From: Brachybacterium phenoliresistens | GTDB lineage: Bacteria; Actinomycetota; Actinomycetes; Actinomycetales; Dermabacteraceae | Assembly (NCBI RefSeq): GCF_000576425.1 | Contig: NZ_KK069988.1 | Span: 353,976-417,975 of the forward strand | Direction of reading: 5' to 3' | DNA: 64,000 nucleotides | In this document: piece by piece, positions 1 through 64,000 of the stretch | How positions within the stretch are numbered: the stretch's first letter is position 1 | Layout of the letters: every line of letters begins with the position of its first letter | Translations under genes and position numbers: made by a program | The notes under the pieces: generated by a model | Told to the model about the DNA's origin: nothing | What the model saw: only the letters and a program-made list of their open reading frames with translations | Databases searched by the model: none

Positions 1-359
1 CGGGCGAGGGGGAGCCGCCCAGCGCGACCGTCCGCGAGGTGCTCATCACCGGCACCGGCGAGGCGACCGCCGAGGGCGACTACCTCGTCATGCAGTACAC
101 CGGCTGGAACTGGGAGGACGGCTCCCAGTTCGACTCGTCCTGGGAGCGCGGCGCCCCCTTCGGCTTCGTCCAGGGCGAGGGCCGGGTCATCACCGGCTGG
201 GACGAGAACCTGCTGGGCCTGCCGGTGGGGAGCCAGGTCATGCTGGTCATCCCGCCGGCCGAGGCCTACGGCCAGGAGGGCGAGTCCCAGCACGAGCTCG
301 CCGGGAAGACCCTCATCTTCGTCGTGGACGTCCTCGCCCGCGGCCCCCGCAGCGCCTGA
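1..359 (+). CDS. FKBP-type peptidyl-prolyl isomerase, 5'-truncated by window edge
   Basis: The reading frame is open from position 3 to the stop at 357-359, so the gene starts outside the window; the GTG at 39 is internal. The visible 118 residues cover most of an FKBP fold. It shows the signature GSQFDSSWERG, then a loop with VITGWDENLLGLPVG and the carboxy-terminal strand TLIFVVDVLA. FKBP proteins catalyse cis-trans isomerisation of prolyl bonds. Micrococcales FKBPs of this kind are often lipoproteins made next to proteasome-accessory genes, but the amino terminus needed to show export is not here. A second FKBP gene follows after 38 bp, so the two are paralogues in tandem and probably co-transcribed. 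Confidence 0.9.
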   Translation, partial: GEGEPPSATVREVLITGTGEATAEGDYLVMQYTGWNWEDGSQFDSSWERGAPFGFVQGEGRVITGWDENLLGLPVGSQVMLVIPPAEAYGQEGESQHELAGKTLIFVVDVLARGPRSA

Positions 360-397
360 GAACCATCCATCCGCAACACCCCACCCCGAGGAGCACC

Positions 398-775
398 ATG
401 AGCAGCAAGCCCGAGATCGACCGTCCCGAGGGCGACGCCCCCACCGACCTCGTCATCATCGACGAGCTCGAGGGCGAGGGCCCCGAGGCCGGCCGCGGCG
501 ACGTCGTCGACGTGCACTACGTGGGCGTGTCCCACTCCACCGGCGAGGAGTTCGACGCCTCCTGGAACCGCGGCGAGCCGCTGCGCTTCCAGCTCGGCGT
601 CGGCCAGGTCATCAGCGGCTGGGACCAGGGCGTCCAGGGCATGAAGGTCGGCGGCCGCCGCCGCCTCGAGATCCCCTCCCGCCTCGCCTACGGCGACCGC
701 GGCGCTCCGCCCGTGATCGCCCCGAACGAGGCCCTCGTGTTCGTGTGCGACCTGGTGGCCGTCCACCAGCGCTGA
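398..775 (+). CDS. FKBP-type peptidyl-prolyl cis-trans isomerase
   Basis: This is a complete 125-residue single-domain FKBP with no signal peptide, so it is probably cytoplasmic. Family hallmarks are DVVDVHYVGVSHSTGEEFDASW near residues 35-58 (only its landmarks are quoted here), VISGWDQGVQGMKVGG and the final strand ALVFVCDLVAV. It starts at ATG 398 after a GAGGAG ribosome-binding site. Known function of the family is protein folding assistance through proline isomerisation. It sits 38 bp after a second FKBP gene and 2 bp before priA, which suggests one transcript. In related actinobacteria an FKBP pair commonly lies between pafA and pafBC; here pafBC is about 10 kb away. Confidence 0.93.
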   Translation: MSSKPEIDRPEGDAPTDLVIIDELEGEGPEAGRGDVVDVHYVGVSHSTGEEFDASWNRGEPLRFQLGVGQVISGWDQGVQGMKVGGRRRLEIPSRLAYGDRGAPPVIAPNEALVFVCDLVAVHQR

Positions 776-777
776 GC

Positions 778-2940
778 ATGCCCGAGCCGATCGCGGCGGG
801 GACGCAGGACGGGCTCTTCGAGCCCCCTGCCCCCGCCGCTCCCGTTCCGGAGCCGGACCGCGCCGCGACCCGGCCCGGCCGCCTGCGCACCACCGCCGGT
901 TTCGACCTCGCCGAGCACGAGCCCGTCGCCCGCGTCCAGCTGATCGGTGCCCTGCCGCACCTGGACCGGCCCTTCGACTACGCCGTCCCGGCCGATGCCG
1001 CCGCCGCGGGCCCCGGAATGCGCGTCAAGGTGCGCCTGGCCGGGCGCGAGATGGACGGCATCGTCCTGGAGCGCACGGACACCCCCGCGACCGACCGCCC
1101 GCTGGGGCCCATCGCCCGCCTCGTCTCCGAGGACGTGGTGATCTCCCCGACGATGCTGCGCGTGTGCGCCGAGGTCGCCGAACGCTGCGCCGGCACCCTC
1201 GGCGACGTGCTGCGCCTGGCGATCCCGCCGCGCCACGCCCGCGCCGAGAAGGCCGACCGGACCGCGGAGCAGGCCGAGCAGGAGGACGTCCCCGCAGCCG
1301 ATGAGGCCGACGGGCCCGAGGAGTCCGACGAGGGCGGGACGGCCGAGGGGGTCGAGGGCGCCGGCGAGGCCGGAGAGGACGATGCCCGGATCATCGGCCG
1401 GTACATCGGCCTGCAGGCCCTGGTCGATCGCGCCGGCTCCGCGGAGGGCCCCGTCCCGCGCGCGGGCATCGTGCTGGAGCCCGCGGATGCCTGGACCCAG
1501 GTCACCGCCGCCGCGATCTCCCGCCTGGCCCCGGGCCGGGGAGCCCTCGTCGTCGCCCCCGACATGCGCGACGTGGACCGGCTGCACCGGGTCCTGGAGG
1601 CCCGCGGCATCCCCCACGAGGTCCTCGGCAGCGCCGACGGGCCCGAGAAGCGCTACCGCGCCTTCCGGCGGATCCTGCGCGGGGCCAGCCGGATCGTGAT
1701 CGGCTCCCGGTCCGCCGCCTTCGCCCCCGTGCGCGACCTCGCGCTCATCGTCTGCTGGGACGCGGCCGACGACCTGCTCGTCGAACCCCGCGCCCCCTAC
1801 CCGCACACCCGCACCGTCCTCCAGTGCCGCTCCCACGAGGAGCGCGCCGCCCTGCTGCTGCTGTCGACCTCGTGCTCCACCACCGAGGCGATGCTCGCCG
1901 GACAGGGGTACCTGCGCCTGCTCGAGCCCGCCGGGGCGCCTCTGAACGCCGTGCGGCCCCGGATCGTCGCCATGGACGATCACCTGCGCGAGCGGGAGGG
2001 CCCCAGCGGCCGCTCCCGCCTGCCGCAGGCCGCCATGCGCGTGATCCGGGAGGGCCTGGGCCGGGGGAGCGTGCTGGTGCAGGTGCCCCGCAGCGGCTAC
2101 GTCCCCGCGATCGCCTGCACCTTCTGCGGCACCCGCTGCCTGTGCCCCACCTGCTCCGCCCCGCTGACCCTGCGCAGCCGCGACCACGGCCTCCAGTGCA
2201 CGGTCTGCGGCCGGGTCGAGGACGGCTACCGCTGCCCGGAATGCCACCGCACCGGCGTGCGCGCCGTCGTGATCGGCTCCACCCGCACCGCCGAGGAGCT
2301 GCGCCGCGCCTTCCCCGAGGCTCCGCTGGTGGTCGCCGGCGGGGCGCACGGCCCCGTCCCCGACGATGCCGTGCCCGAGGGCGCCATCGTGGTGGCGACC
2401 CCGGGGGCGGAGCCCGCCCCCGAGGGCGACTACGCCGCCGCCGTGCTGCTGGACTGCGACGCCATGCTGGCGCGCGCCTCCTTCGACGCCGATGTCGAGG
2501 CCGTGCGCCGCTGGACCAACGCCATCGCCCTGGTGCGCACGGCCCGGGACGGGGGAGAGGTCCTCGTGGTCGGCACGGCGACCCTCCCGGCGATCCGCGA
2601 CCTGGTGGCCCACCGCTCCCGCGTGTTCCTGGACCGGGTGCTCGAGGACCGCCGCCAGCTGGACCTGCCGCCGTTCCGCAGGATCGCCGAGGTCACCGGG
2701 GACCGCGCGGCCGTGCGTACCTTCCTCGAGGAGACCGACCTGCCCGACGGCACCAGCGTGTTCGGCCCCGTCGATCTCGAGGAGGGGGCCGATGCCCGCG
2801 GCGCCCGCGCCGTGCTGCGCCTGGAGCCGCAGCGCTCCCGCGAGCTCACCGAGGCGCTGCGCGCCGGCGTCGCCGCCCGCAGCGCCCGCAAGCGCCCCGG
2901 CAGCCTGCGCGTGCGCCTGGACCCGCCCGACGTCTTCTGA
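778..2940 (+). CDS. priA: Primosomal protein N' (PriA), actinobacterial form without helicase motifs
   Basis: This 720-residue protein carries the PriA amino-terminal DNA-binding region (VQLIGALPHLDRPFDYAVP near residue 50). A long acidic linker rich in Glu, Asp and Ala follows at about residues 167-202. The zinc-binding cysteine array lies at about residues 445-495 (CTFCGTRCLCPTC, CTVCGRVEDGYRCPEC). PriA restarts stalled replication forks. The Walker A loop of helicase-type PriA is missing: the corresponding segment reads SRLAPGRGALVVAP, and the DEAH box is replaced by CWDAADD. This matches the known actinobacterial group annotated as probable replication restart protein, in which ATPase activity is presumed lost. 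The start is ATG 778, 2 bp after the FKBP stop; the in-frame codon at 745 lies inside the previous gene. Confidence 0.92.
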   Translation: MPEPIAAGTQDGLFEPPAPAAPVPEPDRAATRPGRLRTTAGFDLAEHEPVARVQLIGALPHLDRPFDYAVPADAAAAGPGMRVKVRLAGREMDGIVLERTDTPATDRPLGPIARLVSEDVVISPTMLRVCAEVAERCAGTLGDVLRLAIPPRHARAEKADRTAEQAEQEDVPAADEADGPEESDEGGTAEGVEGAGEAGEDDARIIGRYIGLQALVDRAGSAEGPVPRAGIVLEPADAWTQVTAAAISRLAPGRGALVVAPDMRDVDRLHRVLEARGIPHEVLGSADGPEKRYRAFRRILRGASRIVIGSRSAAFAPVRDLALIVCWDAADDLLVEPRAPYPHTRTVLQCRSHEERAALLLLSTSCSTTEAMLAGQGYLRLLEPAGAPLNAVRPRIVAMDDHLREREGPSGRSRLPQAAMRVIREGLGRGSVLVQVPRSGYVPAIACTFCGTRCLCPTCSAPLTLRSRDHGLQCTVCGRVEDGYRCPECHRTGVRAVVIGSTRTAEELRRAFPEAPLVVAGGAHGPVPDDAVPEGAIVVATPGAEPAPEGDYAAAVLLDCDAMLARASFDADVEAVRRWTNAIALVRTARDGGEVLVVGTATLPAIRDLVAHRSRVFLDRVLEDRRQLDLPPFRRIAEVTGDRAAVRTFLEETDLPDGTSVFGPVDLEEGADARGARAVLRLEPQRSRELTEALRAGVAARSARKRPGSLRVRLDPPDVF

Positions 2941-3109
2941 TCGGCGGACGCCCCCGGCGCCGGCCCCGGGTGCCGGAGCGATCACCGCGACCGGGGGACC
3001 TGTCACCGGCCCCGCCCCGGACGACCCGCATGAGGCCGTCCGCACGCAGGAGCGCGAGAGGGGTCACGGCGCAGGCACGGCGGGCCGGGTGCGGGCGCCC
3101 CTGCCGCCC

Positions 3110-3115
3110 TACAAT
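3110..3115 (+). promoter_or_regulatory. Predicted -10 box of fmt (TACAAT)
   Basis: TACAAT ends 10 nt before the ATG at 3126. An alternative in-frame ATG at 3114 overlaps this box and would not be transcribed from it, which supports 3126 as the start. Any leader would be only a few nucleotides long. No clear -35 element is visible. Confidence 0.5.
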
Positions 3116-3125
3116 GGCGCACATC

Positions 3126-4088
3126 ATGCGAGTCCTCTTCGCGGGCACACCCGCCGCCGCCGTCCCTTCCCTGCAGGCCCTGCTCGGCAGCGACCACGAG
3201 GTGGTCGCCGTCCTCACCCGGCCCGACGCCCCCACCGGGCGCGGCCGCACGCTGCGGCCCTCTCCCGTGCGCGCCGTCGCCGACGAGGCGGGCGTGCCGG
3301 TCCTGACCCCGCGCACCCTGCGCGACGCCGAGGTGCAGGCGCAGCTGCGGGAGCTCGCGCCCGAGGCCGCACCCGTGGTCGCCTACGGGAACCTCATCCC
3401 CCCGGCGGCGCTGGACATCCCGCGCCACGGGTGGATCAACCTGCATTTCTCCCTGCTGCCGGCCTGGCGGGGCGCCGCCCCGGTGCAGCGGGCCGTGCTC
3501 GCGGGCGAGACCGAGACCGGCATGTCGACCTTCCGCATCGACGCCGGGCTGGACACCGGGGACGTGCTCGGGATGCGCGGCGCCCGGATCGGCCCGCTGG
3601 AGACCTCCGGGGAGCTGTTGGATCGTCTCGCGGTCGAGGGTGCGCAGCTGCTGGTGCAGACCCTGGACGAGCTGGCCGCCGGCACCGCCGTGGCCACGCC
3701 GCAGGAGGGCGAGGCGACGCACGCCGCGAAGCTCACCTCTCAGGAGGCGCAGATCGACTGGAACGCCCCGGCGGAGGCGGTGAGCGCCCACATCCGCGGC
3801 ATGAGCCCCGACCCGGGCGCCTGGACGCAGCTGCGGGGGGAGCGCTTCAAGGTCCTCGGCGTCGAGGCGGCGCAGGCCCCGGAGGATCTCGTGCTCGCGC
3901 CCGGGCAGCTGCACGCCACCCGCCGCAGCGTCTTCGCCGGCACGGCCACCCGGCCCCTCGCCCTGGGCACCGTCGCCGCGGCGGGGAAGAAGGCGATGCG
4001 CGCCGCGGACTGGGCGCGCGGCGCCGCTCTGACCGAGGGGACCGCCTTCGACGCGGCCCGGATCCAGGATGCCGAGGAGGCACGATGA
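3126..4088 (+). CDS. fmt: Methionyl-tRNA formyltransferase
   Basis: This 320-residue enzyme transfers a formyl group from 10-formyltetrahydrofolate to initiator Met-tRNA. It begins with the canonical MRVLFAGTP. It shows the catalytic region WINLHFSLLPAWRGAAP at about residues 104-120 (Asn, His) followed by Asp in DAGLDTGDVL, then the carboxy-terminal OB-like anticodon-side domain. Length is typical of Fmt. The 173-bp gap after priA contains a -10-like TACAAT, so fmt may head its own transcript. The stop overlaps the rsmB start as ATGA, giving translational coupling. Confidence 0.95.
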   Translation: MRVLFAGTPAAAVPSLQALLGSDHEVVAVLTRPDAPTGRGRTLRPSPVRAVADEAGVPVLTPRTLRDAEVQAQLRELAPEAAPVVAYGNLIPPAALDIPRHGWINLHFSLLPAWRGAAPVQRAVLAGETETGMSTFRIDAGLDTGDVLGMRGARIGPLETSGELLDRLAVEGAQLLVQTLDELAAGTAVATPQEGEATHAAKLTSQEAQIDWNAPAEAVSAHIRGMSPDPGAWTQLRGERFKVLGVEAAQAPEDLVLAPGQLHATRRSVFAGTATRPLALGTVAAAGKKAMRAADWARGAALTEGTAFDAARIQDAEEAR

Positions 4089-5842
4089 GCGAGGGACACC
4101 GCAGCGGCGACGGCCGCGGGCGCGACGACCGCGGACGCGACGACCGCGGACGCGACGACCGCGGACGCGAGGACCGGCGCGGACCCCGCCGGGATGATCG
4201 CGCCGGGCGCGAGGACCGACGCGGACCCCGTCGCGGCGACGGCGATCGCCCCCGTCGCGACGACCGGGGCACCCGCGGAGAGGACCGCGGCCCGCGGAGG
4301 GACGACCGGGACGAGCGCCGCGGCACCGGCGAACGTCGGGGCGGCCGCGACGCCAAGGGACGCGAGCGCTCCGGCTCCCGCGGCCAGGGCGGGCCGCGAC
4401 GCGGCTGGTCCGAGAGCCGTCCCTCGGAGCGCTCCCGCCGATCGACCTCCTCGCGCAGCGTCGCCTTCGAGGCGCTGCGCACGGTGCGGGAGGACGACGC
4501 CTACGCCAACCTGGTCCTGCCCGGTCTGCTGCGCCGCTCGCGCGTCTCCGGTCGGGACGCCGCCTTCGCCACCGAGCTGTTCTACGGCTCGCTGCGCGCC
4601 CAGGGCCGCCTGGACGCGATCATCGCGGCCTGCGTGGACCGCGGGCTCGACGACATCGAGGGCGACGTGCTCGACGTGCTGCGCCTGGGCGCCTACCAGC
4701 TGCTGGACATGAGCGTCGCCCCGCATGCGGCGACCTCGGAGACGGTGGCGCTGGCCCGCGAGGTCGCCGGGCACGGGGCGGGAGGCTTCGTCAACGCGGT
4801 GCTGCGCCGGGTCGGCGAGCGCGACCTCGACTCCTGGATCCAGGAGGTCGCCCCGGCCCGCGAGGAGGACGAGGTCGGGCACCTGGCCATCGCCCACTCG
4901 CATCCCGAGTGGATCGTGCGGGCGCTCTCGGACGCGCTGGCCGCCCACGGCCGGGACCGCTCCGAGATCGACGCGCTGCTGGCCGCCCAGAACGCGGCCC
5001 CGGCCGTGTCCCTGGTGATGCGGCCCGGGCTGACGGACCTGGACGAGCTCATCGACAACGGGGCGAGCGCCGGCCGCCTGTCCCTGTTCGCGGCGTCGTG
5101 GCCGTCCGGGGATCCCGGCGGCACCGACCCGGTGCGCGAGGGCCGCGCCGCCGTGCAGGACGAGGGCAGCCAGCTGATGGCCCTGGCCCTCGCCCTCGGG
5201 GCGGACGACCTCGTGCTCGAGGAGAACGGCCGCTGGCTGGACCTGTGCGCCGGCCCGGGCGGGAAGACCGCCCTGCTGGCGGGGCTGACCGTCGACCATG
5301 ACGCCGAGCTGCTGGCCGTCGAGCTGCAGGAGCACCGCGCCCGCCTGGTCGACCGGGCCGTGGCGACGCTCGTCGAGGCCGGCGCCGAGGTCACCACGCG
5401 CACCGCCGACGGCCGCGACATCGGAGCCGAGATGCCGGCGACGTTCTCACGCGTCCTCGCCGACGTCCCCTGCTCGGGCCTGGGAGCGCTGCGCCGGCGC
5501 CCCGAGTCCCGCTGGCGGCGCACCGCGGCCGATGTGGGCCAGCTCGGCGGGATCCAGCGGGACCTGCTGCGCAGCGCCCTGGACGCCACCGCGCCCGGGG
5601 GAGTGGTCGCCTACGTCACCTGCTCGCCCCACCTGGCCGAGACCCTCCTCATCGTCCAGGACGTGGTGCGACGCCGTGACGACGTCGAGCAGCTCGACGC
5701 CCGTCCCGCGGTGCGCGCCGGGCTGCTGCCCGCGGCCCAGGACGTCGAGCTCGGCGCCGGCCCCGGCGTCCAGCTGTGGCCGCACGTCCACGGCACCGAC
5801 GCCATGTTCATCGCGCTCCTGCGCCGCACCCCCGCCCCCTGA
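4085..5842 (+). CDS. rsmB: 16S rRNA (cytosine-5) methyltransferase RsmB/Sun family
   Basis: This is a 585-residue protein. The first roughly 120 residues are a low-complexity Arg/Asp/Gly tail built from RGRDD-type repeats. They are followed by a NusB-like RNA-binding domain ([19 protein letters not shown] onward). The carboxy-terminal SAM methyltransferase domain has the SAM loop [11 protein letters not shown], motif [17 protein letters not shown] and motif [15 protein letters not shown]. The two conserved cysteines expected for RNA m5C methylation (PCS and TCS) are both present. RsmB methylates C967 of 16S rRNA in other bacteria. It is coupled to fmt by a 4-bp overlap, a common fmt-rsmB pairing. 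The charged tail is much longer than in E. coli RsmB and probably adds RNA affinity (inference). Confidence 0.93.
4121..4180 (+). repeat. 15-bp tandem repeat in rsmB
   Basis: Three identical copies of CGCGACGACCGCGGA (4121, 4136, 4151) and a diverged fourth (4166) encode the RDDRG repeats of the RsmB amino-terminal tail. Copy number could change in frame by slippage. Confidence 0.85.
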
Positions 5843-5862
5843 GAACCGGAGGATCCCCCGCC

Positions 5863-6540
5863 ATGCCGTACTCGACGGACCGTGACTTCATCCACCCCAG
5901 CATCCTCAACGCCGACTTCATGCGCATCGGCGAGGAGCTGGACCGCATCGGCACGGCCGATGCCGCCCATGTCGACGTCATGGACAACCATTTCGTCCCC
6001 AACCTCACCTTCGGCGCCGACATGGTCGAGCAGATCGTCTCGCGCAGCCCGATCCCGGTGGACGCGCACCTCATGATCGAGGAGGCCGACCGTCATGCCC
6101 CCGTCTTCGCGGAGGCCGGGGCCGATTCGGTGACCTTCCACCTCGAGGCGGCCAAGGCCCCCGTGCGCCTGGCCCGGGAGCTGCGGCGCAAGAACGTCGC
6201 CGTGGGCGTCGCGCTGCGCCCCGCCACCCCGATCGAGCCGCTGCTGGACGTGATCGGCGAGTTCGACATGCTGCTGATCATGACCGTGGAGCCCGGCTTC
6301 GGCGGGCAGAGCTTCCTCGAGGGCATGCTGCCCAAGATCCGCCGCGCCCGCGCCGCGATCAGCGAGGCGAACCTCGAGGTCTCGATCCAGGTCGACGGCG
6401 GGGTCAGCCGCGAGACGATCGAGCGGGCGGCCGATGCCGGCGCGAACGTGTTCGTGGCCGGCTCGGCGATCTACAAGGCCCCCGACAGCGTCGAGGAGAT
6501 CGCGGTGCTGCGCGATCTCGCCGCCGCGCACCGTCACTGA
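5863..6540 (+). CDS. rpe: Ribulose-phosphate 3-epimerase
   Basis: This 225-residue TIM-barrel enzyme interconverts ribulose 5-phosphate and xylulose 5-phosphate in the pentose phosphate pathway. Typical signatures are [31 protein letters not shown] (metal-binding His and Asp), [21 protein letters not shown] and IQVDGGVS, followed by the phosphate-binding VAGSAIY. The start at ATG 5863 follows GGAGGATCC spacing and matches the family; the open frame further upstream lies within rsmB. pnuC follows after 10 bp. Confidence 0.96.
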
Positions 6541-6550
6541 GGGCACCCTC

Positions 6551-7258
6551 GTGATCCTGGACGCCCTGCAGTGGCTCTTCGATGCCCGTCTGGAGTTCTC
6601 CGGCGGCCAGTTCATCCTCTGGCGCGAGGTGCTGGGCAACGTCTTCGGGCTGCTCAGCGCCCTGGGCGGGATGCGGCGCAAGGTGTGGGCGTGGCCCATC
6701 GGCATCGTGGGGAACGTGCTGCTGCTGACGGTGTTCCTGGGCACGGTCTTCGGCACCCCCAACGCCATCGACCTGTACGGCCAGGCCGGCCGCCAGATCA
6801 TGTTCATCGCCACCTCCGTGTACGGGTGGGTGCGCTGGCGCCAGGCGAGGACCGAGGGCGGGACGGCGGTCGAGCCGCACTGGGCGTCCTGGAGCACGCG
6901 CGTGCTGCTGCTGGTGGCGCTGGTCGGCGGCACCGCGCTGCTGACCCCGATCTTCCGGGCGCTGGGCTCCTACGAGCCGGTGTGGTCGGACGCCTGGATC
7001 TTCATGGGCTCGCTGCTGGCGACCTTCGGCATGGCCAAGGGCTGGGTCGAGTTCTGGCTGATCTGGGTGGCCGTGGACATCGTCGGGGTGCCGCTGCTGC
7101 TGAGCGCCGGCTACTACGCGAGCGCGTTCATGTACGTGTTCTACGGGATCTTCACCCTGACGGGCTTCTTCGTGTGGTGGCGGGTGCGGGCCCGGCAGGA
7201 GGGCGAGAGGGTGCGCGTCGAGACGGCGCACCTGGACCCCACCGTCCGGCGGGACTGA
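6551..7258 (+). CDS. pnuC: Nicotinamide riboside transporter PnuC family
   Basis: This 235-residue integral membrane protein has about seven hydrophobic segments. Family signatures include WREVLGNVFGLLSALGGMRR, WAWPIGIVGNVLLL and the aromatic VYGWVRWRQ. PnuC proteins take up nicotinamide riboside (or related vitamins) by facilitated diffusion for NAD salvage. It starts at GTG 6551, 10 bp after rpe, in an apparent operon. No riboswitch is seen ahead of it, so the substrate cannot be read from regulation. Confidence 0.88.
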   Translation: MILDALQWLFDARLEFSGGQFILWREVLGNVFGLLSALGGMRRKVWAWPIGIVGNVLLLTVFLGTVFGTPNAIDLYGQAGRQIMFIATSVYGWVRWRQARTEGGTAVEPHWASWSTRVLLLVALVGGTALLTPIFRALGSYEPVWSDAWIFMGSLLATFGMAKGWVEFWLIWVAVDIVGVPLLLSAGYYASAFMYVFYGIFTLTGFFVWWRVRARQEGERVRVETAHLDPTVRRD

Positions 7259-7347
7259 CCGCCCGCCGCGATCACGGGCTCGCGCGCCGGGAGAGGGATG
7301 CGCCGCTCACGGGCCGGTCCGATGCGGCACGGCCCCTCGCGGACCGC

Positions 7348-7353
7348 TAGGCT
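7348..7353 (+). promoter_or_regulatory. Leaderless -10 box of hisE (TAGGCT)
   Basis: TAGGCT is separated by exactly 6 nt from the GTG start at 7360, placing the expected transcription start on the G of the start codon. There is no Shine-Dalgarno sequence ahead of the gene. Confidence 0.65.
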
Positions 7354-7359
7354 GACCGG

Positions 7360-7623
7360 GTGAAGGATTTCGAGACGCTGTACGCCGAGCTCACCGAGAA
7401 GGCCCGCACCCGACCGGAGGGATCCGGGACGGTCGCCGAGCTGGACTCCGGGGTGCACGGCATCGGCAAGAAGATCGTCGAGGAGGCTGCCGAGGTCTGG
7501 ATGGCCTGCGAGCACGAGACCCATGACGACGCCGCGCTGGAGATCTCCCAGCTGCTGTACCACACGCAGGTGATGATGGTCGCCAAGGGCATCTCCCTCG
7601 AGGACGTCTACCGCAAGCTCTGA
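7360..7623 (+). CDS. hisE: Phosphoribosyl-ATP diphosphatase
   Basis: This 87-residue all-alpha pyrophosphohydrolase performs the second step of histidine biosynthesis, hydrolysing phosphoribosyl-ATP to phosphoribosyl-AMP. The MazG-like metal-binding signature is visible as [13 protein letters not shown] followed by [13 protein letters not shown]. It is a separate protein, not fused to HisI. The GTG start at 7360 is fixed by the leaderless-type -10 box. hisG follows 131 bp downstream. Confidence 0.94.
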
Positions 7624-7754
7624 GCGCCGCCCGCGAACCGCCACCGCGTCCGCCCTCCCGTCCCGGACTCCTCCGCATCGGCCCCGACCCGGCCCCCTCA
7701 GCATCGGACCCCCGCCCGCGACCTGACCGTCCGGCAACTCCCGAAGGAGCAGCT

Positions 7755-8612
7755 GTGCTGCGTATCGCCGTGCCCAACAAGGGCGCCCTCTCCGAGCCCG
7801 CATCGGACCTCCTGTACGAGGCCGGGTACCGTCGCCGCGGCCATCTCAAGGAGCTCGTGCTGGTGGACGAGGACAACGGCGTCGAGCTGTTCTTCCTGCG
7901 CCCGCGCGACATCGCCGTGTACGTCGGCTCGGGCACCGTGGACGTCGGCATCACCGGCCAGGACATGCTGCTGGACTCCCGCACCCCGGCCGACGAGCTG
8001 CTCGAGCTGGGCTTCGCCCGCTCGACCTTCCGCTTCGCCGCCCCCTCCGGCCAGCAGCGCGACCTGGCCTCCCTGGCCGGCGCCCGCATCGCCACCAGCT
8101 ACGAGAATCTCGTCGAGGACCACCTCGCCCAGAAGGGCATCGACGCCGAGGTCGTGCACCTGGACGGCGCCGTCGAGTCGAGCATCCGCCTCGGCGTGGC
8201 CGAGGTCATCGCCGACGTCGTGGAGACCGGCACCACCCTGCGCCAGGCCGGGCTGGAGACCTTCGGGGACCCGATCATGACCAGCCAGGCGGTGCTGTTC
8301 TCCCGCCCCGGCATGGAGCTCGAGGACGACGCCCGCCGCACCCTGGACGTGCTGATCCGCCGCGTGCGCAGCGTGCTGGTGGCCCGCGAGTACGTGCTCA
8401 TCGACTACGACATCCCGCAGGAGAAGCTGGAGGCCGCCGTCGCGATCACCCCCGGCTTCCAGGCGCCGACGGTCTCCCCGCTGCACAACGGATCCTGGTC
8501 CGCCGTGCGCTCCATGGTCGAGCGCAAGCAGGTCAACCGCGTGCTGGACGACCTCTACGACGCCGGGGCGCGCGCCATCCTCGTCACGGCCATCCAGGCC
8601 TGCCGGGTCTGA
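7755..8612 (+). CDS. hisG: ATP phosphoribosyltransferase (long form)
   Basis: This 285-residue enzyme catalyses the committed step of histidine biosynthesis, joining ATP and PRPP. It begins LRIAVPNKGALSEPA, has the PRPP-binding stretch VIADVVETGTTLRQAGLE, and carries the carboxy-terminal ACT-like regulatory domain that marks the long, hisZ-independent form. That domain mediates histidine feedback inhibition in the family. The start is GTG 7755 after AAGGAG. Confidence 0.95.
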   Translation: MLRIAVPNKGALSEPASDLLYEAGYRRRGHLKELVLVDEDNGVELFFLRPRDIAVYVGSGTVDVGITGQDMLLDSRTPADELLELGFARSTFRFAAPSGQQRDLASLAGARIATSYENLVEDHLAQKGIDAEVVHLDGAVESSIRLGVAEVIADVVETGTTLRQAGLETFGDPIMTSQAVLFSRPGMELEDDARRTLDVLIRRVRSVLVAREYVLIDYDIPQEKLEAAVAITPGFQAPTVSPLHNGSWSAVRSMVERKQVNRVLDDLYDAGARAILVTAIQACRV

Positions 8613-8616
8613 GCCG

Positions 8617-9090
8617 ATGACGCAGGCCGCGCCGGAGGTCGGACCCGAGGGCACGATCGTGCTGCGCCCCCGGCTGGCCCGCATCGCCGGCTTCGCGATC
8701 GGCGGCCTGGTGCTCGCCGTCAGCGTCGGCAGCGCGCTGCTGGTGGGGAGCTTCGACCTGCCCAACCGGATCATGTTCGTCGCCTTCGGGCTGGCGGTGT
8801 TCTGGTTCTGCTGGCGCGAGGCGATCGTGAAGGTCGTCGCCGAGCCCGACCGGCTGGTGGTGCGGAACCTGCTCAGCGTGCGCACCCTGGAATGGGCCGA
8901 GGTGATCGGCGTCAGCTTCCCGGCCGGCGACCCCTGGGCGCATCTCGACCTCGCCGACGGCGACACCCTGGCGACGATGGCGATCCAGCGCTCGGACGGG
9001 GAGCGCGCCCTGGCCGATGCCCGGCTGCTGGCCCGGCTGGTGCGCGAGCGCGGCGAGGCCCACCCCTCGCAGGAGCCGCCGGCGCTCTGA
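8617..9090 (+). CDS. PH-domain membrane protein of unknown function
   Basis: This 157-residue protein begins 4 bp after the hisG stop. Two hydrophobic segments (FAIGGLVLAVSVGSALLVG and IMFVAFGLAVFWFCW) are followed by a bacterial PH-like domain (RLVVRNLLSVRTLEWAEVIG). Proteins of this arrangement regularly follow hisG in actinobacteria; their role is not established. Co-transcription with hisG is likely from the spacing. Confidence 0.8.
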   Translation: MTQAAPEVGPEGTIVLRPRLARIAGFAIGGLVLAVSVGSALLVGSFDLPNRIMFVAFGLAVFWFCWREAIVKVVAEPDRLVVRNLLSVRTLEWAEVIGVSFPAGDPWAHLDLADGDTLATMAIQRSDGERALADARLLARLVRERGEAHPSQEPPAL

Positions 9091-9171
9091 GGCCGATGGG
9101 CCTCGGCAGGCCGCAGGCCGCCGGGGGCTCGTCGGGCGCCGAGGTTGCGCGGGGCCCGGGAGCGGGACTCC

Positions 9172-10290
9172 TCAGACGATGAGCGATGCCGCCGCTCGAC
9201 CGGCCAGCGCGCCGTACACGAACGAGGCCGGATCCTCCTCGAGCCCGCGCCCCATCGTGGACAGGCGCACCGGCAGGGCCTGCAGCGCCGCCAGCAGCCC
9301 GTCGTCGGGGACCTCCACCAGCTCGTGGACGAGGCCCCGGCGCGCGGCCTGCTCGATGATGAGCTGCTCGACCTGCGCCGTCACCTGGGCGTGGAAGACC
9401 CAGTCCCCGGCACGGCGCGGCGCGAGCACGGGGAACCGCGCGGGGACCAGGGTCATCCGCCCGTAGGCCGTCGCGCTGTGGTGGGACAGGCCGCGGTGCC
9501 GGGCCCGCTCGTCGGCCTCGGAGACCCGCAGGGCGCCGATCGGCGCCCCGCCCAGGACGCCGGCGGCGTTGAGCACGTCCCCGGCCTGGACGCCGGAGAA
9601 GCCCCAGCCGGTGCCGGTGCCCAGGTTGCCCGGGCCCTGGATGACCACGGCGACATCGGCCTCGAGCACATGCCGGGCCCCCAGCAGCGCCGAGTGCACG
9701 GTCACCGCCTCGAGATCCCCGCCGAAGGCCTGCCCGGCGGTGACGGAAGCCGTGACCAGGCCGCGCTCGCGCAGTGCGGCGAGGGTGCGCGAGTAGGCCG
9801 CCGGCAGCGCCGCGCCGTCGGTCATCACGTAGACGATCCGGGCCGAGGGCGCCTCCGCACGGATCCCCGCGACGATCGGGGCGAGCGAGGAGTGCAGATC
9901 CGCGACCACCACCGGCATGCCCTCGACGTCGCGGGCATGGGAGATCCGGGCATAGTGCGGGCTCGCCGGATCGTCCAGGGCGTCGACCATCGTCTGCATC
10001 GGCGTGTAGCGCAGCTTCATCATGTGGCCGGCGATCTCCGCGGCGTCGGGGGAGTCGTCCCGGCGGGAGACGACGATCGCGTCGCCGCCGGTGCCCAGCC
10101 CGCGCCGCAGCGCGTTGGTGTTCAGGTCGACCGTCTCGCCGACCTGCGGGGTCCCCACCAGCTCGGTGTACGCCAGGGCGCGCAGGGTCTCCGGGGCGCC
10201 ATCGGCCCCCGTCACCTCGACCTGGAGGGAGGCCACTCCGGGCCAGCCCCTCCGATGGGCGATCACACGTCCACTCTCCCAGCGCAGCAT
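9172..10290 (-). CDS. DUF3866 family protein
   Basis: This 372-residue protein starts at ATG 10290 (MLRWESGRVIAHRRGWPG). A GTG 18 bp further upstream is also open, but a TACTCT box exactly 6 nt before the ATG argues for the shorter form. It shows repeated Rossmann-like stretches (VAVVIQGPGNLGTGTGWGFS, IVYVMTDGAALPAAYSRTL). DUF3866 is a conserved actinobacterial family without assigned function, often near pafBC. It is transcribed away from pafBC with 82 bp between the two start codons, suggesting a shared control region. Confidence 0.85.
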   Translation of the reverse strand: MLRWESGRVIAHRRGWPGVASLQVEVTGADGAPETLRALAYTELVGTPQVGETVDLNTNALRRGLGTGGDAIVVSRRDDSPDAAEIAGHMMKLRYTPMQTMVDALDDPASPHYARISHARDVEGMPVVVADLHSSLAPIVAGIRAEAPSARIVYVMTDGAALPAAYSRTLAALRERGLVTASVTAGQAFGGDLEAVTVHSALLGARHVLEADVAVVIQGPGNLGTGTGWGFSGVQAGDVLNAAGVLGGAPIGALRVSEADERARHRGLSHHSATAYGRMTLVPARFPVLAPRRAGDWVFHAQVTAQVEQLIIEQAARRGLVHELVEVPDDGLLAALQALPVRLSTMGRGLEEDPASFVYGALAGRAAASLIV

Positions 10291-10296
10291 GCCGTC

Positions 10297-10302
10297 AGAG
10301 TA
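10297..10302 (-). promoter_or_regulatory. Leaderless -10 box of the DUF3866 gene (TACTCT)
   Basis: Read on the minus strand, TACTCT is followed by 6 nt and then ATG. This fixes the start codon and predicts a leaderless transcript divergent from pafBC. Confidence 0.6.
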
Positions 10303-10360
10303 GGCCACCTCCCTGAGGCCCGGTCTGCAGGTCGCGACGCCCGGCGGCCCTCCGCGTGGC

Positions 10361-10366
10361 TAAGCT
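10361..10366 (+). promoter_or_regulatory. Leaderless -10 box of pafBC (TAAGCT)
   Basis: TAAGCT is followed by exactly 6 nt and GTG 10373. It lies about 60 bp from the divergent DUF3866 -10 box. No strong -35 hexamer is visible. Confidence 0.6.
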
Positions 10367-10372
10367 GAGGCG

Positions 10373-12442
10373 GTGGCCTCTCGCAATGTCGAACGACTGC
10401 TCAACGTCATCATGACCATCGGCTCGCGCCCCCGGCGCGGGATCGACCGCGCGACCCTCTTCGAGGCGATCCCGGAGTACGCGGCCGCCGCGACCCAGGA
10501 CGCCGCGGAGAAGATGTTCGAGCGCGACAAGACCGCGATCCGCGAGCTCGGGCTGCCGCTGCGCACCGAGCGGCACGATCTGTGGGACGAGAACATCGTC
10601 CACTACCGGCTGGACACGGATGCCGGCGGCGACGACCTGCACCTCAGCGAGGGCGAGTACACGGTGCTGCTCGCCGCCAGCCGCGCCTGGGACGATGCGG
10701 CCGCCGGGGGAGCGGCCCGCCGGGTGCGCTCGAAGCTCCTGAGCCAGGGCCTGGACGCCGACACGGACCTGCTGCGGCGCACGCCCCGCGGCTCCGTCGA
10801 GTCCCTGCCCGTGCTCACCCCGCTGCTGGAGGCGGTCAGCACCGGCAGCCGCGTCTCCTTCGCGTACCGCTCCGCCCGCGGGGAGCGCACCGATCGCACG
10901 GTCGAGCCGTGGGTCGTCGGCGTGCACGAGGGGCACTGGTACGTGCTGGGCCACGACCTGGCCCGCGAGGGGACCCGCGTGTTCAAGGCCTCGCGCATCG
11001 AGTCGTTCCCGCGGATCGGCGGGCCGATCAGCCATCCCCGCGAGGAGGGGATGACCCTGGAGACGGCGCTGGCCGGCATGACCGCGCACGAGGACCGGGC
11101 TCGAGCCCGCCTGCGGATCGAGCCGTACAAGGCGCTGGCCCTGCGCGATGCCGCCGGCGCCTCGCTGCGGGCCCGCGAGGTCGAGCTGCCGGCCATGCCG
11201 CGCTCCGCGGCGCTGCGGCAGGTGCGCGCCAACGCCCGCTGGATCACCCTGGTCGACCCTCCTGCCTGGCGGGACGCGCTGGCCTCCGCCTATGCGGAGA
11301 TCGCCCGGCTGCACACCGGGCAGGCCGACCTCGCGAGGATCGAGGACGCGCCCGTGCGCAGGCCCGCCGCGATCCGTCGCTCCACCAGCGGCGCCGACCA
11401 CCTCTCGCGCCTGGTCAGCCTCGCCTCCTACGTGCTCTCGCGCGGGGAGGTCGAGGTCTCCCAGCTCGCGGAGGATTTCGGCATCTCGCAGAAGGAGCTC
11501 ATCGCCGACCTGCAGATCCTGTTCGTCTGCGGAGACTTCGCGACCGGCTGGGAGCAGGACCTCATCGAGGTCACCTGGGAGGACGGCTTCGTGCGGGTCC
11601 GCAACGCCGACGCCCTGCGTCGCGCGCTCAGCCTCACCGCCGCGGAGGCCACGGCCCTGCTGGCCGGGCTCGCGGCCCTCGAACCGGTCGCCGGGGAGGA
11701 GGCGGAGCTGGTCGCCTCGGCCCGCGCCAAGCTCCTCGCGCGACTGGGCACCGCGGCCCCGGGGGAGGACGAGGCGGAGCCGCCGACCGATGCCGCCGCG
11801 TCCCCCGTCACGGATCCGGCGGCCGACGGCGCCTCCGACGGCGCCCCGAAGGTCGAGCTCTCCCGCAGCGAGCAGATCCTCGACGCGCTGCACCGGGCGA
11901 TCCGGGAGGACCGCCCGGTCGTCATCCGCTACTCGCCGCCGGATCGTTCGGGAACCTCCGTCCGCAGCGTCGCGCCGCGGCAGGTGGAGTCCTCCGCCGG
12001 GCGCTCGTACCTCAGGGCGGACTGCGCCCTCGCGCAGGACGAGCGGCTGTTCCGCCTGGACCGGATCGCCGAGATCCTGCCGGAGGGGACGCCCCAGCAT
12101 CGGGACGACGGCGCCGCCGCCGACGCGGATCCCGGCCCCGGGAGCCGGCCCGGATCCGAGGCCCGGGGCAGCGGCGGGCGCCTCGAGGAGGACGCCTGGG
12201 TGCGGCTGGAGGGACCGGCCATGTGGATCGCCGAGGCGTTCGCGGCCGCCGAGCTGCGCGATGCCCCGGGCGGCGGGACCCTCGCCCGTCTCGCGACGCC
12301 GGTGCTGGGCGCTCTCGTGGACGCGGTGATGGAGGCGGCCGGCGCCGCCGAGGTGCTCGCCCCGGCATCGCTGAGAGACCTGATCGTGACCACAGCCGAG
12401 CAGGCCGGTGCGCGTCACACCGGCGTCGAGGCGATAGGCTGA
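10373..12442 (+). CDS. pafBC: Fused PafB-PafC WYL-domain DNA-damage regulator
   Basis: This 689-residue protein contains two complete WYL-regulator units in tandem. The PafB-like half (residues 1 to about 320) begins with the winged helix NVERLLNVIMTIGSRPR and has a WYL segment RTVEPWVVGVHEGHWYVLGH. The PafC-like half begins near residue 343 (DHLSRLVSLASYVLSRGEV) and has its own WYL region with an Ala/Asp-rich insert at about residues 465-495. PafB and PafC together activate the LexA-independent DNA-damage response in mycobacteria; natural fusions are known in Arthrobacter. The gene leads into tatA-tatC-helY, the usual neighbourhood. Its leaderless GTG start is set by TAAGCT. Confidence 0.93.
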   Translation: MASRNVERLLNVIMTIGSRPRRGIDRATLFEAIPEYAAAATQDAAEKMFERDKTAIRELGLPLRTERHDLWDENIVHYRLDTDAGGDDLHLSEGEYTVLLAASRAWDDAAAGGAARRVRSKLLSQGLDADTDLLRRTPRGSVESLPVLTPLLEAVSTGSRVSFAYRSARGERTDRTVEPWVVGVHEGHWYVLGHDLAREGTRVFKASRIESFPRIGGPISHPREEGMTLETALAGMTAHEDRARARLRIEPYKALALRDAAGASLRAREVELPAMPRSAALRQVRANARWITLVDPPAWRDALASAYAEIARLHTGQADLARIEDAPVRRPAAIRRSTSGADHLSRLVSLASYVLSRGEVEVSQLAEDFGISQKELIADLQILFVCGDFATGWEQDLIEVTWEDGFVRVRNADALRRALSLTAAEATALLAGLAALEPVAGEEAELVASARAKLLARLGTAAPGEDEAEPPTDAAASPVTDPAADGASDGAPKVELSRSEQILDALHRAIREDRPVVIRYSPPDRSGTSVRSVAPRQVESSAGRSYLRADCALAQDERLFRLDRIAEILPEGTPQHRDDGAAADADPGPGSRPGSEARGSGGRLEEDAWVRLEGPAMWIAEAFAAAELRDAPGGGTLARLATPVLGALVDAVMEAAGAAEVLAPASLRDLIVTTAEQAGARHTGVEAIG

Positions 12443-12570
12443 TCCCCGCCTCCCGCGCCCGGGCGGGCGCGGCACCGGTGTCCGCATCGCGTGCCGTCGG
12501 CCGCCTTCCAGGTCGCTGTGGGACCATGCTGAGGCCGTGACTTCCCGGCCCTGTCGAAAGGACCATCTCC

Positions 12571-12873
12571 ATGGGTGCACTCAAGCCCTGGCACATCGTC
12601 GTTCTCGTGCTTCTCGTGCTGCTGCTGTTCGGCGCGGGCAAGCTCCCGAGCCTCGCGCGCAACCTGGGCAAGTCCATGCGCATCTTCAAGACGGAGGTCG
12701 AGGAGCTGCGAGGGGACGACAAGCCGGACGAGGACGATGAGGACGATCGTCCCCGTCGCCGCGTCGAGGACCGCGACACCCGCCCGGCGCGCGAGTTCGA
12801 TCCCCGCGAGGAGCCCCGCGCCGAGGGCCAGCCCGTCGATCCCCGGCGCGACGACGACTACCGTCGCGACTGA
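12571..12873 (+). CDS. tatA: Sec-independent translocase TatA
   Basis: This is a 100-residue TatA. A single membrane helix (IVVLVLLVLLLFGAGKLPSL, residues 9-28) is followed by the amphipathic helix ARNLGKSMRIFKTEVEEL and a highly charged Asp/Arg/Glu tail. The FGAGKLP hinge is the family signature. It forms the pore-like component of the Tat system that exports folded proteins. It starts at ATG 12571 after GAAAGGACC. A strong hairpin separates it from tatC. Confidence 0.95.
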   Translation: MGALKPWHIVVLVLLVLLLFGAGKLPSLARNLGKSMRIFKTEVEELRGDDKPDEDDEDDRPRRRVEDRDTRPAREFDPREEPRAEGQPVDPRRDDDYRRD

Positions 12874-12900
12874 GCCCTCCGGGCACATCATCTGACCTTG

Positions 12901-12930
12901 AGAGGTCCGGGTGCAGTCGCCCGGACCTCT
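12901..12930 (+). terminator. Perfect hairpin between tatA and tatC
   Basis: The arms AGAGGTCCGG and CCGGACCTCT are exact inverted repeats around a 10-nt spacer that can itself pair, giving a 13-bp stem with a CAGT loop. No T-tract follows. It could be an attenuator or an mRNA-stability element that lowers tatC relative to tatA. Confidence 0.7.
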
Positions 12931-12952
12931 CGCGGACGAAGGAAGACCGCAC

Positions 12953-13864
12953 GTGGCGAGCTCATCGCAACCGAAGGACTCGGCGAAGACCAAGCGCCGG
13001 AAGAGGGACCCCGAGGGCCGCATGGCGCTCGGGGAGCATCTGGCTGAGCTCCGCAACCGGCTGATGTGGTGCGCGGGCACCGTGCTCGTCATGTCCATCG
13101 TCGGCTGGTTCCTCTATGAGTGGGTTCTCGGTCACCTCCAGGCGCCGATCCAGCTCGCGAAAGAGGAGTACGGCCTCGAGAACCTCTCGGTCAACTTCAA
13201 GTCTGCCGGGGCGCCGCTGAACGTCAAGCTCCAGATCTCGGCATACATCGGGCTCATCCTGTCCGCTCCCATGTTCCTCTACCAGGTGTGGTCGTTCGTC
13301 ATGCCCGGGCTCCACAAGAACGAGCGTCGGTACGCGCTGGGCTTCTTCGGAGCCGCCATCCCCCTGTTCTTCGTCGGAACCGCTGCCGGCTACTGGGTGA
13401 TGCTCAAGGCCGTCCCCATTCTTCTGTCGTTCACTCCGGCAGAGGCCTCGAACGTCATCGATTTCGCCGATTATCTGCGACTGTGGATCAAGACGATGCT
13501 GGCCTTCGGCATCGCCTTCCTGATGCCCGTCGTGCTCGTTCTGCTCAACTTCCTGGGCATTCTGCCGGGCAAGACCATGCTCAAGGCATGGCGCTGGGTC
13601 ACCTTCCTGTGCTTCTGCTTCACCGCCGTCATGGTCCCCACCCCGGATCCCTTCACCATGATCTTCATGGCGCTGCCGATGGTCGGCCTGTACTTCGCCG
13701 CGGTGCTCATCGGCATCATCCGCGACAAGCGGAGGAAGGAGACCGAGGACGACGGCCTCGCCGACGACGAGGCGAGCGTCATCGACGACGCCCCCGAGGA
13801 CGTCGACGGTCCCTCGTCGCTCGACGACGACGAGGACGCACCGCGCCGCACGAGGCGTTCGTGA
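12953..13864 (+). CDS. tatC: Sec-independent translocase TatC
   Basis: This 303-residue protein has six membrane segments. Signature regions are MALGEHLAELRNRLMW near residue 23, FLYQVWSFVMPGLHKNERRY and FGIAFLMPVVLVLLNFLGIL. TatC is the receptor for twin-arginine signal peptides. The carboxy tail is acidic (EDDGLADDEAS onward). The start GTG 12953 follows GAAGGAAG and gives the conserved length; an upstream in-frame codon falls inside the hairpin. Codon use is visibly less GC-biased at third positions than in neighbours (many ATT, TCT, GTT), partly because of its membrane composition. The stop overlaps the next gene by 4 bp. Confidence 0.95.
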   Translation: MASSSQPKDSAKTKRRKRDPEGRMALGEHLAELRNRLMWCAGTVLVMSIVGWFLYEWVLGHLQAPIQLAKEEYGLENLSVNFKSAGAPLNVKLQISAYIGLILSAPMFLYQVWSFVMPGLHKNERRYALGFFGAAIPLFFVGTAAGYWVMLKAVPILLSFTPAEASNVIDFADYLRLWIKTMLAFGIAFLMPVVLVLLNFLGILPGKTMLKAWRWVTFLCFCFTAVMVPTPDPFTMIFMALPMVGLYFAAVLIGIIRDKRRKETEDDGLADDEASVIDDAPEDVDGPSSLDDDEDAPRRTRRS

Positions 13865-14805
13865 GCCGACTACGCGTGGGGCTGCTGTCGAACCCGACGG
13901 CGGCCCGGGGGGCGGCGCACCGGACGGGGCGCCAGGTCGCGCACCTGCTGCGCCTGGCCGGTCTGTCCGTGGTGGACGTCTCCGGCCCCAGCGCCCGCGT
14001 CGCACGGGCCCGTGCCGAGGAGGTCATCGACACCCTCACCGCCCTCGTCGTCGTCGGCGGTGACGGCACGGTATCCCTGGGCGCCTCCCTGGTGGCCCAC
14101 ACCCCGGTGCGCCTGGGCGTCGTCCCCGCCGGCAGCGGCAACGACTTCGCCCGCGCCCTGGAGCTGCCCGTCGGCTCCCCGGAGGAGTCCGTGCGCCTGC
14201 TGCTGCATGCGCTGTCCCGGCCCGTCACCGCGATCGACGCGATGGAGGTCAGCAGCAGCCAGAACCTGCCCTCGCACCGCTCCCTGGCGCTCGGGAACGT
14301 CTCCCTCGGCTTCGACGCCCTGGTCAACGCCCGCGCCAACAGCGCCGGGCGGGGCCTCGGGTCGCGGTACTCCGTCGCCCTGCTGCGCGAGCTGCCCGCC
14401 TTCTCCCCGCTGCCGTACTGGGTGGAGGTCGACGGCGAGGAGCGCTACGAGGTCGACGCCACGCTGCTGACGGTCGCCAACACCGGAGTCTTCGGCGGGG
14501 GCATCCGCTTCGTCCCGGACAGCATCGTCGACGACGGCCTGCTGGAGCTGGCGACCGTGGCCGGCGCCGGTCGCCGCGACCTGCTGCGCATGATGCCGCG
14601 CCTGCACCGGGGCACCCACGTCTGCCATCCCGCCTTCTCCACCCGGCGGGTGCGGGAGGTGACCGTCGGCCTGCGCCACGGGCGCGACGTGCGCGCCTAC
14701 GCCGACGGCGAGGCGCGCGGCCTGCTGCCGGTGACCGTCCGCATCGCTCCGGGGGCCGTGCGGATCCTGGCCGATCTCGACCGACTGCGAGGAGAACCGG
14801 CGTGA
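13861..14805 (+). CDS. Diacylglycerol kinase-like lipid kinase
   Basis: This 314-residue protein of the DagK catalytic family starts at GTG 13861, overlapping the tatC stop. The nucleotide-binding motif ALVVVGGDGTVSLGA lies at about residues 61-75, followed by LGVVPAGSGNDFARALELP. The carboxy half has the FGGGIRFVPDS and DGLLELATV elements of the family. Members phosphorylate diacylglycerol or related lipids; the exact substrate cannot be deduced. It is translationally coupled on both sides, to tatC and helY. Confidence 0.9.
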   Translation: MSRLRVGLLSNPTAARGAAHRTGRQVAHLLRLAGLSVVDVSGPSARVARARAEEVIDTLTALVVVGGDGTVSLGASLVAHTPVRLGVVPAGSGNDFARALELPVGSPEESVRLLLHALSRPVTAIDAMEVSSSQNLPSHRSLALGNVSLGFDALVNARANSAGRGLGSRYSVALLRELPAFSPLPYWVEVDGEERYEVDATLLTVANTGVFGGGIRFVPDSIVDDGLLELATVAGAGRRDLLRMMPRLHRGTHVCHPAFSTRRVREVTVGLRHGRDVRAYADGEARGLLPVTVRIAPGAVRILADLDRLRGEPA

Positions 14806-17762
14806 GCTCCCCCTCCGAGCGCTATGCCCAGTTCGATGCGGAGCGCCGCCGCAGCCGCACCCCTCTGGGCAGCTTCCAGGCGCGCTATCCCTTCGACCTG
14901 GACCCCTTCCAGATCCGCGGCTGCGAGGCCCTGCAGGAGGGCGAGTCCGTGCTGGTGGCCGCGCCCACCGGCGCCGGCAAGACGGTCGTGGGCGAGTTCG
15001 CGGTGCACCTGGCCCTGGAGACGGGGCGCAAGGTCTTCTACACCGCCCCCATCAAGGCCCTGTCCAACCAGAAGCACGAGGAGCTCTCGGCGTGGCTGGG
15101 CCACGACCGGGTGGGACTGCTCACCGGGGATACCTCCGTGCGGCCCGATGCCGATGTGGTCGTCATGACCACCGAGGTCCTGCGCAACATGCTGTACGCC
15201 GGCTCGTCCCTCCTGGACGGGCTGGGCTTCGTCGTGATGGACGAGGTGCACTACCTCGCCGACCGCCTGCGCGGCCCGGTCTGGGAGGAGGTGATCATCC
15301 ACCTCGACGAGAGCGTGCGCCTGGTCGCGCTGTCCGCGACCGTCTCCAACGCGGAGGAGTTCGGCGCCTGGATCGACGAGGTCCGCGGGACCGTGCGCGT
15401 GATCGTCTCCGAGACCCGTCCCGTGCCGCTGTGGCAGCACGTCATCGCCGGGGACGATCTGCTGGACCTCTTCGTCGACGACTCCGGCAGCCCCGTGGTC
15501 TCGCACGGTCCGGGCGCCGCCCGGGAGCGCACCGTCAACCCGGCGCTTGCGCAGACCGGAAGCACGAGCACCTCCCGGATCCGCGACGAGGACGAGGGCC
15601 GGGGCGGTCGCGGCGGACGCGGCCGGCACGGCGGGCGCGGCCGAGGGCGCGGTCACGGCACCCAGGGGCGCCACCGGCTGCGCGGCTCCCGCAGCGGCCC
15701 GCCCGATCACCGGGGCGGCTCCGATCGCCGGCCCGACCCGGGCGAGCACGGGGCCGGTCGCGGTCCTCGCCTGGGCTCGCGGCCGATGCGCCGCCCCGAC
15801 GTCGTCGCCCTCCTGGACCAGCACGCCCTGCTCCCCGGCATCTTCTTCATCTTCTCGCGCGCCGGCTGCGACGCCGCCGTCCGGCAGTGCGCCCAGGCGC
15901 ACCTGACGCTCACGACCCCGGAGGAGCAGCGCCGCATCCGCGCGGTGCTCGCCGAGCGCCTCGCGGTCATCGGCCACGAGGACGAGCAGATCCTGGACCT
16001 GCCGGCCTTCCGACGCGCCGCGATCAACGGCGTCGCCTCCCACCACGCGGGGATGCTCCCGCTGCTCAAGGTCCTCGTCGAGGAGCTGTTCTCCCAGGGG
16101 CTGATCAAGGCCGTGTTCGCCACCGAGACCCTGGCGCTGGGCATCAACATGCCGGCCCGCTCGGTGGTCCTCGAGAAGCTCGTGAAGTTCAACGGCACCG
16201 AGCACGCCGACCTGACCCCGGGGGAGTACACGCAGCTGACCGGCCGTGCGGGCCGCCGCGGCATCGACACCGAGGGCCATGCCGTGGTCGTGGCCGGACC
16301 GCGCTTCGACGCGGACGCGGTCGCCTCCCTCGCCTCGCGCCGCACCTACCCGCTGCGCTCCGCGTTCCGGCCCACCCCCAACATGGCGGTGAACCTGCTG
16401 GACCGCTTCGACCTGCAGCGGGCACGGGAGACGCTCGAGATGAGCTTCGCCCAGTTCCAGGCGGACCGCTCCGTGGTGGGGCTGGCCCGCAAGGCCCGCG
16501 AGACCGAGGACACCGTCCGCTCCTACCGCGAGGCCCTGCACTGCGAGCGCGGGGACGTGCTGGAGTACGTGCAGCTGACCGAGCAGATCGCCGCCCGCGA
16601 GAAGGCTCTCGCCCAGCAGCGCTCCGCCGCCGACCGCGACCGCACCCGCTCCACCCTGCGCTCCCTGCGGCGCGGGGACGTGGTCGCCATGCCCGGCGGG
16701 AAGCGCAACGGGTACGGCGTGGTGCTGGACGTGGACCGGCAGGTGCTCGAGGGCATCCGCGTCGAGGTGCTGACCCCCGACGCCCGGGTGCGGGCCGTGC
16801 ATCCCGGCGACCTGCCCTCGGCCCCGGCCGTCATCGACTCCCTGAAGCTGCCGCGGCCCGAGCGGCTGGGCAGCGCCAAGGTGCGCCGTGACACCGCCAG
16901 CGCCCTGCGCCAGCTGCTGTCCGGGCACGATCCCGACCCCCGCCGCGAGGTCCGCTCCCGCGCCCCGCGCACCCCGTCGACCGCCGCCCAGGACGATGCC
17001 CTGCTGCGGCTGCGCGAGCAGCTGCGCGAGCATCCCTGCCATGACTGCCCGGAGATCGAGGCGCATCTGCGCTGGGCCGGTCGCTGGCGCAAGGCCTCCG
17101 CCCAGCTCGAGCGGGACGAGCGCCGCATCCAGGGGCGCACCTCGTCCCTCGCCCGGCAGTTCGACCACCTCGTGGATCTCCTCCTCGAGCTCGGCTATCT
17201 CGAGCTGATCGAGGACCCGGAGCCGGACCCGGCGGGCGCCGCGGACCGGCAGGCCTCGCCGGTGCCGACGCCGCGAGGGCTGCGGCTGCGCCACCTGTTC
17301 AGCGACCGCGACCTGCTCATCGCCGAATGCCTCGACCAGGGCGCCTGGGCGGATCTCGATCCCGCGGAGCTGGCCGCGATCGTCTCCGCCGCGGTCCACG
17401 ACTCCCGGCGCGACGACGCCGGGTCCCCGGAGCTGCCGGCCTCGAGCCGTTTCGCGCACGTCCTGGCCCGGACCGAGGCGATCGGCGACCGGTTGCGGGC
17501 GGCCCAGGCCCGCCACGACGTCGACCTCACCACTCCGCCCGATGCCGCAGCCAGCGCGATCGTGCACCGCTGGGCGCAGGGCCGGCACTTCGCGGCCGCC
17601 ATCGCCGACTCCGGGATGACCGCCGGGGACTTCGTGCGGCACTGCCGTCAGGTCGTCGACATGCTCGAGCAGCTCGCCGCCGTCGACGGCGTCGCGGCGA
17701 CGGCCCGCGAGTCGGTGCGGGCGGTGCGCCGCGGCCTGGTCGCCCAGGAGTTCGACAGATGA
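14802..17762 (+). CDS. helY: Ski2-like DEAD/DEVH helicase HelY
   Basis: This 986-residue superfamily 2 RNA helicase resembles eukaryotic Ski2/Mtr4. Motifs seen are Walker A VAAPTGAGKTVVGEF at about residue 52, DEVH in VVMDEVHYLADR at about residue 146, SAT in LVALSATVSN, ALGINMPARSVV, and motif VI QLTGRAGRRGIDTEG. A Gly/Arg-rich disordered insertion at roughly residues 262-330 separates the two RecA-like domains. The carboxy third contains the rRNA-processing arch/DSHCT-like region. It starts at GTG 14802, overlapping the kinase stop, in the conserved pafBC-tatAC-helY order. It probably acts in RNA turnover or folding (inference from family). Confidence 0.94.
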   Translation: MSSPSERYAQFDAERRRSRTPLGSFQARYPFDLDPFQIRGCEALQEGESVLVAAPTGAGKTVVGEFAVHLALETGRKVFYTAPIKALSNQKHEELSAWLGHDRVGLLTGDTSVRPDADVVVMTTEVLRNMLYAGSSLLDGLGFVVMDEVHYLADRLRGPVWEEVIIHLDESVRLVALSATVSNAEEFGAWIDEVRGTVRVIVSETRPVPLWQHVIAGDDLLDLFVDDSGSPVVSHGPGAARERTVNPALAQTGSTSTSRIRDEDEGRGGRGGRGRHGGRGRGRGHGTQGRHRLRGSRSGPPDHRGGSDRRPDPGEHGAGRGPRLGSRPMRRPDVVALLDQHALLPGIFFIFSRAGCDAAVRQCAQAHLTLTTPEEQRRIRAVLAERLAVIGHEDEQILDLPAFRRAAINGVASHHAGMLPLLKVLVEELFSQGLIKAVFATETLALGINMPARSVVLEKLVKFNGTEHADLTPGEYTQLTGRAGRRGIDTEGHAVVVAGPRFDADAVASLASRRTYPLRSAFRPTPNMAVNLLDRFDLQRARETLEMSFAQFQADRSVVGLARKARETEDTVRSYREALHCERGDVLEYVQLTEQIAAREKALAQQRSAADRDRTRSTLRSLRRGDVVAMPGGKRNGYGVVLDVDRQVLEGIRVEVLTPDARVRAVHPGDLPSAPAVIDSLKLPRPERLGSAKVRRDTASALRQLLSGHDPDPRREVRSRAPRTPSTAAQDDALLRLREQLREHPCHDCPEIEAHLRWAGRWRKASAQLERDERRIQGRTSSLARQFDHLVDLLLELGYLELIEDPEPDPAGAADRQASPVPTPRGLRLRHLFSDRDLLIAECLDQGAWADLDPAELAAIVSAAVHDSRRDDAGSPELPASSRFAHVLARTEAIGDRLRAAQARHDVDLTTPPDAAASAIVHRWAQGRHFAAAIADSGMTAGDFVRHCRQVVDMLEQLAAVDGVAATARESVRAVRRGLVAQEFDR

Positions 17763-18541
17763 GCACCGCCCCACCTCGTGAAGGACACCCCCGCATCATG
17801 ACCGAGACCGCCTCCCTCCCCGTCCTCTACACCGGGATCGTGCTGTACAGCACGCAGGACCCGGAGGCCTCGGCGATGCTGGTCGCGGACGGCACCGTCG
17901 CGTGGATCGGTCCGGAGGACTCCGCCCTCGTGCTGCACCCGCAGGCCCGGCGCATCCGCGCCGAGGGCTGCCTGGTGACCCCGTCCTTCGTCGACGCCGC
18001 CCCCACGGCCGATGGCTCCGAGCCCGAGGCCGGCTGGCTCGAGCAGGCGCTCGCACGCGGCATCACCGCGGCGGTCCCCGGCCCCCTGGGCCCCCGCGAC
18101 GGCGTCACGGTGCTGGCCCCCGCGGTGCAGAGCGCCCCCTACCTCGACCTGACCCGAGAGGGGACCGCCCTCGCCCTCGGCTCAGGGGGCCGTGCCGACG
18201 CCGCCGACCCCTGGACCTGGGTGCGCGCCCTCGCCCATGAGGGGCCGCTCGAGCAGCGCATCAGCGACCGCGCCGCCTTCCTCGCCGCGACCCGCGGCGG
18301 CCGGCGCCTGGCCGGCGCCCCCCACCCCGGGTCCCTGAACCCCGGCACGGAGGCGACCTTCGTGGTCTGGGAGCCGTGGGACCTCACCGTGCGCGGGCAG
18401 GACGAGCGCATCCAGACCTGGTCCACGGACCCGCGCTCCCGCACCCCCATGCTCCCGGACCTCACCGACGGCTCCCCGCAGGCCCTGCGCACCGTGGTCT
18501 CCGGCCGCGTCGTCCACGACCGCCTGCCGGAGCCCGCATGA
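17759..18541 (+). CDS. Degenerate amidohydrolase-like protein
   Basis: This 260-residue protein overlaps helY (ATGA) and lnt (ATGA). The first 70 residues match the amino-terminal beta-sandwich of amidohydrolases (VADGTVAWIGPED, LVTPSFVDA). The last 60 match the carboxy-terminal part (HPGSLNPGTEATFVVWEPWD and VVSGRVVHD). The metal-binding HxH that normally follows TPxFVDxH is replaced by AAPTADG, and most of the catalytic TIM barrel is absent. Full-length amidohydrolases have about 400 residues. It is therefore unlikely to be a hydrolase, although the intact frame and couplings suggest it is still translated. An internal ATG at 17798 is an alternative start. Confidence 0.75.
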   Translation: MSTAPPREGHPRIMTETASLPVLYTGIVLYSTQDPEASAMLVADGTVAWIGPEDSALVLHPQARRIRAEGCLVTPSFVDAAPTADGSEPEAGWLEQALARGITAAVPGPLGPRDGVTVLAPAVQSAPYLDLTREGTALALGSGGRADAADPWTWVRALAHEGPLEQRISDRAAFLAATRGGRRLAGAPHPGSLNPGTEATFVVWEPWDLTVRGQDERIQTWSTDPRSRTPMLPDLTDGSPQALRTVVSGRVVHDRLPEPA

Positions 18542-20214
18542 GCAGCGGCGGCACCGGGCGGTCCGGCGCGACGAGCACCCGCTCGCGCGGCTCCGGCGCC
18601 GCTGACCGCTCGCGGGGCCGCTCGGCCGCGGGGGCGCGCGGATCCCGCCCGCCCCACCGGGAGGAGGCGCTGCGCCCCGTCCCCGGGGCCGTGGCCGTGC
18701 TGGTCGGCGCGGCCGGCGGGCTCGCCGCCGTCGCCGCCTTCCCGCCGTACGACCTCTGGTTCCTGCTGCCGCTGGCGATCGGGGCCCTGAGCGCGACGGC
18801 CCTGACCCGCACCGCGACCGCGACCGTGCTCGCCTCCTTCGCCTGGGGGCTGGGGTTCTTCGTGCCGCTGACCCACTGGGCGGCGACCTATGCGGGCGCG
18901 ATGCCGTGGCTGGCCCTCGGCGTCTTCCAGGCGCTGTTCGCCGTCCTGTTCGCCGTGCCGGCGCGGGCGGTGCTCGTGCGCCGGGGCCTCGGCCCGGGCA
19001 GCGCGCTGGTCGTCGCGGCGCTGTGGGTGGCCGTGGAGACGCTGCGGTCCCACGCCCCCTGGGGAGGGCTGCCCTGGGGCGCCTCCGCCTTCGCCCTGGC
19101 CGACTCGCCGCTGCTGAACCTCGGCCCGTGGATCGGTACCGCGGGCCTGGCCCTGCTGTGCGCCCTGCTGGGCCTCGGGGTCCTGCGGGGAGTGCTCGCC
19201 CTGACCGGCCGCAGCCGCCGCGGGCTCGGCGGGATCGCGGGCCTGCTGCCGATCGCCGTCTCGATCACGGTCGTCGCCGCCTGCCTGCTGGTCCCGTACC
19301 CGCCGAACCCGGCCCCGGCGCAGCAGAGCACCCTGCGCGTGGCCGGCATCCAGGGGAACATGGACCCCATCGATCCGGTGGCCCTGACCATGCCCGAGGG
19401 CGTGTTCGAGAACCACCTCGCGATGAGCCACGAGGTCCTGCGGAGCGAGGGGACGGACCTCGACCTCGTCGTCTGGCCCGAGGACTCCACCAGCTGGGAC
19501 CCGCGCGACGACCCCTACCGCGAGCAGGCCATCGTGGACCTCTCCGGGCAGGCCGACGCCCCCGTCATGATCGGCACCCAGACCCCCACCGAGGACGGCC
19601 GCCGCTACAACTACTCGCTGGTGTACGCCCCCGACGGCCAGGTCGTCTACCAGTACGCCAAGCGCCACCCGGTGCCCTTCGGCGAGTACATCCCCGCGCG
19701 GAGCTTCTTCCGGGCGATCACCGACAAGGTCGACATGGTCTCCTCGGACATGATCGCCGGCGAGGAGGTCGGGGTGACCGACGTCGTCGGCCCGCCGATC
19801 GGCGTGCTGATCTGCTTCGAGATCGCCTACGACAACCTCGTGCGCGACGTCGTCGACGACGGCGCCCAGATGATCGTCGTCCAGTCCAACAACGCCCTGT
19901 TCGGCGAGTCCCACGAGGCGGTCCAGCAGGTCGCCGAGGCCAAGGTGCTGGCCGTCGTCAGCGGGCGCAGCGTCGTCCACGTCTCCACGGTGGGGGAGTC
20001 GGCGATCTACGGTCCCGAGGGCCGCGAGCTCGCCCGCACCGGCCACTGGGAGCAGGGCGCCGTGGTCGCGGACGTCCCCCTGCGCACCGGAATCACCCCC
20101 GCCGTCGCCGCCGGCTGGTGGACCCCGCTGATCATCAGCGCCCTGGGCCTGGCCGGCGTCGCGGCCGCCCTGACCCGGAAGGACCGCGCGATCGCCCCGC
20201 CCGGGCGTCGCTGA
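18538..20214 (+). CDS. lnt: Apolipoprotein N-acyltransferase
   Basis: This 558-residue membrane enzyme N-acylates the lipoprotein amino-terminal cysteine. A disordered Ser/Arg/Gly-rich tail (residues 1-45) precedes several membrane helices (residues about 50-265). A periplasm-facing nitrilase domain follows, with the catalytic triad Glu (VVWPEDS, about 314), Lys (YAKRHPVPFGEY, about 374) and Cys (GVLICFEIAYD, about 424), and a final membrane helix. It overlaps the preceding gene by 4 bp. The next gene is a polyprenol-phosphate mannosyltransferase, the lnt-ppm partnership also known in mycobacteria. Confidence 0.95.
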   Translation: MSSGGTGRSGATSTRSRGSGAADRSRGRSAAGARGSRPPHREEALRPVPGAVAVLVGAAGGLAAVAAFPPYDLWFLLPLAIGALSATALTRTATATVLASFAWGLGFFVPLTHWAATYAGAMPWLALGVFQALFAVLFAVPARAVLVRRGLGPGSALVVAALWVAVETLRSHAPWGGLPWGASAFALADSPLLNLGPWIGTAGLALLCALLGLGVLRGVLALTGRSRRGLGGIAGLLPIAVSITVVAACLLVPYPPNPAPAQQSTLRVAGIQGNMDPIDPVALTMPEGVFENHLAMSHEVLRSEGTDLDLVVWPEDSTSWDPRDDPYREQAIVDLSGQADAPVMIGTQTPTEDGRRYNYSLVYAPDGQVVYQYAKRHPVPFGEYIPARSFFRAITDKVDMVSSDMIAGEEVGVTDVVGPPIGVLICFEIAYDNLVRDVVDDGAQMIVVQSNNALFGESHEAVQQVAEAKVLAVVSGRSVVHVSTVGESAIYGPEGRELARTGHWEQGAVVADVPLRTGITPAVAAGWWTPLIISALGLAGVAAALTRKDRAIAPPGRR

Positions 20215-20263
20215 TCCCGCCCGCCCTGCGCCGAGCCCATCGGCCGCATCCGAGGAGAGACCC

Positions 20264-21007
20264 CTGAGCACGCTCGTCATCATCCCCACCTACAACGAGA
20301 TCGAGGCCCTGCCGGGGACCCTCGCACGGCTGCGAGCCGCCGTCCCCGAGGCGCACGTCCTCATCGCCGACGACGCCTCCCCGGACGGCACCGGCGAGCT
20401 GGCCGACGCCCTCGCCGCGCAGGACCCGCACGTGCACGTGCTGCACCGTGCCGGCAAGGAAGGCCTGGGCCCCGCCTACATCGCCGGGTTCCGCTGGGGC
20501 TTCGAGCACGGCTACGACGTCCTCGTGGAGATGGACGCCGATGCCTCCCATCGGCCCGAGCAGCTGCCCGGGCTGCTGGAGGCGGTGCGCCGCGGCGCCG
20601 ATCTCGCGATCGGGTCCCGCTGGGTGCGCGGCGGCGCCGTGCACGACTGGGCCCGCCACCGCGAGGTCCTCTCGCGGGGCGCCAACATGTATGCGCGGGT
20701 GCTGCTGGGCCTGGGCGTGCACGACGCCACCGCCGGCTTCCGGGCCTACCGCGCCGATCTCCTGCGGGAGCTGCTGGAGGCCGATGTGGCCAGCCACGGC
20801 TACTGCTTCCAGGTCGACATGACACGCCGCAGCCGCGAGGCGGGAGCGGTGATCCGGGAGGTGCCCATCGACTTCGACGAACGGCGCGAGGGGACCAGCA
20901 AGATGGACTCCTCGATCGTGGGCGAGGCGCTGCTGCGGGTCACCCAGTGGGGCGTGCAGCGCCGGGCACGGCAGCTCTCCAGGGTGCTCGGCTACCGTGG
21001 ACGGTGA
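20264..21007 (+). CDS. Polyprenol monophosphomannose synthase, apparent CTG start
   Basis: This family 2 glycosyltransferase (247 residues from CTG 20264) makes polyprenyl-phospho-mannose from GDP-mannose, the donor for lipoglycan and protein mannosylation in actinobacteria. The amino terminus STLVIIPTYNE, the nucleotide-binding VLIADDASPDGTGE, the catalytic VLVEMDADASHRPEQLP and VGSRWVRGG-like AIGSRWVRGG are all present. No ATG, GTG or TTG precedes the conserved start in this frame. CTG 20264 lies 6 nt after GAGGAGA, so it is the best initiation codon. An ATG at 20432 would remove the DDASPDG motif. Confidence 0.88.
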   Translation: MSTLVIIPTYNEIEALPGTLARLRAAVPEAHVLIADDASPDGTGELADALAAQDPHVHVLHRAGKEGLGPAYIAGFRWGFEHGYDVLVEMDADASHRPEQLPGLLEAVRRGADLAIGSRWVRGGAVHDWARHREVLSRGANMYARVLLGLGVHDATAGFRAYRADLLRELLEADVASHGYCFQVDMTRRSREAGAVIREVPIDFDERREGTSKMDSSIVGEALLRVTQWGVQRRARQLSRVLGYRGR

Positions 21008-21054
21008 CACCCGCCGCGGCGTCGGCGCCGCGGCACCGGCAGGAGAGTGAGCCC

Positions 21055-21612
21055 ATGACCTCGCAGCAGAACGGAACCTCGCAGGACCCCCGTGCGCGCC
21101 GTTCCGTGCGCGGCATCCTCGTGCCGATCGCCATCCTGGTGCTGGGCCTGGCCGAGATCGCGATCCTCGTGGCGATCGGCGTGAACACCTCCCTGTGGTG
21201 GTCGGTGCTCGTGATCGTGGTCGGCTGGGTGATCGGCGTCGCCCTGCTCGTCGCCGCAGGCCAGCAGTCCTTCGTCCGCCTGAGGTCGCTGGTGCGCGCC
21301 GTCCGCGGCAGCGGGGACGTCAAGGACCATCTCAGCCGGCCCGCCTTCACGCTGCTGGCGGCGATGCTGTTCTTCTTCCCGGGCCTGATCACGGACCTGA
21401 TCGCCCTGGTGCTGCTGCTGACCCCCGTGCAGCGGCGGGCCGTGCGCGCCGTGGGCCTGGGCAGCGGATCCGATGCGGCCCGCAAGGTCCTGTACCGGCG
21501 CACCAGCAGCGGCGTCATCCAGGGCGAGATCATCATCGACGCCCAGGACTCCTCGCCGCAGTCCCCGTCCCGGCCCGGCGAGGACGCACCGCCCACCATC
21601 ACCCAGGGGTGA
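21055..21612 (+). CDS. fxsA: FxsA family membrane protein
   Basis: This 185-residue protein has three to four membrane segments and the FxsA pattern (LAEIAILVAIG, LLAAMLFFFPGLITDLIALVL). FxsA of E. coli relieves phage T7 exclusion by F plasmids; the cellular role is unknown. It starts at ATG 21055 after AGGAGAGTGA. The gene ends just before a long terminator shared with convergent rbpA. Confidence 0.9.
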   Translation: MTSQQNGTSQDPRARRSVRGILVPIAILVLGLAEIAILVAIGVNTSLWWSVLVIVVGWVIGVALLVAAGQQSFVRLRSLVRAVRGSGDVKDHLSRPAFTLLAAMLFFFPGLITDLIALVLLLTPVQRRAVRAVGLGSGSDAARKVLYRRTSSGVIQGEIIIDAQDSSPQSPSRPGEDAPPTITQG

Positions 21613-21621
21613 GGACGCCCC

Positions 21622-21668
21622 GGACGACGAAGCGCCCCGACCGGATCGGTCGGGGCGCTTCGTCGTCC
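21622..21668. terminator. Bidirectional terminator between fxsA and rbpA
   Basis: Positions 21622-21643 and 21647-21668 form a perfect 22-bp inverted repeat around a GAT loop. It lies between two convergent genes and can serve both. Confidence 0.9.
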
Positions 21669-21686
21669 AGGGCAGGGCCCGGGGCG

Positions 21687-22043
21687 TCAGAGCGTGCGGC
21701 TGGAGCTCTGGTGGAGCTTGCCCGAGCGCAGCAGCGCCAGACGCTGGTCCAGGAGCACCTGCAGCTCCTCCTCGCTGCGACGCTCCAGGAGCATGTCCCA
21801 GTGCGTGCGCTGCGGCTTGCCCGGCTTCTCCTCGGGCTTCTCGTGGTCGCGCAGCACGGCGGTCGCGCCGCAGCGGCACTCCCACACCGGCGGCACGTCC
21901 GCCTCGACGGAGAACGGCAGCACGATGGTGTGCCCGTTCGGGCAGTCGTAGTTGGCCTCCTGACGGGGCGCGGCCAGCACGCCGTCATCGGTCTCCATGC
22001 TGAGCGACCCCAGGCGGGTACCTCGCAGGCTTCGGCTGTTCAT
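21687..22043 (-). CDS. rbpA: RNA polymerase-binding protein RbpA
   Basis: This 118-residue actinobacterial transcription factor binds RNA polymerase and group 1/2 sigma factors and stabilises open complexes. Seen features are the amino-terminal tail MNSRSLRGTRLGSLSMETD, the core with CPNGH and WECRCGA (zinc-type Cys pairs), and the carboxy-terminal sigma-interaction helix region THWDMLLERRSEEELQVLL. The start at 22043 follows GGGAGGAAG. A SigR/SigH-type promoter lies upstream. Confidence 0.96.
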   Translation of the reverse strand: MNSRSLRGTRLGSLSMETDDGVLAAPRQEANYDCPNGHTIVLPFSVEADVPPVWECRCGATAVLRDHEKPEEKPGKPQRTHWDMLLERRSEEELQVLLDQRLALLRSGKLHQSSSRTL

Positions 22044-22119
22044 GCTCTCTCGCTTCCTCCCGACGGTAGGATCCGTGCACCGCACCCCGCCGAGCAGCGG
22101 GGGAGCGCACGCTCCTTCA

Positions 22120-22146
22120 CAACGCCCTGTGCTCCAGCCCTGTTCC
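22120..22146 (-). promoter_or_regulatory. SigR/SigH-type promoter of rbpA
   Basis: On the minus strand GGAACA (22146-22141) is followed by 17 nt and then GTTG (22123-22120). This matches the disulfide-stress sigma consensus GGAAYA-N16-20-GTT. rbpA is a SigR target in Streptomyces, so the match is functionally plausible. A second, sigma-A-like TACCGT lies nearer the gene. Confidence 0.6.
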
Positions 22147-22211
22147 CGGGGGTGGCGCGGCCCTCGTCCGCCGGTCGTGCCGACGGCATGCACCACCGGA
22201 TCCGGGACGGA

Positions 22212-23054
22212 TCATGAGCGGGGCGGGGGCGCGGATTCCAGGAGCTCGGCGAGCACATCGACGCGATTGGTGATAATACCATCCACGCCGAGGCGCAGCA
22301 GGTCGCGCATCGTCCGGCGGTCGTCGATGGTCCACACGTGCACCTCGCAGCCGGCCCCGTGGGCGGCGGCGACGGTGCGCGCGGTGACGACGGGCACTCC
22401 CCGGTAGGTCGGCGGGACCTGGATCGCCCCGTAGGGCGACAGGACCCGGCGCACCGCTCCGCGCGGCGCCTCCAGGGCGCTGGCGGCGAGGAAGGCCGCG
22501 ATGCCCGAGCGGGAGGGGCTGCGGGCCGGGGTGCGCCCGGTGGTCGCCCGGATCCCTGCGACGGTGCGGCGCGCGATCGAGGCGTCGAAGCTGGTCACGC
22601 AGATCCGGTCCGCGGAGCGGGTGCGGGCGACGGCGCCGACCGCGGGGACGATGCCGCGACGGTCCTTGACGTCGATGTTCACGGGCACGTCGCCGAAGGA
22701 CCCCAGGACGTCCTCCAGCAGGGCGATCGGCTCGATCCCGGCCACCCGGATCCCCGGCAGGTCGGTGATGCGCAGGGTGTCCACGTGCCGATGGTCCCCG
22801 GCGACGCGCTCGAGCGTCGCGTCGTGGACCGCGAGGGCGACGCCGTCGGCCGTGGCGCGGGTGTCGGTCTCCAGCATGGTGGCGCCGGCGGCGATCGCGT
22901 CATGGAAGGCGCGCATCGTGTTCTCGGCCCCGTCCCGGGCCAGGCCCCGATGGGCGATCAGGCGCGGCCTCGCGCCCGGCAGGAACCGCGAGGCGGTCCC
23001 CGGTGCGCCGGCGCGCGCCGGCGGGTCAGCGGTCGTGCTCGTCCAGGAGCGCAT
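22212..23054 (-). CDS. Glycerophosphodiester phosphodiesterase family protein
   Basis: This 280-residue TIM-barrel hydrolase cleaves glycerophosphodiesters to glycerol 3-phosphate and an alcohol. Signatures are PRLIAHRGLARDGAENTMRA (catalytic His), ATMLETDTRATADGV and LAVHDATLERV; the metal-binding NIDVKD replaces the usual EIK. The end VHVWTIDD and GVDGIITNRVDVL is also typical. It starts at ATG 23054 after GAGGAGGAAGAGG and overlaps the upstream SURF1 gene by 29 bp, showing co-transcription. No signal peptide is seen. Confidence 0.92.
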   Translation of the reverse strand: MRSWTSTTADPPARAGAPGTASRFLPGARPRLIAHRGLARDGAENTMRAFHDAIAAGATMLETDTRATADGVALAVHDATLERVAGDHRHVDTLRITDLPGIRVAGIEPIALLEDVLGSFGDVPVNIDVKDRRGIVPAVGAVARTRSADRICVTSFDASIARRTVAGIRATTGRTPARSPSRSGIAAFLAASALEAPRGAVRRVLSPYGAIQVPPTYRGVPVVTARTVAAAHGAGCEVHVWTIDDRRTMRDLLRLGVDGIITNRVDVLAELLESAPPPRS

Positions 23055-24009
23055 CCTCTTCCTCCTCGTCTCGGGTGCGGGCGCGGGACCGGCGCGCCGG
23101 GGCCGGCCGGCCCCCGCGCGACCTCGGGATGCGGCTGCCGGCCGGCGCCGCGCCGGGTGCGCCGGGATCCCGGGGGCCGTGCGGCGGCACGTCGGCCGGA
23201 TCCTCCCCATCGGCTGCGACGGTCGCGGTCGCCGCACGCTCCGCGGCCTCCGCCTCGAGGCGGTCCCGTCGCGCCCGACGGGCCCGGACGACGAGGGCCG
23301 CCGGGAAGAACAGCGCGAAGATCCACCACTGGAATGCATAGGACAGGTGCGGGCCCAGGCTCGTCTCGGGCTTCTCCAGAGGCCGGGGCCGGGCGATGTC
23401 GGTGGGTGACTCCGAGACGAGATCGCCGTAGGCCCCGGTGTGGACGGGGCCGTCCACGGGCAGCTGGTCGGCGAACTGGGCGGGGTTGACGGACTGCACC
23501 TGACCGGCCGGGTTGGTGCGATCGCCCAGCACGGGCTCCTCGGGGCGCAGGTGGGCGACCACGGTGATCTCGCCCTCGGGAATCTCGGGCTCCTCGGCCG
23601 GGGCCGACTCGACCTCGTCGGAGTCCACCCACCCGCGCACGATCAGCACCGTGCCGTCGGCCGTCTCGAAGGGCACCAGCTGCCAGAAGCCCACGGCGGC
23701 GCCCAGAGGGCGGTTGCGGACGTAGAGCACGCAGCCCGGTTCGGTGCAGTAATGGCCGGTCAGCTCGACGGGGGTCCAGTCCTGGGCCGCGGTGAGCTGG
23801 GAGTCGGGCGCGGGGAGCAGATCGCGCAGCTGAGCCGGCGGGGCGTCGTAGTTGGCGCGGATCGTCGCGGCGACCTCGCGCTTGCTCTCGAAGCGATGCC
23901 ACTGCCACACCCCGAGGCCGATGCACAGCGCGACAGCCACGAGGATCGCGGTGACCGCGAGGATCGCATCACGGAGCGGACTGCGCGGGGAGTCGTCCCG
24001 GGGCGTCAT
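23026..24009 (-). CDS. SURF1 family cytochrome oxidase assembly protein
   Basis: This 327-residue protein has the SURF1 layout. An amino-terminal membrane helix (ILAVTAILVAVALCIGLGVW) is followed by an extracytoplasmic domain with WQWHRFESK and VLIVRGWVDSD. A second helix (YAFQWWIFALFFPAALVV) precedes a long basic/acidic cytoplasmic tail. SURF1 helps insert heme into the aa3-type oxidase. The start overlaps the preceding small membrane protein gene by 4 bp. Confidence 0.92.
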   Translation of the reverse strand: MTPRDDSPRSPLRDAILAVTAILVAVALCIGLGVWQWHRFESKREVAATIRANYDAPPAQLRDLLPAPDSQLTAAQDWTPVELTGHYCTEPGCVLYVRNRPLGAAVGFWQLVPFETADGTVLIVRGWVDSDEVESAPAEEPEIPEGEITVVAHLRPEEPVLGDRTNPAGQVQSVNPAQFADQLPVDGPVHTGAYGDLVSESPTDIARPRPLEKPETSLGPHLSYAFQWWIFALFFPAALVVRARRARRDRLEAEAAERAATATVAADGEDPADVPPHGPRDPGAPGAAPAGSRIPRSRGGRPAPARRSRARTRDEEEEDALLDEHDR

Positions 24010-24512
24010 GCTCCGTGCACGGCGTCGATCGCCGGGACGGGCGCTGCCGGTGCGCTGAAGGCCGCATCGGCGCTGGAGCGGCTGGGCAGGTCATGGACCG
24101 CGAAGTCCGCCAGGCGGACGAACAGGACCGCCGTCGCGGCGGCCAGCAGGAATCCGAGGGCGGTCACGGTGATCGTCACCGCCAGCCGCAGCCGCGGGCG
24201 CTCGCGGCGCTCCTTCTCCGGTCCGAAGCCGAAGTCCTCGGCCTCGAGATGGTTCTGGGACCACATTCCTGGGTTGAGCACCGTGACAGGGTAGTCCTGG
24301 ACCCTGGGCCGCGGTCGGGCGCCGCTGGCGGGGACGTCCTCGGACTCCAGCAGCGGCCCGCCGACGTCGTGGACCTGCTCGGCGGGCACCCAGGTCCGCC
24401 ACCCGGCAGGGACGGGACCCCACTGCAGCTCAGGCCGCCACCCGGCCGGCGGAGCCCATCCGTCATGCGGGGGCTCCGGCCAGGCGGGCGGCGGATTGAA
24501 GACCTTCGTCAC
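24006..24512 (-). CDS. Single-pass membrane protein with FNPPPxWP motif
   Basis: This 168-residue protein starts at GTG 24512, overlapping the upstream stop. The amino terminus VFNPPPAWPEPP with GWxPPxGWxP-type repeats and WGPVPAGW is cytoplasmic and Trp/Pro-rich. One membrane helix (LGFLLAAATAVLFVRLADFA) follows near residue 125, with a short tail. The same Trp/Pro motif opens the next protein. The function is unknown. Placement between that protein and SURF1 in one operon suggests a membrane-associated role. Confidence 0.75.
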   Translation of the reverse strand: MTKVFNPPPAWPEPPHDGWAPPAGWRPELQWGPVPAGWRTWVPAEQVHDVGGPLLESEDVPASGARPRPRVQDYPVTVLNPGMWSQNHLEAEDFGFGPEKERRERPRLRLAVTITVTALGFLLAAATAVLFVRLADFAVHDLPSRSSADAAFSAPAAPVPAIDAVHGA

Positions 24513-26743
24513 GCAGGCACGTCCCAGGTGTACTGGTCGCTGTAGTTGTCGTAGACGAGCTTCAGGCCGCCGCTGCGGGAGACGTCGAAGATCGTCTTGA
24601 TGGTGTACTCGTCCCCGGCGGAGAACGTGTCCGGGGCGTCGATGTCGGTTCCCGCATCGGCCAGCTCGTAGGTGCTGAGCGCCTCGTTCACCGTGCCGCC
24701 GTAGGGCGTCACCACGGAGAACATGTAGCCGCGGAAGTCCATCGTGCCGTCGGTGACCGTCACCTTGGCCGTGACCACGAGGAACTCGGGGAACTGCCCG
24801 GGCGTGACGGTGCCGCCGTAGGTGCTGGGGAGCTTGTCCGCCGGCAGCCACTCCATGGACACGGTGACCTGTCCCTTGCCGTCGGAGGAGATGACGTCGA
24901 CCGGGGTGGCGGCGGGATCCACGGTGGGCAGCACCGAGGGGGTGACCGCGGTGGGCTCCTCGAAGGTCTCCTCCTCCGTCGGATCCTCGCTGGGCTCGGT
25001 GGCCTCGGTCGTCTCCTCCGTGCTCTGGGAGGTGGTGGGGGCGGAGGTCGGGTCGCCGCCGCCGCTGCGGTTGAACAGGACGATGCCGCCGATGAGCAGC
25101 GCGATCAGCCCGAAGACGAGCACCAGGACGATGCATCCGACCCACCAGAAGCGGGCGAACAGCCCCTTCTTCGGGCCCTGGCCCGCGCCCTCGGCGGTGG
25201 CCCACTGCGCACCGGAACCGCCCGTGGCGGGATCCGAGGCCGAGCCGAAGGCCGCGGGGGAGCCGTAGCCGGCGGCCGGAGATGCCTGGCCGTAGCCGGC
25301 CGAGGGGGATGCCTGGCCGTAGCCGGCGGCGGGGGAGCCCTGCCCATATCCCGCCGAGGGGGATGCCTGGCCGTAGCCGGCGGCCGAGGAGCCCTGGCCG
25401 TAGCCGGAGGCGGGGGAGGCCTGCCCGTACGCCGCCGCGGGGTCCTGCCCGTAGCCGGCCGCCGACGGATCCTGTCCGGGGGCGGCGGCCGAGGAGGCCT
25501 CTCCGTAGGCGGCCTGGCCCGACGCGGCCGCAGCCGCAGGCTCTGCGGACGGCTGCTGGGCGTCCTGGCCGTACTGCTGATCCTGGCCGTACTGCGGGGC
25601 CGAGGGGGCCTGCTCCGAGCTGGTGGCTCCATAGGCGGCCGCCGCGCCGACCCCGCCGATGGCCGCTGCGCCGGCGACCGGAGCGCCCGAGGAGTCGGAT
25701 CCGGCGGCCTGATCGGCTGCGGGCTCCGCGTCCTCGTAGGGCGTGGCCTGCTGGAGGTCCGCCTCGAGGTTCGGGCCGTCGTACTCGGCGGTCTCCGCCG
25801 AGTCGGCCTGCGGGTCATGGGGAGCCGTCGGAGGGAGCTCGTGGTCCGCCCCGGCCGACGGGCCGGCGCCCGCCGAGGAGTCCTGTCCCGGTGCCGGCGC
25901 CGGAGCGGAGGCCGGCGCCTCGGAGGGGGCGGCAGCGGCGTCCTGCGCCGGGGCCGCCTGGGCGGCCTCGGCGGAGCCGCCCTGGCCCTCGAGGATCTGC
26001 TCGGCGTCGCTGGAGGCGGCCGGGGCATCGTCCCCGAACGGCTCCTCGGTGCTCGCGGGAGCCTCGGGGGCGTCCGCTCCGAAGGATGCCGCCGGCGCCT
26101 GCGCGCCGTGGGCGGCAGGAGCGCCGGTCGCGGGCGCCGCCTCGGCAGCGGCGGGGAGGCCCTGGTCCGCGGCGGGCGCGTCGGCCTCGGTGCCGGCGGC
26201 GAGGGGGTCGGAGCCCGGAGCGCCAGGGGTCCCGGCGACGACCGGAGCCTCCGTCGCGGCCTCGGCTGCGACCGCGGGGGCGGCGGCCGACGCCGCGGCC
26301 GGAGCGCCGGCCACATGGGTCGCGTCGGGGTCCTGGGGAGCGGGGGCATCGGCGACGTGCGTCGCGTCCGCATCGTGCTGCGCCGAGCCATCGTGCTGCA
26401 CCGAGCCATCGTGCTGCGCGAAGGCATCGTGCTGCACCGAGCCATCCTGCTGCGCGGAGGCGTCCGCCGCGGACCCTGCGGGAGCGGCGGCGTCCGGAGC
26501 ATGCTCCGCCGGTGCCGTCTGCTGCGGCGCCGCGGCGGTCGGCTCCGGGGTCGCACCGGTCGGCTCCGTGGTGGAGAGCCGGGTCGCGTCGTCGTCGACG
26601 GCCGGGGCCTCGGAACCCTCCACCCAGAAGTTCCATCCCTGCGGCGCGGGTCCCCACGACGGATCGGGCTGCCATCCCGGCGGCGGCGTCCAGGCCGGAT
26701 CGTCGATCGGCCAGTTGGGCGGCGGGTTGAAGCGGTAGGCCAT
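24509..26743 (-). CDS. Large repeat-rich membrane protein with FNPPPxWP motif
   Basis: This 744-residue protein has four parts. Residues 1-45 are a Trp/Pro motif (FNPPPNWP, WTPPPGWQPDPSWGPAPQGW). Residues about 45-510 are intrinsically disordered and rich in Ala, Pro, Gln and Asp. They include QHDGS-type 6-residue repeats and many AAGYGQASP-type repeats with regularly spaced Tyr. A membrane helix (VLVLVFGLIALLIGGIVLF) follows near residue 550, then a Thr/Glu-rich stalk. A globular extracytoplasmic domain of about 150 residues (VVTAKVTVTDGTMDFRGYMF) ends the protein. The domain recalls DUF4352-like beta-sandwiches, but I cannot confirm that. The Tyr/Gly/Gln-rich repeats resemble low-complexity domains that form condensates (inference). 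Confidence 0.78.
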   Translation of the reverse strand: MAYRFNPPPNWPIDDPAWTPPPGWQPDPSWGPAPQGWNFWVEGSEAPAVDDDATRLSTTEPTGATPEPTAAAPQQTAPAEHAPDAAAPAGSAADASAQQDGSVQHDAFAQHDGSVQHDGSAQHDADATHVADAPAPQDPDATHVAGAPAAASAAAPAVAAEAATEAPVVAGTPGAPGSDPLAAGTEADAPAADQGLPAAAEAAPATGAPAAHGAQAPAASFGADAPEAPASTEEPFGDDAPAASSDAEQILEGQGGSAEAAQAAPAQDAAAAPSEAPASAPAPAPGQDSSAGAGPSAGADHELPPTAPHDPQADSAETAEYDGPNLEADLQQATPYEDAEPAADQAAGSDSSGAPVAGAAAIGGVGAAAAYGATSSEQAPSAPQYGQDQQYGQDAQQPSAEPAAAAASGQAAYGEASSAAAPGQDPSAAGYGQDPAAAYGQASPASGYGQGSSAAGYGQASPSAGYGQGSPAAGYGQASPSAGYGQASPAAGYGSPAAFGSASDPATGGSGAQWATAEGAGQGPKKGLFARFWWVGCIVLVLVFGLIALLIGGIVLFNRSGGGDPTSAPTTSQSTEETTEATEPSEDPTEEETFEEPTAVTPSVLPTVDPAATPVDVISSDGKGQVTVSMEWLPADKLPSTYGGTVTPGQFPEFLVVTAKVTVTDGTMDFRGYMFSVVTPYGGTVNEALSTYELADAGTDIDAPDTFSAGDEYTIKTIFDVSRSGGLKLVYDNYSDQYTWDVPA
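25262..25460 (-). repeat. Imperfect tandem repeats encoding GYGQ-rich segment
   Basis: Successive units of about 27-30 bp encode (S/A)xAAGYGQ(A/G)SP repeats. A second set of 18-bp units near 26370-26460 encodes QHDGS/QHDAF repeats in the same gene. Confidence 0.75.
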
Positions 26744-26778
26744 GTGCCTGCTACCTTCCATCGTCTGAACGGGGCGGC

Positions 26779-26809
26779 GCCGCGGTCGCCCAGGAGGCGA
26801 CCCAGCGGC
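26779..26809 (-). promoter_or_regulatory. 5'-UTR hairpin ahead of the repeat-rich membrane protein
   Basis: GCCGC-GGTCGCC pairs with GGCGACC-GCGGC around a 5-nt loop with a 2-nt bulge. It lies between a predicted minus-strand TACGAT -10 box (26826-26831) and the ATG at 26743. It could affect mRNA stability or translation. Confidence 0.45.
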
Positions 26810-26887
26810 ACAGCACTCGCCCCGTATCGTAGAGCACACGTCCCGTCGCCCGCGCGGGACCCGCCATCCGACCCCGAGGAGCCCTTC

Positions 26888-27613
26888 ATGGACACGACCG
26901 CCCCCGAGCCCCGCAGCGTGCTGATCACCGGCGGCAATCGCGGCATCGGACGCGCGATCGCGGAGGAGTTCGTCCGTCGCGGAGACAAGGTCGCCGTCAC
27001 CAGCCGCTCGGGCCAGGGAGGCCCCGAGGGCGCGCTCACCGTGGCCGCGGACATCACCGACGGCGCCTCGCTGGACGCCGCCTTCGCGGAGATCGAGGCG
27101 GCGCACGGACCGGTCGAGGTGCTCGTCGCCAACGCCGGCATCACCGACGACCAGCTGCTGCTGCGCATGGACGACGCCTCCTTCGAGTCCGTCGTCGACA
27201 CGAACCTCACCGGCTCCTTCCGGACCGTCAAGCGCTCCATCAAGGGCATGATGCGCAAGAAGAAGGGGCGCATCATCCTGATCAGCTCGGTGGTGGGCCT
27301 GTACGGCTCGCCCGGGCAGGTCAACTACGCCGCCTCGAAGTCCGGCCTGGTCGGCATCGCCCGCTCGCTGACCCGGGAGCTGGGCAGCCGCGGCATCACG
27401 GCGAACGTCGTGGCCCCCGGCTACATCGCCACGGAGATGACCGACGGCCTGCCCGAGGAGCTGAAGTCCCAGTACCTCAAGGCGATCCCCGCCGCGCGCT
27501 TCGCCGATCCCTCCGAGGTGGCCCGCGTCGTGGCCTTCCTCGCCGGGGACGATGCGTCCTACATCTCGGGCGCCGTGATCCCCGTCGACGGCGGCCTCGG
27601 CATGGGACACTGA
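26888..27613 (+). CDS. fabG: 3-oxoacyl-ACP reductase (FabG type SDR)
   Basis: This 241-residue short-chain dehydrogenase shows the NADP-binding VLITGGNRGIGRAIAEEF and NAGITDD. The catalytic Ser (ISSVVGLYGSPG), Tyr and Lys (YAASKSG) and the family end VIPVDGGLGMGH are present. It reduces 3-oxoacyl-ACP in fatty-acid elongation; some paralogues act in other pathways. The start ATG 26888 follows GAGGAGCCC. Its predicted -10 TATCGT (26825-26830) overlaps the divergent minus-strand -10. Confidence 0.9.
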   Translation: MDTTAPEPRSVLITGGNRGIGRAIAEEFVRRGDKVAVTSRSGQGGPEGALTVAADITDGASLDAAFAEIEAAHGPVEVLVANAGITDDQLLLRMDDASFESVVDTNLTGSFRTVKRSIKGMMRKKKGRIILISSVVGLYGSPGQVNYAASKSGLVGIARSLTRELGSRGITANVVAPGYIATEMTDGLPEELKSQYLKAIPAARFADPSEVARVVAFLAGDDASYISGAVIPVDGGLGMGH

Positions 27614-27711
27614 TGCCCGACTCCGCGCCGCCGATCCCGGCGGCGCCCCGCGCGAACCGGTCCCGGACCGCCCCCGTGTCCCGGACCACGATGAAGGTGT
27701 GATCTCGCCGC

Positions 27712-28239
27712 ATGGCATCCTCCGACCCTGACAGTCGCCTCCTGCTGCTCATGCGCCACGGGAAGGCCGACGCCGCCGCGGACAGCGATCATGATCGCCC
27801 GCTCCACGACAAGGGCCGCGCCCAGGCGCGCATGATCGGGGAGTACCTCGAGTCGCAGGGCGTGCGCCCCTCCCGGGTGCTGGTCTCCGATGCGCTGCGC
27901 ACCCGGGAGACCTGGCAGAGCGTCCTGGAGACGATGCCCGGCTTCGACGGCCGCGTCACCTTCCACGAGGACATCTACCATGGCGGCCCGGCGGAGGTCC
28001 TCGCCCTCATCGGCGGTCGCAAGCCCAAGCACCACGTGGTGATGGTGATCGGTCACGAGCCCACCATGTCCACGCTCAGCAGCTTCCTGGCCGATGACGA
28101 CTCCTCGGATCCGTCCTCGGTCGCGCAGGCCCGGATCGGCCTGCCCACCGGCGCGATGAGCGTGCTGACGGGCCGGCAGGACGACTGGTCCGAGGTCCGG
28201 GAGGCCTCGATGACGCTGCACACCATCGTGCGCAGCTGA
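27712..28239 (+). CDS. sixA: SixA-like phosphohistidine phosphatase
   Basis: This 175-residue histidine phosphatase has the catalytic LLLMRHGKADAA, Arg in SDALRTRETWQ and the second His in VVMVIGHEPTMS. SixA proteins remove phosphate from phosphohistidine in relay proteins; the actinobacterial partner is not known. It starts at ATG 27712, about 98 bp after fabG. It is followed by a strong bidirectional terminator. Confidence 0.88.
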   Translation: MASSDPDSRLLLLMRHGKADAAADSDHDRPLHDKGRAQARMIGEYLESQGVRPSRVLVSDALRTRETWQSVLETMPGFDGRVTFHEDIYHGGPAEVLALIGGRKPKHHVVMVIGHEPTMSTLSSFLADDDSSDPSSVAQARIGLPTGAMSVLTGRQDDWSEVREASMTLHTIVRS

Positions 28240-28295
28240 CCGCCGCCGGCGGGCATCGCCCGCGGCCCCGCCGCACGACGCACCGCGCGCCTCCT

Positions 28296-28337
28296 GCAGT
28301 CGGCGCCCGCCCCGGATCCGGGGCGGGCGCCGACTGC
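28296..28337. terminator. Bidirectional terminator between sixA and serB
   Basis: A perfect 18-bp GC-rich stem surrounds GGATCC, between the convergent genes. Confidence 0.9.
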
Positions 28338-28350
28338 TGTGCAGGGAGGA

Positions 28351-29060
28351 TCAGCCGCGCGCGGCCGCCTCCTCCAGGTAGGGCAGGGCATCGAGCAGGC
28401 TGGGCCCCTCGAGCTCGACATCGGCCACCTCCCGCAGGGCCGGCTTGCCGCAGAAGGCGATGCCGGTCCCGGCCGCGCGGACCATCAGCGCGTCGTTGGC
28501 GCCGTCGCCGATGGCGACCGTCCGGGAGAGCGGGACCCCGTGGCGCGCGGCGAGCTCCCGCAGGACCTGCTCCTTGCGCTCGGCGGTCACCACCGGGCCG
28601 GACACCCGGCCGGTCAGGCGGCCGTCGGCGACCTCGAAGCGGTTGGCGACGACCACGTCGACGCCCGCCGCGGCGGCGAGCTCGTCGATCGCCTCGTGGA
28701 AGCCGCCGGAGACCAGCGCCGTCACCCAGCCCCGCGACCGCGCCGCCGCGAAGAGCTCGACAGCCCCCGGGGTCGGGACGAGGGAGGAGCGGACCTGCGC
28801 CAGGGCCTCCTCGGACAGGCCGGCCAGGGTCGCCACGCGCGCATGCAGAGAGTCCGCGAAGTCCAGCTCCCCGCGCATGGCACGGGTGGTGACCTCCTCG
28901 ACCTGCTCGCGGGTGCCGGCATGGTCGGCGACGAGCTCGATGACCTCCTGGGTGAGGAAGGTCGAGTCGACGTCGGAGACGAGGATCCCGGTGACGGGAG
29001 CGGTCGCCGGGGCCGCTCCCGTCCCGTGATCGGATTCGATGCGGGGAAGGGGTGCGCTGC

Positions 29061-29064
<4 letters not shown>
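28351..29064 (-). CDS. serB: Phosphoserine phosphatase
   Basis: This 237-residue HAD enzyme performs the last step of serine synthesis. Motif I is [20 protein letters not shown] (nucleophile and acid/base Asp), motif II is [13 protein letters not shown], and motif III/IV is [20 protein letters not shown]. It lacks an ACT domain. The start ATG 29064 overlaps the glgC stop by 4 bp, so serB is translated from the glgC message. Confidence 0.92.
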
Positions 29065-30302
<1,238 letters not shown>

Positions 30303-30308
30303 GGCTGA

Positions 30309-30316
30309 AGGATAAT
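30309..30316. promoter_or_regulatory. Overlapping divergent -10 boxes of glgC and glgA
   Basis: On the minus strand TATCCT (30314-30309) is 6 nt before the glgC ATG. On the plus strand GATAAT (30311-30316) could serve glgA, with a leader of about 95 nt. The two hexamers overlap by 4 bp, so polymerase could occupy only one at a time. The glgA -35 is weak. Confidence 0.5.
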
Positions 30317-30417
30317 GCCTCTGTGGGCCGGATCACGTCACGGTCCCACATCCGGACCGCGGGCCCCGTCCCGGGGAGCGGTCCGTGCCTGCATACGACC
30401 ACGTCCTGGGAGGAAAC

Positions 30418-31605
30418 ATGCGCGTCGATCTGCTCACGAAGGAGTACCCGCCCGAGGTGTACGGAGGCGCCGGCGTCCATGTCGCCGAGCTCACCCGGGT
30501 GCTGCGCCCCCTGATCGACGTGAGGGTCCGATGCTTCGGCGCGGACCGCCACGAGCAGGGCGTCACCGCCTACCGGGCGCCCGTCGAGCTCGCGGGGGCG
30601 AACTCCGCCCTGGTGACCCTGGGGACCGACCTGCCGATGGCCTCGGACTGCGCGGGCGCGGACCTGGTGCACTCCCACACCTGGTACGCGAACTTCGCCG
30701 GCCACCTCGCGCAGCTCCTCCACGGCGCCCCCCACGTGCTCTCGGCGCACTCGCTCGAGCCGCTGCGCCCCTGGAAGGCCGAGCAGCTGGGTGGCGGATA
30801 CGCGCTGAGCTCCTTCGCCGAGCGGACCGCCTACGAGGCGGCGGCCGGCATCATCGCCGTCTCCGGAGGCATGCGCGAGGACATCCTGCGCTCCTACCCG
30901 GCGGTGGACCCGGCGCGGGTGCACGTGGTCCACAACGGCATCGACATCGAGGAGTGGTCGCCCAACCGCGCCACCGACGTGCTCACCTCCCGGGGCATCG
31001 ACCCCGAGGCCCCCACCATCGTGTTCGTCGGCCGGATCACCCGCCAGAAGGGCCTCCCGTACTTCCTGCGCGCGGTGCGCGATCTGCCCGAGGGCGTGCA
31101 GGTCGTGCTCTGCGCCGGAGCACCCGACACCCCGGAGATCGCGCACGAGGTCGAGACGCTCGTCGCGGAGCTGCAGCGCAGCCGCCAGGGCGTCCACCTC
31201 ATCTCCGACATGCTCCCGCGGGACCAGCTCACCCAGATCCTCACCCACGCCACCACCTTCGTGTGCCCGAGCATCTACGAGCCCCTGGGCATCGTGAACC
31301 TCGAGGCCATGGCCTGCGGCACCCCCGTGGTCGGCTCCGCGACCGGCGGCATCCCCGAGGTGGTCGTCGACGGGGAGACCGGGTACCTGGTGCCCCTGGC
31401 CCAGGCCGACGACGGCACCGGCACCCCCCTCGAGCCGGAGATCTTCGTGGCCGACCTCGCCGCGGCGCTCACCCGCGCCGTCTCCGCCCCCGAGCGCGCC
31501 CGGGAGATGGGCGAGGCCTCGCGGCGCCGCGCGGCCGACCACTTCTCCTGGACCTCGATCGCGCAGCGCACCCTGGAGGTCTACCGCACGGTGCTCGACG
31601 CCTGA
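30418..31605 (+). CDS. glgA: Actinobacterial glycogen/maltose-1-phosphate synthase
   Basis: This 395-residue GT-B glycosyltransferase is of the actinobacterial GlgA (GlgM) type. It has the donor/acceptor-binding LLTKEYPPEVYGGAGVHVAEL, HTWYANFAGHLA, IVFVGRITRQKGLPYFLRAV and VCPSIYEPLGIVNLEAMACG. Mycobacterial relatives use ADP-glucose to form alpha-maltose 1-phosphate for the GlgE pathway; which product is made here cannot be told from sequence. It starts at ATG 30418 after GGGAGGAAAC and is followed by a perfect terminator. Confidence 0.92.
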   Translation: MRVDLLTKEYPPEVYGGAGVHVAELTRVLRPLIDVRVRCFGADRHEQGVTAYRAPVELAGANSALVTLGTDLPMASDCAGADLVHSHTWYANFAGHLAQLLHGAPHVLSAHSLEPLRPWKAEQLGGGYALSSFAERTAYEAAAGIIAVSGGMREDILRSYPAVDPARVHVVHNGIDIEEWSPNRATDVLTSRGIDPEAPTIVFVGRITRQKGLPYFLRAVRDLPEGVQVVLCAGAPDTPEIAHEVETLVAELQRSRQGVHLISDMLPRDQLTQILTHATTFVCPSIYEPLGIVNLEAMACGTPVVGSATGGIPEVVVDGETGYLVPLAQADDGTGTPLEPEIFVADLAAALTRAVSAPERAREMGEASRRRAADHFSWTSIAQRTLEVYRTVLDA

Positions 31606-31618
31606 GCGTCCCGTGGTC

Positions 31619-31654
31619 CCGGGGCCCGGCGGTCGCCGCACCGCCGGGCCCCGG
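31619..31654 (+). terminator. glgA terminator
   Basis: A perfect 15-bp stem (31619-31633 with 31640-31654) with a 6-nt loop begins 13 bp after the glgA stop. Confidence 0.88.
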
Positions 31655-31712
31655 CACGTCACGGCGCTTCCCGCGGGCTCGGTGCCTGCGGTGCCCGTCA
31701 GGCGTCACGATG

Positions 31713-31778
31713 CCCGCCGGAGGTCATTCTGCGTCGCTTGAACACCCGTTCAAGCGACGCAGAATGACCTCCGGCGGG
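31713..31778. repeat. Perfect 31-bp intergenic palindrome
   Basis: Positions 31713-31743 and 31748-31778 are exact inverted repeats around ACCC. The 20 bp nearest the loop are much more AT-rich than the surroundings. It lies between convergent genes, after a separate glgA terminator. It may be a terminator for the minus-strand gene at 31804 or a dispersed palindromic element. Confidence 0.9.
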
Positions 31779-31803
31779 GTGGTGCGCGGGCACGGCGACC
31801 GGG

Positions 31804-32601
31804 TCAGGGCATCTCGGCGGCGACCACGGCGGTGACCTGGTCCACCAGGGCCTCCCGGGAGGCATCGGCCAGCTCGCGCAGGATCTGCTCGCGCCGGCTC
31901 GCCCCGGACAGGGACGGGGCGGCGGTTTCCGCGGCGAGCTCGGTGCGGGTCAGAAGCAGGGTCCGGGCCGCGAGGGTCAGCAGATGCCGGGCGGGCCCGG
32001 GGACGTGGCGGGGCAGGCCCGCCGCCGTCCATCCGGCGGGCAGGGTGGCCTGGGGGATCGGCTCCTCCGGGACGAGATCCAGGTGGGCGGAGCCGTCGGC
32101 CGCCCGGCGCAGCGCCCGCAGCAGCTCCTCCCGCGCCCCCGAGGAGTTCGCCGGCGGCACCACCTGGGCGGCGGTGCCGGGGATCCGGCTCCAGGTCACC
32201 TCGACACCGCGGGCGCCGTCGGCGCCGAGCTCGTCGACCTCCGGCACCAGGGTGTGCTCTCCCAGCCCCGCCGCGGTGACGACGATCGCCTGCTCGGCCA
32301 TCACCGCGCGGGTGATCGCGGCCGGAGGGCCGATGAGCCCGGCGATCCGGCCGGGCTGGGGCAGCACCAGGCGGGCCTGGGCCAGGGGCAGACGGCGCAG
32401 CTGCGTCATCCAGTCGAACAGGTCCTCGCCGTCGGCAGTGCGCTGGCGGTGCCCGGCGCCGTGGGCGATCGAGACCGCGTCGTCCGGGCCGACGTCGCCG
32501 CGGAGGTACGCCCCGGCCCACAGCAGCAGGGACGCCGCCCGCGGCAGCGGGACCAGGTCGCGGGGGATCTGCGGGGAGAGGTCGGGGAAGGCCTCGCTCA
32601 C
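31804..32601 (-). CDS. Conserved actinobacterial protein of unknown function
   Basis: This 265-residue protein starts at GTG 32601, overlapping the RNB gene stop. No catalytic motif is recognised. It is soluble, opens with LVPLPRAASLLLWAGAYLRG, and has a conserved-looking AGHRQRTADGEDLFDWMTQL segment. Translational coupling to the ribonuclease suggests a related role, but I cannot assign one. Confidence 0.7.
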   Translation of the reverse strand: MSEAFPDLSPQIPRDLVPLPRAASLLLWAGAYLRGDVGPDDAVSIAHGAGHRQRTADGEDLFDWMTQLRRLPLAQARLVLPQPGRIAGLIGPPAAITRAVMAEQAIVVTAAGLGEHTLVPEVDELGADGARGVEVTWSRIPGTAAQVVPPANSSGAREELLRALRRAADGSAHLDLVPEEPIPQATLPAGWTAAGLPRHVPGPARHLLTLAARTLLLTRTELAAETAAPSLSGASRREQILRELADASREALVDQVTAVVAAEMP

Positions 32602-34070
32602 GGGCGACCCACCGCCACCAGGCGGGGCGCGGCAGAGGCGTCGGCGGCCTCGGGACGCACGCGCAGCACCTCGCCGAGCTGCGCATCGGCCTCGACCCAT
32701 CCCGTCACCGGCGGCTGCGAGAGCTGCACCTCCACGCGCAGCGGCGAGGACTCCCCGGCCTCGCGCCGGTCGATGACGGTCGCCTCGAGCTCCTCGCCGA
32801 CATGGGCGCGCAGGGCCTCCGCCTCGACCAGATCGATCGCGGCACGCTCCAGCGCCCCGGCGCGCGCCGCCGTGGCCTGCATCGCCTCCGGGATCTGCGG
32901 GAGCGCGGCGAGCAGCGCCGCATCCGGCTCCTCGCCGCGCGAGTGGGCCAGGCACATCAGCAGCACGAAGCGGTCCACCAGCCGGCGCAGCGGCGCCGTC
33001 GCATGCGCGTAGGGAGCGGCGATCGCGGACTGCACCGGATCCTCGGGCAGCTCCTCCGCGCTGCGGAACGCCGCGTAGGAGGCGCCGCGGAACAGGGAGG
33101 ACGCCTGGTTCAGCAGCGCCAGGTGGCGTCCCTCGCGCCAGTCCAGGGTGCGCAGGAACTCGCCATAGGGCATCCCCTCCGGCCAGGTCACCCCGAGCGC
33201 CTCGCCCTGCAGGCGGAAGCGCTCGATCGCGCGGGGCTCGGCCGGCGGCATCGTCCGCAGGATCCCGCTGCCGCCGTCGATCATGAGCCGTGCCGCGGCC
33301 ATACCGGTGAGCAGGGAGATCTGCGCGTTGGCGTCCTCGATCTCCCGCGGGCGCCGCCAGGAGATGCGCAGCAGCTCTCCGTCCTCCTCGACCTCCTGCT
33401 CGGGGACGTTCAGGCTGGCCCCGCCGCGCTCGGCCTCGATCCCGGCGCGCAGCGCGCCGATCTCGAGCAGCAGCCGCATCATCGGGTGGCCGCGGCCGGC
33501 GTCCAGCTCGTCCTGCACGGCGTCGTAGCCGAGCTTCTCCCGGGAGCGGACCACGGCCCGCTCGAGGGCGACGGTCTCCAGCTCCCCGCGTCCGTCCAGA
33601 TGCATGTCCCACACGAAGGCCGGGGCGTCCTGCCCGGGCAGCAGGGAGGCGGCGCCCTCGGAGATCACCTCGGGATGCAGCGGGATGCGCCGGTCCGGGA
33701 GGTAGACGGTGGCGCCGCGGCGGCGGGCCTCCGCGTCGATCACCCCGTCGAGCTCGACGAACAGCGGCACGTCCGCGATGGCGTAGAGGACGTGGAATCC
33801 GTCCCCGTCGCGGGACAGATGCATGGCCTGGTCGAGGTCGGTGGAGGAGGCCGGGTCGAGGGTGACGAAGGGGACCTCCCGCAGATCCGTCCGGTCCCCG
33901 GCCCGGGAGGACCAGTCGGCGGCGGCCCGGGCGGCGGCGAGGACCTCCGGCGGGAACTCCCGCGGCAGGTCCTTCCCGGCCTCGGCGACCAGGGCGTCGA
34001 TGCCCTCCTCGAGGGCGGCCCGCGCGACCGATCCGCGCGGGACATGGAGCGAGACGGCTCGGTGCGCCAC
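32598..34070 (-). CDS. RNB-domain (RNase II family) ribonuclease
   Basis: This 490-residue protein carries the RNase II catalytic core. The metal-binding aspartate cluster is TLDPASSTDLDQAMHLSRDG at about residues 73-92. DAEARRRGATVYLPDRRIPL and YAHATAPLRRLVDRFV follow. RNase II enzymes degrade RNA 3' to 5'. Recognisable cold-shock and S1 domains are short or absent, so it is smaller than RNase R. The start GTG 34070 follows AGGAGGTCCC; the longer upstream frame overlaps the divergent ABC gene and is rejected. A minus-strand TAGACT (34105-34110) is the likely -10. Confidence 0.9.
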   Translation of the reverse strand: MAHRAVSLHVPRGSVARAALEEGIDALVAEAGKDLPREFPPEVLAAARAAADWSSRAGDRTDLREVPFVTLDPASSTDLDQAMHLSRDGDGFHVLYAIADVPLFVELDGVIDAEARRRGATVYLPDRRIPLHPEVISEGAASLLPGQDAPAFVWDMHLDGRGELETVALERAVVRSREKLGYDAVQDELDAGRGHPMMRLLLEIGALRAGIEAERGGASLNVPEQEVEEDGELLRISWRRPREIEDANAQISLLTGMAAARLMIDGGSGILRTMPPAEPRAIERFRLQGEALGVTWPEGMPYGEFLRTLDWREGRHLALLNQASSLFRGASYAAFRSAEELPEDPVQSAIAAPYAHATAPLRRLVDRFVLLMCLAHSRGEEPDAALLAALPQIPEAMQATAARAGALERAAIDLVEAEALRAHVGEELEATVIDRREAGESSPLRVEVQLSQPPVTGWVEADAQLGEVLRVRPEAADASAAPRLVAVGRP

Positions 34071-34104
34071 GGGACCTCCTGGGGTCGGCTGGGGGACTGG
34101 GCAC

Positions 34105-34110
34105 AGTCTA
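34105..34110 (-). promoter_or_regulatory. -10 box of the RNB gene (TAGACT)
   Basis: On the minus strand TAGACT lies about 35 nt before the GTG start at 34070 and upstream of an AGGAGG site, giving a short leader. Confidence 0.45.
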
Positions 34111-34153
34111 GGTGCGGGCGCGTCGCACGGCAGGGAGGCGGGCGCGGAGCCGA

Positions 34154-34159
34154 TAGGCT
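34154..34159 (+). promoter_or_regulatory. Leaderless -10 box of the ABC ATPase gene (TAGGCT)
   Basis: TAGGCT is followed by 7 nt and ATG 34167, with no Shine-Dalgarno sequence. Confidence 0.65.
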
Positions 34160-34166
34160 CTGGACC

Positions 34167-34961
34167 ATGCCCGATGCTGCAGCTGAACTCACCGATGTCG
34201 TCGTCCGTCGCGGCGGACGCCACCTCCTGGACTCCGTGTCCCTGCGCATCGACGAGGGGCAGCGCTGGGTGGTGCTGGGGCCCAACGGCGCCGGCAAGTC
34301 CACCCTGGTGCGCCTGCTCGCCGCGCGCCTGCACCCCACCTCCGGCACCGTCGACCTGTTCGGGGAGCGGCTGGGCCGCACCGACATCTTCGAGATCCGC
34401 CCGCTGATCGGCCTGGCCTCCCAGGAGCTCGCCGAGACCGTCCCGGTGGAGGAGACGGCGCTGGACGTCGTGGTCACCGCCGGCTACTCGATCGTGGGCC
34501 GGTGGCGGGAGCAGTACGACGAGGAGGACCTCGACCGCGCCCGCGGCCTGCTGGGCGCCTTCGGCGTGGCGGAGCTGGCCGACCGGATGTTCGGCACCCT
34601 GTCCACCGGCGAGCGCAAGCGCGTGCTGTCCGCCCGCGCCCTGATGACCGACCCCGAGCTGCTGCTGCTGGACGAGCCGGCCTCCGGCCTGGACCTGGGC
34701 GGACGCGAGGAGCTCGTGCGCAACCTGGGACGCCTGGCGAAGGATCCGCAGACCCCGGTGACGGTGCTGGTCACCCACCATGTCGAGGAGATCCCGCCGG
34801 GGTACACCCATGCCCTGCTGCTGCGCGCGGGCGGCGTGGTCGCCGCCGGGCCGATCGAGGGGACCCTCACCTCGCAGAACCTCACCCGCACCTTCGGGCT
34901 GCCGCTGGTGGTCCAGAACCACGGCGAGCGGTTCTCCGCGCGCGCCGTCCAGCTCGGCTGA
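34167..34961 (+). CDS. ABC transporter ATP-binding protein
   Basis: This 264-residue ATPase has Walker A VVLGPNGAGKSTLVRLLA, signature MFGTLSTGERKRVLSARAL, Walker B ELLLLDEPASGLDLGG and the switch VLVTHHVEEI. No membrane subunit lies next to it, so its substrate is unknown; it may be a soluble regulatory ABC protein. The downstream SpoU methyltransferase starts 7 bp after the stop. Confidence 0.9.
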   Translation: MPDAAAELTDVVVRRGGRHLLDSVSLRIDEGQRWVVLGPNGAGKSTLVRLLAARLHPTSGTVDLFGERLGRTDIFEIRPLIGLASQELAETVPVEETALDVVVTAGYSIVGRWREQYDEEDLDRARGLLGAFGVAELADRMFGTLSTGERKRVLSARALMTDPELLLLDEPASGLDLGGREELVRNLGRLAKDPQTPVTVLVTHHVEEIPPGYTHALLLRAGGVVAAGPIEGTLTSQNLTRTFGLPLVVQNHGERFSARAVQLG

Positions 34962-34968
34962 GCGGCCG

Positions 34969-35787
34969 ATGATCGAGCGGATCGACTCCGCCGAGGACCC
35001 GCGGCTGGACGACTACCTGCGCATGACCGATGTGCGCCTGCGGTCCCGGATCGAGCCGGAGCGCGGCCTGTTCATGGCCGAGAGCTACGAGGTCATCTCG
35101 CGGGCGCTGGACGCCGGCCACGCCCCGCGGTCCTTCCTCATGAGCGAGAAGTGGCTGCCGCGCTTCGCGCCGCTGTTCGAGCCGTGGCCGGACGTCCCCG
35201 TGTTCGTGGGCGAGGCGGCGCTGCTGGAGCAGCTCACCGGCTTCCACCTGCACCGCGGAGCGCTGGCGGCCATGCAGCGGCCGGTGCTGCGGACGGTGCC
35301 GGAGCTGCTGGCGAGCCGGGAGCGGTCGCGGGTGGCGATCATCGAGGACATCGTGGACCACACCAACGTGGGCGCGATCTTCCGCTCCGCGGCGGCGCTC
35401 GGCGTCGATGCGGTGCTGGTGACGCCGCGCTGCGCCGATCCGCTGTACCGTCGCGCGATCCGCGTGTCGATGGGCACGGTGTTCCAGGTGCCGTGGACGC
35501 GGATCGACCCGTGGCCGGGCGGGATCGCCGCGCTCCAGGAGGCCGGGTACGTGGTCGCCGGGATGACCCTCGGCGAGGGCTCGATCGCCCTGGACGAGCT
35601 CGTCGCGGAGTGCCCCGAGAAGCTCGCCCTCGTCTTCGGGACGGAGGGGCACGGCCTCACCCCGGCGGCGGACCGCCTGCTGGACCGGCGGGTGACGATC
35701 CCGATGATGCACGGCGTCGACTCCCTGAACGTCGCCGCGAGCTCGGCCGTCGCGTTCTACGCCACGCGAGCGCAGCCCCGGACCTGA
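34969..35787 (+). CDS. SpoU/TrmH family RNA 2'-O-methyltransferase
   Basis: This 272-residue protein has an amino-terminal substrate-binding domain (LFMAESYEVISRALDAG). The SPOUT knotted domain carries motif 1 IIEDIVDHTNVGAIFRSAAA, motif 2 LALVFGTEGHGLT and motif 3 VTIPMMHGVDSLNVAASSAV. It methylates ribose in rRNA or tRNA; the exact nucleotide is not evident. It is probably co-transcribed with the ABC ATPase. Confidence 0.92.
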   Translation: MIERIDSAEDPRLDDYLRMTDVRLRSRIEPERGLFMAESYEVISRALDAGHAPRSFLMSEKWLPRFAPLFEPWPDVPVFVGEAALLEQLTGFHLHRGALAAMQRPVLRTVPELLASRERSRVAIIEDIVDHTNVGAIFRSAAALGVDAVLVTPRCADPLYRRAIRVSMGTVFQVPWTRIDPWPGGIAALQEAGYVVAGMTLGEGSIALDELVAECPEKLALVFGTEGHGLTPAADRLLDRRVTIPMMHGVDSLNVAASSAVAFYATRAQPRT

Positions 35788-35856
35788 CGGCGTCGGCGGG
35801 ATCGCCCCGCTCGGCGCGCCCGGCCCACGCGACCCGACCGTCCCCCGGGGCGAGGG

Positions 35857-36345
35857 TCAGCGGTCCTGGGCGCGGACGTCCGTCCCGTGCTCGGCGAAGG
35901 CCCGGAAGTCCTCCATGTGCGAGCGCGTCTGCGCGATGAAGGCCCGGCGCAGGAACGGCGCGAACCATCGCATCGCTCCCGTGAACCGGTACTCGTTCTC
36001 GCTCTCCCACAGCGTGCGCTCCGGCCCGGCCACGCTCAGCCGCTCCCGGGCGGCGCTCCACATGCCGGGGGCGAGGATCTCGCGCTCGTACCGGACGACC
36101 TGCTCCGGACGGGCCTGGCCCAGGTCCTCCGGCTCACGACGGGTGATGGTCTCGGTGCACTGCATGGTCCCCTTCCCGGAGCGGAGCTCGACCGTGGAGA
36201 CCGTCCCGACCTGCCCCTCGCGCCCGTGCACCGGCTCGTGCCGCACCAGGCCGCGCAGCCACTTCGGCCGCTGCGCCGGGTCGGTGAGCAGGTCGAGGAC
36301 TTTTTCGCGGGGCAGAGCGATCTCGAGGCGGACGGTGAATCTCAT
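35857..36345 (-). CDS. SRPBCC (START-like) family protein
   Basis: This 162-residue protein has the START-like fold pattern: MRFTVRLEIALPREKVLDLL at the start, PKWLRGLVRHEPV, and the final helix FAPFLRRAFIAQTRSHMEDF. It probably binds a hydrophobic ligand; the role is unknown. It starts at ATG 36345 after GGAAGGGG. Confidence 0.82.
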   Translation of the reverse strand: MRFTVRLEIALPREKVLDLLTDPAQRPKWLRGLVRHEPVHGREGQVGTVSTVELRSGKGTMQCTETITRREPEDLGQARPEQVVRYEREILAPGMWSAARERLSVAGPERTLWESENEYRFTGAMRWFAPFLRRAFIAQTRSHMEDFRAFAEHGTDVRAQDR

Positions 36346-36546
36346 CGGACCCCTTCCCCGGGGAGGCGAGCATCGTCAGGCGGATACGAGGGTGATTGTC
36401 CCACCGCGCCGCGACGTGCGGGGGGCGGAGCGGTCGCGCCCGCTTCCACCGGGCCCTGTCGCGCCCTATCCTGCAGCTCACGATGGAGCAGACCATCGGC
36501 GGCCGCGCCGACGCGGCGCCCGAGAGAGACCGAGGCGACCCGAACC

Positions 36547-38223
36547 ATGACGACGGACCCATCCCCGGGATCGGGGGAGCCGGGCGCCTTCGCGCCGCTG
36601 CGCCGTTCCGGATTCCGCTGGCTGTGGCCCGCGATCGTCGTGAGCTACGTGGGCTTCTGGGGGCAGACCGTCGGCGCCCAGTGGCTGCTGGTCAACGGCC
36701 CGAACGCGAGCGTCACGGTCGCCCTGATCCAGACCGCCGCGACGCTGCCGATGATGCTGTTCACCCTGCCCGGCGGGGTGGTCGCCGATCGCTTCGACCA
36801 GCGCTGGATCATCGTGGTGGTGCAGACGTACATGGCGGTGGGGGCGTTCAGCCTGGCCGTGGTCACGGCGCTGGGTCTCGCCTCCCCGCCGGTGGTGCTC
36901 GCCTTCACCTTCCTGCTCGCCATCGGCACGGCGTTCCAGATCCCCGCCTGGCAGTCCTCGCTGCCGGACATCGTCCCGCGCGACGAGCTCGGGGCGGCGA
37001 CGCGCCTGGACATGGTCGGGGTCAACTTCGGCCGGGCCGCAGGACCGGCGATCGCCGGCGTGCTCATCGGCGCGGCCGGGGTCCCGTGGGTGTTCGTGCT
37101 CACCGCGGCCACGGCCCTGATCCTCGCCGGCACCCTGCTGACCTGGCGGCGCCCGGCGCGGACCCTCGCCCCGCCGGCGCGGGAGCGGTTCCTGCCGGCG
37201 CTGCGCGCCGGGGTCCGCTACGTCCGGCACGATGCGATGGTCCGTCGCATCCTGCTGCGCGCGGTGCTGTTCATCGCCCCGGCGACGATCCTGTGGGCGC
37301 TGATCCCGCTGGTGGCGACGGAGCGCCTGGGCGTGGACGCGGGAGCCTACGGCGCGCTGTTCGGGGCGCTCGGGCTCGGGGCGATCCTCGCGGCGCTGAC
37401 CGTCGGCCGGCTGCGCGGGGTGATGGCCACCGGGACACTCCTGGTCCTGTCCGGTCTGCTGTACGCCGTGGTGCTCGCGATCCTGGTGCTGGTGCCGGTG
37501 TTCGTCGTCGCCCTCGCCGCGCTGATCCTCGCCGGCGCCGCCTGGACCGCCGTGATCTCCACGCTCAACGCGGAGCTCCAGTTCGTGCTGCCGTCCTGGG
37601 TGCGGGCCCGCGGCCTCTCGGTCTACCTGGTCACCTTCACGGGATCGCAGGCGATCGCCTCGATCCTCTGGGGTCAGCTCGCCGCGTGGACCGGGGTCGT
37701 CGCCGCGTTCCTCACCGCCGGGGTGCTGCTGGCGCTGACCTCCGTCTCCGGCGTGCTGCTGCGGATGCCGGACGTCCGCGACGCCGATCCGCGCAGCATG
37801 CCGTTCTGGGGCGATGTGAACGTCCCGATCGAGATCCAGCCCACGCACGGGCCGATCGTGGTCAGCGTCGAGTACCGGGTGCCCGCGGCCGACGATGCCG
37901 CGTTCCTCGCGACCACCGCCGATCTGCGCCGCTCCCGGCTGCGCAACGGCGCCAGCCGGTGGGAGCTCTACCGCGTCGCCGAGACCCCGGAGGTCTTCGT
38001 CGAGTCCTTCATGGTCGACACCTGGGAGGAGCACCAGGCCCAGCACCGCGACCGTCTCACCGCCGCGGACCAGCGCATCGAGGCGGCCGTCCAGGCCTTC
38101 GTCTCCCGGCCGCCGCAGGGGCGCCACCTGATCCCGCCGACCATGGCGGCCTCGCCGGCGGATTCCCCGGACGCCCCGCGACGACGGCGGCCCCGCCCGA
38201 GGACCCGCCGCGCCCCGCGCTGA
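36547..38223 (+). CDS. MFS_3-type exporter with cytosolic ABM-like carboxy domain
   Basis: This 558-residue protein has about 11-12 membrane helices at residues 20-410, with the MFS loop GGVVADRFDQRWI and the LGAATRLDMVGVNFGRAAGP element of the MFS_3/EntS-like group. The carboxy-terminal 130 residues (IVVSVEYRVPAADDAAFLAT, WELYRVAETPEVFVESFMVD) form a predicted ferredoxin-like domain resembling antibiotic-biosynthesis monooxygenases, then a basic tail. This two-part architecture is known for the group. The substrate is unknown. A TATCCT box at 36467 is a likely -10. Confidence 0.88.
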   Translation: MTTDPSPGSGEPGAFAPLRRSGFRWLWPAIVVSYVGFWGQTVGAQWLLVNGPNASVTVALIQTAATLPMMLFTLPGGVVADRFDQRWIIVVVQTYMAVGAFSLAVVTALGLASPPVVLAFTFLLAIGTAFQIPAWQSSLPDIVPRDELGAATRLDMVGVNFGRAAGPAIAGVLIGAAGVPWVFVLTAATALILAGTLLTWRRPARTLAPPARERFLPALRAGVRYVRHDAMVRRILLRAVLFIAPATILWALIPLVATERLGVDAGAYGALFGALGLGAILAALTVGRLRGVMATGTLLVLSGLLYAVVLAILVLVPVFVVALAALILAGAAWTAVISTLNAELQFVLPSWVRARGLSVYLVTFTGSQAIASILWGQLAAWTGVVAAFLTAGVLLALTSVSGVLLRMPDVRDADPRSMPFWGDVNVPIEIQPTHGPIVVSVEYRVPAADDAAFLATTADLRRSRLRNGASRWELYRVAETPEVFVESFMVDTWEEHQAQHRDRLTAADQRIEAAVQAFVSRPPQGRHLIPPTMAASPADSPDAPRRRRPRPRTRRAPR

Positions 38224-38245
38224 CCGGGGGAGCGTCCCCCGTCAG
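38220..38245. terminator. Compact terminator overlapping the MFS and VOC stop codons
   Basis: CTGA-C-CGGGGGA pairs with TCCCCCG-TCAG (11 bp, one bulge, 3-nt loop). The hairpin contains the TGA of the MFS gene and the complement of the VOC stop, so it serves both convergent genes in 26 bp. Confidence 0.75.
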
Positions 38246-38679
38246 GGGGTGCGCAGGTCCTGCGCGAGCATCACCAGGATCCCGCTGGGGCCGCGGAGGT
38301 ACGTCAGGCGGTAGATGTCCTCGTAGGTCGCGACGCCGCGCAGCGGGTGGCAGCCGTGCCGGGCCGCGATCTCCAGGGCGGCGTCCAGGTCGTCGACGGA
38401 GAAGGCGACCCGGTGCATGCCGATCTCGTGGGGGAGCGTCGGCTCGGTCTCGATCGCCTCCGGATGGATGTACTCGAACAGCTCGAGCTGGCCGTTCCCG
38501 TCGGGCGTCTGCAGCACGGCGATGCGGGCGTGGTTGCCGTCCAGGCCGACGGCGGTGTCGGCCCACTCCCCGCTGACGGTGTCCCGGCCGACGAGGGACA
38601 GGCCCAGGTCGGTGAAGAAGGCGATGGCGGCGTCGATGTCACGGACCGCGATGCCGACGTTCTCGAGTGCGATGGCCAT
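38242..38679 (-). CDS. VOC family (glyoxalase/epimerase-like) protein
   Basis: This 145-residue protein has two beta-alpha-beta-beta-beta modules. LENVGIAVRDIDAAIAFFTD opens the first, and HEIGMHRVAFSVDDLDAALE the second. The final strand YLRGPSGILVMLAQDL carries an unusual position for the last metal ligand. VOC enzymes include glyoxalase I and methylmalonyl-CoA epimerase; the residue pattern (VGIAV, ELFEY) is closest to epimerase-like members, but this is not firm. The start 38679 is fixed by a leaderless box. Confidence 0.82.
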   Translation of the reverse strand: MAIALENVGIAVRDIDAAIAFFTDLGLSLVGRDTVSGEWADTAVGLDGNHARIAVLQTPDGNGQLELFEYIHPEAIETEPTLPHEIGMHRVAFSVDDLDAALEIAARHGCHPLRGVATYEDIYRLTYLRGPSGILVMLAQDLRTP

Positions 38680-38685
38680 GGGCAG

Positions 38686-38691
38686 ACCCTA
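38686..38691 (-). promoter_or_regulatory. Leaderless -10 box of the VOC gene (TAGGGT)
   Basis: On the minus strand TAGGGT is followed by exactly 6 nt and ATG 38679. Confidence 0.6.
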
Positions 38692-38711
38692 CGCCGTCGG
38701 TGTGGCCGGCG

Positions 38712-39689
38712 TCACCGCTCCCGGCCTGCCCCGGCGGACGGGACGGCGTGCATGCGGCGGCCGGGCGGGGTGCGGCGCGCCGGTGCGGGCAGCTGCGCGC
38801 TGACCATCGCCGCGAGGGCGAGGGCGAAGCCGGCCAGCTGCACCGGGCCCAGGACCTCGTCGGCGACGACCGCCCCGAGGCCCGCGGCCACCAGCGGCGA
38901 CAGCAGCACCAGCGGCGCGGTCGCGGTCACGGGCAGGCGGGTCACCCCGGAGAACCACAGGGCATAGGCCAGCAGCGCCCCGGCCAGCCCCAGCCACAGG
39001 AACCCGACGACGGCCGCTGCGTCGATGCCCGCCGGCACGCCGTCCAGGAGCAGGGCCGGCGGCAGCAGCACCAGGCCGGCGGCGGTCAGCTGCCATCCGG
39101 CGAAGCCGATGGCGGAGACCCCTGGGGGTCGGCCCCATCTCCTGGTGAGCACGATGCCGGCGCCGACCGACGCGGCGCCGGCCAGGCCGGCGAGCAGGCC
39201 GATCGGGTCGAGCGCGGCGTCCGGGCCCAGCACCACCAGGGCGACGCCCAGCAGGCCGACCGTTCCCCAGCCGACCCGCCAGGCGGACAGCCGCTCGTGG
39301 AGGATCGCGACGGCCAGCAGGGCGACGAGGATCGGCTGCGAGGCCCCCAGCGTCGCCGCGACCCCGCCGGGCAGATTCTGGGCGGCGAGGAACAGCAGCG
39401 GGAAGAAGGCGCCGATGTTCAGCGTGCCCAGCACCAGGCTCCGCCACCACCACGCCCCGCGCGGCAGGCGGCGGGCGATGAGCAGGGCGATCAGCCCGGC
39501 GGGCAGGGCACGCACCATCGCCGCGAACAGGGGGTGGCCCTCGGGGAGCAGCAGGGTGGTCACGGCGTAGGTCGTCCCCCAGACGGCCGGGGCGATCGCG
39601 GTCAGGGCCGTCAGGCCCCAGCGCGCGGGCCCGGCGGGAACCGGCGACGGAGCGGCGGGGGCGGTCCCCGGAATGGTGGTCGTGGTCAT
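38712..39689 (-). CDS. EamA/DMT family transporter
   Basis: This 325-residue protein has ten membrane helices in two EamA repeats (WGTTYAVTTLLLPEGHPLF; GVSAIGFAGWQLTAAGLVLL). DMT proteins export amino acids, metabolites or drugs. It is divergent from a LysR regulator at 39768, the usual arrangement for a regulator controlling its neighbour. A basic Pro/Arg tail follows the last helix. Confidence 0.88.
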   Translation of the reverse strand: MTTTTIPGTAPAAPSPVPAGPARWGLTALTAIAPAVWGTTYAVTTLLLPEGHPLFAAMVRALPAGLIALLIARRLPRGAWWWRSLVLGTLNIGAFFPLLFLAAQNLPGGVAATLGASQPILVALLAVAILHERLSAWRVGWGTVGLLGVALVVLGPDAALDPIGLLAGLAGAASVGAGIVLTRRWGRPPGVSAIGFAGWQLTAAGLVLLPPALLLDGVPAGIDAAAVVGFLWLGLAGALLAYALWFSGVTRLPVTATAPLVLLSPLVAAGLGAVVADEVLGPVQLAGFALALAAMVSAQLPAPARRTPPGRRMHAVPSAGAGRER

Positions 39690-39695
39690 GGCCCG

Positions 39696-39761
39696 ATCCT
39701 CATCGGCCCGCGTTCATGAGTCCAACACATCGTTGTCATCCCATGCATGCACAGCGATCAT
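39696..39761. promoter_or_regulatory. Back-to-back promoters of EamA transporter and lysR
   Basis: Plus strand: TTGTCA (39733-39738), 17 bp, GATCAT (39756-39761), 6 nt, lysR ATG. Minus strand: TTGGAC (39725-39720), 18 bp, GAGGAT (39701-39696), 6 nt, transporter ATG. Both predict leaderless mRNAs. The dyad CAAC-N5-GTTG (39723-39735) lies between the two -35 elements and is a candidate LysR operator. Confidence 0.5.
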
Positions 39762-39767
39762 GGATCC

Positions 39768-40649
39768 ATGGAGCTCCAGCAGATGCGGTACGCCGTGGCC
39801 GTCGCCGAGGAGCGCAGCTTCACGCGCGCCGCCCGGCGGTGCCATGTCGTGCAGTCCGCGCTCAGCCACCAGATCAAGGCGCTGGAGCGGGAGCTGGGCA
39901 CTGCCCTGTTCGCCCGCAGCAGCCGCCGCGTCGAGATCACGGCCGCGGGGGAGGCCTTCCTCGTCGCCGCCCGGGAGAGCCTCGCGGCCGCCGATCGAGC
40001 CGCGGCCGATGCCGCCTCCGCGGACGGGGAGATCCGCGGCGTCCTGACCCTCGGCATGATCCCCACGGTGACCGCGATCGACCTCCCGGCCGCGCTCGGG
40101 GCACTCCGGCGGGCCCACCCGGCGGTGCGCATCCGGCTGCGCAGCGGCGGCAGCGACGAGTTCATGACCGCCATCGGCCAGGGCGGGATGGACGTGGCGG
40201 TCCTCGGCCTCCCGGAGACGGCGCCTCCCCGCGGCGTGCGCTCCCGGGTCCTGGCACGGGAGCACCTGGTCGCCGTGATGCGCGCCGACCACCCGCTCGC
40301 CGGCCGGAGCCTGCTCGACCTCGAGGACCTGGCCGAGGCCGCCGTCATCGACTTCCCCGCGGGGGCGCCGGGCCGGGCGCCCTCGGACCTGGCGTTCCGC
40401 GCCGCCGGGATCTCCCGGGAGGTCGCGTTCGAGGTGATGAGCCCGGAGACCATGCTCGCGCTGGTCCGGCACGGCCTCGGCGTCGTGCTGCTGCCGCCCG
40501 CCGTGGTCCCCGCGGACGAGGAGCTGCGCACGATCCCGGTCCGCGACGGCCCGGCCCGGGTCGTGCACCTGGCATGGAGCGCGTTCCACGTCCCGCCCGC
40601 CGCACGGGCGCTCCTGGAGATCCTGGAGGTCCCGGACGCCCGCTCTTGA
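39768..40649 (+). CDS. LysR family transcriptional regulator
   Basis: This 293-residue regulator has an amino-terminal winged helix (MELQQMRYAVAVAEERSFTR then AARRCHVVQSALSHQIKALE). The periplasmic-binding-protein-like effector domain includes VLTLGMIPTVTAIDLPAAL and FEVMSPETMLALVRHGLGVV. It probably controls the divergent EamA transporter and itself. The start at 39768 is preferred over an ATG at 39747, which lies in the predicted promoter spacer. Confidence 0.92.
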   Translation: MELQQMRYAVAVAEERSFTRAARRCHVVQSALSHQIKALERELGTALFARSSRRVEITAAGEAFLVAARESLAAADRAAADAASADGEIRGVLTLGMIPTVTAIDLPAALGALRRAHPAVRIRLRSGGSDEFMTAIGQGGMDVAVLGLPETAPPRGVRSRVLAREHLVAVMRADHPLAGRSLLDLEDLAEAAVIDFPAGAPGRAPSDLAFRAAGISREVAFEVMSPETMLALVRHGLGVVLLPPAVVPADEELRTIPVRDGPARVVHLAWSAFHVPPAARALLEILEVPDARS

Positions 40650-40697
40650 CGTTCTGGGCGGCGGCGGGGCGGCGGACCGGTCACGGGCCGCGCCCCG

Positions 40698-40703
40698 TAC
40701 ACT
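40698..40703 (+). promoter_or_regulatory. -10 box of nupC (TACACT)
   Basis: TACACT lies 48 nt before ATG 40752, giving a leader of about 40 nt with a GAGG ribosome-binding site. Confidence 0.45.
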
Positions 40704-40751
40704 GACCGGCGATCACGCCCTGGAATCGAGAACGTCTGCGAGGTGAGCGCG

Positions 40752-42143
40752 ATGATCGACGTGCTCTGGGGGATCGGCGGGATCCTCGGTCTCCTGGTCA
40801 TCGCCGTGGCCCTGTCCAGCGACCGGCGGGCGATCCGCCTGCGCACCGTGCTCGGGGCGCTGGCCCTGCAGCTGGGCCTGGGGGTGCTGGTCCTGTACTG
40901 GGCCCCCGGCCGATGGCTGCTGCAGAAGCTCTCCGCCGCGTTCCAGGCCGTCATCGACACCTCGGGCGCCGGCATCTCCTTCCTGTTCGGCCCGCTGATC
41001 CCCGAGGACGGCAGCGTCTTCGCGCTGCAGGTGCTGCCGGTGATCGTCTTCTTCGCCTCCCTCACCGCGGTGCTCTACCACTGGGGCATCCTCCAGCGCG
41101 TCGTCGCGCTGCTGGGCGGCATCCTCGGGAAGGTGCTCGGCACGGGCCACGCCGAATCGGTCAACGCGGCCGCGAACATCTTCGTCGGACAGACCGAGGC
41201 GCCCCTGGTGATCCGCCCCTACATCCGCGGCATGTCCCGATCGGGCCTGTTCGCGGTGATGGTCGGGGGTCTGTCGACCGTGGCCGGCTCCGTGCTGGTG
41301 GGCTACTCGCTGCTGGGGGTGCCGCTGGAGTACCTCATCGCCGCCAGCTTCATGGCGGCCCCCGGAGCGCTGCTGATGGCGAAGATCCTCGTCCCCGAGG
41401 ACGACCCGGAGGCGGTCGCCCGCGAGCGCGAGCGGGTGGACGCCTCCGCGCACCGCCGGGCGGGGGAGTCCCTGCCTCTGGCCGAGCGCTTCCGGCGCAT
41501 GGCCGGCGGCGGCTCGGGAGCCGATGCCGCCGCGGCCGATGCCACCTCGGCCGATGCTCCCGCGGCCGACGCCTCCGGGGACGCCGCCTCCGGGGACGCC
41601 GCCCCGGAGGATCCCGACGTGCCCCGTCACCGCAACGTCGTGGACGCCGCCGCCTCCGGCGCGGCCGACGGCATGCGCCTGGCGGTCACCGTCGGCGCGA
41701 TGCTGCTGGCCTTCATCTCCCTCATCGCCCTGCTGAACCTGCTGATCGGCACGGTCGGCGGCTGGTTCGGCGCCGACGGGCTCACCTTCGAGGCGATCCT
41801 GGGCTGGGTGTTCGCGCCGTTCATGATGCTGGTGGGCGTGCCGCCGAGCGAGGCCGTCTCCGCCGGGAGCTTCATCGGCCAGAAGATCGTGCTCAACGAG
41901 TTCGTGGCCTTCGCGAACTTCGGGCCCCAGGTCGAGGCGTTCAGCCCCAAGACCGCCGCGATCATCACCTTCGCCCTGACCGGGTTCGCGAACCTCAGCT
42001 CCTTCGGCATCCTGCTGGGCGGGCTGGGCGGGATGGCCCCCTCGCGGCGCTCCGAGATCGCCGAGCTGGGCATGCGCGCCATCCTCGGCGGCACCCTCGC
42101 CAACCTCATGAGCGCCGCGATCGCCGGGATGCTCATCGGCTGA
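40752..42143 (+). CDS. Concentrative nucleoside transporter (NupC/CNT family)
   Basis: This 463-residue transporter has conserved CNT elements: AESVNAAANIFVGQTEAPLV, PYIRGMSRSGLFAVMVGGLS, SAGSFIGQKIVLNEFVAFAN and ALTGFANLSSFGILLGGLGG. It imports nucleosides with protons or sodium. A hydrophilic Ala/Asp-rich insert (about residues 225-290, with ADATSADAPAADASGDAA) interrupts the cytoplasmic loop and is much longer than in E. coli NupC. The start is ATG 40752 (GAGG 8 nt ahead) rather than GTG 40743. Confidence 0.92.
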   Translation: MIDVLWGIGGILGLLVIAVALSSDRRAIRLRTVLGALALQLGLGVLVLYWAPGRWLLQKLSAAFQAVIDTSGAGISFLFGPLIPEDGSVFALQVLPVIVFFASLTAVLYHWGILQRVVALLGGILGKVLGTGHAESVNAAANIFVGQTEAPLVIRPYIRGMSRSGLFAVMVGGLSTVAGSVLVGYSLLGVPLEYLIAASFMAAPGALLMAKILVPEDDPEAVARERERVDASAHRRAGESLPLAERFRRMAGGGSGADAAAADATSADAPAADASGDAASGDAAPEDPDVPRHRNVVDAAASGAADGMRLAVTVGAMLLAFISLIALLNLLIGTVGGWFGADGLTFEAILGWVFAPFMMLVGVPPSEAVSAGSFIGQKIVLNEFVAFANFGPQVEAFSPKTAAIITFALTGFANLSSFGILLGGLGGMAPSRRSEIAELGMRAILGGTLANLMSAAIAGMLIG

Positions 42144-42155
42144 CCCGCCCGGCGC

Positions 42156-42800
42156 TCAGGCGTCGATCACCTGCGCCAGCAGCTCCGCGCAGCTCGGTGC
42201 GACCGCATCGGGCACGGGCCCGTCGGCCGGGTCCCAGGGGCGTCCGTGCGCGACCCAGCCCGTGCGCAGCCCCGCGCCGCGACCGCCGCCGATGTCCGAG
42301 CGGGCATGGTCGCCGAGCATCCACGTCGCGGCATCGGGCACCGGCCCCTCCAGGGCGATGCGGAAGATCGCCTCGTCGGGCTTGGCGACCCCGACCTCCT
42401 CGGAGATCACGACCCGGTCCAGCAGCGGCTCCAGCCCGGTGCGCGCGATCTTGGCCCGCTGCTGGGCGGAGGTCCCGTTGGTGACCGCGATGAGGCCGAT
42501 GCCGCGGCGGCGCGCCCGGTCGAGCTGCTCGAGCACGCCCGGCGCCGGGCGCACCTGGGCGACGTGATCCATCATCAGCATCTCCCGCAGCGCCGCATCG
42601 TCGAGCTCCTCGGCCCGCAGGACCTCCCGCAGAACCGGCAGGACCTGCGCCCGCGGTGCATAGCCGTGGGCATCGGCGGCCAGCAGCCGCTGCAGCTGCG
42701 CATCGCCGCCGCCGGCCGCCGCGATCGCCGCGGCCGCCCAGCGGGAGAACGCGGCATCCCTGTCGACGAGGGTGTTGTCGAGGTCCAGGAGCAGGCGCAC
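42156..42800 (-). CDS. HAD family hydrolase
   Basis: This 214-residue phosphatase-like protein has motif I VRLLLDLDNTLVDRDAAFSR, motif II LIAVTNGTSAQQ, the Lys in VGVAKPDEAIFR and motif IV WMLGDHARSDIGGG. Such enzymes dephosphorylate small metabolites; the substrate is unknown. It starts at GTG 42800, 8 bp after the methyltransferase gene, in one transcript. Confidence 0.88.
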   Translation of the reverse strand: MRLLLDLDNTLVDRDAAFSRWAAAAIAAAGGGDAQLQRLLAADAHGYAPRAQVLPVLREVLRAEELDDAALREMLMMDHVAQVRPAPGVLEQLDRARRRGIGLIAVTNGTSAQQRAKIARTGLEPLLDRVVISEEVGVAKPDEAIFRIALEGPVPDAATWMLGDHARSDIGGGRGAGLRTGWVAHGRPWDPADGPVPDAVAPSCAELLAQVIDA

Positions 42801-42808
42801 GGGCGCGC

Positions 42809-43552
42809 TCAGCCGCGCCGGGCCAGCAGGCTGAGGGCGTTGGGCAGCCGTCCGTCCCAGGCGGCGGCCGGGGCCTCGCCCTCGGGGCGCCAGAACGGCT
42901 CGGGATGCTCGGCCAGGTGCAGCAGCTCGAACCCGGCCCCGAGCACGGTCATCACCAGACCCGCGAGCGTGCTCTGGTGCTCGACGGCGCCCCGGGCGGG
43001 GAAGGTGTCGTTGACATGGGAGGCGCCGAAGTAGCTGCGGTCCTCGCGCACGCGCGGCGCATCCGCGTCCCAGGTCCACAGCGGGACCAGCGGATGGGCC
43101 TCGTAGACGAACAGGTGCCCGCCGGGCCGCAGCAGGCGGTGCATCTCCGCGGCCCAGGCGTCGAGGTCCTCCATCCAGATCAGCGCGCCCTTGCCGGTGT
43201 AGACGAGATCCGCCATGCCCGCGGGCGCCGGCGTGTGCGGCAGCTCGGCGACCTCGTAGGTGCAGGGGACGGCGAGATCCCGGGCCCGGCGCGCCGCCGC
43301 ATCGACGGCCGTCGGGCTGTAGTCCAGGCCGTGCACCGAGGCGGCGCCCAGACGCACGAGGGCGTGGTCGTCGATCCCGTGGCCGCTCTGCGGGTGCACC
43401 ACCCGCGCCCCCGGCAGCAGCGGCGCGAGCAGCTCCTCCTCGATGGGGAGCAGACGTGCCGTGCGCGCCTCGTCCCGCAGCTCCGCGTACTCGTCGACGT
43501 GCTTGCGGGAGGCCTCGTCCCAGGCCTGCCGGGTGTGCTCGTGCGTGCTCAT
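42809..43552 (-). CDS. Class I SAM-dependent methyltransferase
   Basis: This 247-residue protein has the SAM-binding region ARVVHPQSGHGIDDHALVRL followed by ASVHGLDYSPTAVDAAARRA, and LVYTGKGALIWMEDLDAW. The glycine-rich loop reads HPQSGHGID, a modified form of the usual E/DxGxGxG. The target is unknown. It starts at ATG 43552 behind a leaderless-type TACTGT box. It is oriented away from the IscB element. Confidence 0.85.
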   Translation of the reverse strand: MSTHEHTRQAWDEASRKHVDEYAELRDEARTARLLPIEEELLAPLLPGARVVHPQSGHGIDDHALVRLGAASVHGLDYSPTAVDAAARRARDLAVPCTYEVAELPHTPAPAGMADLVYTGKGALIWMEDLDAWAAEMHRLLRPGGHLFVYEAHPLVPLWTWDADAPRVREDRSYFGASHVNDTFPARGAVEHQSTLAGLVMTVLGAGFELLHLAEHPEPFWRPEGEAPAAAWDGRLPNALSLLARRG

Positions 43553-43558
43553 CCCGCG

Positions 43559-43564
43559 ACAGTA
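43559..43564 (-). promoter_or_regulatory. Leaderless -10 box of the methyltransferase gene (TACTGT)
   Basis: On the minus strand TACTGT is followed by exactly 6 nt and ATG 43552. Confidence 0.6.
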
Positions 43565-43624
43565 GCCCGCGCGCCGGGCGGCGTGTCCAGCGATTTCCCC
43601 AGGCTGACGTCATATCGTGGACGT

Positions 43625-44103
43625 CTGACCGAATCGTCATGCCCGTCCGCGCGGGAGAACCGCGGGCGGCGAACGCATCGATCCGAGGATCGGGCCGGTG
43701 CGTTCTCTTGATGGTGGTGAGTCAGGCGCCCCACCACAGACATCGACGGGCCCCAGGGCACATCGGTGGATGTCGAGTCTGACCAGCTCGAGACACCGCT
43801 CAGAGGGAGGTGACTACGTTGCACACACGCGAGAAGACCCACCAGGCCGTGCTTCCTCAGCGGCCTGCTCTGGAATCGACGTCAGCAGACAACCCCGGGG
43901 CAGGGACGAAACGGGGCGTCGAGCCTGGGACCATCCAGGACACGGGTGTGCACCGTGGGCGAGGGGAGACCGCGGCTCCGTCCGCGGCGTCACCGGGGAA
44001 GGGCTCGTTCCCGCCCCCGGACGGCGGGAGTGATCCCGTCACCCACGAGCAACCGGCATCCGAGGGTGGGACCTCGGATGCGCCTCGCCGCGCCGAGGCA
44101 CGG
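43625..44103 (+). ncRNA. Candidate omega (HEARO) RNA of IscB
   Basis: Roughly 480 nt before the conserved iscB start hold an almost unbroken series of hairpins. Examples are 43671-43705 (GAACGCA/TGCGTTC with an inner stem), 43710-43744, 43760-43773, 43876-43922 (TCGACG/CGTCGA), 43924-43939, 43941-43957, 43970-43987, 43993-44020, 44025-44038 (GTGA tetraloop), a perfect 10-bp stem at 44056-44081, and 44082-44099. IscB nucleases are guided by such RNAs encoded directly upstream, with the guide at the 5' end. A TATCGT -10 at 43613 would start transcription near 43625. The frame stays open from 43810, but about a quarter of codons there end in A or T, far more than in nearby genes. The true 5' end is not known. 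Confidence 0.55.
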
Positions 44104-45450
44104 GTGCTCGTCCTGGATCGGCGCGGGAAGCCGCTCATGCCCACGACTCCGCGTCGTGCGCGTCAGCTGCTTCGTTCCGGCCGCGCCCGAGTGCATCGGG
44201 TGCAGCCCTTCGTCCTCCGGATCGTCGACCGCAGGGTCGAGGACTCGGAGACAGAGCCCCTCGTCCTGGGCATCGACCCGGGATTCCGACATACCGGCGT
44301 CGCCCTGGCGCGCGAGCAGGAGGTCCCCGACCCCCGCAGCGGCCGGGCGACGACGATCCGACACGGCCTCTTCCTCCTGCGGGTGGACCATCGCGGCGCC
44401 GTGATCCGCGACCGCCTCTCGGCACGCTCCGCCCTGCGCCGCGGCCGGCGCTCGCGCAAGCTCCGCTACCGGGCGCCGCGCTTCGACAACCGCGCCCGTG
44501 CCGCGGGCTGGCTCGCCCCGTCGATCCGCCATCGGGCGGAGACCACCGTGACCTGGGCGCGCCGCCTGGCCGCCTGGGCCCCCGTGACGCGGATCGACCT
44601 CGAGGTCCCGCGCTTCGACGCCCGTGCCCTGCACCGGGCCGACGCCGCCGTGGGCGACCGCGGCCAGGGCACCCTGCACGGCACCGAGGTGCGCGAATAC
44701 GTCCTGGAGCGCGACGGCCGGACCTGCGTGTACTGCGGTGCGAGCGGCCTGGGCGCCGCCTCCGTCCCGCTCACGCTGGACCATGTGCGTGCCCGGGCGC
44801 ACGGCGGGCCGGACGCGCCGGCGAACCTCGTCGCCGCCTGCGTCCCCTGCAACCGCGACAAGGGCGACCGCGAGGTGGAGGAGTACCTCGCCCGCCGGCC
44901 CGCCGTGCTCGCCCGGGTGCGCCGCAGCCTCGCCTCCGTGGTGCAGCAGGACCTCTCGGTGTCCGTCTCCCGCAGCGCCCTCTGCCGCGCGCTGCAGTCC
45001 GTCGGCCCCGAGGTGCGCACCCACTCGGGAGGGCGCACCAAGTGGAACCGCTCCCGGGCCGGCCTGCCCTGGGACCACGTGACCGATGCGCTGTGCGTGG
45101 GCCGCGTCGACGCGATCGCGTCCCTGCCGGCGCTGCAGCATGTCGCCGTCTCCATGGGGCGCGGCTCCTATTCCCGCACCCGCATGGACCGGTACGGCTT
45201 CCCCCGGCTCCGCCTGACCCGGCGCAAGATGCACCACGGGCTGATCACCGGCGACCTGGTGCGCGCCGTGGTCCCCAGCGGCAGGAGAGCGGGGACCCAC
45301 GTGGGCCGCGTCGCCGTTCGGGCGAGCGGCTCCTGCAACATCACCACCGCCCGCAGCACCGTCCAGCACATCGGGCACCGCCACATCACCGTCCTCCAGC
45401 GCGGGGACGGGTACCGGCATCTCCGCGCGCCGGTGGCGCTGGCCGCCTGA
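44104..45450 (+). CDS. iscB: IscB RNA-guided nuclease (RRXRR/HNH, Cas9-ancestor family)
   Basis: Counted from GTG 44104 the protein has 448 residues. In order it shows the PLMP segment VLVLDRRGKPLMPTTPRRAR (1-20), RuvC-I LGIDPGFRHTG (Asp58), an Arg-rich bridge helix SALRRGRRSRKLRYR (109-123) and RuvC-II RIDLEVPRF (Glu167). The HNH domain has zinc Cys pairs CVYC (208/211) and CVPC (246/249) and catalytic LDHVRARAHGG (His227). RuvC-III is WDHVTDAL (His325, Asp328), and the target-interaction domain has TGDLVRAVVPSG and GTHVGRVAVRASGS. All nuclease residues are intact, so both strands could be cut. The frame is open back to GTG 43810 (546 residues; GGGAGG overlaps it and could serve TTG 43819). 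I prefer 44104 because family homology starts there and GAGG lies 5 nt ahead. Confidence 0.9.
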   Translation: MLVLDRRGKPLMPTTPRRARQLLRSGRARVHRVQPFVLRIVDRRVEDSETEPLVLGIDPGFRHTGVALAREQEVPDPRSGRATTIRHGLFLLRVDHRGAVIRDRLSARSALRRGRRSRKLRYRAPRFDNRARAAGWLAPSIRHRAETTVTWARRLAAWAPVTRIDLEVPRFDARALHRADAAVGDRGQGTLHGTEVREYVLERDGRTCVYCGASGLGAASVPLTLDHVRARAHGGPDAPANLVAACVPCNRDKGDREVEEYLARRPAVLARVRRSLASVVQQDLSVSVSRSALCRALQSVGPEVRTHSGGRTKWNRSRAGLPWDHVTDALCVGRVDAIASLPALQHVAVSMGRGSYSRTRMDRYGFPRLRLTRRKMHHGLITGDLVRAVVPSGRRAGTHVGRVAVRASGSCNITTARSTVQHIGHRHITVLQRGDGYRHLRAPVALAA

Positions 45451-45481
45451 GCGCTCTCTCGCCGGAGCTGCGAGCTGATGG

Positions 45482-45519
45482 GGTCGATCCGACCTCGTGC
45501 GCCGGTGGCAGAACGTGCC
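45482..45519 (+). other. Two short hairpins after iscB
   Basis: GGTCG-ATC-CGACC (45482-45494) and TGGCA-GAACG-TGCCA (45505-45519) follow the iscB stop. They could be a terminator or the subterminal hairpins typical of IS200/IS605-type ends. Confidence 0.4.
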
Positions 45520-45559
45520 AGGCGTGGAGTTGCCGGGCCCGAGCAGCGTGACGGCGCGC

Positions 45560-46096
45560 TCAGCTGCCGTTCGGGTCGATGCTGATCAGCGCAGGGAACG
45601 GGAGGCGGGCCCAGAAGTCGGCAGCCTCGGCCCCGCTCCTCAGACGCCTCGTGGTGATGAGCCAGGCGGTGATGACCATGCCGTGGGTGGCGATCACCAG
45701 ATCGTCGGCGTCGTGCTCCCGGACGGCGCTGTCGAACCGAGCACCGGCCTCCGTGACGCTCTCCCATCCCGTGTGCCGGGCATCGAGCTCGCCCAGGACC
45801 CAGGCCCGTCGGCGTTCTCGGGCACGATCGTCGAACGGCTCGCCGGGCCGCCGGACCTCGTCGAACCGGCCGTCGATGACCGGCTCCCGCGCCGCGGCGA
45901 GGCGAGCTGTCTGGATCGCCTTCGTCTCGGAGCTGCTGAGGAGCCGGGCGTGGACGGGGATCTCTCCCGCGATGCGGCGCGCCGCCTGCCTTCCCGGCCC
46001 GCTGAGCTCCCACCGTGAGGGCTCGACGGTCGGATCCGTCAGAGGCATCGCATGTCGCAGCAGGTGGATGCGCCGGGAGGAGGGCCCGCCGGTCAC
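45560..46096 (-). CDS. Histidine phosphatase family protein
   Basis: This 178-residue protein begins with IHLLRHAMPLTDP (catalytic RHA) and has SSSETKAIQTARL and the second His in DLVIATHGMVITAWLI. It belongs to the phosphoglycerate-mutase-like superfamily; substrate unknown. It starts at GTG 46096, overlapping the upstream stop by 4 bp. The longer open frame upstream lies inside the lipoprotein gene. Confidence 0.85.
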   Translation of the reverse strand: MTGGPSSRRIHLLRHAMPLTDPTVEPSRWELSGPGRQAARRIAGEIPVHARLLSSSETKAIQTARLAAAREPVIDGRFDEVRRPGEPFDDRARERRRAWVLGELDARHTGWESVTEAGARFDSAVREHDADDLVIATHGMVITAWLITTRRLRSGAEAADFWARLPFPALISIDPNGS

Positions 46097-46569
46097 GGCT
46101 GCTCGAGCTCGTCCGCGATCGCCGGGTCGTAGGGCATGACGCCGTCGACCGGGGTGAGCAGGCGCCAGGCGGTCTCCTGCGAGCCGACGAGGAAGACGAT
46201 CATCGGATCCTCCGGGTCGAAGTCCGCGGGCAGCACGCTGCTGGGGGTGTCGCCGCATTCGCCGTTGAGATCGATCTCCAGCTCGGCGCCGAGGAGCTCC
46301 GCCTCACCCCGCACGACCTCCTCGACGTGCGCGATGAGCTCGCCGTCCTCGGAGGGGCTGCCCGGAGCGCGCACGGTCGCGCGGGCGACCAGGTCCGAGG
46401 CCGCAGCCCTGTCGGCCGGCGAGTCGTAGGCGACATACCCGGGGCATGCCGCGACGGTGCGCTCCTCGGCGGGCATCGAGCACGCCGGCAGGGCGACGAG
46501 CACGGCGCTCGCGGCGCACGACGCGACGACCCGAGCGGCCCGGACGGCCCGGACGGCGCAAGCCATCAT
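46093..46569 (-). CDS. Putative lipoprotein of unknown function
   Basis: This 158-residue protein starts at ATG 46569, overlapping the upstream stop. An amino-terminal basic stretch and hydrophobic segment (VVASCAASAVLVALPAC) end in a probable lipobox Cys. The mature part has DLVARATV and VEEVVRGE, then a pattern resembling NTR/TIMP-like OB folds (inference). Three further Cys residues in the mature region may form disulfides. It is sandwiched in a coupled operon. Confidence 0.72.
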   Translation of the reverse strand: MMACAVRAVRAARVVASCAASAVLVALPACSMPAEERTVAACPGYVAYDSPADRAAASDLVARATVRAPGSPSEDGELIAHVEEVVRGEAELLGAELEIDLNGECGDTPSSVLPADFDPEDPMIVFLVGSQETAWRLLTPVDGVMPYDPAIADELEQP

Positions 46570-47102
46570 CGGCTCCCGCCGAGAGGGTACGAGCGGCAGT
46601 GTCGCCAGGGCCCGTCGGCCCCGGCCCACAGCTCCGCGTGATCGATCCTCTGGGAGAACGGGAGCCGCTCGCGCACCGCCGCCTCGGCGGCGCGCAGCTG
46701 CGGCGCCGGCGCGTCATGGCCGATGGTCAGGTGCGGGACGACGTCCGCCAGCGGGACCGCCCCGGCGTAGGGAGGATGCTCGGGGAACGCCGCGGCGACC
46801 TCGGCGGTGAGAGCGCGGACCGGCGCGTCGTCCTCGAGGGCGACATACAGGACGCGCTGCGCGAACCAGGCCGTCGACGTCCCGGCGAGGTCGAACGGCG
46901 GCGTGCGCCGGAAGATCGTGCGCAGGGACTCCTCGTCCTCCTCCCGCAGCCGCGACGGGGCGGGCAGCGGGAACAGGATCGTCACGTGCGCCGGGATGCC
47001 GTCCTGCGCGGCGGCGTCGAGGCGGCGCCGATGCTCTCCGACGGCGGCCTCCGCCGCCGGGACGCGCAGCAGCAGGACGCTCTGCTCCTCGTCGACCGTC
47101 AT
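46566..47102 (-). CDS. 2'-5' RNA ligase/2H phosphoesterase family protein
   Basis: This 178-residue protein has the two HxT motifs that define the 2H fold: HVTILFPLP near residue 39 and HLTIGHDAP near residue 124. Family members act on 2'-5' or cyclic phosphodiester bonds in RNA; the physiological substrate is unknown. It is coupled to genes on both sides by 4-bp overlaps. Confidence 0.87.
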   Translation of the reverse strand: MTVDEEQSVLLLRVPAAEAAVGEHRRRLDAAAQDGIPAHVTILFPLPAPSRLREEDEESLRTIFRRTPPFDLAGTSTAWFAQRVLYVALEDDAPVRALTAEVAAAFPEHPPYAGAVPLADVVPHLTIGHDAPAPQLRAAEAAVRERLPFSQRIDHAELWAGADGPWRHCRSYPLGGSR

Positions 47103-48049
47103 GATCGTGCCTCCTGCGCCGGGGACCGGGGGTGCTCGTGCCGCCCATCATGCCCCGGCCGCGTCCGGGTGCGCCGGTAGCGCAGGGGAGTGGTGCCGAC
47201 CTCCTCGAGGAAGCGCCGGTTGAAGCTCGAGAGGTTGGTGTAGCCGACCTGCCAGGCGATGTCCGCGACCCGCAGCTCCGTGGTCAGCAGCAGCCGGGTC
47301 GCCTCCGAGATCCTCAGGCGGTTCAGGGTGCGGGAGAACCCCGCCCCGGTGGCGCGGGTGAACAGCCGCGAGGCCGTGGACGGGGAGACGTCGATGGCGG
47401 CGGCCACGTCGCCCAGGGTGAGACGCGCGGCGAGGTGGTCGTGGATGTGGGCGAGCACGGCCGCGAACCGGTCCGCGTCCTCCGCGGGCAGCTGCACGGA
47501 GGTGGTGTCGATGCGCTCCGCCTCGTGCGGCGGGGCTGCGGCCAGGACCTCCAGCAGCTGCAGCACGCCGATCGCCCGCCGGGTCCCGTGCAGGGCCCCC
47601 AGCTGCTCGATCATCTCCCCGCCCGCCTCGGCAGTGCGGCCGTGGAAGACGATCGCCCCGCGGCCGTCCTCGAGCAGCCCGGCCAGCCCCGCGAGATCCG
47701 GGAGCGCGGAGACCAGGCCGTCCAGGGACGCGGCACCGACCTGGATGAGCACATCGCGGCCGGGGACGGTCTCCCCGGGGTCCAGGACGCTGACCCAGTC
47801 GTGCGGCACATCCGGTCCGATCCAGGCGAGATCGCCCGGGCCGAACGCCCGCGCGGCGCCGCCGAGCAGGGCGGTGCCGCTCGAGGCGCGGATCCGATGG
47901 ATCTCGATCTCGGGATGGTGGTGCCAGCGCGCCAGCGGATGCGGGTAGTCGTGCTCGAACCAGCGGATCGCGCTGGCGTGATCCGGGACGATGTGCTCCC
48001 GCACCGGCTCGGGCACCCCTGCGCCGGAGCCCGGCCGTGCGCGTCTCAT
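47099..48049 (-). CDS. AraC family transcriptional regulator
   Basis: This 316-residue protein has an amino-terminal cupin-like ligand domain (LARWHHHPEIEIHRIRASSG, FGPGDLAWIGPDVPHDW). The carboxy-terminal double helix-turn-helix shows LTLGDVAAAIDVSPSTASRL and RVADIAWQVGYTNLSSFNRR. It may regulate its own operon. The start at 48049 lies 4 bp after the GNAT gene; a longer frame enters that gene. Confidence 0.9.
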   Translation of the reverse strand: MRRARPGSGAGVPEPVREHIVPDHASAIRWFEHDYPHPLARWHHHPEIEIHRIRASSGTALLGGAARAFGPGDLAWIGPDVPHDWVSVLDPGETVPGRDVLIQVGAASLDGLVSALPDLAGLAGLLEDGRGAIVFHGRTAEAGGEMIEQLGALHGTRRAIGVLQLLEVLAAAPPHEAERIDTTSVQLPAEDADRFAAVLAHIHDHLAARLTLGDVAAAIDVSPSTASRLFTRATGAGFSRTLNRLRISEATRLLLTTELRVADIAWQVGYTNLSSFNRRFLEEVGTTPLRYRRTRTRPGHDGRHEHPRSPAQEARS

Positions 48050-48053
48050 CCGC

Positions 48054-48656
48054 TCACTCCTCCGGTTCGAGCGAGGGCTCGGGCCCGGACTCGAAGACCG
48101 CCACCACGGGGGCATCCCCCGGGGCCGGGGACCTGCCGGCCTCCGGCGACCGGTCCCCGTCCCGGTCCCGGTCATGGGGCTCGGGACGATCGGCGCGGCG
48201 CCGGTAGCCCGCCTTCTCCGCGACGCGGATCGAGGCGGCATTGCGGACATCGGCCTCGAGCACGATGGTGCGCAGCCCCAGCTCCTGGAGCGCCCAGCGG
48301 GTGATGAGCCGGACCGCACGGGTCGCGACCCCCAGCCCGCGGATCTCGGGATAGACGATGTAGACCAGGCGCGCGGCATCGTCGTGGATCATGAGCCGGA
48401 TCTGACCGAGCGGCTCGTCGGTGCGGGCGTCGGCGATCACGAACGGGGCGCTCCGGCCGGTGCTCCACTGCATCCGGGCCCTCTCGACGGCGGCCGCCGG
48501 GGAGGCGTCGACGGCTCCGGCATCCCCGAGCCATCGCCGCGCCTCCTGGTCGCGGCGCCCCCGCGTGATCTGCGGGGCGTCGCTCTCGCGGCGCAGGCGC
48601 AGCGTCACCACGCCGTCGCCCAGGTCCTCCGGGGGTGCTCCCGGGAGAGGCCTCAT
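48054..48656 (-). CDS. GNAT family N-acetyltransferase
   Basis: This 200-residue protein has the GNAT fold typical of ribosomal-protein-type (RimJ/RimL) acetyltransferases. YIVYPEIRGLGVATRAVRLI is the acetyl-CoA loop, and ADVRNAASIRVAEKAGYRRR the conserved end. A charged tail of about 35 residues follows. The start at 48656 has GAGGAG at 6-nt spacing; ATG 48662 sits directly on that site. The 221 bp before the next gene hold a GATAAT box (minus strand, 48813-48818) as a likely -10 and a small AT-rich hairpin (48782-48799), but no gene. Confidence 0.86.
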   Translation of the reverse strand: MRPLPGAPPEDLGDGVVTLRLRRESDAPQITRGRRDQEARRWLGDAGAVDASPAAAVERARMQWSTGRSAPFVIADARTDEPLGQIRLMIHDDAARLVYIVYPEIRGLGVATRAVRLITRWALQELGLRTIVLEADVRNAASIRVAEKAGYRRRADRPEPHDRDRDGDRSPEAGRSPAPGDAPVVAVFESGPEPSLEPEE

Positions 48657-48877
48657 GCCCATCTCCTCACCGCGCGATCCGCAGATCGCCGCCGATGTCC
48701 CTGCGGGAGCTCGGCATGCTCCGCGCGCGAAGAACGGTACCAGCGCGGCGGACGCCGCAGGCCTCCGCCCCGGCTGGCCGGACAGCAGAAGAATGCTGTT
48801 CGTGGTGGAACACGGATTATCTGCTGGCCGTGGGCGAGGGTGGCGCGCCGCGTGCGGATGCGGGCGCGGGCCGGTGC

Positions 48878-49054
48878 TCAGACCAGGAGCACGATCCCGA
48901 CGATGCCGAGGCCCACCGCGACCGCGCCGATCACGAGGGCCCATCGCGCGATATGGCTGCGGTACGCGGTCATGGTCGTCGAGTAGAACGAGCTGAGCGT
49001 GAGGAACAGCAGGATCCCGGCCACGACGAGAAGGATGATTCCGAGAACCTTCAT
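48878..49054 (-). CDS. Small two-helix membrane protein
   Basis: This 58-residue protein has two membrane helices (VLGIILLVVAGILLFLTL and ALVIGAVAVGLGIVGIVLLV) separated by a short polar loop. It starts at ATG 49054 with GGAGG 7 nt ahead. The function is unknown. Resembles many small DUF-type actinobacterial membrane proteins. Confidence 0.7.
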   Translation of the reverse strand: MKVLGIILLVVAGILLFLTLSSFYSTTMTAYRSHIARWALVIGAVAVGLGIVGIVLLV

Positions 49055-49289
49055 GACAGACCTCCGAGGTCGAGGTCGCGAGGTGGAGCGCACCAGAAGC
49101 AGGCCCGCCGATCGCGACCACGTCACCGGGCCGCTCCCGCCTTTCAGGATACGCCTCCGGACGCGTCGTCCCCAGGGGTCGGACGGGCCCCGACCTTCCG
49201 ATCGACGAAGGTCTCTCCCGATCTCGCGGCGCCGCAGGTTCGATGGCGCTGTCGCCCGCGACCGTCCCCCTCGACCCCAGGAGGTCCCC

Positions 49290-49631
49290 ATGTCCGAGCC
49301 CGAGAAGACCCGAGAGACGGGCCCGATCGCGATCGCCGTCGCGGCCGGGGTGCTGTGCGCGAACAGCCTTCCCCATCTCGCCGCCGCAGCCGCAGGACGG
49401 CGGATGCTCACCCCGCTCGCGGGACGCCAGTCGCCCCCGACGATCAACGCCCTCTGGGGCGCGACCAATCTCGCCGCCGGCCTCCTGATCATCGGACGCC
49501 GGGGGCGCCGCGGCGCCCCGGAGCGTGCGGACCTGGGGGCGTTCGGTGTGGGCGTCGCCCTGTTCTCGGTGTGGGCCGTGGTGGGGGAGGCGATCTTCGG
49601 GTTCAACGCGCGCGAGGACGGGGATGCCTAG
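49290..49631 (+). CDS. Small membrane protein of unknown function
   Basis: This 113-residue protein has three hydrophobic stretches (IAIAVAAGVLCANSLPHL, INALWGATNLAAGLLIIG, GVGVALFSVWAVVGEAIFGF). It starts at ATG 49290 after CAGGAGG. No family is recognised. The 235 bp between it and the divergent small membrane gene hold only promoter-length sequence. Confidence 0.7.
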   Translation: MSEPEKTRETGPIAIAVAAGVLCANSLPHLAAAAAGRRMLTPLAGRQSPPTINALWGATNLAAGLLIIGRRGRRGAPERADLGAFGVGVALFSVWAVVGEAIFGFNAREDGDA

Positions 49632-49656
49632 GCTGGGCTCGTCCTCGGGGCGGCTG

Positions 49657-50739
49657 CTACGCCGAGTCGTGCGCACCCGCGTCGCTGTCGAGCTGCATCT
49701 GAAGACTCATCACGAGTCCTTTCCTCGTCTGCGATACGGGAGCGAAGCCTCGGGATCGGTAGAGGGACAGCGCCCGGTCGTTGCCCAGATCGACGTGAAG
49801 ACTGAGGCGAGCGACTCCGCGTCGGCGAGCCAGGTCGAGCAGGCGCTCGAGCAGCAGACCGCCGATTCCCTGTCCTCGATGCTCCGGCCCGACCGCCAGG
49901 ACGATCTCGGGAGTGCATTCGTCCACGAACCCTTCACGGTGCCGGTCGTTCGAGAAGTAGCGGTACCAGGCCGCTCCGATCGGGCGTTCGTCCGGGCCGG
50001 TGGCCATGGCGAGGATGCCCGTGTCCCCGGCCCGCATCCCGAAATGATCCACGTACAGATCGGGAGCATCTCGCGACACATGGTGCCGGAAGTCGGCCTC
50101 GTCCCACTCCCTGTCCCAGCGCCATGCCATATGCAGCGCGCGCCTCAATATCTCGTCATCGCCCGGGGCGGCGAGGCGACATGACACGCCCTCGGGATCC
50201 GTGGCACCGCCGCCGGGCCGCGACCCGTGCACCAGCTCTCGGCCGTAGACCCGCAGGGTCACGGGAGCCCCGTCGTCCTGCCGCTCCGTCGAGCTCGTCA
50301 CGTCGCGCAGGTACGTGAATCCGGCCTTCTCCGCGACCCGGGTCGAGGCAGGATTCCGGACGTCGGCCCGGATCACCGCGCGGCCCCCGATCCCACGCTC
50401 GCGGACGACCTCGCAGAGGAGCTCGACCGCCCGGACGGCGATCCCGCGCCCGCGGACCCGCGGGGCGACGCCGTAGGCGATGTTGACGTCCCCCGGCTCC
50501 AGGCCGTCGGTCACATCGGGGTCGTAGTCGACGGTCCCGACGCATGCGCCGTCGAGCCAGATCCCGAACGCCCGCTTGGCGGCTCCCTGCTCCGCCTCCC
50601 GGTCCAGGCGCCGCACGAAGTCGGCGGTCCCCTCCACGGTGCTCCGGCCGCCGCTGAGCCAGCGCACCGTCGCCTCGTCCTCGGCGGCGACGACGGCGGC
50701 CGCGTCGGAGGGACGCAGCGGCTGCAGGGTGACGCGCAT
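49657..50739 (-). CDS. Tandem two-domain GNAT acetyltransferase
   Basis: This 360-residue protein carries two GNAT domains. The first (residues 1 to about 165) has YGVAPRVRGRGIAVRAVELL and RNPASTRVAEKAGFTYLRDV. The second (about 185-350) has VLAVGPEHRGQGIGGLLLER and LGNDRALSLYRSRGFAPVSQ. Both acetyl-CoA loops look intact. Similar bi-GNAT proteins include mycothiol synthase-like enzymes, but I do not see enough to call mshD. The start at 50739 is set by a leaderless TACCGT box. Confidence 0.85.
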   Translation of the reverse strand: MRVTLQPLRPSDAAAVVAAEDEATVRWLSGGRSTVEGTADFVRRLDREAEQGAAKRAFGIWLDGACVGTVDYDPDVTDGLEPGDVNIAYGVAPRVRGRGIAVRAVELLCEVVRERGIGGRAVIRADVRNPASTRVAEKAGFTYLRDVTSSTERQDDGAPVTLRVYGRELVHGSRPGGGATDPEGVSCRLAAPGDDEILRRALHMAWRWDREWDEADFRHHVSRDAPDLYVDHFGMRAGDTGILAMATGPDERPIGAAWYRYFSNDRHREGFVDECTPEIVLAVGPEHRGQGIGGLLLERLLDLARRRGVARLSLHVDLGNDRALSLYRSRGFAPVSQTRKGLVMSLQMQLDSDAGAHDSA

Positions 50740-50745
50740 GGCTCG

Positions 50746-50751
50746 ACGGTA
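50746..50751 (-). promoter_or_regulatory. Leaderless -10 box of the tandem GNAT gene (TACCGT)
   Basis: On the minus strand TACCGT is followed by exactly 6 nt and ATG 50739. Confidence 0.6.
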
Positions 50752-50757
50752 GACGGC

Positions 50758-50792
50758 GCCGGCCCAGGAGACCAGGGAGCTCCGGGGCCGGC
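50758..50792 (-). terminator. Terminator-like hairpin after the polyol dehydrogenase gene
   Basis: GCCGGCCC pairs with GGGCCGGC, with an inner GGAG/CTCC stem. It lies 14 bp past the dehydrogenase stop on the minus strand. Confidence 0.65.
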
Positions 50793-50805
50793 AGGCCCGT
50801 CCGGC

Positions 50806-51837
50806 TCAGAGCGTGATCTGGAGCTTCACATCCGTCGGGCGTCCCTCGAGGAAGCGCTCGAAGGCCTGGATGGAGTCGTCGAAGGCGAAGGTGTCGGTGA
50901 CGAAGCGGCCCAGGTCCACGGCGTCGGTCGCGGCCAGGTCGATGGCCTTCTGGTAGACGTTCTTGTACCGGAACACCGTCTCGATGCTGAGGCCCCGGGC
51001 GGCGGCGGTGGACACGTCGAAGGGCACGTCGGAGGTGGGCATGCCCACCAGGACGATGCGCCCGCCGGGGGCGGGCAGCGACCACAGGCCCTTGTAGGCG
51101 GGGGCGGCGCCGGAGGCCTCGAAGACGACCTGGGGACCCCAGCCGTCGGTCTCGGCGCGCACGCGCTCGCCCAGATCCTCCTGGGTGGCGTCCACGGGGA
51201 TGATCCCCTCGAGCCCCTCCAGCAGGCCCAGCTTCTGCGGCAGCACGTCGCTCACGTAGACGCGGCTCGCCCCGCCGGCGCGGGCGGCGAGGGCGATCAT
51301 GATGCCGATGGTCCCGCTGCCGATCACGGCGGCGACGTCGCCGGGGGAGATCTGCGCCGTGGTCGCGGCGTACATGCCCACGGAGAAGGGCTCGATGAGC
51401 GCGCCCTCGGCGAAGCTCAGCGACTCCGGCAGCGCATAGGTGTACGCGGCGGGATGGATGACCTCGTCGGCCAGGCAGCCGTGCACCGGCGGGGGCGCCC
51501 AGAACCGCACGTCGGGGTCGACGTTGTAGTTGCCCTCCTTCACCGCGCGGGAGGCCGGGTTCGGCACGCCCGGCTCCATGGCCACGCGGTCCCCGGGAGC
51601 CAGGTGCGTGACGCCCTCGCCGACTTCGACCACGGTGCCGGCGCCCTCGTGGCCCAGCACCATGGGGGCGTTCACGACGAAGGGGCCGATCTTCCCGTCG
51701 GTGTAGTAGTGCACGTCCGAGGCGCAGATGCCCACGGTGTGCATCGCGATCCTCACCTCGCCGGGGCCGGGGGAGCCCAGGTCCGGGATCTCCTCGATGG
51801 ACATCCGACCCTTCTCCTGCAGCACGAGTGCTCGCAT
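50806..51837 (-). CDS. Zinc-dependent polyol (xylitol/sorbitol-type) dehydrogenase
   Basis: This 343-residue medium-chain dehydrogenase has the catalytic zinc ligands in [17 protein letters not shown] (Cys about 38) and [18 protein letters not shown] (His, Glu), and the NAD fold [20 protein letters not shown]. The phrase DVHYYxxGxIG and [20 protein letters not shown] mark the sorbitol/xylitol dehydrogenase group. The four-cysteine structural zinc loop is absent ([14 protein letters not shown]), as in several xylitol dehydrogenases. It oxidises polyols to ketoses with NAD; the exact sugar is not certain. It starts at ATG 51837 after AGAAGGAGAAG. Confidence 0.88.
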
Positions 51838-52178
51838 GCGGTGCTTCTCCTTCTGTACGGGCGCGTCCTCTGCGACGCGACGACGATCGGGGGCGACGGT
51901 GGCTCGAGTCTGCCCGGAACCCCACGGCGTGATCCAGCCTCCCCGGTCCGACTTTCTGATACTTCCATGCATCGCCTGGGATCGGCACGCCGCGCCCGCC
52001 CGGCATCCCCCGGAGATCTGTCGGACCCCTCCGACAGGATTCGCAAAGATGTTCGAAGCGGTGACCTGCCCGCTTGACGGACTCACCGGATCCAGGCGTA
52101 CAGTCGAACACGCGTTCGACGACGGTTCGGGTCCGTGGGGTCCCGGCGGTGAGGTCGCGGAAGGAGGCGGAGGGGACC
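51838..52178. other. Intergenic control region between polyol dehydrogenase and imuA'
   Basis: These 341 bp contain no supported gene. Two AT-richer pockets stand out. One, at about 51950-51970 (GAAGTATCAGAAAG on the minus strand), is suited to the dehydrogenase promoter. The other, at 52030-52060, contains TTCG/CGAA symmetry. The imu promoter with its LexA box follows. Confidence 0.6.
52074..52119 (+). promoter_or_regulatory. SOS promoter with perfect LexA box (imu operon)
   Basis: TTGACG (52074-52079), a 19-bp spacer and TACAGT (52099-52104) form the promoter. Overlapping the end of the -10 is TCGAACACGCGTTCGA (52104-52119), an exact TCGAAC-N4-GTTCGA actinobacterial SOS box. LexA bound here would block open-complex formation. 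Confidence 0.88.
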
Positions 52179-53123
52179 ATGGGCACCGCGGTGCAGCTCG
52201 AGGAGAAGCGCGAGGAGAAGGCCGACAGGCTCGCGCGCGCCCGCCGCGCGCTCGGCGCGGCAGAGCTCTCGGCCGCGCGCTGGGGCGGGCGGATCGACCG
52301 CACCGCCCTGCGGGAGAGCCCCACCGCGTCCGAGAGCCCCACCGGGCCCGAGGGCGCCGCCGGGCCCGAGGGCGCCGCCGTGCGGGCCCCGATGCGCCTG
52401 CTCCCGCCGCCCGGGCGGCCCGATGCTCCCGGGAGGGCCCCCGCGCCCCCGGCCGACGACCCCGTCGAGGTCGCCCCGGCGCAGGCCCCCGGCCGCCTCC
52501 CGGTCCCGCCCGCCCTCGCCCCGCTGATCCCCTCCGGCACGCTGCGCGCCGGCAGCAGCGTCGCGGTCACCGGCGAGGCGAGCTCCTCCCTGCTGCTGGC
52601 CCTCGCCGTCGCCGCCATGGGGGAGGACTCCTGGTGCGCCGTGGCCGGCATGCCGGACCTGGGCCTGCGCGGCCTGCTGGACGCCGGGGCGGATCCGAGC
52701 CGCCTCGCGATCGTCCCGGGCACCGACGTCGAGGATCTCCCGCAGCTTCCGCAGGTGCTCTCCGCCCTGGTCGACGGCGTGGGAGTGGTGGTCATCGGCC
52801 CGGACCTGCGGCTGACCCCGGCCCTGTGGCGCACCCTGACCGGTCGCGCCCGCACCCGGGACGCGCTGGTGCTGGCCGCCTCCCCGCCGGACCGTGCGGA
52901 CCTGCGCCTGGAGGCGCACGGCGCCCGCTGGCACGGCCTCGGCGCCGGCTCGGGCCGCCTGCGCGGGCGGCGGGTGCGGGTGAGCTCCGCCGGCCGCGGC
53001 ATCGCGGGGCGGCGCGAGGTCGAGGTGCTGCTGCCCGACGTGCGCGGCGCCCTCGCCACGACGCCGGCCGCCCGCGGCGCCCGCGAGGCGTCCGTCCTCC
53101 CCACGCTGCGCAGGGCCGTCTGA
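52179..53123 (+). CDS. imuA': ImuA' mutasome accessory protein
   Basis: This 314-residue protein has a RecA-like core without a full Walker A: LRAGSSVAVTGEASSSLLLA, then VAGMPDLGLRGLLDAGADPS and GVGVVVIGPDLRLTPALW. A Pro/Ala/Gly linker with ESPTGPEGAA repeats lies at about residues 50-105. In mycobacteria ImuA' joins ImuB and DnaE2 for DNA-damage-induced mutagenesis. The start ATG 52179 follows GGAGGCGGAGGGG. It overlaps imuB by 1 bp (TGATG) and is expressed from the SOS promoter. Confidence 0.9.
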   Translation: MGTAVQLEEKREEKADRLARARRALGAAELSAARWGGRIDRTALRESPTASESPTGPEGAAGPEGAAVRAPMRLLPPPGRPDAPGRAPAPPADDPVEVAPAQAPGRLPVPPALAPLIPSGTLRAGSSVAVTGEASSSLLLALAVAAMGEDSWCAVAGMPDLGLRGLLDAGADPSRLAIVPGTDVEDLPQLPQVLSALVDGVGVVVIGPDLRLTPALWRTLTGRARTRDALVLAASPPDRADLRLEAHGARWHGLGAGSGRLRGRRVRVSSAGRGIAGRREVEVLLPDVRGALATTPAARGAREASVLPTLRRAV

Positions 53124-54841
53124 TGGCCGCGGGGACGATGCCCGCGCAGGCGCTGCTGCCGCCGGGGGAGGAGGTCCCGGCGGCCACCCGCACCGCCGCG
53201 GTGCTCGTGCCGCGGTGGAGCCTGCTGGCCGCGCTGGACCGCCGCGACGACGCGCAGGACGCCCCGGCCGTGATCCTCCTCGAGCGCCATCGGGTGGTCC
53301 ATGCCGATGCGGCGGCCGCCGCGGCCGGGGTGGCCGTGGGGATGCGCCGCCGCTCCGCCCAGGCCGCCTGCCCCGACGCCCTCGTGCTCGAGACCGACCG
53401 CGAGCACGAGGCCGGGCTGTTCGAGCTGGTCTCCGCCGCGGTGGACACCGTCGCCGCGGGCGTGGACGTGCTGCGCCCCGGCGTGGTGCTGATGGCCGCC
53501 CGCGGTCCCGCCCGGCACCAGGGCGGGGAGGAGCGCCTGGCCGAGCGGATCCTCGACGCCGTCGCCGACCTCACCGGCTGGGAGGCCCAGGTCGGCATCG
53601 CCGACGGCCCCTTCGCCGCCCTGCTGGCCGCCCGCGCCGGGCGGATCGTGCGGCCCGGCCGCAGCGCCGAGTACCTAGCCCCCCACGACATCGCCGCCCT
53701 GCGCGAGGCGCCCGTCGGCCCCGGCTGGGGGCACCGCGACCGCCCGGCCGCCGTCGGCTCGGGCCGCCTCGATCTCGCCGAGGTGATCGACCTGCTCACC
53801 CGTCTGGGCGTGCGGACCCTCGGGGAGCTCGCCGCGCTGCCGGCGACCTCCGTGCAGGACCGCTTCGGCCCCGACGTCGCCCAGCTGCACCTGCTGGCCC
53901 GCGGCGGGGAGTCCACCCCGCCGGCCATGCACCATCCCGAGCAGCCCGTGGAGGTGCTGCGCGTCCTGGATCCTCCGCTGGTGCGCTCGGACCAGGCCGC
54001 CTTCGCCGCCCGGCCGATGGCCGAGGAGCTGCACGGCATGCTCGTCGCACGCGGGCTGATCTGCACCCGGCTGCGGATCATCGGCCGCACCGAGCAGGGC
54101 GAGGAGATGGAGCGCACCTGGCGCCACGACGGGGAGCTCACGCCCGCCGATGTCGTGGACCGCGTGCGCTGGCAGTGCGACGGCTGGCTCACCCGGGCAC
54201 GGCTGGGCCGCGGGGAGACCGGCGCGATCACCCAGCTGCTGCTGCAGCCGCTGCAGCTCATGCCCGCGGGGGAGGGTGCCGCCGCCCTGTGGGGCAGCGC
54301 CGGGGAGGCCGCCCAGCGCGCCGGGCGCGCCTTCGCCCGGGCCCAGGGCCTGGCGGGGGAGGGCGCGGTGCTGGTCCCCGCCCCCGTGGGCGGGCGCCTG
54401 CTGGCCGATCAGGTGCGCCTGGTGCCCTGGCGCGCGGAGAAGCCCGCGTCCCGCCCCGGTCCCTGGCCCGGCAGCCTTCCCCGGCCCCTGCCCGCGACCG
54501 TCTTCCGCACCCCGCCGCCGGTGCTGCTCGAGGACGCGCGCGGCGAGGCCGTCGTCGTCACCGCGCGCGGCCTGCTCAGCGAGGCCCCCGCGCTCCTGCG
54601 CGTGCCCGCCGAGGGGGCGCAGGGGCTCGTCGCGCGCGGGCTGCGGGCCGGGTCGCGCCATCGGGTGCTCGGGCACGGCGCTCCCGTGCTGCTGGACGAG
54701 CGCTGGTGGCGCCCCGACGGCCGCCGCGCCGCCCGGCTGCAGCTGGTGATCGGGGAGGAGGACGCGGCGGGCGGCGATCACATCGCGCTGCTGGCGCTGT
54801 CCCGCGAGGGCCGCTGGGAGGTGGAGGGGATCTATGACTGA
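53123..54841 (+). CDS. imuB: ImuB, Y-family polymerase-like mutasome hub
   Basis: This 572-residue protein resembles a Y-family DNA polymerase (VLVPRWSLLAALDRRDDAQD; AVGMRRRSAQAACPDALVLE; DLLTRLGVRTLGELAALPAT). The catalytic Asp and Asp-Glu pairs of active polymerases are not found, consistent with ImuB acting as a scaffold. In mycobacteria ImuB binds the beta clamp, ImuA' and DnaE2. The carboxy part (VVVTARGLLSEAPALLRV, WWRPDGRRAARLQLVI) is the ImuB-specific end. It lies in the imu operon. Confidence 0.92.
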   Translation: MAAGTMPAQALLPPGEEVPAATRTAAVLVPRWSLLAALDRRDDAQDAPAVILLERHRVVHADAAAAAAGVAVGMRRRSAQAACPDALVLETDREHEAGLFELVSAAVDTVAAGVDVLRPGVVLMAARGPARHQGGEERLAERILDAVADLTGWEAQVGIADGPFAALLAARAGRIVRPGRSAEYLAPHDIAALREAPVGPGWGHRDRPAAVGSGRLDLAEVIDLLTRLGVRTLGELAALPATSVQDRFGPDVAQLHLLARGGESTPPAMHHPEQPVEVLRVLDPPLVRSDQAAFAARPMAEELHGMLVARGLICTRLRIIGRTEQGEEMERTWRHDGELTPADVVDRVRWQCDGWLTRARLGRGETGAITQLLLQPLQLMPAGEGAAALWGSAGEAAQRAGRAFARAQGLAGEGAVLVPAPVGGRLLADQVRLVPWRAEKPASRPGPWPGSLPRPLPATVFRTPPPVLLEDARGEAVVVTARGLLSEAPALLRVPAEGAQGLVARGLRAGSRHRVLGHGAPVLLDERWWRPDGRRAARLQLVIGEEDAAGGDHIALLALSREGRWEVEGIYD

Positions 54842-54877
54842 GGCGAGCATGCCCGGAGCGGCCGGAGGTGCCGCGCC

Positions 54878-57800
54878 ATGAGCCGCTGGTTCCTGGGTCC
54901 CCCGGCCTGGAAGGACCTCGAGGCGGTGCTGTCGGACCGTCCCGCGGCGCTCGTGGACCCGCCCATCGAGGTGGTGCGCACGGGCCGCCGCGCCACGGAC
55001 GGCTACCGCCCCCGCGCCGAGGTCCCCTATGCGGAGCTGCACTCTCATTCCCATTTCAGCTTCCTGGACGGCGCCTCGAGCCCCGAGGAGATGGTCGCCA
55101 CCGCCGCCCGGCTGGGCCTGCAGGCCCTCGCGATCGTCGACCACGACGGGCTGCCCGGGGCGGTGCGCTTCTCCCGCGCCGCCCGCGAGCACGGCATCGG
55201 CACCGTCTTCGGGGCCGAGCTCACGCTGGGCCTCGAGCCCGGCGCCGACATCGCGAGCGCGACGCCCGTGCTCACCCCCGCCCGCACCGGCGTCCCCGAT
55301 CCGGCGGGAGAGCACCTGCTGGTCCTCGTGCGCGACGAGACCGGCTACCGGGAGCTGTCCGCCGCGATCGCCCGCGCCCACCTCGAGGGGAGGACCAAGG
55401 GCGCCCCCCGCTACCGCCTCGCCGAGCTCTCGCGGATCGCCCGCGAGGGCCGCTGGCTGATCCTCACCGGCTGCCGCAAGGGCGCCGTGCAGCGCGCCGT
55501 GCGCCCCCTGCTCGAGGAGGGCGATCTCGAGCAGGCCGCCCATGCCGCGGCAGCCGGCATCGGCCGTCTGATCGAGCTGTTCGGCGCCGGGAACGTCGCC
55601 GTCGAGCTCGGCGCGGGGGAGGGGCCGCTGGACGACGAGCTGCACGACGCCCTGGTCCAGGGTGCGCGGATCGTCCGCGAGGAGACGGGCCTGGACGAGA
55701 TCACCCTGCCGGTGGTGGCGACCACGGGTGCCCATTACGCCCATCCCGGCCACAAGCGCCTGGCCGATGCCCACGCCGCCCTGCGCGCCGGGGTGAGCCT
55801 CGAGGAGGCCGATCCGCATCTCGCCGCTCGCCTGGCGCATCTGCGCAGCGGCGAGGAGATGGCGCGCCTGCTGCCGCGCTACCCCCGCGCCGTGGCCGAG
55901 GCCGCGCGCCTGGGCCGCGACTGCGCCCTGGACCTGCAGCTGCTCGCCCCCGACCTGCCGCCCTTCCCGGTGCCCGGCGGCCATGACGAGGCGAGCTGGC
56001 TGGTCGAGCTCGTCGAGGTCGAGGGGCGCGAGCGCTACGGCCCCCGCCCCGCGCCGGGCCGTCCCGAGCGGGTGCCCGGCGCCTGGGCGCAGATCGACCA
56101 CGAGCTGAAGGTCATCATCGACCTGCACTTCCCGGGCTACTTCCTCATCGTCCACGAGATCGTCGACTTCTGCCGCCGCGAGGGGATCCTGTGCCAGGGC
56201 CGCGGCTCCGCCGCCAACAGCGCCGTCTGCTACGCCCTGGGGATCACCGCCGTCGACGCCGTGCAGCACGGCCTGCTGTTCGAGCGCTTCCTCGCCCCGG
56301 AGCGGGACGGCCCGCCGGACATCGACCTCGACATCGCCTCCGACCGCCGCGAGGAGGTCATCCAGCACGTCTACCAGCGCTACGGCCGTGAGAACGCGGC
56401 GCAGGTCGCCAACGTCATCACCTACCGCGCCAAGCTCGCCGTGCGTGACGCCGCCCGGGCGCTGGGCCATGACGTGGGCCGCCAGGACGCCTGGTCCAAG
56501 CAGATCGAGCGCTCCTTCACCTCCCTGCAGGGCACCGACATCCCCGCCGACGTCGTCGACCTCGCGATGCAGCTGCGCGACGCCCCGCGCCACCTGGGCA
56601 TCCACTCCGGCGGCATGGTGCTGGCCGATCGGCCCGTGATCGAGCTGTGCCCCGTGCAGTGGGCCGCCATGGAGGACCGCACCGTCCTGCAGTGGGACAA
56701 GGAGGACTGCGCCGATGCGGGCCTGGTGAAGTTCGACCTGCTGGGCCTGGGCATGCTCACCGCCCTTGACCACTGCCTGCGCCTGGTCGCCGAGTACCAC
56801 GGCGAGGACTTCGAGCTGCGCACCCTCCCGCAGGAGGACCCCGCCGTCTACGACATGCTGTGCGCCGGCGACAGCGTGGGCGTCTTCCAGGTCGAGTCCC
56901 GCGCCCAGATCTCCACCCTTCCGCGGCTGCGGCCGCGCGAGTTCTACGACCTCGTCGTCGAGGTCGCCCTGATCCGCCCCGGCCCCATCCAGGGCGGCTC
57001 CGTCCACCCGTACATCCGCCGCCGCAACGGGGAGGAGGAGGTCACCTACATCCACCCGCTGCTGGAGAAGTCCCTGGACCGCACCCTCGGCGTGCCGCTG
57101 TTCCAGGAGCAGCTGATGCAGATGGTCGTGGACGTCGCCGACTTCACCCCCGCCCAGGCCGATCAGCTGCGCCGCGCCATGGGCGCCAAGCGCTCGACCG
57201 AGCGGATGATGGCGCTGTCCGACGACCTCTTCGCCGGCATGGCCCGCCACGGGATCGTGGGGGAGGACGCCGAGGCCATCCACCGCAAGCTGCTCGCCTT
57301 CGCCAACTACGGCTTCCCCGAGTCCCACGCCTACTCCTTCGCCTACCTCGTCTACGCGAGCTCCTACCTCAAGTGCCACTACCCGGCGGCCTTCACCGCC
57401 GCCCTGCTGCGCTCCCAGCCGATGGGCTTCTACTCGCCGCAGTCCCTGGTGGCCGACGCCCGCCGCCACGGCGTCCTCACCCGCGGGGTCGACGTGGCCG
57501 TGAGCGACGTGGAGACCACCCTCGAGCTCGACGAGGAGCATCGGCCCTACCGCATCGGCGACCGGCCCGGGGCGCAGGTGCAGGGGGAGCGGGCCGCCGC
57601 CGGCCCGGCGATCCGCCTGGGGCTGACGCAGGTGCGCGGCATCGGCGACAAGGTCGCGGAGAAGATCGTCGAGACCCGGGAGCGCGAGGGCCCCTTCGCC
57701 TCGATCCCGGACCTCGCCCGGCGGGTGCGGCTGAGCGCGCGCCAGCTCGAGGCCCTCGCGACCGCCGGGGCGCTGGACGGCCTCGCCTCCTCCCGGCGCC

Positions 57801-58306
57801 AGGCGCTGTGGGCGGCGGGCGCCGCCGCCCAGGAGTCCCCGGACACCCTGCCGCACCTGGCCGTCGGGGCCGATGCGCCGATGCTCCCGGGGATGAGCGA
57901 TGCGGAGCTCGCCGCCGCGGACTCCTGGGCCACCGGCATCACGCCGGGCGAGCACCCGATGGCGCTGGTGCGCGAGGAGCTCGCCGCGCAGGGGATCGGC
58001 ACGATCGCCTCGATGCGCACCGCCGAGGACTGCTCCCGCGTGCACGTCGCCGGCGTCATCACCCATCGGCAGCGGCCGGCGACGGCCACCGGCATCACCT
58101 TCCTCGGGGTGGAGGACGAGACGGGGATCCTCAACGTCGTCTGCTCGAAGGGGTTCTGGATGCGCCACCGCGCCGTGCTGCGCACCAGCCGGGCGGTCGT
58201 CCTGCGGGGCGTGGTCGAGAACCGCACCGGGGCGGTCAACCTGGTCGCCGACGGTGTCCGGCAGATCGCCCTGCCGGCCGCCGGGAGATCACGGGATTTC
58301 CAATGA
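54878..58306 (+). CDS. dnaE2: Error-prone DNA polymerase III alpha subunit DnaE2
   Basis: This 1142-residue polymerase starts at ATG 54878. It has the PHP domain (YAELHSHSHFSFLDGASSPE at about residue 51), the catalytic palm with GRGSAANSAVCYALGITAVD and the metal-binding DIDLDIASDRREEV near residue 481. TYRAKLAVRDAARALGHDVG, helix-hairpin-helix repeats (VRGIGDKVAEKIVETRE) and a carboxy-terminal OB fold (VHVAGVITHRQRP) follow. The long tail of replicative DnaE1 is missing. DnaE2 performs damage-tolerant, mutagenic synthesis with ImuA'/ImuB. It lies 36 bp after imuB in the same operon. Confidence 0.95.
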   Translation: MSRWFLGPPAWKDLEAVLSDRPAALVDPPIEVVRTGRRATDGYRPRAEVPYAELHSHSHFSFLDGASSPEEMVATAARLGLQALAIVDHDGLPGAVRFSRAAREHGIGTVFGAELTLGLEPGADIASATPVLTPARTGVPDPAGEHLLVLVRDETGYRELSAAIARAHLEGRTKGAPRYRLAELSRIAREGRWLILTGCRKGAVQRAVRPLLEEGDLEQAAHAAAAGIGRLIELFGAGNVAVELGAGEGPLDDELHDALVQGARIVREETGLDEITLPVVATTGAHYAHPGHKRLADAHAALRAGVSLEEADPHLAARLAHLRSGEEMARLLPRYPRAVAEAARLGRDCALDLQLLAPDLPPFPVPGGHDEASWLVELVEVEGRERYGPRPAPGRPERVPGAWAQIDHELKVIIDLHFPGYFLIVHEIVDFCRREGILCQGRGSAANSAVCYALGITAVDAVQHGLLFERFLAPERDGPPDIDLDIASDRREEVIQHVYQRYGRENAAQVANVITYRAKLAVRDAARALGHDVGRQDAWSKQIERSFTSLQGTDIPADVVDLAMQLRDAPRHLGIHSGGMVLADRPVIELCPVQWAAMEDRTVLQWDKEDCADAGLVKFDLLGLGMLTALDHCLRLVAEYHGEDFELRTLPQEDPAVYDMLCAGDSVGVFQVESRAQISTLPRLRPREFYDLVVEVALIRPGPIQGGSVHPYIRRRNGEEEVTYIHPLLEKSLDRTLGVPLFQEQLMQMVVDVADFTPAQADQLRRAMGAKRSTERMMALSDDLFAGMARHGIVGEDAEAIHRKLLAFANYGFPESHAYSFAYLVYASSYLKCHYPAAFTAALLRSQPMGFYSPQSLVADARRHGVLTRGVDVAVSDVETTLELDEEHRPYRIGDRPGAQVQGERAAAGPAIRLGLTQVRGIGDKVAEKIVETREREGPFASIPDLARRVRLSARQLEALATAGALDGLASSRRQALWAAGAAAQESPDTLPHLAVGADAPMLPGMSDAELAAADSWATGITPGEHPMALVREELAAQGIGTIASMRTAEDCSRVHVAGVITHRQRPATATGITFLGVEDETGILNVVCSKGFWMRHRAVLRTSRAVVLRGVVENRTGAVNLVADGVRQIALPAAGRSRDFQ

Positions 58307-58360
58307 CGCGCGGCATGGAAATGCGGGTCGGGCTATCCCCGGGCCGATGACGGGAATTTT

Positions 58361-58387
58361 GCGGGACGTCTGCGGCCGATGTCCCGC
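58361..58387 (+). terminator. dnaE2 terminator
   Basis: GCGGGACGTC pairs with GATGTCCCGC (10 bp, one G-U) around a 7-nt loop, 55 bp after the stop. Confidence 0.75.
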
Positions 58388-58670
58388 CCCTGCCCGCCAT
58401 GCCGGTCCGGCGGTGCCCCGCCGCGGCGGCGCGCGCATGGCACCGGGAGAGCGGCGAGCATCGTCGATGTGTCGCGGCAGGTCATCACGTCTCTCCTGCA
58501 AGCGGCGCACGGTCGGAGCAGACCTCGGGAGACGCTCGGGGGACGAGGTCCTACGTCCGAGGGAGCGGGCCGAGGACTGCACCCGGACCTGCTTCTCCTC
58601 CCCAAGGCGGAATCATCCACAGAATCCGCCGAACCTCCGGCGGGAGCCCCCATATGTCCGTTTTCCGGGG

Positions 58671-58676
58671 TAGGAT
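58671..58676 (+). promoter_or_regulatory. Leaderless -10 box of the DUF222-HNH gene (TAGGAT)
   Basis: TAGGAT is followed by 7 nt and ATG 58684, with no Shine-Dalgarno sequence. Confidence 0.65.
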
Positions 58677-58683
58677 ATGGGCT

Positions 58684-60693
58684 ATGGATGAAGGGGTCCC
58701 GCAGCATATCGGCCAGGACGGCGCCGCCGTCCCGGCCGTGCCGCAGCGCACCGCTCCGGAGCAGCAGGACGCGGCATCGCCCGCGGGTCTCGACGGCGCG
58801 GTCGCCGTGATCCGTGCGGCGCTGGAGCCGCTGGCGGGGACGCCGGCGCTGTCGGCGGTGGTGGACCTGGTCGGCGGTGCGGCGAGGGCCGCAGGGCTCT
58901 CCCGGTCGACGCAGCGGGCCGTGGTCGACGTCGAGCCGGGCACGCCGGACGAGGCGCTGGCGATGCTGGCCATGCTGTCCCAGACCCGCACGAGCCTGGG
59001 CGCGGTCGAGGACGCGTGGATGCTGGAGGCGGCCGCGAGGATCCGCCGGGAGAACGGGACCGCGGGGGCGTCGGGGCGCCGGCTGGACGCCGGCGTCACC
59101 GCGAACATCGCCGTCGCCCGCCGCACCAGCCGCCATTCCGCCTCCGCCGCCCTCACGGCCGCCCGCCGGCTCAGCACCTCGATGCCGGTGCTGCAGGAGG
59201 CGAAGTCCACGGCCCGCCTCCCCGAGGCGACCGTCGCCGCGGTGAGCGCCGTGCTCGCCGACGAGCCGCCCGCCGTGTGCGAGGCCGTCGACGCCGAGAT
59301 CGGCCGCGACCTCGCCCAGCTGGACGGCCTCGGGATCACCGCGGTGCGCGAGCACGTCGAGGAGATCGTGCAGAAGCGGTCCGACCCGATCGCCTCCCGT
59401 GAGCGCGCCGTCCGCGCCGCCCGGAGGCGGTACCTGAAGATCACGCCCCAGCGCCACGGCATGGCGCGGCTGACCGCGGTGCTCCCTGCGCTCGGCGCGG
59501 TGCAGATCGAAGCCGTCGTCCAGGCCGCGGCGGAATCCGCGCGCGCCGCCGGAGGCAGCGCCCCGGTCGGCGCGGCGCGGGTCGACGTGCTGGTCGAGGC
59601 CGTGAACTACTACTGCGACGCGCTGAGCGGGGATCCTCCCGTGGAGGTCGCCCCCTGCATGCCGGAATGGATCGAGGAGGACAGCCCCCTCCTCGACCTC
59701 GGCACCGGCGAGATCATCGCGCCCGTCGTCGGCGCTCCCGCGGCATCCCGGCAGGACGCGCCCCGCGGCGAGCCGTCCTGGCCGCCGGGCCCGCTCGGCT
59801 CCGCCTGCGGGCCGCAGCTCTCCTCGCCGGCGCCCCTCGGGGCCGCGCCGCCGGGTCCCCTCCCGCCGCGCGGCGGGCCGATGCCCGACAGCCTGTTCCC
59901 TCCGGGGCGGTCCCGGATCGCCCGGCCGGCGGCGCCGCCGAGGGGACCCCGGATCGAGCTGCTCGTCACCATCACCGACCGTGCCCTGTTCCACCTCGAC
60001 GACGGAACCGAGCACGCGGCCCTGTCCGGGTACGGGCTCGCGCCCTCGCGCGCGGTGACCAACGCCCTCGCCGGCTCGCCCTACGGGGACTTCGGCGCGA
60101 GCGACGCCGAGGCCGACGCCCGGGCCGAGGCGCTCGCGGCCCGCATGGTGTACCGCCGGCTGTACACCCACCCCGCCAGCGGCGAGCTCGTCGCCATGGA
60201 CTCGACCTCGCGCGCCTTCCCCGTGAACACCCGGAGGATGCTGCTGAGCCGCGACCGGGTCTGCCGCGTCCCGTACTGCAACGCGGGCCCGCGGCACCTG
60301 GACCACATCCACGCCCACGCCCAGGGCGGGGCCACGGCCTTCTCGAACGGGCAGGGCCTGTGCGCGGCAGGCAACTACGACAAGGAGACGGGGCGCTGGC
60401 GCGTCGAGGTGGTCGCCGATGCGCAGCGGCCCGGCGCGACCCGGGTCGTCTGGGTCAGCCCCTACGGTGCGGTCGGCTCCTCGCCCACCCCGCCCTCGCA
60501 GCGGCCGCCGACCCTCAATCGGGCCGAGCGCCGCACCGCCCGACGCCGCGAGCGCCTCTCCGCCCGGGCGAAGGAGCGTGCCGTCGTCGGCCGCACCCGC
60601 GCCGCCCGGCGGCGTGCTGCCCGGGGCTCGGCCGCCCGGGGCTCAGCGGCCCGAGGCTCGGCGACCCGGGGCCGCGCAGCTCGGACCGCCTGA
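58684..60693 (+). CDS. DUF222 / HNH endonuclease domain protein (13E12 repeat family)
   Basis: This 669-residue protein has an alpha-helical DUF222 region (about residues 60-320, e.g. AVEDAWMLEAAARIRRENG). A Pro/Gly-rich linker (about 340-415) leads to a carboxy-terminal HNH motif (RDRVCRVPYCNAGPRHLDHI then HAHAQGGATAFSNGQGLC). The tail holds AARGS repeats and is strongly basic, suiting DNA binding. These proteins occur in many copies in actinobacterial genomes; their function is not established. The start is set by the leaderless box at 58671. Confidence 0.88.
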   Translation: MDEGVPQHIGQDGAAVPAVPQRTAPEQQDAASPAGLDGAVAVIRAALEPLAGTPALSAVVDLVGGAARAAGLSRSTQRAVVDVEPGTPDEALAMLAMLSQTRTSLGAVEDAWMLEAAARIRRENGTAGASGRRLDAGVTANIAVARRTSRHSASAALTAARRLSTSMPVLQEAKSTARLPEATVAAVSAVLADEPPAVCEAVDAEIGRDLAQLDGLGITAVREHVEEIVQKRSDPIASRERAVRAARRRYLKITPQRHGMARLTAVLPALGAVQIEAVVQAAAESARAAGGSAPVGAARVDVLVEAVNYYCDALSGDPPVEVAPCMPEWIEEDSPLLDLGTGEIIAPVVGAPAASRQDAPRGEPSWPPGPLGSACGPQLSSPAPLGAAPPGPLPPRGGPMPDSLFPPGRSRIARPAAPPRGPRIELLVTITDRALFHLDDGTEHAALSGYGLAPSRAVTNALAGSPYGDFGASDAEADARAEALAARMVYRRLYTHPASGELVAMDSTSRAFPVNTRRMLLSRDRVCRVPYCNAGPRHLDHIHAHAQGGATAFSNGQGLCAAGNYDKETGRWRVEVVADAQRPGATRVVWVSPYGAVGSSPTPPSQRPPTLNRAERRTARRRERLSARAKERAVVGRTRAARRRAARGSAARGSAARGSATRGRAARTA

Positions 60694-60731
60694 GGCCCGC
60701 GGACCTCATCGGGCTCCAGGACATCAGACGA

Positions 60732-60771
60732 CGCGCAGGGCACCATCCCCGGGAGGATGGTGCCCTGCGCG
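60732..60771. terminator. Bidirectional terminator after the DUF222 gene
   Basis: A perfect 17-bp stem (60732-60748 with 60755-60771) with loop CCGGGA lies between convergent genes. Confidence 0.9.
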
Positions 60772-60826
60772 ACGTCGACCCCGGTGCGGCGGCGCCGCGG
60801 GTCAGGGGACGATCAGGTGCCGAGCA

Positions 60827-61657
60827 TCAGCGGTAGGTGACGAAGGTGGGGTCGCCCCAGATGGTGCGCTCGGAGACGGAGCCCTTCGAGGAGCCCGCGT
60901 CCACGACCGTGTTGTCCCCGGCGTAGATGCCGATGTGGCCCGGCCACACGACCAGATCGCCGACCTGGGCCTCCGACTGCGAGATCTGCGTGCCGGCGGA
61001 GGCCTGCGCGCTCGAGGTGCGCGGCAGATCGATCCCGGCCTGCGCGTACGCGTACTGGGTCAGGCCGGAGCAGTCGAAGCCCGTGCTCGCGGACTCGCCG
61101 CCCCAGGAGTAGTGCACGCCGATCTGCGAGCGGGCGGCATCCAGGATCGCCTGGCCGCTCGAGGACGAGGACTCCTCGGAGCTCGTCGCGACCGCGGTGC
61201 CGGCGGAGGCGCTGACCTCGGCGGAGCCGCCGTTGAGGGAGCCGCGCGTCTCCGGGCCGACCCGGCCGTCGACCTGAAGGCCGTTGCTCTCCTGATAGTC
61301 CAGGACCGCGGCGAGGGTCAGCGGGCCGAAGCTGCCGTCGACCTCGAGATCGGCGCCATGGGTGTTCAGCATGGTCTGCAGGGTCGCCACCCGATCGCCG
61401 CGCACGCCCTCGTAGAGCGTCCCGCCGTCCGCCGTGAGCTGGTTCGCGGTCGCGACCGGATGGGCCGGGGCGACGGCGCTGATCTCGGCGGGAGCGGCCG
61501 TCTCGGCAGCGGGCGCCGCCGTCGCGCTCTGCGCCGCGAAGGCCGAGCCGATCACGACCGTGCCGAGCATCGCCGCGCCGCCCAGGCCGCGGAATGCGAG
61601 ACGGGTCGCGCCGTAGGTTGCTCGGCCGGGGACGCGGTGGGTGCTGTGCTTCGCCAT
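60827..61657 (-). CDS. Secreted NlpC/P60 peptidoglycan endopeptidase
   Basis: This 276-residue protein has a long signal peptide (hydrophobic LGGAAMLGTVVIGSAFAA, cleavage near ATAAP at about 45-50). A peptidoglycan-binding domain (VATLQTMLNTHGADLEVDGS, about 80-140), a Ser-rich linker and an NlpC/P60 domain follow, with catalytic Cys196 (FDCSGLTQYAYAQ) and His241 (WPGHIGIYAG). It cleaves cell-wall stem peptides. The start ATG 61657 follows AAGGAATC. A minus-strand TAGCGT (61764-61769) would give a leader of about 100 nt containing a GCGGATCC/GGATCCGC hairpin. Confidence 0.92.
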   Translation of the reverse strand: MAKHSTHRVPGRATYGATRLAFRGLGGAAMLGTVVIGSAFAAQSATAAPAAETAAPAEISAVAPAHPVATANQLTADGGTLYEGVRGDRVATLQTMLNTHGADLEVDGSFGPLTLAAVLDYQESNGLQVDGRVGPETRGSLNGGSAEVSASAGTAVATSSEESSSSSGQAILDAARSQIGVHYSWGGESASTGFDCSGLTQYAYAQAGIDLPRTSSAQASAGTQISQSEAQVGDLVVWPGHIGIYAGDNTVVDAGSSKGSVSERTIWGDPTFVTYR

Positions 61658-61917
61658 TCTCGGTGATTCCTTCCGTTCCGTCCGCAGGAGCGGGCGGTGC
61701 TGCGATGTCTGGTCCGATGCGGATCCGCGATCCGGGGAGGTCCGGGATCCGCTCACGACCACCACGCTAGGAGGCGCCGAGGGCGGATCCCAGGGGCCTG
61801 AACACACAGGGCAGGGACCTTGACCGACGGTTTGTCGCCCACGGCGTCCTTGACCCGCACGGGAACGGATCTGAACCCGAATTGACCTTTTCGGACGCAT
61901 CCCGCGACTCGCACCTC

Positions 61918-62005
61918 ACGCCGCGGGAGCCGGTCCGGAACGCCGCGGGAGCCGGTCCGGAACGCCGCGGGAGCCGGTCCGGAACGCCGCGGGAGCCGGC
62001 CCGGA
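61918..62005. repeat. Four tandem 22-bp repeats
   Basis: Units start at 61918, 61940, 61962 and 61984. Three are identical and the fourth differs by one base. Each begins ACGCCGCGGGAG and ends CCGGTCCGGA, and contains the palindromes CCGCGG and CCGG-T-CCGG. They lie in non-coding DNA. Confidence 0.9.
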
Positions 62006-62012
62006 ACGCCGA

Positions 62013-62050
62013 AGGACCCGCGCCGTGCGCACAGGGCACGGGCGGGTCCT
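62013..62050 (-). terminator. Terminator of the YhgE/Pip gene
   Basis: AGGACCCGC-CCGTGC pairs with GCACGGGCGGGTCCT (15 bp, one bulge) just past the stop at 62073 on the minus strand. Confidence 0.8.
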
Positions 62051-62072
62051 CCGACGGGGGACCGGCGGCCGG

Positions 62073-64000
62073 TCAGGCGGGAAGCGGCCGCAGCATCGAC
62101 GGCGGATCGGCCAGGCGCGCCCCGCGGGAGGCGATCAGCGTCGCCGCGAGCGAGGCCGCGAGCCAGGCGCCGATGCCGAGCAGCGTGCTGGACGTCGATA
62201 CGAGCGAACCGCCGAGGGAGGCGTGCACCAGCCCCTGCGAGACGATCGACAGCGGCATCAGCGCGCTGATCGACTGCAGCAGCGGGGGAGCGGTCTCCAG
62301 CGGCAGCACCCCGACCAGTGCCACCACCTGCAGCACCATCACCACGATCGACACGATCCGGCCGACGCGCTCCCCGAGCACCGTCAGCAGCCCCTGATGG
62401 AAGGCGGCGAACATGAGCGCCGCGGCCAGGGAGATCACCCCCACCGCGAGGGGCGAGACCGGGGAGACCCCCAGGAACGTCACGATCGACAGGACCGCGA
62501 CGGCCTGCACGATGCCGACCGCGAACGCCGGGAGCAGGCTGCGCAGCACCACCTGCCACATGGGCATCGCCGCGTCCAGCAGCCGGCGCGAGAGGGCGGG
62601 CAGCAGCAGGAAGACGCTGAACGCGCCGAGCCACAGCGCCAGGCCCACCACGAAGGGGAACGTGGCCGTCGCCGCACCGTCGGCCGCGTTCTCCCGCTCG
62701 GCGACGGTCGTGATCGGCTCCGCGGCCATCTGCGCCATGCGGGTGCGCTCGGCCTCGGTGTACCGGGGGACGTCCTCGGCGCCGTCGCGCAGCCCGGAGG
62801 CGAGCTCGTCGGTGCCGTCGGCCAGCTCGCCCGCGCCGTCGGCCAGCTGGTCGGTGCCGTCGGCGAGGTCCCCGGCGCCGGTGGCGAGCTCCTCGGTGCC
62901 GTCGGCGAGGGACCCGGCGCCGGTGGCGAGCCCGTCGGTGCCGGTGGCGAGCTCGTCGGCGCCCTCGGCCAGCTGCCCCGCGCCGTCCGCGCTCTGGCGG
63001 GTGCCCGTGGCCAGCTCGCCCGTGCCGTCGGCGAGGAGTCCTGCCCCGTCGGCGCTCTGTCGTGCGCCGTCGGCGAGCTGGCCGGTGCCGTCGGCGAGGG
63101 ACCCGGCGCCGTCGGCGCTCTGCCGCAACCCGGTCGAGAGCTGTCCGGAGCCGTCGGCGAGCTGGTCCACGCCCCCGGCCAGGGCCACCGTCCCGTCGTC
63201 GACCTGGGCGATGCCCTCGGCGAGGGCGGGGATGCCGTCGGCGAGGGTGCGGGCACCGGTGGCGAGGTCCTCGGCCCCGGCGACCAGGCCGGGGTTCTGG
63301 TCGGTGCCGTCGCCGGTGAAGGCCGTCTCGACCCCGTGGGCGTAGGCGGAGACGCCCTGCGTCCCCTCGACGAGGCCGGCCCGGCCGGAGTCCTCGTCGC
63401 CGTGCAGTGCGGTGTCCACGCCGTAGGCGTACTGGGAGAGGCCGCCGGCCATGGCGCACAGCTGCGGATCGGGCCCGGCCGCGGCCGGAGCCTCCTGCCC
63501 GCCGCCGTCCGATGCCGCGGTACCGCCGCCGTCCGAGGCGGCGGGCTCCTCCTGCGCGTCCGATGCCGCCCCGCTGCCGGCGCAGTAGTCCTCGATCTGC
63601 TGGGCGAGGGCGAGCATCCCCGGGTCGTCCATCGTCCCCGATCCCTCGAGGGCGTCGCTGAGCTGCTGCGTCCCTCCGGCGACCTGGTCGGCGGCGGTGA
63701 CGAGACCCGGGTTCGACGCGGTGCCGTCGCCGCTGACCGCCTGGGACGCCTGGCCGATGCCGGCCGCATAGTCCTCGGCGCCCTGCGCCAGCTGCTCGGT
63801 GCCGGCGACCAGGCCCGGGTTCTCGGCCGTGCCGTCGCCCTCCACGCCCGAGCGCAGCGCGCCGGTGGCGTCGACGAGGCCGGGCTGCTCGTCGGTGCCG
63901 CGCAGACCCTGCTGCACGCCGATGATCCCGCTGCTGACCCCCTCGCTGCCGGTGGCCAGCTGGTCCAGGCCCGTGGCGAGGTCGCGGGAGCCGCCGGCCA
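62073..64000 (-). CDS. YhgE/Pip family membrane protein, amino terminus outside window
   Basis: The frame is open to the window edge, so the first membrane helix and start codon are missing; 642 residues are visible. The extracytoplasmic region has two kinds of repeat. One is GDGTxxNPGLV modules about every 35-150 residues (four copies plus one diverged). The other is a run of about 15 heptads such as LADGTGQ LADGARQ SADGAGL, which should form a long coiled coil. Five or six membrane helices follow (FPFVVGLALWLGAFSVFLLL onward). Relatives include the phage-infection protein Pip, YhgE, and membrane parts of type VII-secretion-associated proteins. Transport function is presumed, not shown. Confidence 0.9.
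   Translation of the reverse strand, partial: AGGSRDLATGLDQLATGSEGVSSGIIGVQQGLRGTDEQPGLVDATGALRSGVEGDGTAENPGLVAGTEQLAQGAEDYAAGIGQASQAVSGDGTASNPGLVTAADQVAGGTQQLSDALEGSGTMDDPGMLALAQQIEDYCAGSGAASDAQEEPAASDGGGTAASDGGGQEAPAAAGPDPQLCAMAGGLSQYAYGVDTALHGDEDSGRAGLVEGTQGVSAYAHGVETAFTGDGTDQNPGLVAGAEDLATGARTLADGIPALAEGIAQVDDGTVALAGGVDQLADGSGQLSTGLRQSADGAGSLADGTGQLADGARQSADGAGLLADGTGELATGTRQSADGAGQLAEGADELATGTDGLATGAGSLADGTEELATGAGDLADGTDQLADGAGELADGTDELASGLRDGAEDVPRYTEAERTRMAQMAAEPITTVAERENAADGAATATFPFVVGLALWLGAFSVFLLLPALSRRLLDAAMPMWQVVLRSLLPAFAVGIVQAVAVLSIVTFLGVSPVSPLAVGVISLAAALMFAAFHQGLLTVLGERVGRIVSIVVMVLQVVALVGVLPLETAPPLLQSISALMPLSIVSQGLVHASLGGSLVSTSSTLLGIGAWLAASLAATLIASRGARLADPPSMLRPLPA

What the first reader, a model, noticed from the sequence alone, without database searches (positions are those of the whole stretch)
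43600..45550. Complete actinobacterial IscB RNA-guided nuclease locus
The protein has every element of IscB in order: PLMP segment, RuvC-I Asp58, Arg-rich bridge helix, RuvC-II Glu167, Cys4 HNH with His227, RuvC-III His325/Asp328 and a target-interaction domain. It is preceded by a dense series of hairpins where the omega/HEARO RNA should lie. No TnpA is adjacent. To my knowledge few actinobacterial, very GC-rich IscB systems have been tested, so its RNA architecture and target motif may be new.
Basis: partly seen in the sequence, partly recalled or inferred. Interest (0 to 1): 0.9.

Follow-up and report, generated by a model that had tools for sequence, protein, structure and literature searches.

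The report
Divergent IscB RNA-guided nuclease element
This stretch of bacterial DNA holds a small jumping-gene relic that still encodes an IscB enzyme, a cousin of the Cas9 ancestor, together with its guide RNA; it is a real but strongly diverged member of a known family rather than a new kind of system.

Summary
Window 44104-45450 encodes a 448-residue IscB: NCBIfam guided_IscB scores 334 bits against a cut-off of 175, the RuvC and HNH catalytic residues are present, and solved IscB/IsrB structures are the best fold matches. Just upstream, 43721-43993 is its omega (HEARO) RNA. Rfam RF02033 matches over its full length at E 2.9e-7, below the gathering score, and its helices covary across 44 loci.

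The element probably runs from 43721 to about 45480, with 43705-43720 as guide. Of 38 genomes of the genus only this one has a full-length IscB; two congeners show the locus without it. No Y1 transposase was found in the genome.

The copy is unusual in divergence, not in kind: a long tree branch, loss of residues constant in relatives such as K323, an odd guide-adaptor loop, and a right end without the usual hairpin. It is probably immobile but intact; activity is untested.

In passing: related IscB elements usually end at an ATGA that opens the next gene (36 of 44 loci).

The parts
43705..43720 (+). Predicted 16-nt guide segment (left flank directly 5' of the omega-RNA scaffold)
   Evidence: Position relative to the scaffold start at 43721 and the roughly 17-nt guide paired in the OgeuIscB structure (PMC9640706, passages). 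Inference; no RNA data.
43721..43993 (+). Omega (HEARO) RNA scaffold; left end of the element at 43721
   Evidence: RF02033 model 1-211 at 43721-43973, 42.8 bits, E 2.9e-7 for the genome and 6.2e-7 in cmscan. Covariation over 44 rows. Extension to 43993 by a terminal hairpin and CGTCAC as in several relatives.
43721..43727 (+). Guide-adaptor stem P1, 5' strand; 3' strand is 43777-43783
   Evidence: 7 of 7 pairs; this stem sequence occurs in none of the 52 other rows. Rows were located partly by this pairing, so it is a weaker test than the other helices.
43820..43826 (+). Central stem, 5' strand; 3' strand is 43946-43952
   Evidence: Helix 4: 97.7% of cells paired, all 7 pairs with changes on both sides.
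43843..43867 (+). Nexus pseudoknot hairpin (43843-43849 with 43861-43867); loop CCTC 43855-43858 pairs GAGG 43961-43964
   Evidence: Helix 5: 96.1% of cells paired, all 7 pairs with changes on both sides; helix 6 is the pseudoknot, 89.8% paired, no pair with changes on both sides.
44104..45450 (+). iscB, 448 aa, GTG start; RuvC-I D58 (44275-44277), RuvC-II E167 (44602-44604), HNH H227 (44782-44784), RuvC-III H325 (45076-45078) and D328 (45085-45087)
   Evidence: GC by codon position 0.768/0.569/0.933.
45475..45481 (+). Probable right end and target-site motif CTGATGG
   Evidence: Most relatives' copies compared lose similarity directly after (C/T)GATGA. Only such site between the stop codon and the host homology that starts by 45488-45495. 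The hairpin normally 5' of it is missing here. Inference.
43628..43720 (+). Structured 93-nt left flank of unknown origin that contains the guide
   Evidence: Folds better than shuffles, z -2.52, 4 of 200 shuffles as good; best match in the 37 other genomes of the genus E 9.6e-4 over 47 bases.
45495..45535 (+). Host right flank: remnant of a leader motif that lies 5' of a hemerythrin-domain gene in a congener
   Evidence: 85% and 83% identity to L115 and L122; hemerythrin Pfam match for the L115 ORF.

Best explanation
It is one IS200/IS605-type, transposase-less IscB (OMEGA/HEARO) element of about 1.76 kb inserted beside a methyltransferase gene, where congeners have the leader of a hemerythrin gene that this genome seems to have lost at this place. 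A transcript through the left flank carries about 16 nt of flanking sequence (43705-43720) as guide, followed by the omega-RNA scaffold, whose pseudoknot and stems fold with the IscB protein. The complex would open double-stranded DNA that matches the guide next to a target-adjacent motif on the 3' side (predicted ATGR) and cut it with HNH and RuvC. In a mobile element this favours keeping or regaining the element by cutting copies of the site that lack it (recalled from TnpB/IscB work, not read here). Here the element looks immobile, with no TnpA found in the genome and a degenerate right end, so the nuclease most likely persists as a resident, possibly active, guide-RNA nuclease. Shown here: protein family, catalytic residues, RNA fold by covariation, absence in congeners, empty locus. 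Inferred: transcription, guide length, target motif, cutting, biological role.
For:: profile, sequence and fold matches to IscB; catalytic residues kept; omega RNA with covarying helices; in multi-copy relatives shared sequence starts within a few bases of the GTCA/GTAA that corresponds to HEARO base 1 and ends at or near GATGA, 1743-1772 aligned columns in the pairs that reach both ends, close to the 1760 bases of 43721-45480; a single copy, in 1 of 38 genomes of the genus and 1 of 47 of the family, own genome counted; congeners with the locus lacking it; no Y1 transposase found; codon-position GC typical of a maintained gene.
Against: The HEARO score is below Rfam's gathering score. Residues nearly invariant in 70 relatives are changed (K323W 70/70, Y186R 68/70, Q187G 66/70, G183V 66/70), which could impair function. 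Two of the nine helices I drew are weak (65.4% and 70.7% of cells paired). The guide-adaptor loop is unusual, and the guide is predicted to pair with the scaffold or with its own flank. GC3 of the first 75 codons is only 0.827. No transcription, cleavage or target data exist.
Confidence: 0.8

Rival explanations
1. A decaying relic: the IscB is intact in frame but no longer a working nuclease, and the locus is slowly eroding after loss of mobility.
For: Tree end branch 1.13 against a median of 0.17. Loss of residues constant in relatives, including K323 two residues before the RuvC-III histidine and the YQ pair of the RuvC-II/HNH linker. Right end without hairpin. No TnpA found. One copy.
Against: 448 codons with no stop or frameshift; GC3 0.933, near two neighbouring host genes (0.951 and 0.968) though a third ORF, the histidine phosphatase, has 0.776; every catalytic and zinc-ligand residue checked is kept; RNA helices intact.
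Confidence: 0.25
2. A domesticated IscB with a fixed guide: the element lost mobility, the guide sits in a structured 5' leader (43628-43720), and the protein has drifted to a host role such as regulation or defence against one sequence.
For: The 93-nt flank folds unusually well (z -2.52), and one of its hairpins ends 15-16 nt before the scaffold, depending on the stretch folded. The flank has no counterpart in the two congeners with the empty site. Divergent protein.
Against: Only one genome has it, so conservation of the guide or leader cannot be tested. In the fold of the whole flank the guide itself is paired. The guide has no convincing second target in the genome: one site with 1 mismatch, about 0.2 expected by my own rough estimate (one search gives the sites).
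Confidence: 0.1
3. An unrelated HNH protein without RuvC homology beside a chance set of GC-rich hairpins.
For: Folding energy of the region is no better than shuffles. Many genomes of the genus hold proteins that match only the HNH stretch, residues about 195-260.
Against: Full-length IscB profile match, RuvC residues D58, E167, H325, D328, IscB fold, covarying HEARO RNA.
Confidence: 0.01

Closest known systems
OgeuIscB (PDB 7XHT, 8CSZ; PMC9640706, passages and sections 8-9 read)
   Same: Domain order PLMP, RuvC-I, bridge helix, RuvC-II, HNH, RuvC-III, WED/TI as the paper describes; RuvC D61/E193/H340/D343 and HNH H247 correspond to D58/E167/H325/D328 and H227; guide 5' of a scaffold with guide-adaptor hairpin, central stem and nexus pseudoknot.
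   Different: Low identity (19% in the Foldseek alignment to 8csz). Window protein is shorter (448 against about 495). The K before the RuvC-III motif is W. Target motif of OgeuIscB is given as NNRR; predicted here ATGR.
IscB elements of Xylanimicrobium pachnodae (L045, L049) and a Micrococcaceae bacterium (L037)
   Same: L045 and L049 are the nearest rows by tree path and L037 groups with them, support 89/81; the omega-RNA core of L049 is closely similar by eye.
   Different: 48-51% protein identity; window lacks the standard guide-adaptor inner hairpin and the right-end hairpin.
Streptomyces sp. AP-93 IscB elements (L031, L036, L042, L097)
   Same: Same element plan and same start of the RNA; about 1.74 kb (L097 is about 0.1 kb shorter).
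   Different: Four copies in one genome; three of the four end at CGATGA, L031 near AAATGA. 49-51% protein identity to the window.
HEARO nucleases of PMC9755519 (passages read)
   Same: HEARO RNA 5' of a RRXRR/HNH ORF; the paper says only a few sit beside TnpA.
   Different: Some of those were shown to cut; this one is untested.

Membership tests
IscB (NCBIfam NF040563 guided_IscB) | Full-length profile match above the curated cut-off | tested here: met
   334.1 bits against 175; profile 2-314 of 314, protein 2-333
IscB (NCBIfam NF040563 guided_IscB) | Split RuvC with bridge helix and an inserted HNH, catalytic residues intact | tested here: met
   D58, E167, H325, D328, H227 present; conserved in 69-70 of 70 relatives; Pfam RRXRR and HNH
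IscB (NCBIfam NF040563 guided_IscB) | N-terminal PLMP segment | tested here: met
   P10 L11 M12 P13; P10 in 68, P13 in 69 of 70 relatives, M12 in 41
IscB (NCBIfam NF040563 guided_IscB) | C-terminal WED/TI domains | tested here: inconclusive
   Most relatives align to about residue 437 or beyond and IscB/IsrB chains are the top ten fold hits, but TM-score is about 0.5 with large rmsd (6-16) and the C-terminal part was not compared on its own
IscB (NCBIfam NF040563 guided_IscB) | RNA-guided cleavage of double-stranded DNA next to a target-adjacent motif | not testable with these tools
   Needs biochemistry
Omega / HEARO RNA (Rfam RF02033) | Score at or above Rfam's gathering threshold of 83 bits | tested here: not met
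   42.8 bits, E 2.9e-7, full model length
Omega / HEARO RNA (Rfam RF02033) | Conserved helices with covariation, pseudoknot, position 5' of iscB | tested here: met
   91.0% of cells paired against 64.8% in shuffles, score 0.639 against 0.185, slid versions at most 0.136; pairs with a change on both sides 27 against 24.3, reached by 12 of 500 shuffles
IS200/IS605 element, autonomous | Y1 (HUH) TnpA in the element or genome | tested here: not met
   0 matches to PF01797 in the genome at E <= 0.001; 5 of 14 control genomes ring
IscB mobile element ends | Left end at omega-RNA base 1, right end hairpin followed by (C/T)GATGA | tested here: inconclusive
   Left end fits; right end has CTGATGG but no hairpin
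Type II-D Cas9 (Cas9d) | Profile match above cut-off and larger REC-bearing protein | tested here: not met
   NF049971 44.2 bits against 375; 448 residues

The most novel reading that the evidence does not exclude
The copy is a host-captured IscB that has stopped moving and works with one permanent guide, presented by a structured 5' leader (43628-43720). The loss of otherwise constant residues (K323, Y186, Q187) marks a change of activity, for example nicking or binding rather than double-strand cutting.
Probability: 0.08. Interest if true: 0.65.

Novelty: new member of a known kind. Interest (0 to 1): 0.36.

Why it matters
IscB is the nuclease family from which Cas9 is thought to have come, and compact members are sought as editing tools. 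This one is small (448 aa), very GC-rich, about 50% identical to its nearest relatives and naturally altered at residues constant or nearly so in 70 others, so it is a useful test of which IscB residues are dispensable. The comparison also gave a testable rule for the family: elements end at an ATGA that is usually the next gene's start codon.

Tried and rejected
Tried without gain. The default Rfam scan found nothing. Folding energy of the upstream region does not separate it from shuffles. Sigma-70 promoter and terminator scans found none. Phage records gave no DNA match; viral contigs gave 5 protein relatives, 32-47% identical; plasmid records gave 84 with a protein match, none above 60% identity, and 8 with short DNA matches. 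The left flank gave only short, chance-like matches in the genus. The guide has no convincing second target in the genome: one site in a surface-protein-like gene has 1 mismatch, and I estimate roughly, without a call, about 0.2 such sites by chance. A weak ASdes match on the minus strand inside the coding sequence (24.6 bits, gathering 40) is taken as chance. Two DNA matches of the right end (L130, L136) read as uvrA-like coding sequence by my own reading and are taken as chance.

Considered and rejected: an ORF starting at 43810 through the omega RNA (GC3 0.745); an unrelated HNH protein; a Cas9d.

Limits of my counts. The conservation and tree sets used 70 of 80 relatives; 10 fragments or broken copies were dropped by hand (L065, L090, L092, L094, L095, L096, L098, L100, L103, L110). 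L093 has an in-frame stop and was left but not. Of 81 rows, 70 gave a left-end call. Ten of these were dropped by eye as poor calls, and 16 more lacked the loop or 3' motif used to cut them out, leaving 44 rows. The 53 rows still include several poor left-end calls. P1 and pseudoknot rows were located with those very motifs, so those two helices are partly circular; the central stem and pseudoknot hairpin are not. One pair in the structure I gave (columns 260-357) was wrong and counts against it. The structure was drawn on the window, which favours it over slid versions in cells paired. The right-end set (44 of 80 loci) was chosen by a pattern that contains ATGA, so its ATGA column is by construction; at least L064 is mis-picked inside the hairpin, L083 and L086 are doubtful, and L033/L034 share one insertion. 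One search printed 37 of 44 because it also counted L071, whose frame runs off the contig at 46 codons; the strict count is 36 of 44, and 33 of 40 without those four. One search looked at reverse-strand loci on the wrong side; one search repeats it with the right orientation.

Full report
WHAT IS THERE. It matches the NCBI family for RNA-guided IscB over the whole profile (334.1 bits, cut-off 175), Pfam RRXRR (187 bits) and HNH (42 bits). By sequence it matches PDB chains named IscB: TbaIscB 1.4e-36, HfmIscB 1.1e-23, OgeuIscB 1.6e-23. An AlphaFold2 model built on 39 aligned sequences (mean pLDDT 82.6, pTM 0.74) has IscB or IsrB as all of its top ten Foldseek hits, though with TM-scores of only about 0.5 and large rmsd. 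Residues D58, E167, H227, H325, D328 and cysteines 208, 211, 246, 249 are conserved in 69 or 70 of 70 relatives and present here. D58, E167, H227, H325 and D328 correspond to D61, E193, H247, H340 and D343 of OgeuIscB as named in PMC9640706 (passages read).

THE RNA. The curated Rfam threshold is not reached, but the HEARO model matches its full length at 43721-43973 (42.8 bits, gathering 83, E 2.9e-7 for the genome). I therefore tested the structure directly. In 44 loci (window plus 43 relatives) the helices drawn on the window pair in 91.0% of cells against 64.8% in shuffles. The covariation score is 0.639 against 0.185, and no slid version exceeds 0.136; the number of pairs with a change on both sides is a weaker signal, 27 against 24.3 (12 of 500 shuffles reach it). 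The central stem and the nexus pseudoknot hairpin change on both sides at every one of their 14 pairs. Two of the nine helices are weak (70.7% and 65.4% paired), one of them through a pair I drew wrongly. The window's own P1 stem, GTCAGGC with GTCTGAC, is found in none of the 52 other rows and pairs 7 of 7. The pseudoknot loop CCTC faces GAGG, like the C93-C96 with G155-G158 pairing of OgeuIscB (PMC9640706 section 8). What differs is the loop inside the guide adaptor, where most relatives carry a CCCC...GGGG-type hairpin and the window a weak one (by eye). A member in the same order (L151) also seems to depart from the standard there, as read by eye.

TRANSLATION START. The frame is open from 43810, through the RNA. 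GC by codon position is 0.735/0.653/0.745 in 43810-44103 against 0.768/0.569/0.933 in the gene. The methyltransferase and transporter genes have 0.951 and 0.968 at the third position; the histidine-phosphatase ORF has 0.776, and the first 75 codons of iscB 0.827. So coding most likely starts near 44104.

THE ELEMENT AND ITS ENDS. Streptomyces sp. AP-93 holds four copies among the fetched loci and Vreelandella massiliensis seven, one of them partial. In the pairs compared similarity starts within a few bases of the GTAA or GTCA that corresponds to HEARO base 1 and, in the pairs that reach both ends, covers 1743-1772 aligned columns; pairs with L097 stop at about 1638. Right ends read (C/T)GATGA in the AP-93 and V. 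massiliensis copies shown except L031, which ends near AAATGA. By that rule the window's element is 43721 to about 45480. The left end fits. At the right end CTGATGG (45475-45481) is the only candidate, but the stable hairpin that precedes it in relatives is absent. The left flank directly before 43721 then supplies the guide, 43705-43720. The DNA 43628-43720 folds better than shuffles (z -2.52), and one of its hairpins stops 15-16 nt before the scaffold, depending on the stretch folded. Its origin is unexplained.

WHERE IT CAME FROM. Of 38 genomes of the genus and 47 of the family, own genome counted, only this one has a full-length IscB; the other matches in the genus cover the HNH part only, with one reaching from residue 152. 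It occurs in 2 of 396 sampled genomes of the order at E <= 1e-40, own included. Seventeen of 38 genomes, own included, carry the left-hand methyltransferase region. In two of the other 16 (L115/L161 and L122/L159) its start codon is followed after about 55-80 bases by a leader motif homologous to window 45495-45535, and in L115 by a hemerythrin-domain gene; the remaining 14, one of them only partly held, show other sequence within 400 bases. So the window has an insertion where those two congeners have none; 43607-43720 also has no clear counterpart in them. The gene is at home in composition, so the insertion is probably not very recent. In a tree of 71 rows it sits with L037, L045 and L049 (support 89/81, not a firm fork), but on an end branch of 1.13 against a median of 0.17; the program warns that such a placement is unsure.

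DIVERGENCE. Against 70 relatives the window changes K323 to W (70 of 70 K), Y186 to R (68 of 70 Y), Q187 to G (66 of 70 Q) and G183 to V (66 of 70 G). K323 stands two residues before the RuvC-III histidine; Y186-Q187 lie in the linker between RuvC-II and HNH, which the model predicts poorly (pLDDT under 50 at 172-191). With no TnpA found in the genome (the same search rings in 5 of 14 control genomes) and a degenerate right end, the element is most likely immobile. Lack of TnpA next to IscB is normal: PMC9755519 (passages) reports that only a few HEARO nucleases sit beside TnpA.

HOW IT WORKS. The best-supported reading is a standard OMEGA nuclease: guide from the left flank, scaffold bound by IscB, target opened next to a 3' motif, strands cut by HNH and RuvC. 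Protein identity, RNA fold and element plan are shown here. Transcription, guide length, motif and cutting are inferred from OgeuIscB and the family. The main rival is a relic with a dead or weakened nuclease; the second is a domesticated form with one fixed guide.

NOVELTY. It is a new, divergent member of a known kind. In the open-access library, searches for IscB with HEARO, omega RNA and Actinobacteria, IscB with Streptomyces and IscB with Brachybacterium, a guess at the genus that no call supports, listed no study of this system by title. Only listings were seen for these, and subscription papers are not covered.

IN PASSING. Across the family the right end abuts genes in a striking way. 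In 36 of 44 loci with a recognised right end the ATG of ATGA opens an ORF of at least 60 codons, against 232 of 620 (37%) for [GA]ATGA sites in the same flanks (binomial p 2.0e-9; 33 of 40 and p 6.5e-9 without four doubtful or repeated loci; not corrected for shared descent). Of seven such proteins scanned, GalE matches its profile from residue 1, and IMP dehydrogenase, RuvX and ArgS from residues 9-14, as native starts would. Several actinobacterial right ends carry a purine-rich, ribosome-binding-site-like stretch before that ATG (by eye). A search for IscB with start codon and insertion site gave 3 papers, none on this by title; I looked at passages of one (PMC13180657) and they do not treat it.

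Noticed in passing
Right ends of IscB elements in L031-L107, e.g. L033:4404, L042:4415, L043:4406, L062:4454: Elements end at (C/T)GATGA, and in 36 of 44 loci the ATG opens a downstream ORF of 60+ codons, among them housekeeping genes (guaB, ruvX, galE, argS); baseline 232 of 620. Suggests that the IscB target motif ATGA makes insertions dock at start codons without breaking the gene.
   Followed up: partly
L032, L033, L034, L060 right ends: Actinobacterial right ends carry a purine-rich, ribosome-binding-site-like stretch (such as GAAAGGAA, AGGAGG) a few bases before the ATGA, as if the element replaces the host gene's own site (by eye).
   Followed up: no
window 43628-43720: 93-nt flank folds into a three-way-junction-like structure (z -2.52) whose 3' strand is the predicted guide; no clear counterpart in the two congeners with the empty locus and no convincing relative in the genus.
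   Followed up: partly
window 45495-45535; L115:1501-1541; L122:1501-1541: About 40-nt leader motif conserved in two congeners, in L115 5' of a hemerythrin-domain gene; the window keeps the motif but not the gene at this place.
   Followed up: partly
G000:C23:1074-1089 (L175): Closest match of the predicted guide elsewhere in its own genome: 15 of 16 bases, followed by ATGC, in a surface-protein-like gene; about 0.2 expected by chance by my rough estimate.
   Followed up: partly
L093 (uncultured Spirochaetales): IscB copy with an in-frame stop codon although its upstream omega RNA looks intact by eye.
   Followed up: no
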